Under the pieces are notes generated by a model. That model did no database searches and was not told the DNA's origin. It saw only the letters and a program-made list of their open reading frames with translations. A DNA stretch of 35,089 nt from Candidatus Nanopelagicales bacterium (GTDB lineage: Bacteria > Actinomycetota > Actinomycetes > S36-B12 > CAIYMF01), in the NCBI GenBank assembly GCA_017848795.1, contig JAFIHG010000036.1, forward strand, positions 1-35,089, written 5' to 3'. The translations under genes were made by a program, and so were the position numbers. Shown one piece after another: positions 1-35,089 of this stretch; positions within the stretch are counted from its first letter, which is position 1, and each line of letters opens with the position of its first letter.

Positions 1-435
1 GCTCAGCGCCGCCAGTGTGTGCGGCAGGTGCGCCACGAGCACGTGCGCGGTCCCGACGGCGCGGGCGCCGCGGTTCGGTGAGAGCCGGCGCGCCAGTCCG
101 ACCTGCGCCCCCACACTCGGCGCACCGCCACCGGTGCGCCCGCGGCGGGCCCGCCACACCGTGAACCGGTCGGCCCCCGACGCCGCCGCGCGCGCCGCCC
201 GCCGCTCGCGCCGTTGCTGCTCGAGCCCGTCGCAGACGGTGGTGAACGCGACCGTCACCCGCGCCTGTGCTGCCGCAGCGGCGGCCTTGACCCGCTCGAG
301 CCCCTCCAGCATCGCCAGCAGTTCCCGCGCCCCGTCCCCATCCGTGGCGGTCGGCCCGTCAGCGGCCACCCGCGCCAGGGACTGCACCAGCGCATGCACC
401 TGCGCAGCGGTGGGAGCTCCAGCCCGGTTCGACAT
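1..435 (-). CDS. DUF222 / 13E12-repeat family protein, N-terminal fragment (HNH nuclease type), cut by window edge
   Basis: The reading frame starts with ATG at 433-435 and stays open to base 1 (145 codons), so only the N-terminal part is seen. After a short Ala-rich start it has a helical region (KAAAAAAQARVTVAF) and then the typical DUF222 stretch: 'GAQVGLARRLSPNRGARAVG' followed by 'LVAHLPHTLAAL'. In this family DUF222 usually precedes a C-terminal HNH endonuclease domain, which would lie beyond the window. Such proteins occur in many copies in actinobacterial genomes, and their role is not settled. The family call rests on the conserved VxLARRxSPxRG...LPHTLAAL pattern. The nuclease domain itself is an inference, not seen. 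Confidence 0.85.
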   Translation of the reverse strand, partial: MSNRAGAPTAAQVHALVQSLARVAADGPTATDGDGARELLAMLEGLERVKAAAAAAQARVTVAFTTVCDGLEQQRRERRAARAAASGADRFTVWRARRGRTGGGAPSVGAQVGLARRLSPNRGARAVGTAHVLVAHLPHTLAALS

Positions 436-552
436 GCGTACGATACTGGCAGACCCCTCCGACAACACCCCGACAACGAGCATCGACCCCCCACTCGACA
501 GCCCGGGAAACGGGCCGGCCCGCCCACCTTCACGATGATCGAGCCCAGCTGG

Positions 553-702
553 AGATCACTGCCACACGAACGTGGTCTCGACTACGCTCGACCACCGGAT
601 GGCCGCCTGCTCCTTGCAACGGCCGACCGGTCTCTGGGCCACACGAGGTGCTCCGCAACAGCGCAGACTCGCCCAACCACACGGTGATCGAGCGCAGTCG
701 AG
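553..702. repeat. Long direct repeat, copy 1 (with palindromic GGTCTCGAC core)
   Basis: This 150-bp segment recurs at 845-995 with only scattered differences. Both copies run from 'agatcactgcc' through 'acgaggtgctccgcaaca' to 'gatcgagcgc.gtcgag'. Each copy is bounded by a palindromic core of the form GGTCTCGAC..GCTCGACC on the left and the inverted form on the right. No protein-like frame is shared by the copies. It sits in the gene-free stretch 436-1175. Confidence 0.85.
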
Positions 703-756
703 TCACTTGGCGCCTGGTGGCGCGCCCGTCGACGCGTGAAAGACCGGGCGAGTACC

Positions 757-819
757 CGGTGGTCGAGCGCAGTCGAGACCACTTTGGTGATCATGGTCTC
801 GACTACGCTCGACCAACGG
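757..819. repeat. Inverted pair of REP-like palindromes (REPIN-like)
   Basis: At 758-782 the sequence reads ggtggtcgagcg then cagtcgagacca. At 794-818 the opposite orientation follows (tggtctcgac then tacgctcgaccaac). The two arms could fold into one long hairpin with a loop of about 11 bases, and each arm is itself nearly palindromic. The same core is present singly at 573-596, 683-707, 866-888, 977-998 and 1013-1038. I see no transposase here, so any mobilisation would have to be in trans. Confidence 0.75.
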
Positions 820-844
820 ATGGTTGCGTCCGCTCCTTCCGAGC

Positions 845-995
845 AGATCACTGCCGCATGAACGTGGTCTCGGCTCTGCTCGACCGCCGGATGGCCGCCT
901 GCTCCTTACAAACGGCCGACCGGTCTCTGGGCCACACGAGGTGCTCCGCAACAGCGCAGACTCGCCGAACCACACGGTGATCGAGCGCCGTCGAG
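845..995. repeat. Long direct repeat, copy 2
   Basis: This is the second copy of the 150-bp unit at 553-702. The middle part ('cgaccggtctctgggccac' and onward) is practically identical, while the palindromic cores differ by a few bases (ggctctgctcgacc for gactacgctcgacc). Confidence 0.85.
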
Positions 996-1040
996 ATCAC
1001 TGCCGGACGAACGTGGTCTCGGCTCTGCTCGACCACCGGA
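994..1040. repeat. Long direct repeat, truncated copy 3
   Basis: Directly abutting copy 2, the start of the same unit recurs (agatcactgcc..acgaacgtggtctcggctctgctcgaccaccgga as separate blocks) and then stops at about 1040. This suggests growth of the array by tandem duplication followed by loss. From 1041 to 1175 I see no repeat or gene, only the leader of the next gene. Confidence 0.75.
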
Positions 1041-1175
1041 CAGTCGCCAAACCTTGTTCAGTAGTGCATTCCCGGGCCGCCGGACGCGACGGGCCATGCG
1101 GAGCGTGAACAGCCGGATTGCCGCTCGTGGAGCGTGGGTCGACGATGGAGTCTCCCGCGACCGCAGAGGAGTTCG

Positions 1176-2018
1176 ATGTCGCCCAGTTGGCCTGCACGCG
1201 GCTGGGCGCTGATGAAGCGTGCCTACCAGGAGTCGCGGCAGGACCGCGTGCCGCTGCTCGCCGCCGGCGTCGCGTTCTACGCCTTCCTGGCGCTCTTCCC
1301 GACGCTGATCGCCCTCGTCATGCTCTACGGGCTGGTCTTCGACCCGGCGCAGGTGACCGACCAGATCCAGTCCCTGAGCGGTTCGCTGCCGGAGGGCGTC
1401 CGCAGCCTGTTGACCGACCAGCTGAACAGTCTGGCGGCGACGCCGCGTTCCACGCTCGGCCTGGGTCTGGCGATCTCGGTGGCGGTGGCGCTGTGGAGCG
1501 CGTCAAGCGGCATCGGTCACCTCGTCATGGCGGTGAACATGGCGTACGACGTGCCCGAGCAACGCGGTTTCGTCAGCCGCAAGCTGCTCGCGCTGGGGCC
1601 GACCTTCGGTGCCCTCGTGTTCTTCGCCATCATGCTGACACTTGTCGCGGTCGTCCCTGCGGTGCTCGACAACGTGCTCCCCGCCGGTCCGGTACAGATC
1701 CTGGCGCAAGCAGTGCGCTGGCTGCTCGTCGTGGTCTGTGCCGCTGTCGCGCTGGCCGTCGTCTACCGCCTGGCACCGGATCGGGACGGGCCGCGGATCG
1801 CGTGGGTGAGCATCGGCGCAGGAGTGGCGATCCTGCTCTGGGTCGTGGCTTCGGTCGGCTTCTCGATCTACGTCGACAACTTCGGCAAGTACGCCAAGAC
1901 CTACGGCGCGCTCGCCGGGGTCGCGATCCTCATGCTGTGGCTGTGGATCAGCTCGTACGCCGTCCTGCTCGGCGCAGAGATCAACGCGGAGTCGGAGCGG
2001 CAGGCACGAGCACCGTGA
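1176..2018 (+). CDS. YihY/virulence factor BrkB family membrane protein
   Basis: A 280-residue integral membrane protein with about six hydrophobic segments. The N-terminal amphipathic stretch 'RAYQESRQDRVPLLAAGVAFYAFLALFPTLIAL' is the hallmark of the YihY/BrkB family (formerly mislabelled RNase BN). It ends in 'GAEINAESERQ', matching the family's conserved GAEiNAE motif. The transport or scaffolding role of the family is not established. I chose ATG 1176, which has AGAGGAG at 1165-1171 just upstream. A GTG at 1134 in the same frame would add 14 residues without membrane character. Its 3' end overlaps the convergent methyltransferase gene by 38 bp. Confidence 0.9.
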   Translation: MSPSWPARGWALMKRAYQESRQDRVPLLAAGVAFYAFLALFPTLIALVMLYGLVFDPAQVTDQIQSLSGSLPEGVRSLLTDQLNSLAATPRSTLGLGLAISVAVALWSASSGIGHLVMAVNMAYDVPEQRGFVSRKLLALGPTFGALVFFAIMLTLVAVVPAVLDNVLPAGPVQILAQAVRWLLVVVCAAVALAVVYRLAPDRDGPRIAWVSIGAGVAILLWVVASVGFSIYVDNFGKYAKTYGALAGVAILMLWLWISSYAVLLGAEINAESERQARAP

Positions 2019-2610
2019 CCGCGAAGTCGGAGTCGTCGCGGAACGGGCGGACATCCCAGGTGGCGAAGCGGTGCTCGAGCGCGAGACCGGCTGCGGCGCA
2101 GTGCTCGTCGAACTCCGCGAGCGGGTAGCCGCGGTCCAGACCGAACCCGATCGCCAGCCGGCCGTCCGGAGCCATGTGGGCGCGCAACCGGGCCAGTACC
2201 TGCGCGTGGGTGTCGGGGGCGAGGAACGTCATCACGTTGCCGGCCATGACGATTCCGGTGAACGGCTCGCTCTCGCCGTGCGTGGCCAGGTCGAGCACGC
2301 TGAGGTCCGACTGGACCCACACCGGGCCCGGATGGTCGGCCTCGCAGGCCGCGAGCAGCACGGGGTCGACATCCACCCCCACGGCGTGGTGGCCGCGCCG
2401 GTGCAGCTCGGCGGTCAGCCGCCCGGTCCCGCAACCGGCGTCGAGCACCCGCGAGCGCGGCGGTACGAGGGCATCGAGGAACCTGGCCTCACCGACGAGA
2501 TCGGCGCCCTGGGCCGCCATGGTGCGGAACCGTTCGACGTACCACTGGGAGTGGTCGTCAGGCGTGTCGGTGAACCAGCGGGGCGGCGGCGGCGTAGGGG
2601 CGGGCACCAC
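1981..2610 (-). CDS. Class I SAM-dependent methyltransferase
   Basis: A 209-residue soluble protein. Motif I of class I methyltransferases is clear ('VLDAGCGTGRLTAELHRRG', about residues 54-72), followed by the acidic 'GVDVD' that binds the SAM ribose and a motif II/III region 'GNVMTFL..APDGRLAIGFG'. The substrate cannot be told. It starts with GTG (2608-2610), 34 bases after the acetyl-CoA synthetase stop on the same strand, so it may be the last gene of that transcript. Its end overlaps yihY tail to tail. It could act on a small molecule; nothing in the sequence points to RNA or protein. Confidence 0.85.
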   Translation of the reverse strand: MVPAPTPPPPRWFTDTPDDHSQWYVERFRTMAAQGADLVGEARFLDALVPPRSRVLDAGCGTGRLTAELHRRGHHAVGVDVDPVLLAACEADHPGPVWVQSDLSVLDLATHGESEPFTGIVMAGNVMTFLAPDTHAQVLARLRAHMAPDGRLAIGFGLDRGYPLAEFDEHCAAAGLALEHRFATWDVRPFRDDSDFAVTVLVPAAPTPR

Positions 2611-2644
2611 CCCATCCTGGCGTGCCCGCCCCGCGCCGCGCCCG

Positions 2645-4618
2645 TCAGCCCTCCGACTCGCCGCCGGCGAGGCCGGCGCTGATGAGATCCATCACCGTCG
2701 GGTCGGCGAGGGTCGTGACGTCGCCCAGCTCACGCTTCTCCGCCACGTCCCGCAGCAACCGGCGCATGATCTTTCCCGAACGTGTCTTGGGTAGTTCGGA
2801 GACGACCATGATCTGGCGGGGCTTGGCGATCGGCCCGATCTCCTTGGCAACGTGGTTGCGCAGCATCGTGGCGATGTCGCCGTTCACCGAGTCGGCGTCC
2901 CCGCGCAGGATCACGAACGCGACGATGCCCTGCCCGGTCGTCGGGTCGGTCGCACCGACGACCGCCGCCTCCGCCACGGACGCGTGCGACACGAGGGCCG
3001 ACTCGACCTCGGTGGTGGAGATGCGGTGCCCGGACACGTTCATGACGTCGTCGACCCGGCCCAGCAGCCACAGGTCCCCGTCCTCGTCCTTCTTCGCGCC
3101 GTCACCGGCGAAGTAGCGGCCCGGGAATCGCGACCAGTAGGTGTCCTTGTACCGCTGCGGATCGCCCCAGATGGTGCGCAGCATCGCCGGCCACGGCTCG
3201 GTGAGCACGACGTACCCGCCCGAGCCGTCGGGCACCGGATTGCCGGACTCGTCCACGACGTCGGCGCTCACCCCGGGCACCGGCTGCATCGCTGCGCCGG
3301 GCTTGGCGCTGGTGACCCCGGGCAGCGGACTGATCATGATCATGCCGGTCTCGGTCTGCCACCAGGTGTCGATCACCGGGGTGCGATCACCGCCGATGTT
3401 CGTGCGGTACCAGATCCACGCCTCCGGGTTGATCGGCTCACCGACCGACCCGAGCAGCTTCAGCGAGGACAGGTCGTGGGCCCGCGGGAACTCCACTCCC
3501 CACTTCATGAAGGTACGGATCGTCGTCGGCGCGGTGTAGAGGATCGTCACGCCGTACTTCTCGATCATCCCCCACCACCGGTCCTTCGCGGGGGTGTCCG
3601 GGGTGCCCTCGTACATCACCGAGGTCGCGCCGTTGGCGAGCGGGCCGTACACGATGTACGAGTGGCCGGTCACCCAGCCGATGTCGGCCGCGCACCAGTA
3701 GACGTCGGTGTCCGCCTTGAGGTCGAAGCAGGCCCAGTGCGTGTACGCCACGCCGGTGAGGTAGCCGCCGGTCGTGTGCAGGATCCCCTTGGGCTGCGCG
3801 GTGGTTCCCGAGGTGTACATGACGTAGAGCGGGTGCTCGGCGTCCATCGGTTCGGCGGTGTGCGCGTCGGACTGCCGGTCCACGATCTCGTGCCACCACA
3901 CGTCGCGGCCCTCGGTCCAGCCGATCTCCTGACCGGTACGGCGTACGACCAGCACCGAGCGGACGTCGGGGCAGTGCGTGAGCGCCTCGTCGACGGCCGG
4001 CTTCAGCGCGCTCGCCGCCCCGCGGCGGTACCCGCCGTCGGCGGTGATCACGACGTGCGCGTCGCAGTCGATGATCCGGCTGCGCAGCGCCTCGGAGGAG
4101 AACCCGCCGAACACCACCGTGTGCGGTGCGCCGATCCGGGCGCACGCCAGCATCGCGATGACCGTCTCGGGGATCATCGGCATGTAGATCGCGACTCGGT
4201 CGCCCTTCTTCACACCGAGCTCGAGCAGCGCGTTCGACGCTCGGCACACGTCCGCGAGCAGGTCGGCATAGGTGATCGTCCGGGTGTCACCGGGCTCGCC
4301 CTCCCAGTGGTAGGCGACCCGGTCCCCGCGCCCTGCCTCGACATGGCGGTCCAGGCAGTTGTACGCGACGTTGAGCTCGCCGCCGACGAACCACTTCGCG
4401 AACGGCGGGTCCGACCAGTCCAGGACCTCGTCCCACGGTTTGGCCCAGTCCAGGCGCCGGGCCTGCTCGGCCCAGAACGCCAGCCGGTCCTTCGCGGCCG
4501 CGGCGTACGCGCTCTCGCCGACGTTCGCCTTGGCCCGCATCGACTCCGGTGGTGGGAACCGACGCTCCTCGCGGAGCAGGTTGGACAGCGTCTGCTCGGT
4601 CCCTGCGTGTTGTGTCAT
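2645..4618 (-). CDS. acs: Acetyl-CoA synthetase (acetate--CoA ligase, AMP-forming)
   Basis: A 657-residue enzyme of the ANL superfamily that turns acetate, ATP and CoA into acetyl-CoA, AMP and PPi in the cytosol. The ATP-binding P-loop is '[19 protein letters not shown]'. The acetate-pocket motif '[11 protein letters not shown]' carries the Trp that limits the acyl group to acetate in Acs enzymes. The hinge region '[14 protein letters not shown]' and the C-terminal '[11 protein letters not shown]', with the catalytic Lys that is the usual acetylation target, are intact. ATG 4616-4618 follows GAGAGG at a good distance; an in-frame upstream start (4672) would add 18 residues unlike the family. 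It lies 76 bases after the acetate transporter and is probably co-transcribed with it. Confidence 0.97.
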
Positions 4619-4694
4619 GCCCTCGCCTCTCTCGTCACGTCCAGCCGGTGCGTCGCGGCGTACGAACCCCACCGCTGACGATCATGCCATCGGG

Positions 4695-5321
4695 TCATCG
4701 GGTGTGCGCCGGCGTCCGGGACTCCAGCGGCCACATCGGCAGCACGACGCGCTTCCACGTCGAGTTGGTCACTGCGGCGAAGGAGCCGTACCAGGCGAGG
4801 ACCGCGGTCACCAGCCCGAGCCAGCCGCCCACCTTGGTCATGCCGTCATTGGTGCCGAGCGCCCCGATGGTGAGGAACAGGAACGTCAGCGCCAGCACGA
4901 TGAACACGGCTGCCACGACGGCGTTGGTACGCAACGACCCGAGGATCATGTACGTCGTGAACACGGTCCAGGCCAGCAGGTAGAGCCCGACCGCCTGACC
5001 GGTGACGCCGTCCGCATATCCGACCATGAACCAGAACGAGATCCAGAACGCTCCGAAGGACGAGAACGCCACGGCGCCGAAGGTGTTCCCCTTGCGGAAC
5101 TCCCACATCCCGGCGAGCAACTGGGCCAGTCCGCCGTACGCGAGCGCCAAACCCAGGACGACGGTCTCTCCGCTGCCGATCAGGCCGGCGTTGAAGCAGC
5201 TCAGTACGAAGGTGGTGAGTGCGAAGCCGCCCAGCCCGAGCGGGCCCGGGTCGGCGATCTCCGGGTGCAGCGGAGCTTGGATGGGAGTGGTGCGCGTGGA
5301 CATCTCGTCGGTCGCGGCCAT
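4695..5321 (-). CDS. satP: Acetate uptake transporter, GPR1/FUN34/YaaH (SatP) family
   Basis: A 208-residue membrane protein with six predicted hydrophobic helices. The family signature 'NPAPLGL' appears near the N-terminus as 'ADPGPLGLGGFALTTFVLS', followed by 'GGLAQLLAGMWEFRKGNTFGAVAFSSFGAFW', which is highly typical of YaaH/SatP acetate/succinate channels. ATG 5319-5321 has GAAGGAG upstream. It sits directly between the LytTR regulator and acs on one strand, so the expected role is acetate uptake feeding Acs. The signature's first residue is Asp rather than Asn, a conservative change. Confidence 0.93.
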   Translation of the reverse strand: MAATDEMSTRTTPIQAPLHPEIADPGPLGLGGFALTTFVLSCFNAGLIGSGETVVLGLALAYGGLAQLLAGMWEFRKGNTFGAVAFSSFGAFWISFWFMVGYADGVTGQAVGLYLLAWTVFTTYMILGSLRTNAVVAAVFIVLALTFLFLTIGALGTNDGMTKVGGWLGLVTAVLAWYGSFAAVTNSTWKRVVLPMWPLESRTPAHTR

Positions 5322-5392
5322 GACGACTCCTTCGCGTGCGTTCGAGGACGGCGCTGCAACGCCAAGGCGCGCAGGCCCTTTCCCGAATGACG

Positions 5393-6211
5393 CTAGGCAG
5401 GACGGGAACGAGCGGCACCCGGGGCGGCAGGGGAATCGATCAGCGGCACCGCTGCCGCGACGAACGGTCGTCCGCGCGCCCCACCGTGGATCGCCCCGAG
5501 CCGTTCGCGTACCTGGTGCGCGTGGCGCCGGCTCACCGTGAGGACCGCGCCGCCGAGCCGGACGGTGGTGTGCCCGGACTCGACCCGCAGCTGCTCGACG
5601 TGGGGCAGCGAGACGAGCAGGCTGCGGTGGATCCGCGCGAACCCGGCGTCGGCCCACTGCTCCTCCAGCGCGGTGAGCGGCGTCCGTACCAGGTGGTGAC
5701 GGGTACGGGTGTGCAGCCGCACGTAGTCCCCGTGCGCCTCGACCCACAGCACGTCCGACCGGCGTACGAACTGCGTGACCCCACCGAGCTCGACGGCGAT
5801 CACCACGTCGTCCGGTTGCGGCTCGTCCGGCGCGCGAGCCGCCACGACCCGACGTACCGACTCGGCCAGCCGGGCGGGCTGCACCGGCTTCAGCACGTAG
5901 TCGACGGCCCGCACCTCGAAGGCGTCGACGGCGAAGTTCTCGTACGCCGTGACGAAGACGACCGCCGGCGCCCGCTCCGCGCGGGACACTGCCCGGGCCA
6001 CGTCCCGACCGTCCAGCCCGGGCATGCGCACGTCGAGGAAGAGCGCGTCGTAGTCCCGGCGGGCGAGCAGCCGCAGCGCCTCGGCCCCGCTGTCCGCCCC
6101 GCTCACGTCGTCGATCCGGCGGTCCTGCTGCAGCGCCCAGAGCAGGTCGGCGAGGGCGGGCGGCTCGTCGTCCACCGCCAGCACCCGCAGGCCGGTCCCG
6201 TCGCGGCTCAC
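5393..6211 (-). CDS. LytTR-family response regulator
   Basis: A 272-residue protein with an N-terminal receiver domain (acidic pair Asp14-Asp15, phospho-acceptor Asp60 in 'LFLDVRMPGLDG', conserved Lys in 'YVLKPVQPA') and a C-terminal LytTR DNA-binding domain ('DVLWVEAHGDYVRLHT...FARIHRSLLVSLPHVEQL'). LytTR regulators bind pairs of short direct repeats upstream of target promoters. Its ATG overlaps the kinase stop by 4 bases (6208-6211), so the two are translationally coupled. The 71-bp gap to the transporter (5322-5392) is the best place for a target promoter. After the LytTR domain there is a low-complexity Ala/Pro/Arg tail of about 25 residues. Confidence 0.95.
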   Translation of the reverse strand: MSRDGTGLRVLAVDDEPPALADLLWALQQDRRIDDVSGADSGAEALRLLARRDYDALFLDVRMPGLDGRDVARAVSRAERAPAVVFVTAYENFAVDAFEVRAVDYVLKPVQPARLAESVRRVVAARAPDEPQPDDVVIAVELGGVTQFVRRSDVLWVEAHGDYVRLHTRTRHHLVRTPLTALEEQWADAGFARIHRSLLVSLPHVEQLRVESGHTTVRLGGAVLTVSRRHAHQVRERLGAIHGGARGRPFVAAAVPLIDSPAAPGAARSRPA

Positions 6212-7314
6212 CGGACGCCTCTCGCCGCGTCGCGCGGAATCCGCAGCGCGACCCTGGTGCCGGCGCCAAGGGCGCTCTCCAGGGCCAGCCCGTACTCGGC
6301 GCCGTAGACCCGTCTGAGCCGCGCGTCGACGTTGAACAGGCCGACCGCGCCCGGAACCTCTCCGGCGAGAACGGCCCGTACGCGCTCGGGCGGCATGCCG
6401 GCGCCGTCGTCCTCGACGCTGATCACGGCCTCACCGCCGCGGTCCTCGGCACGCAGCCGGATGTGGCACGGTCCGGGGCCCGCCTCCAGGCCGTGCCGCA
6501 CCGCGTTCTCCACCAGCGGCTGCAGGCACAGGAACGGCACCGCGACGGCGAGCACGTCGGGACTGACCTGCAGGGTGACGTGCAACCGCTCACCGAAACG
6601 CGCCCGCTCCAGCTCCAGGTACTGGTCGACCGAGCGCAGCTCGTCGGCGAGGGTCGTGACGTCGGCGCCCCGGCGCAGCGAGTACCGGGTGAACTCGGCG
6701 AAGGCGAGCAGCAGCTCGCGGCTGCGGTCGGGATCGGTGCGCACGAACGAGGCGATCGCGGTGAGGGTGTTGTAGACGAAGTGCGGGCTGATCTGCGAGC
6801 GCAGCGCGGCGAGCTCGGCCTCGATCAGCCGCGTCCGGGAGCTGTCGAGCTCGGCGAGCGCGAGCTGACCCGACACCCAGCCCGCGAGTTCCCCGGTGGC
6901 GCGTACCAGGTCGGGGGTGTCGTCGTGCGCGAACGCGACGAGCGCTCCGACGGCCGCGTCCTCGACCAGCAGCGGGGCCGCGACGACCGCCCGCACCGGG
7001 CAGCCGGGCTCGGCGCAGTCGCCGGTCACGCCGTGCCGCACCGTCCGCCGGCCCTTGACCATGGCCTGCGCCGCGTGCGGGTAGGCGTCGGCCGCGTGCC
7101 CGCGCCCTTGGCCGTCCCAGGCGAGCAGCCGCTCGGCGTCGCACAGCGCCAGCGCCGGGACCGAGAGCAGGGCCCGCAGGTGCGGGGCGGCGCGGGCCGC
7201 TCCGCGCGCGGTGAGTCCGCGGCGCAGCGCGGGCGCCGCCAGGGTGGTGCGGTGCAGCGTCCGGTACGTCGTGCGCTGCGCGGCGGTCGAGAGCGGTCGG
7301 GTCGACGTGCTCAC
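6208..7314 (-). CDS. LytS-like sensor histidine kinase (soluble, GAF-type input domain)
   Basis: A 368-residue kinase. The HisKA_7TM/His_kinase family motif 'QISPHFVYNTL' places the phospho-acceptor at His178. The ATPase part has 'PLVENAVRHGLE' (N box) and 'DDGAGMPP' (G box). The first ~150 residues resemble a GAF sensor domain and contain the close pair 'CAEPGCPVR'. No transmembrane helix is visible, unlike the membrane-bound 5TMR LytS/BtsS/YpdA kinases, which suggests an intracellular signal. It starts with GTG 7312-7314, six bases after a TACCGT box. It forms a two-component pair with the next gene, upstream of acetate uptake and activation genes. Confidence 0.93.
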   Translation of the reverse strand: MSTSTRPLSTAAQRTTYRTLHRTTLAAPALRRGLTARGAARAAPHLRALLSVPALALCDAERLLAWDGQGRGHAADAYPHAAQAMVKGRRTVRHGVTGDCAEPGCPVRAVVAAPLLVEDAAVGALVAFAHDDTPDLVRATGELAGWVSGQLALAELDSSRTRLIEAELAALRSQISPHFVYNTLTAIASFVRTDPDRSRELLLAFAEFTRYSLRRGADVTTLADELRSVDQYLELERARFGERLHVTLQVSPDVLAVAVPFLCLQPLVENAVRHGLEAGPGPCHIRLRAEDRGGEAVISVEDDGAGMPPERVRAVLAGEVPGAVGLFNVDARLRRVYGAEYGLALESALGAGTRVALRIPRDAARGVR

Positions 7315-7320
7315 ACCTCG

Positions 7321-7326
7321 ACGGTA
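7321..7326 (-). promoter_or_regulatory. Candidate -10 box of the kinase gene (leaderless)
   Basis: On the minus strand TACCGT fits the actinobacterial TANNNT -10 consensus, and the GTG start of the kinase begins six bases later. Transcription would then start at or next to the start codon. A GAGG directly before GTG is too close for normal ribosome binding. Inferred from spacing only. Confidence 0.4.
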
Positions 7327-7356
7327 GTGCGGCCCGGCCGGGCTGTCCCGCTGGTG

Positions 7357-10011
7357 TCAGCGTGCGGTGACGTCGACGATGCCGTGGGCGCCGCGCTCGG
7401 CGTCGGACATCACGTGGGTCACGAACGGGTAGTGCCCTGCCTGCGGGAAGGTGAGCTCGACGAACCCGCCCTGGGCCGGCGCGAGATCGAGCGCCTGGCT
7501 GCCTCCGGTACCGCTCTCCGGCCGGCGCAGCAGGTACGCGCCCTCCTTGTAGACCGTGTCGAACTGCCCGCCGACCACGTGGAAGGAGCCGGCGACGTTG
7601 GGCCCGGCGTCGAGCACCCAGATCCGGACCCGTTCCCCGACCCGGGCGCTCAGCTGGGCGTGGTCGTACTGGTTGGCGTATCCGTTGAAGGTCACCAGGT
7701 CCGGCATCTTGGTGGCGACGCGTTCGGGGGGCGCGCTGCCCCCCTCGGGGCCGAGGTACGTCTCGGACTGGACGAGCAGGTACTGCTTGTCCACCGGCGG
7801 CAGGTCCGGCGGGTCGATGACCACGGCACCGAACATCCCGTTGGCGATGTGCAGCGACATCGGCATCGTCGAGCAGTGGTACATCCAGATCCCGCTGCGC
7901 GTGGCGGTGAAGGTGTAGGTCAGCTCCTCGCCGGGGCCGATGGTGCGCATCGGCCGGTCCGGTGCGAGGGCACCGGCGTGGAAGTCGATGGAGTGCCCGA
8001 TGGTCCCGTCGTTGACCAGCGTGACGATGAACTTGTCCCCGACCTTCCCGTGCAGCGTCGGGCCCGGGGCGGTGCCGCCGAAGGTCCAGCGCACCTGGGT
8101 GACCCCCTTGCCGTCGGCGGACGGCGCGACCTGCTGCGGGGTCTCGGTCACCTCGAGCCGCACCCGGTGCACCGTCCCCTGCGGCGCCGGCGCCAGCACC
8201 GGGTCGTACGCCTGGAACGCCGGGCCGGGGTCGGCCATCAGGTCGACGTCACCGGCCGCGCTCGGCCCGCTCGGCGTGGTCCCCATGTCCATCCCGGACA
8301 TGTCGTGACCCCCGGTCGCGGCGGTGCCGGATCCCCCCGGCCCACCGGTCACGTCGACCGCGAACACCATGCCCAGCTGCCGGTGCCCGGCGACCGAGCA
8401 CCAGCCGGCCAGATCCTGCCCGACGACCCCGACGTCGAGGGTCGCCTGCTGGCCGGGGCCGAGCAGCGGCGTGCCCGCACCGTTCTCGAGCACCAGGTCG
8501 TGGGCCATGTCGTCGGCGTTGCGCAGCTCGATCACCAGCCGGTTGCCGGCGGGGACCGTGACGCTCGCCGGGTGGAAGCGCATCCCCTGCATGACCACCT
8601 GCACCGTCGTCGTCTCCCCCGTCGCGGTGACCGAGCCCTGGGCCGAGACCGTCCCGATGCCGGCCCCCGGCGGGTCGGCGGCGACCCCGAGCGTCACCGC
8701 CAGCAGCACCACGGCAAGCCCGATGCCGGCTCCGGCGCGCCGCCGTTGGGCGGCGACCGGGTCCGGCGGCGGGCGGTAGGGCGCGGGGCGCGGCGATTCC
8801 CCCGTGACCGCCGCGCCCCGCAGTCTGCGGGAGGCGAGCAGCGCGCGGACGAGCAAGGGCAGGAAGGTCGCGTACGCGACGAGCAGCACGACCGAGCACA
8901 CGACGCGGACCAGGCTCGGCACCGGCAGCAGGCACACCAGCAACGCCAGGTTCGCGGTGCTGACCCGCCAGAAGGCGCCACGGTCGAGCTCAGCGGTGGT
9001 GAGGCGTACGGCGTTGGGCCCACCACCCAGCACGACCGGCACCAGATAGCTGAGCGCCCCGAGCAGCACCGGCAGCACGAACCCGGCGAGCACCGCCGCG
9101 GTGAGCCACTGCCCACGGCCGATCACCGTCGCCCAGTCGGGGGCGGAAGCGGTGGTGAGCGCGAACGCCAGCAGCGAGCCGCCCAGCCAGAGCACCCCGC
9201 CCAGGACCGACAGGGTCGCGAAACCGGTCGGCGGGCGGACCCTCGCCTCCTGCGCGAACGGGCGGCACCACCACAGGAATCCGGCCAGGTAGCAGACGAT
9301 TCCGGCGGCGACCAGGTAGCGCTGCCCGGCGAGCGCGCCCGCCGCGGCGACGACGATGCCCGCGAGCAGGATCGGCAGTACGCGCCGGGAGGTCAGCTCG
9401 GCCCGCTCCACGATGCGCGTGCGCAGCATGGTGGGCCAGAGGGTCACCAGGGTGCCGATCACGGTCAGCGCCACCCAGCCGAGCAGGTTCACCACCGCGT
9501 GCGCCGCGACGAGGTGCGGGTACGCATCGCCCGGCAGCGAGCCGTGCGTCATCGCCACCCCGAAGCCGACACCGACCGGCAGCAGCAGTCCGGCAGCGAC
9601 GTAGTAGCGCAGCGTGCTCGCGAAGCGCGAGGGCAGCGAGCGGCGCATCCGCAGCAGCAGCGCGACGACGTGCCAGAGCACCGCGGCGACGACCGCCGTC
9701 CCACCGGCGAGGACCGGCGGCCAATGCCCGCCCACGACGCCGACCACGACCGCGACGGCGCCCGCGTTGAGCAGCAGCAGCCGGCTCGCCTCGATGCGGC
9801 GGGACTCCGGCTCGGGCAGGCGCAGCAGCGCCGCCGCGAAGTGCGCGCTCCAGATCAGGATCGCGTTGGTGACCGCACCGAGCAGCAGCAGGTGCACCAT
9901 CAGCCAGCGCGACGCCGGCACGAACCGGTGGTCGACGGCAACGACCAGCAGCGCGAGCAGCCAGGCGACGACGAGCGATCCGGCGCGCAGGTGCCACCCG
10001 GTGCGGTTCAC
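7357..10011 (-). CDS. nirK: Membrane-anchored copper nitrite reductase: polytopic N-terminus, cupredoxin, NirK-type multicopper domain
   Basis: An 884-residue fusion. Residues ~1-450 are polytopic membrane helices with many His (for example 'MTHGSLPGDAYPHLVAAHAVVNLLGW'). Residues ~451-550 form a type-1 copper cupredoxin domain ('MAHDL', then 'WCSVAGHRQLGM', the Cys-x4-His-x4-Met loop). A Met/His-rich linker 'GGHDMSGMDMG' follows. Residues ~600-884 are a copper nitrite reductase: 'HSIDFH' holds the first type-1 His, catalytic Asp and a type-2 His; 'YHCSTMPMSLHIANGM' holds the type-2 His, type-1 Cys, His and Met; 'SFHVVGG' has the catalytic His and 'YPFVTH' the last type-2 His. It should reduce nitrite to NO outside the membrane. 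The GTG start (10009-10011) overlaps the preceding stop by 4 bases, so the pair is translationally coupled. Confidence 0.9.
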   Translation of the reverse strand: MNRTGWHLRAGSLVVAWLLALLVVAVDHRFVPASRWLMVHLLLLGAVTNAILIWSAHFAAALLRLPEPESRRIEASRLLLLNAGAVAVVVGVVGGHWPPVLAGGTAVVAAVLWHVVALLLRMRRSLPSRFASTLRYYVAAGLLLPVGVGFGVAMTHGSLPGDAYPHLVAAHAVVNLLGWVALTVIGTLVTLWPTMLRTRIVERAELTSRRVLPILLAGIVVAAAGALAGQRYLVAAGIVCYLAGFLWWCRPFAQEARVRPPTGFATLSVLGGVLWLGGSLLAFALTTASAPDWATVIGRGQWLTAAVLAGFVLPVLLGALSYLVPVVLGGGPNAVRLTTAELDRGAFWRVSTANLALLVCLLPVPSLVRVVCSVVLLVAYATFLPLLVRALLASRRLRGAAVTGESPRPAPYRPPPDPVAAQRRRAGAGIGLAVVLLAVTLGVAADPPGAGIGTVSAQGSVTATGETTTVQVVMQGMRFHPASVTVPAGNRLVIELRNADDMAHDLVLENGAGTPLLGPGQQATLDVGVVGQDLAGWCSVAGHRQLGMVFAVDVTGGPGGSGTAATGGHDMSGMDMGTTPSGPSAAGDVDLMADPGPAFQAYDPVLAPAPQGTVHRVRLEVTETPQQVAPSADGKGVTQVRWTFGGTAPGPTLHGKVGDKFIVTLVNDGTIGHSIDFHAGALAPDRPMRTIGPGEELTYTFTATRSGIWMYHCSTMPMSLHIANGMFGAVVIDPPDLPPVDKQYLLVQSETYLGPEGGSAPPERVATKMPDLVTFNGYANQYDHAQLSARVGERVRIWVLDAGPNVAGSFHVVGGQFDTVYKEGAYLLRRPESGTGGSQALDLAPAQGGFVELTFPQAGHYPFVTHVMSDAERGAHGIVDVTAR

Positions 10012-11141
10012 GGCACCGCCTGCAGCACCGGCTGCGACGGCGCGCTCGGGGTCGCGCCCGCCGCGCGACCGCGTACGACCGACCACACCGCGATGACGAC
10101 GAACAGCAGCAGCGCGACGATGTTCACTGCGCCGCCGACCTGCCAGGCCCAATCGACCTCGCGCAGGTCACCGACCGCGATGCGCAGCAGCAGCGATGCG
10201 GTGAGCAGCGCGGCCGGGACGTACATCACCGGGTGGTACGGCAGCGGGCGGCGGATCACCGCGGGCAGGATCACCGGCGCGTGCGCCATGATCATCATGA
10301 TCACGAAGCCGAGGAAGACGCCGTGGACGACGGCGTCGTAGCCGAAGCCGCCGGGCTGCTGGCCGAGCAGCAGCCACACCGCACCGGCGACTGCCAGCCA
10401 GGCGTACCCGGTGAGCAGGCAGGCGGCCATGAACCGCGGCAGCCCGGTGCCGCGCACGGTGCGGCGGGCGACGTCGAACCGTGCCAGCCAGCCGACGAGC
10501 GCGAGCAGGGCGGCGCCGAACAGGGCGTAGCCGGCGACCGGCCACAGCAGGGCGACGCCCGCAGCGAGCATCACCGCCGCTGCCGCGCCCACCAGCAGCG
10601 GCGCGGCGCGCGGGCCGAGGACGACGACATGGGCGAGCTCGAGGCGTTCCCCGACGATCGTGAGCACCAGGAACCCGACGAGCCAGGGCAGCAGCGTCGG
10701 CACGCCGACCCCGCTCAGCCAGAGCAGCGACCCGCCGGTGGCGAGCACCGCGCCACCGGCCTGGACGAGGACCGCGTCGGCGGGACTGCGCCGCCACAAC
10801 GGCACGTAGAGCGCGACGAGCGCGGCGCCCCCGACGACGAACAGCGCCCGTCCCACGGCGAGGGGCGCGGGAGTGAGCAGCAACAGGCCACCGACGCCGA
10901 GCGCGGCCGGGGCCAGGTAGCCCCAGCGCCGCCCGAGCGCGACGGCCCGTTCCAGCGCGACGACGGTGCCGACGAACCCCAGGACCAGGAGCATGCCGTG
11001 CACCTCGGGCAGCCGGCTGGTGCTGACCGGCGCCGGGAGTCCGAGCAGCAGCAGCGCCGCATCGAGTCCGGCGAGCAGCGCGATCCCGCCTGGGACGAGC
11101 AGCAGGGTCCGGGCGGGCACCGCACGCGAGGGTTCAGCCAC
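10008..11141 (-). CDS. NnrS-like polytopic membrane protein
   Basis: A 377-residue protein made almost entirely of hydrophobic helices (about 11-12). It carries 'HGMLLVLGFVGT' near the N-terminus and 'VVHGVFLGFVIMMIMAHAPVILPAVIRRPL' near the C-terminus. Such His-containing helices resemble NnrS, a haem- and copper-containing membrane protein linked to NO stress, but similarity is judged by eye. The GTG start overlaps the end of the HTH gene by 8 bases and its stop overlaps the nitrite reductase start, so the three genes form one transcript. Likely helps nitrite/NO metabolism or electron delivery; the exact role is unknown. Confidence 0.75.
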   Translation of the reverse strand: MAEPSRAVPARTLLLVPGGIALLAGLDAALLLLGLPAPVSTSRLPEVHGMLLVLGFVGTVVALERAVALGRRWGYLAPAALGVGGLLLLTPAPLAVGRALFVVGGAALVALYVPLWRRSPADAVLVQAGGAVLATGGSLLWLSGVGVPTLLPWLVGFLVLTIVGERLELAHVVVLGPRAAPLLVGAAAAVMLAAGVALLWPVAGYALFGAALLALVGWLARFDVARRTVRGTGLPRFMAACLLTGYAWLAVAGAVWLLLGQQPGGFGYDAVVHGVFLGFVIMMIMAHAPVILPAVIRRPLPYHPVMYVPAALLTASLLLRIAVGDLREVDWAWQVGGAVNIVALLLFVVIAVWSVVRGRAAGATPSAPSQPVLQAVP

Positions 11142-11814
11142 GGTCCACCGTCGCGTCGAGGTGCAGCACGCAGGCACCGGGCTCGGCGAACGGACGCAGG
11201 TCGGTCTGCTCGGCACGTCCCGCCATCTCGACCATCGCGCCCTGGACGATGCCGAGGTGCACCGAGCAGACCACCTGCGGGTATCTCTCGGCCGCCTCGA
11301 GCAGCGGACACTCGCGCAGCCGTACGGTAGTGGCGCCCGGTTCGCCGTCCGGCGCGAAGCCGAGCTCGTCGAGCAGCGCCACGACCTCGCGGCGCGTGCC
11401 CTCCTCGGAGTGCGGGCAGGCCCTGCCCCGGGCCAGGTCGCGGCCCCACTCCGCGCCCGCGGCAGCGCCGTCGCCCTCCGGGTCCGGGCTGGTGCGCGCG
11501 AGGTGCCCGACGAGCGCGGTCGCGAGTCCCGCGTAGTCGCGGGTACGGACGTCCTGGGCCACCGGATCCAGGGCCGTGTAGCCCGCCGCCGGGCGCCCCC
11601 GTCCCTGCGCGGGCAGCGCCGTCCGGCGGGCGAGGCCGGCACCGACGAGGGCATCGAGGTGCTCGCGGACCGTGTTGGCGTGCAACGACATCCGGCGCGC
11701 GAGCGCGTTGATCGTGGTGTCGGACGGAGAGTCGCGCAACGCCTCGAGCACCGCGCGACGCCGCTCGGACATGGCCGGCTCGAAGCGACGCCGGCGCGTC
11801 GGGCGGGGTCCCAT
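11134..11814 (-). CDS. ArsR/SufR-like winged-helix regulator with a Cys motif, probable Fe-S sensor
   Basis: A 226-residue regulator. The N-terminus is a winged helix ('RRAVLEALRDSPSDTTINALARRMSLHANTVREHLDALVGAGLARR'). The C-terminal part has Cys133, Cys169, Cys183 and Cys215; the Cys169-x13-Cys183 spacing within 'ECPLLEAAERYPQVVC' and the final Cys in 'GACVLHL' resemble the cluster-binding region of SufR-type regulators. It is the first gene before the NnrS-like protein and nitrite reductase, so it probably controls them in response to NO, oxygen or iron. I prefer ATG 11812-11814; a GTG at 11853 would place the start upstream of the likely -10 box. Fe-S binding is inference. Confidence 0.85.
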   Translation of the reverse strand: MGPRPTRRRRFEPAMSERRRAVLEALRDSPSDTTINALARRMSLHANTVREHLDALVGAGLARRTALPAQGRGRPAAGYTALDPVAQDVRTRDYAGLATALVGHLARTSPDPEGDGAAAGAEWGRDLARGRACPHSEEGTRREVVALLDELGFAPDGEPGATTVRLRECPLLEAAERYPQVVCSVHLGIVQGAMVEMAGRAEQTDLRPFAEPGACVLHLDATVDRG

Positions 11815-11830
11815 CTTTTCCACGGCGCAG

Positions 11831-11850
11831 AGTGTAGTAAATAGTAGGGG
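11831..11850 (-). promoter_or_regulatory. AT-rich promoter/operator candidate for the nirK operon
   Basis: This is an unusually AT-rich island in GC-rich surroundings. On the minus strand it contains TACTAT (11846-11841), a fair -10 box, and the direct repeat TACTA-TT-TACTA. It lies 17-36 bases before ATG 11814 of the regulator gene, so it could be both promoter and autoregulatory site. Confidence 0.45.
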
Positions 11851-11865
11851 CACCTGCCCACCTCG

Positions 11866-12630
11866 TCAGCCGAGCCCGCGCAGCCGCACCGACAGGCACG
11901 TGACGCAACCCTCGAGCTTCTCGTACTCGCCGATGTCGACGACGACCGGCGACCACCCCAGCCGGTCGAACAGCTGCGCCGAGCGCGGCGCGTCCGCGGC
12001 CATGAGCAGCTTGTCGTCCCCGAGGAGCACGACGTGCGCGCCGGACTCCTCGGGGACCGGCAGGAAGTGCGGGAACATCGAGACGTCGTCGACCAGCGGC
12101 GGGTAGCCGATGATCGTGCCGTCCGGCAGCGCCGTCACCGCGCTCTTGAGATGCAGCACCTTGGTGAGCGGCACCCCGACGACCGTCGCGCCGAGCGGGG
12201 TGAGCGCGGCCCGCAGCTGGCGGATGCCCGCGCCGTTGGTACGACCACCCTGGCCGACGTACACCGTGCCGGCGACCTTGAGCACGTCGCCCCCGTCGAG
12301 CGTCCCCGGCGCCTCGATCCGCACGATGTCGTAACCCAGCGCGCGCACCGCCGCCTCGGCGTCCGGGGTCTCGGCCTTGCGCTCGTCGGCGCCCGGCCGC
12401 GCGATGACCGCGGTCCGCCCGTACACGACCATGGTGTCCTCGACGAACACCGAGTCCGGGCAGTCCGTGGCCGGCGCGACCTCGATGGTCCTCCAACCGG
12501 CCGCGTTCATCGCCGCGACGTACGACTCCCACTGCTGGCCGGCCAGGTCGACGTCGACCGGGGTGCGCTCGATGTGGGTGACGATGCCGTCGGCGAGCCG
12601 CGGGCTCGGGCGGCGTACCAACGCCTTCAT
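11866..12630 (-). CDS. ddaH: Dimethylargininase (dimethylarginine dimethylaminohydrolase, DDAH)
   Basis: A 254-residue member of the guanidino-group-modifying superfamily; length equals that of bacterial DDAH. It should hydrolyse N-omega-methylated arginines to citrulline and methylamines. Visible active-site parts are 'VFVEDTMVV' (Glu/Asp at 64-66), 'LDGGDVLK' (111-118), the catalytic His160 in 'VLHLKSAVT', and nucleophile Cys245 in 'LEGCVTCLSVRL'. ATG 12628-12630 is preceded by a strong AGGAGG. It follows the APC permease by 43 bases on the same strand, so permease and hydrolase likely work together on an imported arginine derivative. An arginine deiminase function is less likely given the short length. 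Confidence 0.9.
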   Translation of the reverse strand: MKALVRRPSPRLADGIVTHIERTPVDVDLAGQQWESYVAAMNAAGWRTIEVAPATDCPDSVFVEDTMVVYGRTAVIARPGADERKAETPDAEAAVRALGYDIVRIEAPGTLDGGDVLKVAGTVYVGQGGRTNGAGIRQLRAALTPLGATVVGVPLTKVLHLKSAVTALPDGTIIGYPPLVDDVSMFPHFLPVPEESGAHVVLLGDDKLLMAADAPRSAQLFDRLGWSPVVVDIGEYEKLEGCVTCLSVRLRGLG

Positions 12631-12673
12631 CGGATCCTCCTGCTGCCGGGGGTGGGCTTGGGTCACGCGCCGG

Positions 12674-14089
12674 TCAGCCGATGCCGGCGTCCTGGCGTTC
12701 GAGCGGCTCGGGCGCGAGTCCCTCCTTCTCCTTGGACGCCTTCAGGAACGCGTAGATCGGGATGCCGATCAGCACCAGCAGCAGCGCCTGGTACACCGCC
12801 TGGTAGCCGCTCGCCGCGGTGACCCAGAGCGAGAACAGGATGCTCACGGTCGCGATCAGGACATCGCGCGCCAGCACCGCACCGTGCACCCGGCGCCGCC
12901 GCGACACGAGGTACGCGAGCTGGGCGCAGGCCGAGAAGAAGTACGGGATGGCGACGGTCACGACCGAGAGGTTGACCAGATAGGTGAACACCTGCAGGCC
13001 GGCCTCGCCGGTGTAGCTGTAACCCATGAGCACGCTCGCGACGAGCGTCGAGACGATGATCCCGAACCAGGGGATGCCGGTCGCCGTGCGCTTGGCGAAC
13101 GGGCCGAAGAACAGCTTCTCCTTGGCCGCGACGTACGGCATCTCGGCCGTCACCATCGTCCAGCCGTTCAGGGCGCCGATGCCCGAGATGACGGCGACCA
13201 GGGCGACGAGCTTGCCGACCCAGGCGGCCGTGCCGAACATCGCCTCGAACGCAACGACGAACGGCGCGCCGTTGTCGATCAGCTGCTCGGCCGGCACCAG
13301 CCCCATGATGGCGGCGGTGACCAGGACGTACAGCAGCGCGGCGGCGGCGGTGCCGATGATCGAGGCCCGCCCCACGTTGCGTGCCGGGTCCTTGACCTTG
13401 CCCGCGGCGATGGACGCGGTCTCGACGCCGATGAACGAGAACAGCGCGACGCCGGCAGCGATCGAGATCGCGTCGAAGAGCGATCCGCCGGACGCGTTGA
13501 ACGCGGGGAAGTTCACCGTGCTGACCCAGATCCAGCCGAGCAGGCCGACGACCAGCAGCGGCAGGAACTTCAGGACCACTGTGATCATCTGGAACAGCGC
13601 CATCTGCCGGACCCCGGCGAGGTTGATGATCGCCGGGACCCACAGACCGGTGAGCGCGATACCGAAGCTCACCCACGGGCTGGGGTCCTCCAGCCCGAGC
13701 AGCGCCTGCACGTAGAACACCCAGGACGACACGATCGCCGCGTTGCCGGCCCAGCAGGTGATCCAGTAGCACCAGGCGGTCAGGTAGCCGGCGAAGTCGC
13801 CGAACTCGTGGCGCGCGTACGCGTACAACCCGCCGTCGGAGCTGGGGATCCGCTTGGTGAGCTGACCGAACATGACTCCCAGCAGGACGGCGCAGCCCGA
13901 GATCACGATCAGCACCAGGATCGAGATCGTGCCGCCGCCGGCCATGACGGCCGGCATGGTGAACACGCCCGTCCCGATGATGCTCCCGATCACCAGCGCG
14001 GTCGACGCCGGCAGCCCCAGCGCGCGCTCGCTGGCGGGCGAGCCGGGCTGCTGCTGCGGCGAGCTGTCCTGCACCATCAGCGTGGACAT
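12674..14089 (-). CDS. APC-superfamily amino acid permease/antiporter (basic amino acid type)
   Basis: A 471-residue transporter with about 12 membrane helices. The N-terminal 'ALVIGSIIGTGVFTMPAVMA' is the APC substrate-binding loop of helix 1 (GSIIGxG), and 'SFIGVETASIAAGKVKDPARNVGRAS' matches the helix 6 region. The overall pattern resembles arginine/ornithine and arginine/agmatine exchangers such as ArcD/AdiC, but specificity cannot be fixed. ATG 14087-14089 follows GGAGGAG; the in-frame extension upstream is not membrane-like. It is the first gene of a unit with ddaH, pointing to methylated arginine, arginine or citrulline as substrate. Confidence 0.88.
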   Translation of the reverse strand: MSTLMVQDSSPQQQPGSPASERALGLPASTALVIGSIIGTGVFTMPAVMAGGGTISILVLIVISGCAVLLGVMFGQLTKRIPSSDGGLYAYARHEFGDFAGYLTAWCYWITCWAGNAAIVSSWVFYVQALLGLEDPSPWVSFGIALTGLWVPAIINLAGVRQMALFQMITVVLKFLPLLVVGLLGWIWVSTVNFPAFNASGGSLFDAISIAAGVALFSFIGVETASIAAGKVKDPARNVGRASIIGTAAAALLYVLVTAAIMGLVPAEQLIDNGAPFVVAFEAMFGTAAWVGKLVALVAVISGIGALNGWTMVTAEMPYVAAKEKLFFGPFAKRTATGIPWFGIIVSTLVASVLMGYSYTGEAGLQVFTYLVNLSVVTVAIPYFFSACAQLAYLVSRRRRVHGAVLARDVLIATVSILFSLWVTAASGYQAVYQALLLVLIGIPIYAFLKASKEKEGLAPEPLERQDAGIG

Positions 14090-14230
14090 GGTGACTCTCC
14101 TCCCACGTGTGCCGTGGACGCAGTGACCCCCGCGCTGTCCAGTGAACCGCCGCCGGAGCAAGATCGGATGAGTCCTAGGTCCCGAAGATCGTCGCCGCGG
14201 CCGTGACGGGTGTCACCCCGCGCGGTGCTG

Positions 14231-14236
14231 CGTACG
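14231..14236 (+). promoter_or_regulatory. Candidate -10 box for the PEP mutase/ICL-family gene
   Basis: TACGCT fits TANNNT and lies about 50 bases before ATG 14286. The 196-bp divergent region 14090-14285 also holds a small inverted repeat GTGAC-gggt-GTCAC at 14202-14215, which could bind a regulator of either gene. Assigned by consensus only. Confidence 0.35.
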
Positions 14237-14285
14237 CTCGAAGGCGCGACGGCGAACGGGCCGCCGCGACGTCGAAGGGGTGGCC

Positions 14286-15095
14286 ATGACCGCGCAGACC
14301 GAACGGGTGGCCGAGTTCCACCGGTTGCACGGGTCCGGGACGTTCGTCATGCCGAACCCCTGGGACGTCGGCAGTGCCCGCGTCCTCGAGCAGCTCGGCT
14401 TCCCCGCCCTCGCGACGACGAGCTCCGGGTTCGCATGGACCACCGGGTGCCGGGACAACGAGGTGGGTCTCGAGCGGACCCTCGCCCATCTGCGCGTCAT
14501 GGCCGCAGCAGTGAGCGTCCCGCTCAACGCCGACTTCGAGGCAGGCTTCGCCGTCGAGCCGCAGCGGGTCCGCGCGAACGTCGCGCTGGCGGCGGCGACC
14601 GGGGTGGCAGGACTTTCGGTGGAGGACTCGACGGGTGACCCCGCTGCGCCGCTGTACGACTTCGCGCTCGCCGTCGAACGGGTGCACGCCGCCCGGGAGG
14701 CGATCGACGAGGCCGGTACGGGGGTGGTGCTCACCGGGCGCTCGGAGGGCTTCATCGCCGGCCGACCCGACCTCGAGCAGACCGTGCGGCGGCTCGTCGC
14801 ATACCGGGACGCCGGCGCGGACTGTCTCTACGCACCGGGTATCAGGACCGCCGAACAGGTCTCCACGGTCGTCGCGGCCGTCGCCCCGAAGCCGGTGAAC
14901 CTGTTGCTGGGCGCGCCCTTCATGACCGTCGCGGAGGCTGCTGCGCTCGGCGTACGGCGGATCAGCACCGGTGGCGCGCTCGCCCGGACCGCATGGGCGG
15001 GCTTCCTGCAGGCCGCCGAGGAGCTCGCCGGGCGCGGGACGCTCGCGCACTTCGTGGACCTGCCCGACATGAACGCCCGGCTCGGCCCGGCATGA
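14286..15095 (+). CDS. Isocitrate lyase / phosphoenolpyruvate mutase family protein
   Basis: A 269-residue TIM-barrel protein. 'VMPNPWDVGSARVLEQLGFPALATTSSGFAW' is the usual beginning of this family, 'LNADFEAGF' holds the Mg-binding acidic residues, and 'GLSVEDSTGD' and 'TGRSEGFI' follow in order. It lacks the KKCGH loop of true isocitrate lyase, so C-C or C-P lyase/mutase activity on a small oxo-acid is likely but the substrate is unknown. ATG 14286 follows GAAGGGG at five bases. Its stop overlaps the next start by four bases (ATGA), coupling it to the ICMT-like methyltransferase. Confidence 0.88.
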   Translation: MTAQTERVAEFHRLHGSGTFVMPNPWDVGSARVLEQLGFPALATTSSGFAWTTGCRDNEVGLERTLAHLRVMAAAVSVPLNADFEAGFAVEPQRVRANVALAAATGVAGLSVEDSTGDPAAPLYDFALAVERVHAAREAIDEAGTGVVLTGRSEGFIAGRPDLEQTVRRLVAYRDAGADCLYAPGIRTAEQVSTVVAAVAPKPVNLLLGAPFMTVAEAAALGVRRISTGGALARTAWAGFLQAAEELAGRGTLAHFVDLPDMNARLGPA

Positions 15096-15562
15096 GCGGG
15101 TCGGCCGGCGAGGAGCGCGCGGCAGCGGCACTCGTCGCCGGGCAGGTGGCGCTGCTCGCCGTCATCGCGATCGCGCGTCGCGGCACCGACTGGCCGCGGC
15201 CGCGCGCGCTGCGCTACCTCGCGGTCACGGGCCAGCTCGCCGGAGCCGTGTTCTCCGGCCTCGGGATCCGCGCGCTGGGCGACGCGCTGACGCCGTCGCC
15301 GTTGCCGCTGCGGACCGGATCGCTGCGCACGGACGGGCCGTACGCCATCGTGCGTCACCCCGTGTACGCCGGGCTGCTGCTGGGCGCAGGTTCCCGCACC
15401 GTCGGGTCGGGCGATCGACGCGCGGCCGTGGCGTTCGTCGCACTCGCGGCGCTGCTGCACGTGAAGGCCGGCTTCGAGGAGCGCCGCCTCGTCGCGAGGT
15501 ATCCGGAGTACCGGGCGTACGCGTCCCGTACGCCGCGACTGTTGCCTCGCCCGCGGCACTGA
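15092..15562 (+). CDS. Isoprenylcysteine carboxyl methyltransferase (ICMT/PEMT-like) family membrane protein
   Basis: A 156-residue protein with hydrophobic segments near residues 10-25, 45-60 and 105-125. The C-terminal half carries 'LRTDGPYAIVRHPVYAG', the SAM-binding RHPxY motif of ICMT/PEMT enzymes, and 'EERRLVARYPEYRAYASRTPRLLP', the closing motif. The natural substrate in bacteria is usually unknown; a membrane lipid or isoprenoid thiol is possible. ATG 15092 overlaps the upstream stop (ATGA), showing co-translation with the PEP mutase/ICL-family gene. Confidence 0.88.
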   Translation: MSGSAGEERAAAALVAGQVALLAVIAIARRGTDWPRPRALRYLAVTGQLAGAVFSGLGIRALGDALTPSPLPLRTGSLRTDGPYAIVRHPVYAGLLLGAGSRTVGSGDRRAAVAFVALAALLHVKAGFEERRLVARYPEYRAYASRTPRLLPRPRH

Positions 15563-15611
15563 CGCCTGCCGGTACGCTCCGGGCAAGTGCCGTCCCGAGG
15601 AGAGGAAACCC

Positions 15612-16142
15612 GTGCTGCCCAAAGGTTTCGCGCTTCCCGACCGGCCGGAGGACGTGACCGGGGAGGTGCCGGAGGACGTACGGACGGTGCTCGTGGCGGC
15701 GGCCGACGACAGCGCGATGTGGTCCGGCTGGGCGAAGACGGAGGTCGACCTGCTGCTGCCCGACATGCGTGCGGCGCGGCTGGTGCCGGCCGACGGGCCC
15801 CAGGAGTTTCCGTCCGGGCACGACCTGCTCCACGTGCTGACGGCGTGCAACCCGGCCGGCCGGGAGCATCCGATGGACGAGAACATCCGTCGCCTCGCGC
15901 TGCTGCGCAGCCTGCTCGAGCTGCGCGACATCACCCATTGGCCGGCGACCGGGCACGACGCCGAGGGCACCTGGCAGGAGCCGGGGTTCATGGTCGCCGG
16001 GCTCAGCGACGGCGCCGCCCGCGAGCTGGGCGCCGCCATGGGGCAGGTGGCGATCTTCGCCTGGACGCCCCGTTCGTGGACCATCCTCGCCAGCCTCACC
16101 GACCGACGCGTCGAGCTGCCGTGGTCGCTGCATCCGCGCTGA
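15612..16142 (+). CDS. DUF3293 domain-containing protein
   Basis: A 176-residue soluble protein of unknown function. 'HVLTACNPAGR', 'MDENIRRLALLRSLL' and 'WQEPGFMVAGLSDGAARELGAAMGQVAIFAW' in this order match the DUF3293 family. It starts with GTG 15612, after AGGAGAGG. It stands between the ICMT-like gene and a universal stress protein on the same strand with short gaps (49 and 29 bases), so they may form one transcript. Confidence 0.85.
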   Translation: MLPKGFALPDRPEDVTGEVPEDVRTVLVAAADDSAMWSGWAKTEVDLLLPDMRAARLVPADGPQEFPSGHDLLHVLTACNPAGREHPMDENIRRLALLRSLLELRDITHWPATGHDAEGTWQEPGFMVAGLSDGAARELGAAMGQVAIFAWTPRSWTILASLTDRRVELPWSLHPR

Positions 16143-16171
16143 TGCGCCTGCTCGGGTTCTAGGATCCGGCC

Positions 16172-16624
16172 ATGGCGACGATCACCCTGCTGTGCACGGA
16201 CGGCTCCGAGCTCGCGACGCACGCGATCGAGGCGGCGCACCGGCTGCTACAACCAGCCGACCGGACCGTCGTCGTGACGGTGGTCCCGGAGCCGCACGTC
16301 GTGCTCCCGTACGACGCGTCCGGGATGGCCGGCGCCGCTGTCGTACCCGACGACATCATGGCGATGCAGGACGAGCTGCGCGAGGAGGGCCAGGCGGTCG
16401 CCGACGCCGCAGCGGCGTCCCTCGGCATCGCCGACGTGGAGACCCGGATCCTGGTGGGCGACCCGGGCCGGGCGATCTGCGAGCTCGCCGACGAACTCGG
16501 TGCGACCGTCGTGGTGCTCGGCACCCGCGGTCGCGGCGGGCTCGCCCGGGCCGTGATGGGGTCGGTGTCGGACCACGTGATCCGCCACGCGCCCTGCCCG
16601 GTACTCGTCACCAACCCGGAATGA
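16172..16624 (+). CDS. Universal stress protein (UspA family)
   Basis: A 150-residue single-domain Usp. The start 'MATITLLCTDGSELATHAIEAAHRLL' and the C-terminal nucleotide-binding signature 'GTRGRGGLARAVMGSVSDHVIRHAPCPVLV' (G-x2-G-x9-GS) mark an ATP-binding type. Such proteins respond to hypoxia, starvation and membrane stress; the target is unknown. It converges on the TMADH-like gene with only 12 bases between stops. Confidence 0.93.
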   Translation: MATITLLCTDGSELATHAIEAAHRLLQPADRTVVVTVVPEPHVVLPYDASGMAGAAVVPDDIMAMQDELREEGQAVADAAAASLGIADVETRILVGDPGRAICELADELGATVVVLGTRGRGGLARAVMGSVSDHVIRHAPCPVLVTNPE

Positions 16625-16630
16625 CGGCTC

Positions 16631-16650
16631 GCGACGTCAGCGGACGTCGC
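16631..16650. terminator. Perfect stem-loop between convergent genes, probable bidirectional terminator
   Basis: GCGACGTC (16631-16638), loop AGCG, and GACGTCGC (16643-16650) form a perfect 8-bp stem. It lies between the stop of the universal stress protein and the stop of the TMADH-like gene, whose stop codon is in the stem. No T-run follows, as is common in actinobacteria. Confidence 0.65.
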
Positions 16651-18697
16651 CGACGCGTTCGCGGCGGTAGGGCAGCGGCACGTCCGGCTGCGCCGTCTCG
16701 ATCTCCATGGCGAGCCGGTGCCCGTCGAAGACGGCCTCGGAGATCATGCGCGGTGACAGGCAGTCGCCGATGCGGTGGACGGCCGCGATGCCTGCGGCGC
16801 GCAGCCGTTCCCCGTCCGCGGTGAGATCGAGGTACAGCGCGTCGTCGGCCACCTGCGAGACCACGGCGACGACGCCGTCGGCGGGCATCGACCACGCGTG
16901 CGCGAACTCGTCGACGCCGAGCACTGCGTCGGGCGTGATCTCGTGGAGCGTGGTGTCGCGGTACGCCCGCACTCCGGCGCCGTGCAGGTGCGCGCGCAGC
17001 GCTGCACCCTCCAGCGTCTGGTCGGACACCGGCGACACCACCGGGAACGGGGTGACGAGCGCGACGTCGTAGCCCTCGCCGGCGAGCAGCTCGGCGACAC
17101 CGGGCGCGACGTAGTAGCCGTCGGTGTCGTAGACGACGACCCGCCGACCCGGCGGCCGGCGTCCCCGGACGAGCACGTCCTCGGGCGTCAGCACGTGCGG
17201 CAGCGTCGCGCCGACCAGCGGCGTGAGCGTCGTGGGCTGCGGAGCCGTCGCCGACCAGTGCGACCCGGTGGCGACGATCACGAGTTCTGCGCCGTACTCC
17301 AGTACGTCCTCGGGGGTGAGCCGGCGCCCGGTGATCACCTGCACTGCCGGCAGCCGCGCGAGCTGCACGAGCCGCCAGTCCAGCACCCGCCCCCAGTCCC
17401 CGAGGGTCGGCAGCCGCCGGGTCCAGGTGAGGCGGCCACCGACCGTCGGTGCCGCATCGACCAGGTGCACCGCGCTGGCACCGCGCCGCGCCAGGACGAT
17501 CGCGCACTCCATGCCGGCCGCGCCGGCACCCACGACGAGGATCGCCCGGTCGGGTTCGGCCAGCGGCGGGAACACTTCGGGGTGCCAGCCCCGCCGGAAC
17601 TCCTCACCGGCGCTCGCGTTCTGGATGCAGCCGACGTGCCCGTACGTCTCCTCCTTCAGGATGCACACGTTCGACCCGGTGCATTCGCGGATCTCGGCGA
17701 GCCGGCCTTCTGCGACCTTGGTGGGCAGGAAGGGGTCGGCGATCGCGGGGCGGGCAGCGCCGATGAGGTCGATCGCCTTGCTGCGGACCAGCGCCGCCAT
17801 CCGGTCGGGGTCGGTGAACCGTCCCACGGTCACGATGGGCTTCGCGGTCGCCTCCCGCACCCGGCCGGTCCACTGCAGTGCGGCGCCCTCGGGGTGGAAG
17901 CGCGAGCTGCCCGAGTCGTGCGGCCAGTCGCCGACGTTGACGTCCCACAGGTCGACGAGGTCGTCGGCGAGGCGGACGAACTCGAGGCCTTCGTCGAGGT
18001 CGACACCGACGCCGTCCCGCCGGTGCACGCCGACCCGGACGGCGATCGCGCAGTCGTGGCCGACCGCGTCCCGTACCCGTGCGAGCGTCTCGAGCCACAT
18101 CCGGGCCCGGCCGCGCAGCGCGCCGCCGTACCCGTCGGTGCGCTGGTTGGCCGCCGGCGACAGGAACTGACCGAGCAGGTAGCCGTGGGCGCCGTACACG
18201 TAGACGATGTCGAAGCCCACATCGCGGGCGGCGAGGGCCGCGTCCACCCACTGCCGCTGCACGCGTTCGATGTCGTAGCTGTCCATCTGCTTCGGGACGC
18301 TGTACGGGACGCGTTCCCCGGCGATCGGCGACGGTGCGAGCAGCGGGCGGCGCGAGACGCCGTTCGTGCTGTCGCGACCGCCGTGGAAGAGCTCGATCCC
18401 GGCCAGCGCCCCGTGGGCGTGCACCTGTTCCACCAGCAACCCGAGGGCCGCCGCGTCGGCGCGGTCCCAGACATCGGTGCTCACGGCGGGCGTCTCGTCG
18501 GCCTCGTCGGAGATCGAGGCGTAGTCGGTGCATACCGCGGCCCAGCCGCCCTCGGCCTTGATCGCCCGGAACGCCGCGTGCGTACGCGGGAGCCGCGTGC
18601 CGAACCCGGACGCGTGCGGCACCTGGTAGAAGCGGTTGCGCAGCACCTTCGGTCCGATGCGCACCGGCTCGAACAGCACGGCGTGGCGCGGATCCAT
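16637..18697 (-). CDS. Trimethylamine dehydrogenase-like FMN/FAD oxidoreductase with altered Fe-S motif
   Basis: A 686-residue protein that follows trimethylamine dehydrogenase (TMADH) throughout: 'HAVLFEPVRIGPKVLRNRFYQVPH' at the N-terminus, the OYE-type barrel ('GFDIVYVYGAHGYLLGQFLSPAANQRTDGYGG'), 'CARP'-like 'GAARPAIADPFLP', the cluster region, then 'AILVVGAGAAGMECAIVLARRGA' for the second nucleotide. The cluster motif is Cys339-x2-Ser342-x2-Cys345-x11-Cys357, so one of four Cys ligands is Ser (codon TCG). The Cys that carries covalent FMN in TMADH is Ala29 here, and the Trp after the cluster is lost. A different amine, betaine or enoate substrate is likely. Start ATG 18697 is set by homology; its ribosome site is weak. 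Confidence 0.85.
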   Translation of the reverse strand: MDPRHAVLFEPVRIGPKVLRNRFYQVPHASGFGTRLPRTHAAFRAIKAEGGWAAVCTDYASISDEADETPAVSTDVWDRADAAALGLLVEQVHAHGALAGIELFHGGRDSTNGVSRRPLLAPSPIAGERVPYSVPKQMDSYDIERVQRQWVDAALAARDVGFDIVYVYGAHGYLLGQFLSPAANQRTDGYGGALRGRARMWLETLARVRDAVGHDCAIAVRVGVHRRDGVGVDLDEGLEFVRLADDLVDLWDVNVGDWPHDSGSSRFHPEGAALQWTGRVREATAKPIVTVGRFTDPDRMAALVRSKAIDLIGAARPAIADPFLPTKVAEGRLAEIRECTGSNVCILKEETYGHVGCIQNASAGEEFRRGWHPEVFPPLAEPDRAILVVGAGAAGMECAIVLARRGASAVHLVDAAPTVGGRLTWTRRLPTLGDWGRVLDWRLVQLARLPAVQVITGRRLTPEDVLEYGAELVIVATGSHWSATAPQPTTLTPLVGATLPHVLTPEDVLVRGRRPPGRRVVVYDTDGYYVAPGVAELLAGEGYDVALVTPFPVVSPVSDQTLEGAALRAHLHGAGVRAYRDTTLHEITPDAVLGVDEFAHAWSMPADGVVAVVSQVADDALYLDLTADGERLRAAGIAAVHRIGDCLSPRMISEAVFDGHRLAMEIETAQPDVPLPYRRERVGDVR

Positions 18698-18751
18698 CGT
18701 TCGATCATGCCGCAGCGACCGGCGGTGCGGTGCGGGTGACGCGTCGCACGT

Positions 18752-18767
18752 CCCGCCCGCTGGCGGG
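18752..18767. other. Stem-loop in the divergent spacer
   Basis: CCCGCC-CGCT-GGCGGG forms a 6-bp stem with a 4-base loop in the 215-bp region between the TMADH-like gene (minus) and mscS (plus). It could be part of a 5' leader or an operator. Nothing else recognisable is in 18698-18912. Confidence 0.35.
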
Positions 18768-18912
18768 CCGTCGCAACCACGGGCGAGGATGGGGAGAAGC
18801 CGCGACGCCATCGCCGTCGCATGCCCGCGCGGGAGGACCCGGCGCGCCGTGACCGCACCGGTCCAGGAAGTCCGTCCCGCGCCCCGTTCCCCGTTCGGAG
18901 GTACCCACACCT

Positions 18913-19974
18913 GTGCTCTGGTCCGACCTGGTCGTCGTCATCGTCAGCTGCACCGGGGCAGCCGCCCTGGCACTGCTCACCGGCGTGGTCGTACGGCGGA
19001 TCGGTCGCCGGCGCGCGCTGCTGCGTACCGTCGACCGGCACGCTCGCATCCCATGGGTCGCGACGTTGGCGACGGCCGCCGCGCTGCTCACGACTCCGCG
19101 GCCCGAGGACGGCGCCAGCGGGTACGCCGCGTTGCGGCACGCGCTGGCGATCCTGCTGATCGCGGCACTGACCTGGCTGGCGATCGCGGTCGTGCGGATC
19201 GTCGAGGACGCCTCCTTGGTACGGCTGCGCATCGACGTCGCGGACAACCGCCGCGTGCGCAAGCTGCGCACCCAGGTGACGGTGACCCGGCGGGTGCTGG
19301 TGACCGTCCTGGTCGTCATCGGGGTGGCAGCAGCCCTCATGACCTTCGCGTCCATGCGCGCGTTCGGTGCGTCGCTGCTCGCCTCGGCAGGCCTTGCCGG
19401 GATCGTGGGCGGCATCGCGGCACAATCCGTGCTCGGCAACGTCTTCGCTGGCCTGCAGCTCGCGTTCAACGACGCGCTACGCGTCGACGACGTGATCGTC
19501 GTCGACGACGAGTGGGGCCGCGTGGAGGAGCTGACCCTCACGTACGTCGTCCTGCACCTGTGGGACGAACGGCGCCTGGTGCTGCCGACCACCTACTTCA
19601 CCCAGCAGCCGTTCCAGAACTGGACCCGCACGAGTTCGCGGAACCTGGGCGCGGTCTACCTGTACCTGGACTTCACCGCCCCGATCGACGCGCTGCGGAC
19701 CGAGGCGGAGCGGGTCGTACGCGAGTCACCGCTCTGGGACCGCCAGGCGTGGACGCTGCAGGTCACCGGCGCGACGGAGCGGGCCATCGAGGTGCGGGTG
19801 CTCGCCAGCGCGAAGGACGCGGGGACCGCCTTCGACCTGCGCTGCGAGGTCCGGGAGCGGCTGCTCGCCTGGATGCGCGACAACCATCCACGCTCACTGC
19901 CGACGACGCGGCTCGCCGCGACCGGGGCGGGTCTGGACGACGCTCGCGCGGGGCGGCGTCTGACGCGCGCGTGA
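18913..19974 (+). CDS. MscS-family mechanosensitive ion channel
   Basis: A 353-residue membrane protein with about four to five helices before the pore. The pore-lining helix and start of the beta domain are plain: 'LLASAGLAGIVGGIAAQSVLGNVFAGLQLAFNDALRVDDVIVVDDEWGRVEELTLTYVVL', followed by 'LVLPTTYFTQQPFQNWTR'. It probably releases solutes on hypo-osmotic shock. GTG 18913 follows GGAGG at about 11 bases. It is preceded by a divergent spacer shared with the TMADH-like gene. Confidence 0.92.
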   Translation: MLWSDLVVVIVSCTGAAALALLTGVVVRRIGRRRALLRTVDRHARIPWVATLATAAALLTTPRPEDGASGYAALRHALAILLIAALTWLAIAVVRIVEDASLVRLRIDVADNRRVRKLRTQVTVTRRVLVTVLVVIGVAAALMTFASMRAFGASLLASAGLAGIVGGIAAQSVLGNVFAGLQLAFNDALRVDDVIVVDDEWGRVEELTLTYVVLHLWDERRLVLPTTYFTQQPFQNWTRTSSRNLGAVYLYLDFTAPIDALRTEAERVVRESPLWDRQAWTLQVTGATERAIEVRVLASAKDAGTAFDLRCEVRERLLAWMRDNHPRSLPTTRLAATGAGLDDARAGRRLTRA

Positions 19975-20017
19975 GCGGCGGCAGTCTCACGCTCGCTGCC
20001 CACTTCCGCGCCCTCAC

Positions 20018-20065
20018 CATGCTCACCACCAAATTCACCCACCATGCTCACCCAGCATGCTCACC
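20018..20065. repeat. Three short direct repeats CATGCTCACC at the 3' end of the MMPL gene
   Basis: CATGCTCACC occurs at 20018-20027, 20043-20052 and 20056-20065, with intervening CACC-rich spacers. The last copies run into the C-terminal codons and stop of the MMPL gene (minus strand, GGTGAGCATG). This looks like slippage that has changed the extreme C-terminus. No known element matches. Confidence 0.6.
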
Positions 20066-22324
20066 GCCGCCGGTCGTGGTCACCTCCCCGGTCGTCACCA
20101 GCCGCCGGTGACGCAGCCGCGACCCCGGCCAGCCGCTCACCGGCCCGACCAGTGCGAGCAGCGCCGGGGTGATGAGCGACCGGACCACGACCGCGTCGAG
20201 CATGATCCCGACCGTCATCGCGAACGCGAGCTCGCGGAACGGGAGCAGCGGGATGACGACGAGCATGCCGAAACTCAGGGCGAGGGTCACTCCGGCCGCG
20301 GTGATCGCCCGAGTGGACTCCGGTACGGCGCGCAGCACCGCTTCGCGCAACGACATGCGACGCGCGTACTCCCAGACGTGCCCGACCCCGAAGATGTTGT
20401 AGTCCGAGCCGAGCGACACCAGCAGCACCGCGGCCGCGAACGGGACGTAGAACGTGATGCCGTCACCGTGCATCACGTCCTGGAAGAGGAACGTGGTCAA
20501 CCCGAGGGACGCACCGAGGGCGAGCACGCTGCTGCCCAGCAGGAACAGCGGCGCGACGAGAGCGCGCAGGAAGCCGGCGAGCAGGAGCAGGTTGATGATG
20601 ATCGCCGCGATCGCGATCCGGACCAGGTCGCTGCCCGTACCGTCGATCAGCCCCTCCGCCAGCGCCGTGTCGCCCGCGATGCTGGCGTCCACGTGCGCGA
20701 GCCCGCTGTCACGCACCAGGTCCGGCAGCGCGCGCCGTAGCGCCGCGAGGTCCTCGATCGCGGTGGCACCCAACGGGTCGTGATCGAAGACGATGACCAT
20801 CCGAGCCGCATCGGTGTCCTTGGCGAGCACGATCCCGGCTTCGAGCGGCGTGAAGTTGTCCGCCGGGCCGAGGACGCCGGCCAGTCCCGGGCGGGCGGCG
20901 ACGGCGCGCTGCAGCCGTTCGAGGGCACGACGCTCGCGGGTGATCCCGGGCGCCTCGAGCAGCAACGTGGTCGGTGAGGTGATCCCGGGGGCGAACCCGG
21001 CGGACGCCGCGTCCGCGGCTTGCCGGACCGGGTTGCTGCTCGGCAACGACTGGGTGAACCCGATCCCGAGCCGCACGTGCAGCAGCGGTACGGCGCACAG
21101 CAGCAGCGCCGCGACGCTCCCGACGAGCACGAGCGCTGCGTTGCGCGGGCGGATCAGCCAGTCCACGAACCCGCTGCGGCGCAGCTGCGAAGCCAGCCGC
21201 ACCGGCATCGGGTCGGCGCGCTCGACCGCGGGCACCCTCGCGCCGGGTCGCGGGATGGCGGGCCACAGCACGTACCGGCGCAGGATCGCCAGCAACGCCG
21301 GTATGAGCGTCACCGCGACGGCGAGCCCGATGATGATCGCCATCGCCATCGCCGGGCCCACCGCGCGGTAGAACGCGGACTCGGCGGCCAGCAGGGCGGC
21401 GGTCCCGGCGGCGACCGTGATCCCCGCCGCGACGACGATGGGGGTGAACGCGGAGATCGCGCGGCGCACCGCCGCGTCCTGGTCGCCCGAGAGGCGGAAC
21501 TCGTTCCGGAACGCCGACACGTAGAAGATCGTGTAGTCCGTGACGACGCCGAGCAGCAGGGCGACGAGCAACGGCTCGAGCTCGGCCGGTACCGCGAGGC
21601 CGAGCAGCTGCTCACCGAGCCCGGTGATGCGCATCGTCACGAGGAACGCGACGGCGGATGCGGCGAGCGCCATCATCGGTGGCAGTACCGCGCGGTAGTG
21701 CAGCCCGACCAGCACGACGATCGCGACGACGGTCAGCAGCTCGAGCAGCGGTAACCAGCCCGAGACCAGGTCGGCCTGCTGCGCCCGCGCGGGCACCGAT
21801 CCCGCCACTCCGATGGTGTGGTCGTCGGGCTCGGCCAGGTGCGTGTCGATGTAGCGGTGGGCGGCCTGTTCCTGGTCGGCGAACCCGCTTTCCGGGACCA
21901 TGAACAGGAAAGTGAGCACCGCCGTGTTGCTCTCCCGGGCTCCCGGGAACAGCCGCCAGGTGTTGGTGACGGGCAGCGCTCCCAGCAGCGGGTACCGCTG
22001 GGGGTGCTGGTTGACGGCCAGCGCGTCGAGCACCGACTCGGCCTGTACGAACGGTGAGAGCCCGGCGGCATCACGCTGGACGACCACGGTACGGCTCGTC
22101 AGCGGGAACCCGAACGCCTCGATCGACCTGAGCTCGGCGCGGATCGCGGGGCTGTCGAGCGGGATGATGCTCGCCACGTCGTTGCTGTCCGAGGAGCCGA
22201 GCGAGGGCAGGAAGACCGTTCCGATCGCGAGCGCGGCCAGCCAGAACGCCACGACGACCCACCGCAGCCGGATGACCAGCCGGGCGTACGCGTCGGCGAC
22301 GCGGCCGCTGCTGCCGTGCTCCAC
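20048..22324 (-). CDS. MMPL/RND-superfamily membrane transporter
   Basis: A 758-residue transporter with two repeated halves, each a membrane helix, a large outer domain and a five-helix bundle. The first half has 'LEPLLVALLLGVVTDYTIFYVSAFRNEF', the second 'FAAAVLLVSLGSDYNIFGVGHVWEYARR', both with the GxxxDY motif in helix 4/10 that carries protons in MMPL proteins. Such proteins export lipids or drugs. GTG 22322-22324 is the start. The next upstream gene on this strand ends 19 bases earlier, so a two-gene transcript is likely. The C-terminus is short and Gly-rich and contains the repeat copies. Confidence 0.92.
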   Translation of the reverse strand: MEHGSSGRVADAYARLVIRLRWVVVAFWLAALAIGTVFLPSLGSSDSNDVASIIPLDSPAIRAELRSIEAFGFPLTSRTVVVQRDAAGLSPFVQAESVLDALAVNQHPQRYPLLGALPVTNTWRLFPGARESNTAVLTFLFMVPESGFADQEQAAHRYIDTHLAEPDDHTIGVAGSVPARAQQADLVSGWLPLLELLTVVAIVVLVGLHYRAVLPPMMALAASAVAFLVTMRITGLGEQLLGLAVPAELEPLLVALLLGVVTDYTIFYVSAFRNEFRLSGDQDAAVRRAISAFTPIVVAAGITVAAGTAALLAAESAFYRAVGPAMAMAIIIGLAVAVTLIPALLAILRRYVLWPAIPRPGARVPAVERADPMPVRLASQLRRSGFVDWLIRPRNAALVLVGSVAALLLCAVPLLHVRLGIGFTQSLPSSNPVRQAADAASAGFAPGITSPTTLLLEAPGITRERRALERLQRAVAARPGLAGVLGPADNFTPLEAGIVLAKDTDAARMVIVFDHDPLGATAIEDLAALRRALPDLVRDSGLAHVDASIAGDTALAEGLIDGTGSDLVRIAIAAIIINLLLLAGFLRALVAPLFLLGSSVLALGASLGLTTFLFQDVMHGDGITFYVPFAAAVLLVSLGSDYNIFGVGHVWEYARRMSLREAVLRAVPESTRAITAAGVTLALSFGMLVVIPLLPFRELAFAMTVGIMLDAVVVRSLITPALLALVGPVSGWPGSRLRHRRLVTTGEVTTTGGGEHAG

Positions 22325-22343
22325 TCGCGCGTCCTACCCGTGA

Positions 22344-22979
22344 TCAGGTCGACCGGTCCGCCGATGGGAACGGCACGTCGAGGCGGCGCAGCTCCGCCAG
22401 CGCGAGCCGGTGTCGCCGCTCCTCACGGTCGTCGCCCGGTACGCCGCGGGTGGCCGCCATCACCTCGTCGTAGGACAGCACCATGGTGGCGCGCCCGGCG
22501 AGGTAGTCGCGCAGCCGCTCGCTCATGCCCTCCTGACGCAACGCCTGCCGTACCTGGCGCGTGTCGCGGCGGAGCGCGAGACGCATCGGCAGGTAGAAGC
22601 CCACGACCGGGATGCTCGGCAGCACGGCGACGGTGACCCCGAGCAGTATCGACAGGCCGTGGATGCTCCGTCCGGCCTGCTCGCCGTTGACCACGATGTT
22701 CTCGGCCGTCTGGCGCACCTCGGTGCCGAACTGGCCCGGCCCCTCCCCGATCACCGGGATCTGGCCGAGCCCTTCGAAGACCTTCCCGGCGCTGTCGAGG
22801 GCGCGCCCCGACTCCACCGCGCTGTCGGCGAGCCCTGACATCGTCCAGATCGCGACCGCCACCGCGGCGCCCATCGCGATCCAGAAGACGACCCACAGCA
22901 GGATCAGCCCGTCCCAGGTACGGCGTTCTCGGTGCGACCCGCTCAGTGTCAGGTTTGCCATTTCCTTTGTGTAGCGCAT
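22344..22979 (-). CDS. Small membrane protein of unknown function
   Basis: A 211-residue protein with two membrane segments ('GLILLWVVFWIAMGAAVAVAIW' near residue 25-46 and 'ILLGVTVAVLPSIPVVGFYLPM' near 110-131), a mostly polar outer loop between them, and a charged cytosolic tail rich in Arg and Glu. I do not recognise a named domain, although the pattern recurs in actinobacterial hypothetical proteins. ATG 22979 is preferred because GGGAGGG stands 6 bases upstream; ATG 22961 has its AAGGA too close. It precedes the MMPL transporter gene, so it may be its accessory partner. Confidence 0.75.
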   Translation of the reverse strand: MRYTKEMANLTLSGSHRERRTWDGLILLWVVFWIAMGAAVAVAIWTMSGLADSAVESGRALDSAGKVFEGLGQIPVIGEGPGQFGTEVRQTAENIVVNGEQAGRSIHGLSILLGVTVAVLPSIPVVGFYLPMRLALRRDTRQVRQALRQEGMSERLRDYLAGRATMVLSYDEVMAATRGVPGDDREERRHRLALAELRRLDVPFPSADRST

Positions 22980-22989
22980 GTCCGTCCCT

Positions 22990-23007
22990 CCCGCACCGAG
23001 GTGCGGG
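22990..23007. other. Stem-loop overlapping the ribosome site of the 22344-22979 gene
   Basis: CCCGCAC (22990-22996), loop CGAG and GTGCGGG (23001-23007) form a perfect 7-bp stem. On the minus strand the stem partly covers the GGGAGGG ribosome site (22985-22991). It could lower translation or be a leftover terminator for the divergent side. Confidence 0.4.
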
Positions 23008-23070
23008 GGCGCCGTCCCCGGGGCAGGGTGGTGGGCGTCCCCTCCCGTCCGCGAGGCTTGGAGGCCGCCG

Positions 23071-23508
23071 ATGACACCGGAGAACCAACCGCCCGGCGAC
23101 GCCACGCCGGAGCGACCCCGGTGGATGTGGGCGGTACCCGTCCTGGCGTTCCTCGTCGGGCTGATGCTCGGGGGCGGGATCATCGCGCTCGTGCGACCTG
23201 CCGACAGCGCGCCGGCAGCCGGCCCGCCGGCCGCGCAGGACCAGAGCACGCAACCGGCGACGCCGGGCATCACGCCGGCGCCGACGGCGACGAGTTTCAC
23301 CGTCCCGGCCGAGTGCGTCCAGGTCGCGAGTGACTCGCAGCGCATCCTCGACCTGGTGGAGCAGGCGGTCGCTGCGGCCCGGGACCTGGACGCGAGCCGG
23401 CTCAGCGACCTCGTCGCCGAACTGCGCACCGCGCAGGAGACGGTGCGCGCGCAGGCGAACGACTGCCAGCAGGCGGTCGCGAGCCCGACTCCGTCCGTGT
23501 CCTCCTAG
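23071..23508 (+). CDS. Single-pass membrane-anchored protein of unknown function
   Basis: A 145-residue protein: a short Pro-rich cytosolic N-terminus, one helix ('MWAVPVLAFLVGLMLGGGIIALV', about residues 18-40), a Pro/Ala/Thr-rich linker, and an outer helical domain with two Cys ('VPAECVQVA...QANDCQQAV') that could form a disulfide. No family is recognised. ATG 23071 follows GGAGG at six bases. It is divergent from the small membrane protein gene, with 91 bases between the starts. Confidence 0.75.
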   Translation: MTPENQPPGDATPERPRWMWAVPVLAFLVGLMLGGGIIALVRPADSAPAAGPPAAQDQSTQPATPGITPAPTATSFTVPAECVQVASDSQRILDLVEQAVAAARDLDASRLSDLVAELRTAQETVRAQANDCQQAVASPTPSVSS

Positions 23509-23514
23509 CCCGCC

Positions 23515-23544
23515 GGCCGTACATCACGCCGAAGTGTCACGGCC
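23515..23544. terminator. Imperfect stem-loop between convergent genes
   Basis: GGCCGT (23515-23520) pairs with ACGGCC (23539-23544), and CAC (23525-23527) with GTG (23534-23536) inside. It lies between the stops of the 23071 gene and the acyl-CoA dehydrogenase gene, a usual terminator place. No T-run. Confidence 0.4.
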
Positions 23545-23564
23545 CGGAATCGGCTCCTTCGACG

Positions 23565-24752
23565 TCATCCGGTGACGCGCAGCAGCTCCCGGGCCGCGAC
23601 GATGCGCTGGATCTGGTTCGTGCCCTCGTAGATCTGGGTGATCTTGGCGTCCCGCATCATCCGCTCGACCGGATAGTCCTTGACGTACCCGTACCCGCCG
23701 ACGACCTGCACCGCGTCGGTCGTGACCGCCATCGCGGTGTCGGAGGCGACGCACTTGGCCGCGGCCCCGAAGTAGGTCAGGTCGGCGTCGCCGCGCTCGC
23801 TCTTGGCCGCCGCGACGTAGACCAGCTCGCGAGCGGCGGTCACCTTCATCGCCATGTCGGCGAGCAGGAACTGCAGGCCCTGGAAGTCGGCGATCGGTCG
23901 CCCGAACTGCTTGCGTTCCTTGGCGTATCCGACGGCGTAGTCGAGCGCGCCTTGCGCGATGCCGACCGCCTGGGCACCGATGGTGACGCGCGTGTGGTCG
24001 AGCGTCGCCATCGCGATCCGGAAGCCTTCTCCCACCTCGCCGATCCGGCGGCTGTCGGGGATCCGGACGCCGTCGAAGTACAGCTCGCAGGTCGGGCTGC
24101 CTTTGATCCCGAGCTTCTTCTCCGGCGCGCCGACGCTGAAGCCCTCGTCGTCGGCCTCCACGACGAACGCGGTGATGCCGCCCCGCGTGCGCTTGTCCGG
24201 ATCGGTCACGGCGAGCACGGTGTACAGCCGGGAGACGCCTGCGCCGGTGATCCAGCGTTTCGTCCCGTCGAGCACCCAGTCCTCGCCGTCGCGGACCGCG
24301 CGGGTGCGCATGCTGCCGGCGTCGCTGCCGGCTTCGGGTTCGGAGAGGGCGTAGCTGAACATCTCCTCGCCGCTCGCCAGTCGCGGCAGGTAGGTCTCAC
24401 GCAGCTGTTCGGTACCCGCGAGCAGCAGCGGCAGCGAGCCGAGCTTGTTCACCGCCGGGATCAGCGACGTGGCCGCGCACGCGCGCGCGACCTCCTCGAT
24501 GACGATGCAGGTCGCCAGGGCGTCGGCGCCGGCACCGCCGTACTGCTCCGGTACGTGGATCGCGTGCAGGTCGCTGCGTACGAGCGCGTCGTACACGTCC
24601 CACGGGAACTGCGCCGTGGCGTCGATCTCCGCGGCGCGCGGGGCGATCTTGTCGGCGACGAGCGCGCGCACGCTCTCCCGGAGCAGCTCGTGCTCCGCGG
24701 TCGGTCGGTAGAGGTCGAAATCCGGGTTGGCCGGGCTCCCCGTGCTGGACAC
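23565..24752 (-). CDS. Acyl-CoA dehydrogenase
   Basis: A 395-residue FAD enzyme of fatty-acid or branched-chain acyl-CoA oxidation that passes electrons to ETF. The FAD motif '[19 protein letters not shown]' and 'KRWITGAG' are intact. The C-terminal signature '[35 protein letters not shown]' includes the catalytic Glu376 in the usual position for short/medium-chain enzymes. GTG 24750-24752 follows GGAGGAA. Substrate chain length is not evident. It is divergent from the UDP-glucose dehydrogenase gene with an 86-base gap. Confidence 0.95.
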
Positions 24753-24825
24753 ACTTCCTCCGTCGGCTCGCTCACCCGGCCGTCCCGGGCGGGCCCAGGC
24801 TACGCATGCGCTCCCCCGCGGCCCG

Positions 24826-24831
24826 TACCCT
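24826..24831 (+). promoter_or_regulatory. -10 box of the UDP-glucose dehydrogenase gene, leaderless
   Basis: TACCCT (TANNNT type) is followed by exactly seven bases and then GTG 24839. There is no Shine-Dalgarno between them, so a leaderless message is likely. Confidence 0.6.
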
Positions 24832-24838
24832 GACGCCC

Positions 24839-26194
24839 GTGACGCGTCCTGTTCTCTCGGTCATCGGCTGCGGCTACCTCGGCGCCGTGCACGCCACCGC
24901 GATGGCGGACCTCGGGTACGAGGTCATCGGCGTGGACGTCGACGAGGCGAAGATCAAGCAGTTGGCCGAGGGCACGGCGCCCTTCTACGAGCCGGGTCTG
25001 GACGAGCTGCTCCAGCGCGTCGAGGGCACCGGCCGCCTGCAGTTCACGACCTCGTTCGAGACGGCCGCCGAGCGCGCCGACGTGCACTTCCTGTGCGTGG
25101 GGACCCCGCAGCGCGCCGACTCCAACGCGGCCGACCTCACGTACGTCGATGCCGCTCTCGACACGTTGGCTCGACTGCTGACCCGCCCGACCCTGGTGGT
25201 CGGCAAGTCGACGGTGCCGGTCGGTACGGCCGAGCGTCTCGCGGCCCGCCTGGCCGAGCTCGCGCCGGTCGGCGCGGCGGCGCGCCTGGCGTGGAACCCC
25301 GAGTTCCTGCGTGAGGGTTTCGCGGTGCAGGACACACTCGCACCCGACCGGCTCGTGGTCGGGGTGAGCGATCCGCAGGACGCCGAGGTGCTGCGGAACG
25401 TGTACGAACCGGTGCTCGCCAAGGGCACGCCCTGGATCGTGACCGATCTGGCCACCGCGCAGCTGGTCAAGAGCGCAGCGAACGCGTTCCTCGCCACCAA
25501 GATCTCCTTCATCAACGCGATGGCCGAGCTCTGCGAGGCTTCCGGCGCGGACGTCGTCGCCCTCGCCGACGCGATCGGTCACGACCCGCGCATCGGCCGG
25601 CGGTTCCTGCAGGCCGGGCTGGGGTTCGGCGGTGGCTGCCTGCCCAAGGACATCCGCGGGTTCATGGCATGCGCCGACGAGCTCGGGGTGCAGGAGGCGC
25701 TCGGGTTCCTGCGAGAGGTCGACGACATCAACCTGCGCCGGCGCGCGCGGGCGCTGGCGCAGGCGCGCGCTCTGGTCGGGGGCGACCTCGCGGGCAAGGT
25801 CGTGACGGTCCTCGGCGCCGCGTTCAAGCCGGACAGCGACGACATCCGGGACTCGCCGGCGCTCGACGTCGCCCACATGCTGGCGCGCGAGGGTGCCGTC
25901 GTCCGGGTGACCGACCCGAAGGCGCTCGACAACGCGCGCCGCGTCGTGTCCGACGTCGAACTCGTCGCCGACCCGGTGCAGGCGTGCCGCGACGCGGACC
26001 TGGTCCTGCACCTGACCGAGTGGCGCGACTACCGCGCGCTCGACCCGGTGGCACTCAAGGCCGTCGTACGCCGGCCGCGGATACTCGACGGGCGCAACGC
26101 GCTCGAGCTGGCCGCGTGGGCGGCCGCCGGCTGGGAGGTCGCTGCGCTCGGTCGCCCGACGGTCGGCGGCACACCGCAACCTACGGTCTCGTAA
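24839..26194 (+). CDS. UDP-glucose/nucleotide-sugar 6-dehydrogenase
   Basis: A 451-residue NAD enzyme that oxidises UDP-glucose to UDP-glucuronate in two steps. The N-terminal Rossmann fold is '[31 protein letters not shown]'. '[14 protein letters not shown]' and '[13 protein letters not shown]' are the expected substrate-binding segments, and catalytic Cys267 lies in '[16 protein letters not shown]'. The C-terminal domain starts with '[21 protein letters not shown]'. I start at GTG 24839 from the TACCCT box and homology. Its TAA stop lies inside the palindrome at 26191-26214. UDP-ManNAc dehydrogenase is a less likely reading. Confidence 0.94.
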
Positions 26195-26214
26195 CCTACG
26201 GCTCCGTAGGTTAC
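26178..26214. promoter_or_regulatory. Perfect 11+11 palindrome with extra half-site, operator of hemolysin III
   Basis: GTAACCTACGG (26191-26201), two bases, then CCGTAGGTTAC (26204-26214) is a perfect inverted repeat. A third half-site AACCTACGG stands at 26178-26186, one 15-base step before. The right arm runs into the -10 box TACGCT, and the left arm contains the stop of the upstream gene. The symmetry and position fit binding by a TetR-type repressor blocking transcription; no such regulator gene is in the window. Confidence 0.8.
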
Positions 26215-26217
26215 GCT
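26212..26217 (+). promoter_or_regulatory. -10 box of hemolysin III, leaderless
   Basis: TACGCT fits TANNNT and is followed by seven bases and GTG 26225, so the message probably starts at the start codon. The box overlaps the right arm of the palindrome. Confidence 0.65.
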
Positions 26218-26224
26218 GTGCGGT

Positions 26225-26902
26225 GTGACGCAGCCGACCGCACCGGCGACGTACGACCTCACGCGCCGGCCCCGGCTGCGGGGCTGGCTGCACGCCGGCA
26301 TGGTCCCGGCCACCGCAGCGGCCGGCGTGGTGCTGCTGCGCTGGTCCCCGTCCGGAGCGCGTACCGCGATCGCGGTCTACCTCGCCTCGGCCCTGCTGCT
26401 GTTCACGGTCAGCGCCATGTACCACCGGCGCTCGTGGGGCCCGCGGGTACATGCGGTGCTACGGCGCCTCGACCACTCCAACATCTTCCTGATCATCGCC
26501 GGCAGCTACACGCCGTTCGCGGTGCTGCTGCTCGATCCCGGACCGGCCCAGGTGCTGCTGTGGGTGGTGTGGGCCGGAGCGCTCGCGGGCGTCGCGTTCC
26601 GGGTCTGCTGGACCGGAGCGCCACGTTGGCTCTACGTGCCGGTCTACGTCGCTCTCGGTTGGACGGCGGTGTTCTTCCTGCCGGGCTTCCTGCGCGCGGG
26701 GGGCGCCGTGGTGCTGGTGCTCATCGCCGGAGGCGGCCTGCTGTACACGGTCGGTGGGATCATCTACGCGCTCAAGCGGCCCGACCCGTTCCCGCGGTGG
26801 TTCGGCTTCCACGAGCTGTTCCACGCCTTCACCCTCGGCGGCTTCGTCGCGCAGTTCACCGCGGTCGCGCTGGTCACCGCGGCGTACGCGACAACCCACT
26901 GA
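26225..26902 (+). CDS. Hemolysin III / PAQR (TrhA) family membrane protein
   Basis: A 225-residue protein with seven membrane helices. The PAQR metal-binding pattern is seen in 'TVSAMYHRR', 'RRLDHSNIFLIIAGSYTPFAVLLL' and 'FGFHELFHAFTLGGFVAQFTAVAL', which supply the three His of the Zn site. In bacteria these proteins (YqfA/TrhA) affect membrane lipid composition and fluidity; actual haemolysis is doubtful. The gene starts leaderless after a palindromic operator, suggesting control by a lipid-sensing repressor. It converges on the conserved protein at 26910 with 7 bases between stops. Confidence 0.93.
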   Translation: MTQPTAPATYDLTRRPRLRGWLHAGMVPATAAAGVVLLRWSPSGARTAIAVYLASALLLFTVSAMYHRRSWGPRVHAVLRRLDHSNIFLIIAGSYTPFAVLLLDPGPAQVLLWVVWAGALAGVAFRVCWTGAPRWLYVPVYVALGWTAVFFLPGFLRAGGAVVLVLIAGGGLLYTVGGIIYALKRPDPFPRWFGFHELFHAFTLGGFVAQFTAVALVTAAYATTH

Positions 26903-26909
26903 CAACCGC

Positions 26910-27419
26910 TCAGAGCTCGGGACCGGCCTCGCGGACCCGGCGCACGTCGGCCATCGCCTCCCGCAACCGCCCCAGCCACTCGTCGGCGTGCTCACCGACG
27001 AGCCGTACGCACCAGGCCAGCGCGTCGGAGCGGGAGCGCGCGACGCCGGACTCGACGAGCGTGTCGAGCACCAGCCGGTCCGGTTGGCGCAGCCGGGTCA
27101 TCACCGGGACCGAGAGCGTCGTGAACAGCTCGCGGTGCTCCCCCACGACGGCTCCCCAGGCGACCTTGCGCCCGGTGCGGTGCTCGAGCTCCCGGGCGAT
27201 GCGGATCCGCGCCTCCCGGGTGTCCTCCCGGAAGGCTTTGATCCGACCGGCGGCGGCGGCCCGCCGTTCGTGCTCGGACGCTCCCTCCTCGACGGGCGGT
27301 CCGCTCAGCCGTCCGACGACGGTGATCTCCTCCCGGTCGACCGTGACCTCCGGGGGACCCTCGAACCAGTCCTGCGGCAACCGCCCCGCCAACCATCCGC
27401 GAACGCTCTCCGTAGCCAT
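26910..27419 (-). CDS. Conserved actinobacterial protein of unknown function
   Basis: A 169-residue soluble protein. The start 'VRGWLAGRLPQDWFEGPPEVTVDREEITVVGRL' and the segment 'LFTTLSVPVMTRLRQPDRLVLDTLVESGVARSRSDALAWCVRLVGEHADEWL' are strongly conserved across Streptomyces and other actinobacteria as I remember them. The second part resembles a ribbon-helix-helix fold ('VARSRSDALAWCV'), so DNA binding is possible. No Shine-Dalgarno precedes ATG 27417-27419; instead two direct repeats lie immediately upstream. Function unknown. Confidence 0.8.
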   Translation of the reverse strand: MATESVRGWLAGRLPQDWFEGPPEVTVDREEITVVGRLSGPPVEEGASEHERRAAAAGRIKAFREDTREARIRIARELEHRTGRKVAWGAVVGEHRELFTTLSVPVMTRLRQPDRLVLDTLVESGVARSRSDALAWCVRLVGEHADEWLGRLREAMADVRRVREAGPEL

Positions 27420-27436
27420 GTAATGATGTAATCATC
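27420..27436 (-). promoter_or_regulatory. AT-rich direct repeats immediately upstream of the 26910-27419 gene
   Basis: On the minus strand ATTACATC is followed by ATTACATG, the last three bases being the start codon. The arms ATGAT..ATCAT also form a short inverted repeat with a 3-base centre. This AT-rich block in a GC-rich genome may be promoter and autoregulatory site of a leaderless gene. Confidence 0.4.
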
Positions 27437-27502
27437 GGCTTCGGCCGCCGGCAACGCCGCTACGCCGAGGGCGTACGGAACCCGTCCTGCGAGACTGCGC
27501 GG

Positions 27503-28012
27503 GTGGGCATTCTCCTGCGGGCCCAGCGCCCCGACGACCTTCCGTACCTGACCGGCGGCGAGAGTCCCTTCGACGACTTCGGCCCGGGGACGGCCCGTAC
27601 GCAGACCCGACCCGCCGACCCCGACGCCGCCGGCGCGCTGACGATCGTGACCGACGCCGGAGAGGTGGCCGGCGAGGTCAACTGGCACTGGCAGCAGTGG
27701 GGCCCGAACAGCGGCTCCCGCTGCCCGATGATCGGCATCTGGTTGCGCCCGGACCATCGCGGGCGCGGCGTGGGGCGCGCCGCGCAGGCCGAGCTGGTCG
27801 AGCTGCTCTTCCGGTACACGACGGCCAATCGCGTCGAGGCGCACACCGACGTCGAGAACCTCGCCGAGCAGCGCGCCCTCGAGGCCGCCGGGTTCCGACG
27901 CGAGGGAGTCACCCGGGGAGCGCAGTGGCGTGCCGGCCGGTACCGGGACGGCGTGCTCTACGCCGTCCTGCGCAGCGACCCCCGCCCCGCAGCGCCCGGC
28001 TCGTCGGAGTGA
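27503..28012 (+). CDS. GNAT-family N-acetyltransferase
   Basis: A 169-residue acetyltransferase. 'IGIWLRPDHRGRGVGRAAQAELVELLF' contains the acetyl-CoA pyrophosphate loop (R-G-R-G-V-G), followed by 'NRVEAHTDVENLAEQRALEAAGFRREGVTRGAQWRAGRYRDGVLYAVLR', typical of RimJ/RimL-type members. The substrate (protein N-terminus, antibiotic or other amine) is not evident. It starts at GTG 27503, divergent from the conserved gene with an 83-base gap. Confidence 0.9.
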   Translation: MGILLRAQRPDDLPYLTGGESPFDDFGPGTARTQTRPADPDAAGALTIVTDAGEVAGEVNWHWQQWGPNSGSRCPMIGIWLRPDHRGRGVGRAAQAELVELLFRYTTANRVEAHTDVENLAEQRALEAAGFRREGVTRGAQWRAGRYRDGVLYAVLRSDPRPAAPGSSE

Positions 28013-28018
28013 ATGCCG

Positions 28019-28033
28019 CCCGGTCTCGCCGGG
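28019..28033. terminator. Short stem-loop between convergent genes
   Basis: CCCGG-TCTCG-CCGGG in the 28-base gap between the GNAT stop and the phosphatase-fold gene stop. The position fits a bidirectional terminator; the stem is only 5 bp and has no T-run. Confidence 0.4.
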
Positions 28034-28040
28034 TGCGTCC

Positions 28041-29573
28041 TCACCGGTGCACGGCGAAGCGCACCGAGCCGACGTGCCGGTACTGGTCGGTCAGCAGGTA
28101 GTACGCGACGTACCGGCCGGCGGGCAGCGGCCAGTGCCGCTGCGTCGCGGCCGAGAACGTCATGGACCCGGCCACCGAGGGCGGGAGGACTCCCGAGTCG
28201 TGGCCGCCGGTGTAGCCCCACACCAGGTAGTCGTCCCGCTTGGGATCCGCCGCCTGCTGCCGGTAGACCCCGATCCAGTCCCAGCGGTTGGCCGGCCCAT
28301 GGTCCCAGCTGACCGTCACCGGCTGCCCCACGCGGTAGCGCCGCTCGTCGGTCCGCATCGCGACCGACGCGACCCGGGACCGCAGCCAGAACTCGTTGTC
28401 CGCCATCGTCTGCTGCTGATCGTCCTGCAGCCGCACCCGGTAGCCGCCCGGCGCCAGGCCCTGCGTGCGGATCGACACCGTCCCGTCGGGACCGTCCACC
28501 GCCAGCGTGCGGACGTCGTCACCGGTGTCGTCGGTCACGGTGAGCGCGGACGCGCCGAGGCCGTGGTAGCGCACCTGCAGCGTCTCGCCCTGGGTCAGCA
28601 TCCGGCTCGCGAGTCCCACCGTCGTCGGCAATGCGACCGGGGTGAGGCGCAGCTCGGAGAGGACCGCCCGGTGGTCGGAGGTCCAGCGCGGGAAGGGCAG
28701 GTCGACGCCGGCGCCGCCGCGCTCGCCGACCACGCGGCTGCTGACCACGTCGACCGCTCGCGCCGCATAGACGAAGTCGATCCGGTCGCCCGAGCCGTCC
28801 GGCTTCGCGCCCCAGGTGATCCCGGGTACGGCGCGCGGGTCGGGGTGCGCCGTACGGAAGGTGTCGCGCAACCCGGCCGCCAGCACCGCCTCGCTCACCG
28901 GCCACCGCATCACCCGGCTGACGCCCGGTCGGCGCCCGACCATCGCCGCGGTGTAGTCGAGGTGGGAGGGCTCGTTGAAGTCGCCGGTCAGCAGCACCGG
29001 TTGCCCGGCGGCGAGCAGCGGCCGGACCGGCGCGAGCAGCTTGCGCATGGAGGACAGCCGTACCTCCCGCTCGGAGGCGAGCACCGCCCGCGCCGGCTCG
29101 CCCTTGGCGAGCAGCCGCGGCCCGTAGCGCACCGAGTCGAGGTGGGCGTTGACGAACGGCACGACCAGTCCGGGCCGCACCTCGATGAGCGCGTACCGGC
29201 CCTGCGCGCCGGAGGGCTCCAGGATCGGGTACTTCGAGAGCAGCTGCAGACCGACGTTGTAGTACCGGTAGCCCGCGCGGGCGGCGATCCGCGGCAGCCG
29301 GTTGTAGGACTCCAGCACCCCGACCACGTCCGCATCGACCTGCCGGATCACCCGGTCGGTGCTGGCGGTGCCGCCGTACTCGACGTTGTAGACCAGTACC
29401 CGCAGGGTGAGCGGCTCCGCGAGCGGCGCGGCCGGCCCGGCGCCGCCCGTGGTGGCCGGTGTCGTCGCAGGCGGCGTCAGAGGCGGCGTGGGCGGGGCGG
29501 CGCTCTGCACCGTGCAGGCCGCGAGCAGGCCGGCACCGAGCAGCGCGCTGAGCAGTCGGCGGCGTACGCCCAT
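28041..29573 (-). CDS. Lipoprotein of the endonuclease/exonuclease/phosphatase (EEP) fold with C-terminal beta domain
   Basis: A 510-residue secreted protein. The signal ends in a lipobox 'LLAAC' with Cys20 as lipid anchor, then a Pro/Thr-rich linker. The EEP catalytic set is complete: Asn63 ('VYNVEYGG'), Glu88 ('GVLESYN'), 'NAHLD' (143-147), Asp198/Asn200 ('LTGDFNEPSHLD'), 'DRIDFVYA', and Asp300-His301 ('TSDHRAVLSEL'). It should be a Mg-dependent phosphodiesterase acting outside the cell on nucleic acid, lipid or sugar phosphate. Residues ~311-510 form two beta-rich domains; the last has 'GPANRWDWIGVYRQ...YLVWGYTGG..WPLPAGRYVAYYLL', similar to DWIG-type (SKICH-like) domains. Substrate unknown. 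Confidence 0.88.
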   Translation of the reverse strand: MGVRRRLLSALLGAGLLAACTVQSAAPPTPPLTPPATTPATTGGAGPAAPLAEPLTLRVLVYNVEYGGTASTDRVIRQVDADVVGVLESYNRLPRIAARAGYRYYNVGLQLLSKYPILEPSGAQGRYALIEVRPGLVVPFVNAHLDSVRYGPRLLAKGEPARAVLASEREVRLSSMRKLLAPVRPLLAAGQPVLLTGDFNEPSHLDYTAAMVGRRPGVSRVMRWPVSEAVLAAGLRDTFRTAHPDPRAVPGITWGAKPDGSGDRIDFVYAARAVDVVSSRVVGERGGAGVDLPFPRWTSDHRAVLSELRLTPVALPTTVGLASRMLTQGETLQVRYHGLGASALTVTDDTGDDVRTLAVDGPDGTVSIRTQGLAPGGYRVRLQDDQQQTMADNEFWLRSRVASVAMRTDERRYRVGQPVTVSWDHGPANRWDWIGVYRQQAADPKRDDYLVWGYTGGHDSGVLPPSVAGSMTFSAATQRHWPLPAGRYVAYYLLTDQYRHVGSVRFAVHR

Positions 29574-29615
29574 CTGGCGCTCCCGGGGCCCGAGCGATCC
29601 TGAACGAAGGTTCAG

Positions 29616-31658
29616 TCAGCGTACGGTGTCCGCGCGCGCTCCGTCCGGCGCACCGGCCAACTGCTCGGCGAGGGCCGCGGGCGCGGTCACCGGCGCGTCG
29701 CAGCTGAAGTGCCGGCAGACGTACGCGGTCGCCTCGCCGCCGAGCAGCACGCGACCGGCCAGCAGCGGCGCCCCACTGTCCGGCTCGCCCACCGAGACGA
29801 CGAGCCCGGGTGCCGGCGCGGCGAGCGCGACGCGGTGCAGCGCCGCGCGCGCCTGCGTGTCCGGGCCGACGACGGCGACCTCGCGCGGCCCGTCGAGCCA
29901 GGCCTCCAGCGTGGCGAGCGACCAGCCGGCGAACCGGGCCGGCAGCCGTCCGGCAACCGTGGCGAGCGCGTCCTCGGCCGCCGTGCGGTGGTGCTCGGAG
30001 CCGGTGAGCGCGGCGTACGACAGCAGCGCGTCGGCGAGCGCCGACCGCCCGGAGGGCGCGGCGGTGTCCGCCGGGTCCTGCGGGCGGATCACTAGCTGCT
30101 CCCCGTCGTGCGGGGTGTCGAAGAAGTCGCCGGACTGCGGGTCGCGGAAGTGCTCGAGCGCGGCGTCGAGCAGTAGTCCGGCCGCGGCGAGCCGACCGCG
30201 GTCGCCGGTCACCTGGTGCAGGGTCAGCAGTCCGGCGGCCAGGTCGGCGTAGTCCTCCAGCACCCCGCCGGCCGTCCCGGCGACGCCGTCGCGGGACACC
30301 CGGCGCAGCCGGCCGTCGTCCAGGTGCAGGTCGAGCAGCAGGTCGGCGCACCGGTCCGCTGCGCGGACCCAGTCCGGCTCGTCGAGCAGGGCGCCCGCCT
30401 CGGCCAGCGCGCTGATCGCGAGCCCGTTCCAGGCGGCAACGACCTTGTCGTCACGCGCCGGTTGCGGGCGGGCGGCGCGGGCGGCGTGCAGCGCGCTCCG
30501 CACCCGCGCCCAGCGGCCCGGATCGGTCGGGTCGGTGCGCAGCGTGAGCACCGACGTGCCGTGCTCGAACGTCCCTGTCGCGGTGACCCCGGTCAGCGCT
30601 GCCGCCCACTCGCCGTCCGCCACGCCGAGCACATCGGTCAGCTGCCCGGGCCGCCAGACGTACGTGGCGCCCTCGCTGCCATCGGTGTCGGCGTCGAGCG
30701 CGGAGGCGAACCCGCCTTCGGGCGTACGCAGGTCGGCGAGCAGGAACTGCGCCGTCTCCCGTGCGACCCGCCCCGCCAGCTCGCTGCCCGTCGTACGCCA
30801 CAGGTGCACGTAGGCGCGCAGCAGCAATGCGTTGTCGTACAACATCTTCTCGAAGTGCGGTACGGTCCACTGCGCATCGACGGAGTAACGGGCGAAACCA
30901 CCGGCGAGCTGGTCGTACATGCCGCCGCGGGCCATGCCCTCGCACGTACCCTCGACCATCCGCAGCGAGCGCGGGTCGCCGGTACGGGCGTGGTGGCGCA
31001 GCAGGAACTCCAGCACCATCGATGGAGGGAACTTCGGCGCCGTCGCGAACCCGCCGACCGCCTCGTCGTACTCCGCGGCGAGCTGCTCGACCGCCTTGTC
31101 GAGCAGCGGGACGACCGTGTCACGCTGCAGCGGGTCCCGCCCGGACGCCGCCTGCCGGGACTGCTCCGCCAGCGCGGCCCCGATGCGCTGCGCTGCGGTC
31201 GTGACCTCCTCGCGGTCGCGGTGCCATGCTTCGTCGATCGCCTGCAGCAGTTGACGGAACGAGGGCATGCCGTGCCGCGGCTCCGGCGGGTAGTACGTAC
31301 CGGCGTAGAACGGCTCGCCAGCCGGCGTCGCGAAGACCGTCATCGGCCAGCCGCCGCGCCCGGTGAGCGCCTGCGTGGCTGACATGTACACCGCGTCGAC
31401 GTCGGGGCGCTCCTCCCGGTCGACCTTGACGGCGACGAACCGGTCGTTCAGGTACGCAGCGACCGCGGGGTCCTCGAAGGACTCGTGCGCCATGACATGG
31501 CACCAATGGCAGGCCGCGTACCCGACCGAGATGAGGATCGGTGCATCGCGACGCTCCGCCTCGGCGAACGCTTCGGGTCCCCACTCCCACCAATCCACCG
31601 GATTCTCAGCATGTTGGAGCAAGTAGGGGCTGGTTGCGTTTGCGAGGCGGTTGGCCAT
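29616..31658 (-). CDS. DUF255 / YyaL-type thioredoxin-domain protein
   Basis: A 680-residue protein. The N-terminal thioredoxin-like domain begins '[35 protein letters not shown]' and has 'CHWC' (Cys50-x2-Cys53), then '[16 protein letters not shown]' and '[10 protein letters not shown]'. The rest is an (alpha/alpha) barrel similar to N-acylglucosamine epimerase/cellobiose epimerase ('[17 protein letters not shown]', '[17 protein letters not shown]'). This is the bacterial relative of spermatogenesis-associated protein 20; the reaction is unknown. ATG 31658 is preceded by GAGGAG. Confidence 0.94.
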
Positions 31659-31849
31659 TCCTGTGACTCCTCACGAGTGGCACGTGCGTCATATGGTCCA
31701 AATGAGACACGAGACTGATACATGAATCCGGTTCTGCGGAGTCCGACTCGACTCCTCCCCGTCCAGCCTAGGAGGGACGCCGGTAGCGTCGCCGCCACGA
31801 TGACGACCTTCTGACGCAGCGCGGGCGGGGCCCCGGTCCGCGTGATCCA

Positions 31850-32401
31850 TCAGGGCCGCAAGGCGGCGACCGACTCGACGAGGCCGTCACGTTCGAGCAT
31901 TGCCAGGACATCAGCGAACGTTGCCGGAGGGTTGCCTCGGGAGTCCGCTATCCGCTGAACCGCCCCGTAGACCGAGTCACGGCTCACGGCGATCTGATCG
32001 ACGATGAAGTCGTCGGCCGATTTAGCCTCAATATCCCACTTCTCCAGCACGTCGGGCGGAAAGTCCTTCAGGTTGTGCGTCACAATCACGCGGGCGCCTG
32101 CCTTGATCGCTGCCGCGAGCACGTGGCGGTCGCCGGGGTCCGGCAGGTCGACCGCGTCGACCAGGGCCTCGTAGCCCTTCACGAGGCAGTCGCGGACCGC
32201 GCCGTTCATGAGGTCGCGCGTGCGGCCCAGCCGCTGCGCATCGAGGTCGGGCCGATTCATGGCGAGGTTGCCGAAGACCTCATCGAGGATCTGGTCGGTC
32301 CACTTCGCCTGAACCAGTCCCGCTTGTGCGACGCGGATCAGCAGGTCTCGGAGCGTGCTCGGGTAAAGCACGTTGGCGTCGTAGAGAACGACGAACGACA
32401 C
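31850..32401 (-). CDS. PIN-domain toxin (VapC-like ribonuclease) of a toxin-antitoxin pair
   Basis: A 183-residue PIN-fold protein (PIN_3 type). The acidic metal-binding residues are Asp8 ('VLYDANVLYP'), Glu41, Asp91 ('DLPDPGDRHVLAAAI') and the Asn110/Asp113 pair in 'VTHNLKDF'. PIN toxins cut tRNA or mRNA to stop translation. The GTG start (32399-32401) is one base after the antitoxin stop, so translation is coupled. At 183 residues it is longer than classical VapC (about 130), with a C-terminal helical extension. Confidence 0.88.
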   Translation of the reverse strand: MSFVVLYDANVLYPSTLRDLLIRVAQAGLVQAKWTDQILDEVFGNLAMNRPDLDAQRLGRTRDLMNGAVRDCLVKGYEALVDAVDLPDPGDRHVLAAAIKAGARVIVTHNLKDFPPDVLEKWDIEAKSADDFIVDQIAVSRDSVYGAVQRIADSRGNPPATFADVLAMLERDGLVESVAALRP

Positions 32402-32402
32402 C

Positions 32403-32858
32403 TCAGAGAAGACCCATCTCTTGGTTGAGCCGGGTCAGCTCGTCTGCGGCCTGACGGCGCTCCTGGTCGTCGCGTGCCATGTAGGCCATCAGCGACTGCG
32501 CCTTGATCCGCCGGTGCTTGCCCACCTTCCGGTAGTCGATCTCGCCAGCATCGAGCAGGCTGATGAGGAACGGCCGGCTGACGTTGAGCAGTTCCGCCGC
32601 CTGTTGAGTGGTCAGTTCCGCGTGCGCAGGCACCACCGACACCCCCTGCCCCGCAGCCATGTGCGCAAGCACCTGAGCGAGGAGTTCCACGGCACGGCGC
32701 GGAACAACGAGGGTCTCCGCAGGATCGTCCGCGACGACGACGCGGACAATGCTGTCGGCGTGCTCGGCCAGGTAGTTCTTGACCTGAGGCAGCGCCTCGA
32801 CAGCGGTGTTGATGTCGGACTCGTCAGGCCGGACGGGCGTGAGTGCCGAAGTGTTCAT
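32403..32858 (-). CDS. HTH antitoxin (excisionase-type DNA-binding domain)
   Basis: A 151-residue protein. Residues 81-128 form an excisionase/MerR-like helix-turn-helix ('ELTTQQAAELLNVSRPFLISLLDAGEIDYRKVGKHRRIKAQSL'). The N-terminal 70 residues are helical, and the 23 C-terminal residues are charged and may wrap the toxin. In such operons the antitoxin both neutralises the PIN toxin and represses its own promoter. ATG 32858 follows AGGAGAGGAG. The 9-bp tandem repeats upstream are the likely operator. Confidence 0.87.
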   Translation of the reverse strand: MNTSALTPVRPDESDINTAVEALPQVKNYLAEHADSIVRVVVADDPAETLVVPRRAVELLAQVLAHMAAGQGVSVVPAHAELTTQQAAELLNVSRPFLISLLDAGEIDYRKVGKHRRIKAQSLMAYMARDDQERRQAADELTRLNQEMGLL

Positions 32859-32880
32859 GGTGTCTCCTCTCCTGAGTGAC

Positions 32881-32916
32881 CAGTATTCGCAGTATTCGAA
32901 GTAAACGCAATAGTCG
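32881..32916. repeat. Four tandem 9-bp repeats in the divergent promoter region
   Basis: Units in exact 9-bp phase: CAGTATTCG (32881), CAGTATTCG (32890), AAGTAAACG (32899), CAATAGTCG (32908). The first two are identical; the third and fourth match at 6 and 7 of 9 positions. The array lies 22-58 bases before the antitoxin start and about 90-125 bases before the TOTE gene. It is AT-rich against the surroundings and likely binds the antitoxin cooperatively. Confidence 0.75.
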
Positions 32917-33007
32917 CCGATCCAGTCCTAGCCTCGTCGCCCGAGATGAGAGGTGGGAGGTCGGCCGTCCGGTCGACTTCAGCGGCGCTACCGGCAGGAT
33001 TGACGTC

Positions 33008-34954
33008 GTGAGCGACCTGCAGGCCGAACTGGAGAGCTTGAGGCGCGAGAACGCGCGACTGCGCAAGTTGCTCAAGCTAACGGATGCGGAAGTCGCGCCC
33101 GCTCGCGGCACCCAAGCGGCGTGGTTCGACAAGGCGCCGGGCTCCGTGGATGCTCGGTCGTCCTCGCAGGTCAAGGTCGAGTTCTACGCCGCACTGTTCG
33201 GCGCAAGACGGGACATCTATGCCGTCCGCTGGGACAATGCCCGCACCGGCAAGTCCGGGTGGATGCCCGCAGTCGAGGGCGGGTGGCGCAAGGGCCGAAG
33301 AGCCTCCGACATTCGACACCTGCCGCTGACGCCTGAGGTGCTCGCTGCGCATCTGACCGGCGACGTCCACATCGGCCTATATCCGATGCTCCCCGGCGAC
33401 CAGACCTGCTGGCTCGCCGCCGACTTCGACGGGCAAGCAGCGATGCTCGACGCGCTCGCCTACCTGAAGGCGGCCCGAGCTGTAGCCGCACCCGCCGCCC
33501 TGGAGGTGTCCCGGTCCGGAATCGGCGCGCATGTCTGGATCTTCTTTACCGACCCCGTACCAGCGGCAACCGCGCGCCAACTCGGGACCTCACTGGTCCG
33601 CGAAGCCATCGCGATCCGCGGCCGGATGGATCTGCGCTGCTACGACCGGCTCTTCCCGTCCCAAGACGTTCTCCCCGGACGAGGTCCAGGCAACCTCATC
33701 GCCGCACCACTCCACGGCAGATCACGCAAGCTCGGCACGACGGTGTTCCTCGACCTGGCCACGCTGGAGCCCTTCGACGACCAGTGGGAATACCTCTCCA
33801 CCCTGGAGCGCCTCACACCAAAGCAAGCTACGAGGCTCGCGTCTGCGCTCCGCGAGCCGACAGTCGGGGCACACGTCGACCGCGCACAGCCTGCCCGGTC
33901 GACCAGGACTCAGCCAAATCCGGCACCGATCGTCCATCTGACGCTCGACGGCACGGTGAGGATTCCCGGGGCGGAGCTGAGCCCCTCGCTCTACGCGACC
34001 TTGAAGCACGCGGCGTCGACGTACAATCCAGAGTTCTACAACCGCCAGCGCCGCCGGCAGTCGACGTGGAACGTCCCGCGCATCGTCACCTCCTACGACG
34101 AGACGCTCGATGACCACCTCGTCCTCCCGCGCGGACTACGCGACACCGCGACGCGACTCATCGAGGGAGCCGGCAGCAAGGTCGAGGTCGACGATCAGCG
34201 GGTCGCCGGAGATCTGTTGCGCCTCTCGCCGACCTTCGAGCTCAGACCGCAGCAGCAGGAAGCAGTGGAGGCCGTACTGCCGCACGAGTTGGGACTCTTG
34301 GTCGCTCCGCCCGGCTCTGGAAAGACCGTCATGGCCTGCGCCGTCATAGCCCAGCGAACCGTCTCCACGCTGGTGCTGGTCGACCGCAAGACGCTCGCCG
34401 ACCAATGGCGCCGCGAGATCACCGACATCCTCGGCACGAAGCCGGGGCAGCTCGGCGGCGGCCGATCCAAGCTCACCGGCATTGTTGACATCGCCACTTT
34501 ACAGACGCTCGCCCGCCGAACCGACCTCGCCGACAAGCTCGGCGCCTACGGCCAGGTCATCGTCGACGAGTGCCACCACATCCCGGCAGTCGCGTTCGAG
34601 ACCGCTGTCCGCACCATCCCAGCGCGCTACTGGGTCGGGCTCACCGCCACACCTTATCGGCGCGACGGCCTCGATGACCTGATCGGCTTCCAACTCGGCC
34701 CCATCCGCCACACTTTCATGCATGCCGACCCCGACACGCTCGAAGGTGCCAACGCCGCGCGGCCACGCCCCGAACTCATCGTTCACCCCACAGCATTTCA
34801 GTTGTCGGAACCAGTCGACTTCGCCAGCCCGGGTGCGATCGCGAGCGTCCACGCGGCACTCGCAAATGACGGGGCTCGAAACGAGCAGATCCTTGCCGAT
34901 GTGGTCGACGCTCTGAGGCGCGGACGACACTGCCTTGTCCTGGCTCAACCCTGA
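33008..34954 (+). CDS. TOTE-type archaeo-eukaryotic primase / superfamily II helicase, C-terminally truncated by an IS element
   Basis: A 648-residue remainder. It begins with a leucine zipper ('LQAELESLRRENARLRKLLKL', in two blocks), then an archaeo-eukaryotic primase domain with the metal pair Asp139-x-Asp141 ('AADFDGQ'), His175 in 'SGIGAHVW', and 'DRLFPSQDVLPGRGPGNLIAAPLHG', which I recognise from TOTE conflict systems. The helicase N-terminal half follows: Walker A 'APPGSGKT' (Lys439), 'DECHH' (Asp520-Glu521) and 'GLTATP'. The frame ends just after 'RHCLVLAQ', where family members continue into the helicase C-terminal domain. Motifs V-VI and any nuclease domain are missing, so activity is doubtful. 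GTG 33008 is preferred over the in-frame 32876 start, which would cross the repeat-side region. Confidence 0.85.
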   Translation: MSDLQAELESLRRENARLRKLLKLTDAEVAPARGTQAAWFDKAPGSVDARSSSQVKVEFYAALFGARRDIYAVRWDNARTGKSGWMPAVEGGWRKGRRASDIRHLPLTPEVLAAHLTGDVHIGLYPMLPGDQTCWLAADFDGQAAMLDALAYLKAARAVAAPAALEVSRSGIGAHVWIFFTDPVPAATARQLGTSLVREAIAIRGRMDLRCYDRLFPSQDVLPGRGPGNLIAAPLHGRSRKLGTTVFLDLATLEPFDDQWEYLSTLERLTPKQATRLASALREPTVGAHVDRAQPARSTRTQPNPAPIVHLTLDGTVRIPGAELSPSLYATLKHAASTYNPEFYNRQRRRQSTWNVPRIVTSYDETLDDHLVLPRGLRDTATRLIEGAGSKVEVDDQRVAGDLLRLSPTFELRPQQQEAVEAVLPHELGLLVAPPGSGKTVMACAVIAQRTVSTLVLVDRKTLADQWRREITDILGTKPGQLGGGRSKLTGIVDIATLQTLARRTDLADKLGAYGQVIVDECHHIPAVAFETAVRTIPARYWVGLTATPYRRDGLDDLIGFQLGPIRHTFMHADPDTLEGANAARPRPELIVHPTAFQLSEPVDFASPGAIASVHAALANDGARNEQILADVVDALRRGRHCLVLAQP

Positions 34955-35089
34955 TCCACCGATGATCATGATGCTGTGAGCGTGGCGTAACACAAGAATG
35001 CCCTTGCTGGGCGGGAGAATTGGGCTTGCTGAAGGTCCAGATCCAACGCCGAGCAAGGGGCACCCTGTAAGTGAAACCTTCTCACACGA
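34949..35089 (+). mobile_element. Left end of an insertion sequence (IS1380-family candidate), runs off the window
   Basis: The helicase frame breaks after codon CAA at 34946-34948, and the following DNA has no protein similarity until a transposase-like start at 35071. The boundary is placed from the break; the terminal repeat cannot be confirmed as the other end is not in the window. 34999-35012 and 35048-35062 form an inverted repeat (TGCCCTTGCTGGGC against GCCGAGCAAGGGGCA) able to fold just before the start codon. Confidence 0.6.
35071..35089 (+). CDS. Start of IS1380-family transposase (partial)
   Basis: GTG 35071 opens the peptide V-K-P-S-H-T, cut by the end of the window. IS1380-type transposases of actinobacteria often begin with such a K/Q-x-S-H-T sequence. 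Only six codons are present, so the family call is tentative. Confidence 0.45.

Follow-up and report, generated by a model that had tools for sequence, protein, structure and literature searches.

TMADH-family gene and its active site

The window, that is, the whole stretch of 35,089 nucleotides that was analysed, carries on its reverse strand a gene for an iron-sulfur flavoenzyme of the TMADH family (Table 1), with a universal stress protein (Usp) gene on one side and a mechanosensitive channel (MscS) gene on the other. Its third-position GC content of 0.92 is like that of the neighbouring genes. Over its full length, the encoded protein combines an Oxidored_FMN barrel (Pfam, residues 8-332) with C-terminal nucleotide-binding domains (Pyr_redox_2 from residue 361), as in the TMADH/histamine dehydrogenase group, and 304 of 665 aligned residues are identical to TMADH. 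Sequence comparison with solved structures ranks TMADH, 6l6j and two histamine dehydrogenases highest; the top NCBIfam model, mycofact_OYE_2, scores 385 bits, far below its cut-off of 793.

An AlphaFold2 model of the protein (mean pLDDT 80.8) matches the folds of the same enzymes. TMADH 2tmd (Z 45.4, rmsd 5.4, 662 residues aligned) and its C30A mutant 1djq (Z 44.6, rmsd 5.5, 665 aligned) are tied, followed by 6l6j (Z 43.4, rmsd 4.7, 632 aligned) and the histamine dehydrogenases 3k30 (Z 43.4, rmsd 5.2, 643 aligned) and 6de6 (Z 42.8, rmsd 5.2, 648 aligned). The cluster loop, residues 340-374, is modelled with pLDDT below 50, so the predicted structure gives no support for a particular cluster state.

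Table 1. Features of the TMADH-like gene, in window positions; counts refer to the 28-row branch described below.
Feature	Position	Strand	Basis or conservation
TMADH-family iron-sulfur flavoenzyme	16637..18697	-	Open frame, 686 aa, ATG start, stop included; TMADH match 597-598 bits
Cluster motif Cys339-x2-Ser342-x2-Cys345-x11-Cys357	17627..17683	-	Alignment to TMADH
Ser342 (codon TCG), place of the second cluster Cys (TMADH Cys348)	17672..17674	-	Ser/Ala/Ile in branch
Glu349, place of TMADH Trp355 (Asp in histamine dehydrogenases)	17651..17653	-	Alignment
Ala29, place of TMADH Cys30 (6-S-cysteinyl FMN)	18611..18613	-	Alignment
Tyr168 and His171 of the catalytic triad (TMADH Tyr169, His172)	18185..18196	-	28/28
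Trp258 (TMADH Trp264) and triad Asp261 (TMADH Asp267)	17915..17926	-	Trp 28/28; Asp 27/28, one Asn
Tyr59 (TMADH Tyr60, substrate pocket)	18521..18523	-	26/26 readable rows of 28

Alignment to TMADH places Cys339, Ser342, Cys345 and Cys357 at Cys345, Cys348, Cys351 and Cys364, which bears out the cluster motif given in the earlier note, together with its reading that the FMN-attaching Cys is absent and that the Trp just after the cluster is lost. In place of the four Cys of a [4Fe-4S] site, the protein therefore has three Cys and a Ser, a pattern with the second Cys replaced that is a feature of [3Fe-4S] proteins; the Cys of a 6-S-cysteinyl FMN is likewise missing. The Tyr-His-Asp triad (Tyr168/His171/Asp261) is kept. 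The same holds for two of the three pocket residues of the aromatic bowl of TMADH (Tyr60, Trp264 and Trp355); the third is now Glu349, and the complete bowl of TMADH proper is not found. Because the four-Cys and flavin-Cys features are both absent, the protein was filed as a variant of the TMADH/histamine dehydrogenase group.

Compared with the solved members of this group, the window protein shows a mosaic of shared and divergent features. With TMADH (1djn, 2tmd; C30A mutant 1djq) it shares homology over the whole length, the triad, Tyr60, Trp264 and three of the four cluster Cys, but it differs in the three replaced residues, in a Thr rather than an Ile after the first Cys, and in a last cluster spacing of x11 instead of x12, although both histamine dehydrogenases also have x11. 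The latter (3k30, 6de6) resemble it in architecture, triad and an acidic residue at the Trp355 place (Asp358/Asp354), but unlike it they have four Cys, Cys30, and a residue other than Tyr at the Tyr60 place. In PMC10180351, which names the triad and pocket residues of histamine dehydrogenase, Asp358/Asp354 appears as a sensitive position, the active clones of a saturation library carrying no substitution there. The 6-hydroxypseudooxynicotine amine oxidase HisD (6l6j)/NdpC belongs to the same family, and 6l6j has a natural Ala at the Cys30 place; unlike the window protein, it has four cluster Cys, Val at the Trp355 place and Glu at the Tyr60 place. The four solved group members compared here (1djn, 3k30, 6de6, 6l6j) have four cluster Cys. 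A literature search that covered few subscription papers found no three-Cys or 3Fe member of the group, and nothing on 6-HPON HisD and FMN.

The second cluster cysteine among relatives

Searches of the genome's relatives, its order, its phylum and a second class, together with one genome-collection scan, gathered 96 relatives. Eight fragments shorter than 500 aa were left out before tree building, and are also excluded from the cluster motif counts; with two solved structures added, 90 rows entered a tree built by a quick method without the Cys30 and cluster columns. The window protein falls in a branch of 27 rows (SH-aLRT 100), or of 28 when L038 is included (SH-aLRT 89). The 28-row branch belongs to Actinomycetota and is surrounded by four-Cys relatives. 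Within it, the second cluster Cys is replaced by Ser in 21 rows, by Ala in six and by Ile in one, while the other three cluster Cys are present in all 28. Parsimony assigns no change to these three columns and five to the second-Cys column, the median column having four; 159 of 674 alignment columns show no change at all. Glu occupies the Trp355 place in 24 of the 28 rows.

A later class search supplied ten further rows, which were held out from the tree. All four at 61-63% identity carry Ala30/Ser348/Glu355, and all six at 40-46% identity have four Cys; since L167 matches L034 at every aligned column, three of those four proteins are new. Over the resulting 98 aligned rows (L034 = L167 duplicate included), the other three Cys are present in every row and the second position is Cys in 64, Ser in 26, Ala in six, and Asn and Ile in one each. 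The residue after the first cluster Cys is Thr in 31 of the 34 non-Cys rows and Ile in all 64 four-Cys rows.

Membership of the branch and the motif as described are virtually certain. The earlier note had proposed aligning close homologues, in which four Cys would mean a single mutation or a sequencing error; the nearest relatives also lack the second Cys, and its replacement is a feature of the clade. The relatives are mostly metagenome-assembled genomes, a source in which errors of sequencing or assembly, or decay of the gene in just one genome, might be suspected. Nevertheless, the branch comprises 31 distinct proteins with differing codons for Ser (TCG, TCC) and Ala (GCG, GCC), and the frame is open with the triad kept, so that such an origin has a negligible chance; a sequencing error or single mutation is ruled out by the 31 distinct proteins. 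Separately, the TMADH-like gene of L013/L179 (G059) is interrupted by a frame break that contains a TGA; its close relatives L131 and L132 have intact copies.

Outside the branch, L046 has Asn and L088 has Ser at the second-Cys position, and these are events separate from it. A single clade of all 30 non-Cys rows was rejected at a p-AU of 1.5e-61, a value that is not clean, as the group was named after the quick tree had been seen and long rows such as L088 were in play; its rejection indicates that the second Cys was lost more than once. L088 (G812) also has its catalytic His changed to Ala, Tyr174 to Met and Trp264 to Ser, which suggests a different function. Six iron-sulfur flavoenzymes from the same order, about 30% identical (L016-L018, L020, L025, L029), also lack the second cluster Cys, with CVGASMC (Ala) in five and CIALNDC (Leu) in L029, so this ligand has been lost again outside the TMADH branch.

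The flavin-attaching Cys follows a pattern of its own. L133 and L134, which branch off first, combine Ser at the cluster with a retained Cys30, and L038 and L046 keep Cys30 too; hence, in this branch, loss of the cluster Cys probably preceded that of the flavin Cys. Some four-Cys rows, conversely, lack Cys30 (Gly in L086, Ser in L110, Ala in L169 and 6l6j), which makes the two losses separable. Judging from these alignments, the 6-S-cysteinyl FMN is not common to the whole TMADH-type group, the solved 6l6j also being without it.

State of the iron-sulfur cluster

The cluster has probably been remodelled in the branch, not lost, and its retention on three Cys appears very likely from the pattern of conservation. 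Drift among Ser, Ala and Ile beside three invariant Cys fits a cluster held by those three, although invariant Cys could in principle serve a structural role or bind another metal. The earlier note had considered that the cluster might be absent; FMN would then pass its electrons straight to an acceptor, or to O2 as an oxidase. That a single branch has lost both a cluster ligand and the FMN-attaching Cys would suit such a change, but the three other Cys, without a single change where the median column has four and present throughout the branch and the whole set, argue against it and leave it very improbable.

The same note had also proposed a Ser ligand. Ser342 would bind a [4Fe-4S] cluster through its oxygen, and the potential of the cluster would be lowered, as the predominance of Ser in the branch (21 of 28 rows) and its independent appearance in L088 might indicate. 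Against this, close relatives have Ala (six of 28) or Ile (one of 28), and the repeated interchange of Ser and Ala, within the five state changes of the branch, makes Ser unlikely as an obligatory ligand. This coordination is accordingly judged improbable for the window protein, while Ser may be a ligand in some branch members.

The 3Fe form that had been raised alongside it fares better. The M. marinum ferredoxins with the motif CXX?XXC(X)nCP have the second Cys of CxxCxxC replaced variously and the others kept, and the isolated proteins, a Ser variant included, held [3Fe-4S] both aerobically and anaerobically, as described in PMC6237146; they are unrelated small proteins, and the analogy is one of cluster pattern only. 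On this analogy, [3Fe-4S] seems somewhat more probable than a [4Fe-4S] cluster with an open site. The latter would be site-differentiated: as in aconitase, three Cys would hold the cluster and one iron would be open to water, a thiol or a small molecule. Such a cluster would be stable in the cell but would lose that iron during purification. It has the same three-Cys pattern to recommend it, with Ser, Ala, Ile and Asn all tolerated, and the review PMC8097209 describes the labile iron of aconitase and 3Fe forms that can be purification artefacts. However, the TMADH family offers no sign of a role for an open iron, and the ferredoxins with this pattern yielded [3Fe-4S] with and without air (PMC6237146), so we regard an open site as unlikely, though not negligibly so.

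It is conceivable, if doubtful, that the change is adaptive: the electron-exit cluster would have turned into a three-Cys form (open iron or 3Fe), with Thr beside the first Cys fixed together with it and the same Cys dropped several times independently within the family. If this were true, the change would reset the potential or let the cluster bind a small molecule.

Gene neighbourhoods and probable reaction

No pathway-like gene adjoins the TMADH-like gene in the window, where 20 of the 27 other called frames were scanned. An acyl-CoA dehydrogenase (ACAD) at 23565-24752 is 32-38% identical to the ACADs near L125 and L039, which is too weak to make it a pathway partner. Among the 31 distinct branch members, genes for a PotABC-type importer, for DMGDH-family proteins or for quaternary-ammonium-type (group-V-type) Rieske oxygenases adjoin the TMADH-like gene in six; the remaining 25 have no such genes in the flanks examined, some of which span only about 1.5 kb. 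A gene context conserved across the whole branch was not found, most members being without pathway-like shared neighbours.

In L131 and L132, PotBC-type permeases and two DMGDH-family (DAO plus GCV_T) genes surround the gene on one strand. L013/L179 has a Rieske oxygenase, a PotB piece and a DMGDH-family gene nearby, L125/L180 a Rieske oxygenase, an ACAD and PotABC, L168/L178 a DMGDH-family gene and PotABC, and L039 a divergent Rieske gene, an ACAD, IclR and a 3HCDH-4HBT fusion. This last gene (L039:10173-11756) encodes a 3-hydroxyacyl-CoA dehydrogenase fused to a thioesterase domain, and such fusions include L-carnitine dehydrogenase. A Rieske gene thus adjoins or lies near three of the 31 members (L039, L125/L180, L013/L179), and the Rieske proteins of L180, L179 and L039 have a Tyr-x2-Cys-x2-Cys motif; PMC10952381 describes its Cys pair for the quaternary-ammonium Rieske oxygenases of group V. 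Four-Cys relatives also lie near such genes: L047 and L102 have Rieske and PotBC genes, L101 a Rieske gene alone, and L137 PotBC alone. The association therefore probably predates loss of the cluster Cys, and the pathway does not explain that loss.

Apart from a 33% identical reductase on contig C19, the genome from which the window comes (G000; 3.4 Mb, 57 contigs) shows no second TMADH-like gene at E 1e-30. Its contig C38 carries PotA, PotB and PotC close to a Rieske oxygenase that has the CxxC pair; the best NCBIfam match of this oxygenase is GbcA, at 186 bits and well below the cut-off of 670. C38 also has a DMGDH-family protein, 64% identical to that of L132, and ETF-domain genes lie on contig C7. 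These pathway-type genes are unlinked to the TMADH-like gene.

Oxidation of a methylated amine is a likely function, to judge from the retained triad and two pocket aromatics and from the genes linked to some branch members. In the scheme that we propose, an amine would enter the barrel, and the FMN dehydrogenase would oxidise its N-methyl (or another C-N) bond, two electrons passing to an FMN held without a thioether bond. The iminium product would hydrolyse to an aldehyde and the demethylated amine. Electrons would leave singly through the three-Cys cluster, most likely [3Fe-4S] (or [4Fe-4S] with one iron lacking a protein Cys), probably to ETF. TMADH is a model for such transfer, its route running from flavin to cluster to ETF as outlined in PMC8097209, and the window protein would, by analogy, follow the same route.

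The likeliest step would be conversion of a tertiary to a secondary amine, after a quaternary-ammonium Rieske oxygenase, in stepwise N-demethylation, by analogy with the order GbcA then DgcA of glycine betaine catabolism (PMC12093977). DgcA resembles the window protein by its description there, as a flavin oxidoreductase that acts after a Rieske oxygenase and demethylates dimethylglycine; unlike it, DgcA uses the Fe-S partner DgcB and FixAB, none of which was seen beside the window gene. We infer the cluster type, substrate class, acceptor and pathway order, and for the explanation as a whole, a TMADH-type amine N-demethylating enzyme with a three-Cys cluster, the chances seem about even.

That the substrate is not trimethylamine had been deduced in the earlier note from the cluster and the flavin bond. 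These losses do not dictate it, since the two can occur apart: 6l6j is without Cys30 but has all four cluster Cys, and L133 and L134 have Cys30 together with a cluster Ser. Trimethylamine is still likely not the main substrate, on other grounds: the pocket Trp355 has given way to Glu, and the linked genes indicate other methylated amines.

The natural series of Cys, Ser, Ala, Asn and Ile at one ligand, with or without the flavin-Cys bond, offers a probe of the roles of the fourth ligand and of the covalent bond. A further gain is a probable step of methylated-amine metabolism in Actinomycetota that are known chiefly from metagenomes. Should the cluster prove to be [3Fe-4S], members of the branch would be misannotated whenever they are automatically labelled [4Fe-4S] TMADH.

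Two further frames were observed in the window. A forward-strand frame at 32876-34954 encodes a TOTE-type archaeo-eukaryotic primase plus helicase, with a third-position GC content of 0.79 against about 0.92, and is perhaps a recent arrival. On the reverse strand, positions 7357-10152 encode a protein of 931 aa whose C-terminal half matches cupredoxin and multicopper-oxidase domains; a LytTR two-component pair adjoins it.

Follow-up and report, generated by a model that had tools for sequence, protein, structure and literature searches.

The toxin-antitoxin (TA) pair and the primase-helicase gene that face each other near the end of the window (the whole stretch of DNA analysed, 35,089 nucleotides from Candidatus Nanopelagicales bacterium) are best explained as parts of an integrative mobile cassette that uses the 5' end of a DUF255 gene as its insertion site and would combine an exchangeable addiction TA module with a mobile-element primase-helicase. 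We put the probability of this reading at about 0.55. Helicases of this type are recurrently adjacent to TA genes, their partners are exchanged, and such units lie inserted between repeats. An earlier note on the same DNA had proposed a locus in which loss of the antitoxin would switch on both toxin and helicase. Because related helicases pair with many TA modules, mobile-element cargo appears likelier than such a wired suicide-defence switch.

Genes of the Locus

The domain assignments confirm the earlier description of a PIN toxin and an HTH antitoxin lying head to head with a primase-helicase, since PIN_3 and HTH_17 are matched on one side of the gap and AEP-TOTE (E 3e-70) and ResIII helicase (E 1e-24) on the other in Pfam (Table 1). 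The separation of 149 bases given in that description holds with GTG 33008 as the helicase start. The genes were also found where they had been placed, but position 34954, taken as the end of the locus, is not the end of the helicase: the stop codon there results from an insertion sequence that enters and cuts the reading frame at ~34949. The sequenced neighbourhood further includes DUF255, a gene of exonuclease/phosphatase type and an AI-2E transporter.

Table 1. Features of the primase-helicase locus and its borders, in window positions.
Feature	Position	Strand	Remarks
DUF255 gene 5' end, putative attachment sequence	31498..31660	-	
Left end of the inserted element (DUF255-PIN interval)	31661..31828		partly common to L083, L253 and L316
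Cassette conserved as a block	31829..34949		94% nucleotide identity to the Nocardioides MAG locus L081
PIN-domain toxin, 183 aa, GTG start	31850..32401	-	PIN_3 family, E 4e-9
Excisionase-type HTH antitoxin, 151 aa	32403..32858	-	HTH_17/excisionase, E 1e-12
Intergenic gap between antitoxin and helicase, 149 bp	32859-33007		helicase start taken as GTG 33008
Operator-like tandem repeat, CAGTATTCG CAGTATTCG AAGTAAACG CAATAG	32881..32916		upstream of antitoxin start
AEP-TOTE primase fused to XPB-like SF2 helicase, N-terminal 647 codons	33008..34949	+	interrupted by insertion sequence
End of multicopy insertion sequence, inverted repeat CCCTGATCCACC	34949..35089		extends to contig end

A single nucleotide separates the antitoxin stop codon from the toxin start. 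The HTH gene adjoins the PIN gene in all close relatives examined, standing immediately upstream of it in PIN relatives at 60-92%, and the catalytic acidic residues of the PIN toxin are conserved. The primase catalytic residues (DxD, SxSGxxxH and D) do not vary across the aligned relatives (59/59), among which the helicase Walker A/B motifs are near-invariant. The nearest solved relatives of the SF2 helicase part are XPBII and RAD25, and the primase domain matched the CRISPR-associated primase-polymerase chains 7nqd/7nqf (E 3e-5) in a sequence search of solved structures; the same search with the PIN and HTH genes, and with the partner genes of two further loci described below (L316 and L253), gave no match. 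Among the matches listed for a phage collection, only the helicase domain was represented.

The 3' part of the helicase gene lies on a separate contig of the same genome (G000:C56:8198-8590), and a CTCAA repeat stands at both junctions between insertion sequence and helicase (window and C56). The end of the insertion sequence is present on four other contigs as well (C13, C16, C27 and C42), and a transposase was not seen for this multicopy element. All of its visible junctions read CTNA(G/A), suggestive of a preferred target.

Recurrence of the Cassette

The divergent arrangement was sought by a PIN scan of the genome contigs followed by tblastn on the fetched loci. The cassette was recovered from a Nocardioides MAG (L081) and from Gordonia rhizosphera (L083), the latter at 85% nucleotide identity and in a locus cut by a contig end. 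Antitoxin and helicase are ~150 bp apart in both, and in these comparisons the DUF255 flank is far more divergent than the cassette block. In another actinobacterium (L242), an HMM scan of helicase loci detected HTH, PIN and helicase genes that are co-directional and almost overlapping. This locus is separate from the window cassette on the helicase tree, which indicates that the HTH-PIN-helicase linkage arose there independently of the cassette. With the cassette in two other genera and the pairing in L242, uniqueness to the window genome, which the earlier note had regarded as the mark of a chance juxtaposition, can be rejected. A simple one-to-one PIN/HTH-helicase system was also considered and rejected, as the pairing is found only in the window cassette type and in L242.

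PIN/HTH pairs mostly stand without the helicase, which accompanies them in 2 of ~39 fetched related loci. Such scarcity would suit a reading in which the two are independent cargo, accreted in an insertion hot spot and functionally unlinked; a cassette block common to three genera argues against it.

The neighbourhood that had been proposed for a search in intact form was thus found as an arrangement, in L081 and L083, but with an intact PIN frame in neither. In L083 a stop near codon 17 and a frameshift disrupt the frame, and that of L081 is frameshifted, with sequencing error possible in this low-coverage MAG. The HTH antitoxin is intact in the window, L081 and L083 (3/3), and in the window it is the PIN/HTH pair that is intact and the helicase that is broken. 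The non-intact PIN frames of both sister copies, taken together with the broken window helicase, argue against obligate coupling; survival of either half without the other would be as expected for loosely linked cargo.

The DUF255 Insertion Site and Partner Exchange

The unit abuts the DUF255 gene start in the window, in L083 and in L253, a locus of the closed genome G154. In L253 a complete DUF255 gene lies on one side of the unit and its first 57 codons are repeated on the other (4353-4515 and 10789-10951; a repeat of 163 bp, 92% identical). Two consecutive upstream DUF255 5' fragments are present in L315 (G015; 10758-10919 and 15105-15275) and one in L316 (G020; 4494-4607), and a single 5' fragment stands beyond the helicase in L081. 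Direct target repeats surround the unit in L253, L315 and L316, whereas L081 and the window genome each have a single copy. That a second DUF255 fragment was not found in the window's own genome counts against the mobile-cassette reading, and implies that one border has been lost or left unassembled. In an empty-site comparison within the window's own family, the AI-2E gene did not adjoin the DUF255 start. To judge from these borders, the DUF255 start is an insertion hot spot. The same 5' end (window 31464-31658), belonging to a thioredoxin-domain gene, recurs as an insertion site with displaced fragments in several actinobacteria.

The helicase of L253 is 86% identical to that of the window and stands at the same site with a different, co-directional gene pair, one gene for an HTH protein and one for a nucleotidyltransferase-like protein. 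This pair is a putative TA module that does not reach the AbiEii model. In the unit of L316 an HTH gene is accompanied by a toxin-like one (3798-4286), to which a fragment on the right side of the unit in the window genome is related: directly past the 3' end of the helicase, the 5' part of a toxin-like gene (L239, 7988-8182) has 66% amino acid identity to the L316 gene over 65 residues. The TA partner would accordingly be exchangeable, one helicase lineage at one site being joined either by PIN/HTH or by the HTH and nucleotidyltransferase-like pair. If this is right, the site offers a natural experiment, in which orthologous helicases occupy one chromosomal position with different partner pairs, so that roles of the pair as guard, as addiction module or as mere cargo become directly testable. 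The DUF255 site of L315 also holds unrelated genes, a further point in favour of independent accretion.

The Operator-Like Repeat and the Question of Shared Control

The operator-like repeats reported earlier for the gap are real, with the tandem 9-mer CAGTATTCG confirmed at 32881-32898. Upstream of HTH, the repeat block is conserved in 11 loci, eight of them helicase-free and three with a helicase, and it is recognisable in Lentzea and Streptomyces loci. Conservation of this extent means that the repeat is more than chance, and its persistence in helicase-free loci assigns it to the PIN/HTH pair. Co-regulation of the helicase through the window repeat is possible.

These data bear directly on the suicide-coupled switch, in which one control region would serve both directions and antitoxin loss would turn on toxin and helicase together. 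A divergent gap of 149 bp with a conserved operator-like repeat, a similar spacing in both sister cassettes and the likewise divergent AbiE, HepT and RES pairs of L250, L278 and L260 are all compatible with such a switch. However, 22 bp separate the repeat from the start of the antitoxin gene and 92 bp from that of the helicase gene, and loci where no helicase exists keep it too; TA partners of related helicases vary in type and orientation, most being co-directional or differently spaced; and at the same DUF255 site L253 carries another pair. Shared control of the kind first proposed is thus not borne out, and we consider the switch very unlikely.

In six loci (L057, L058, L060, L062, L078 and L080) a close PIN/HTH pair begins ~100 bp after the end of an apparent tyrosine recombinase gene, an identification confirmed by Pfam in L057 only; several such loci are from Nocardioides. 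That PIN/HTH can follow a tyrosine recombinase is in keeping with the independent-cargo reading.

TA Partners of Related Helicases

A census of AEP-TOTE helicases comprised 58 loci, namely 37 genome loci drawn from order, class and phylum samples, 17 plasmid loci, 2 viral contigs and the 2 sister cassettes. The ORFs lying up to 1.7 kb upstream of the helicase were scanned against Pfam. An upstream TA gene was detected in 14 of the 37 genome loci, so that the linkage of helicase and TA suggested by the window does extend to chromosomal AEP-TOTE helicases, as a strong enrichment of TA genes on their 5' side. The upstream partners are AbiE (L240, L250, L264, L265, L268, L277 and L283; in L268 the antitoxin is upstream and the toxin 2.6 kb away), PIN (L242, L245 and L247), MNT-HepT (L278), ParE (L282), PemK (L267) and HicB (L274), and on plasmids and viral contigs RES/Xre (L260), HipA (L291), AbiEii (L160) and Fic (L159). 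Among downstream ORFs, recombinases dominate (11) and toxins are few, in tallies of the 25 commonest families that may undercount rarer downstream TA families.

AbiEii occurs at 105 places in 43 helicase-bearing genomes. In the 2 kb that precede the helicase it was found 6 times against 0.075 expected under uniform placement, an excess of ~80-fold, and downstream twice; PIN_3 was found upstream 2 times against 0.06 expected under the same placement. The uniform null is a generous one, as both families live in defence or mobile islands, and its neglect of AbiEii clustering in islands weighs against the mobile-cassette reading. On the helicase tree, the distribution of AbiE requires no fewer than six state changes and that of PIN/HTH no fewer than two, which points to frequent exchange of TA partners. 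In ten held-out plasmids, the start of the helicase had an annotated TA nearby in no more than 1-2 cases. This result is a second point against the mobile cassette, and since the enrichment is largely unreplicated there, the claim extends to the genome sample alone. The TA link is a feature of that sample and is non-obligate.

The independent-cargo reading accommodates the plasmid helicases, which mostly have no annotated adjacent TA. Set against it are the upstream-concentrated AbiEii adjacency and the separate state changes of AbiE and PIN/HTH on the tree, and with these it appears distinctly improbable.

In three loci of the set (L241, L251 and L252) a 427-aa DUF4143/AAA_14 ATPase, and no classical TA, stands upstream of the helicase; PADLOC PDC-S01 matches occur in the set.

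Relation to Described Systems

The window protein has the Pfam AEP-TOTE effector domain in common with TOTE conflict systems, which are defined by TPR, OB, TBP and effector components (PMC12458937, citing Aravind 2022). No TPR(-CSD), cold-shock/OB or TBP genes were found beside the window helicase, nor do TPR-CSD, OB or TBP figure in the 25 families that most often flank its 58 relatives. As these partners are absent, the locus is not filed as a TOTE system, and assignment to a full system of this type was rejected. Of the TOTE designation in the earlier note, the domain therefore stands; the defence role read from the name is not supported, given the missing partners and the presence of relatives in transposons, RIT and integrative elements.

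In domain order, AEP then helicase, the window gene resembles non-CRISPR members of the CAPP_A-type CRISPR-associated primase-polymerases (PMC8211822), and non-CRISPR AEP-helicase fusions are found mostly in mobile or transposable elements (PMC8211822). Unlike CRISPR-associated primase-polymerases, the gene does not stand beside CRISPR and is paired with a TA module, and it scores far under the cut-off of the CRISPR-associated NCBIfam model. Bacterial PrimPol-PV1 AEPs, as described in part of PMC5862659, lie nearly all in integrated elements, often at tRNA genes, with the AEP gene between direct repeats as in the helicase loci studied here; those elements have different AEP families, and the same part of the paper does not mention a DUF255 target (PMC5862659). 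The TA pair itself is akin to PIN-HTH type II modules of the RSP_2648 kind, with the same antitoxin-toxin order, 1-nt spacing and active-site residues and with a conserved operator-like repeat, but it scores 115 against the NCBIfam RSP_2648 cut-off of 170 and is divergent to a helicase.

Guarding of defence systems by TA modules is established for CreTA (PMC9458426, PMC10097628), and CreTA-guarded CRISPR-Cas resembles the window in placing a TA beside a nucleic-acid-processing system. By analogy, the helicase could attack incoming DNA and the TA could be a fail-safe that fires upon helicase inhibition or loss. Several observations would suit such a guarded defence unit: TA genes of many unrelated kinds are enriched 5' of the helicase and repeatedly exchanged, and L242 adjoins two genes that resemble, by eye, JetA/JetB of Wadjet. 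However, CreTA is an RNA-based system under Cascade repression, while the window shows no sign of the helicase controlling the toxin. The operator-like repeat is unchanged in helicase-free loci, the window helicase is broken beside an intact PIN/HTH pair, the PIN frames of L081 and L083 are not intact, and no defence test of the AEP-TOTE helicase family was found in the literature searched. A guarded unit is on balance unlikely.

Searches for TOTE together with primase or AbiE returned a single relevant mention, and the open-access literature, in which few subscription journals are represented, contained no account of exchangeable TA partners for AEP-TOTE helicases or of the insertion site at DUF255.

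A Model of the Proposed Mobile Cassette

In the mobile-cassette reading, family membership and the conserved putative operator suggest that the HTH protein neutralises the PIN nuclease and acts through the repeats at 32881-32916 as repressor of the toxin operon to which it belongs. If the cassette were lost, the labile antitoxin would decay and the PIN toxin would act, making the pair an addiction module. The fusion of AEP and XPB-like helicase would be the DNA-handling protein of the element, most likely priming and unwinding DNA during replication or repair of a mobile form, or else acting against a competitor. If correct, this would make small mobile cassettes the biological setting of a family that takes its name from conflict systems.

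Mobile Context and Direct Repeats

Among loci with sufficient flank, direct repeats surround the helicase in 13 of 46, compared with 15 of 145 control windows (p 0.007), and 6 of the 13 repeats coincide with a tRNA 3' end, as judged by eye or with ARAGORN. In L247, L252 and L253 the repeats tightly frame the partner gene or pair together with the helicase, and no integrase gene was seen between them. Neither the cassette nor the L253 unit was seen to encode a recombinase, an IS3-type insertion excepted, which is another argument against the mobile-cassette reading. Tentatively, and with considerable doubt, AEP-TOTE helicases with swappable TAs may form a whole class of repeat-flanked, recombinase-less integrative cassettes of 3.4-5 kb, in which the primase-helicase would drive propagation or competition and the TA would enforce retention, the DUF255 5' end being one target.

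L247 contains three direct repeats (7439-7599, 10819-10974 and 13975-14135), one of which includes a tRNA-Arg gene; they split the TA-helicase unit from an adjacent AbiEii segment, in what looks like tandem accretion.

On Rhodobacterales plasmids, the helicase and three tyrosine recombinases lie inside inverted repeats, in the RIT arrangement, and other plasmid helicases adjoin TniB/TniQ of Tni-type elements. The RIT-type elements with a helicase in L284, L285, L289 and L293 have inverted repeats of 150-180 bp with 98-100% identity. In L326 and L328, from Pantoea and Escherichia albertii plasmids, the helicase is flanked by resolvase and Tn3-family transposase genes.
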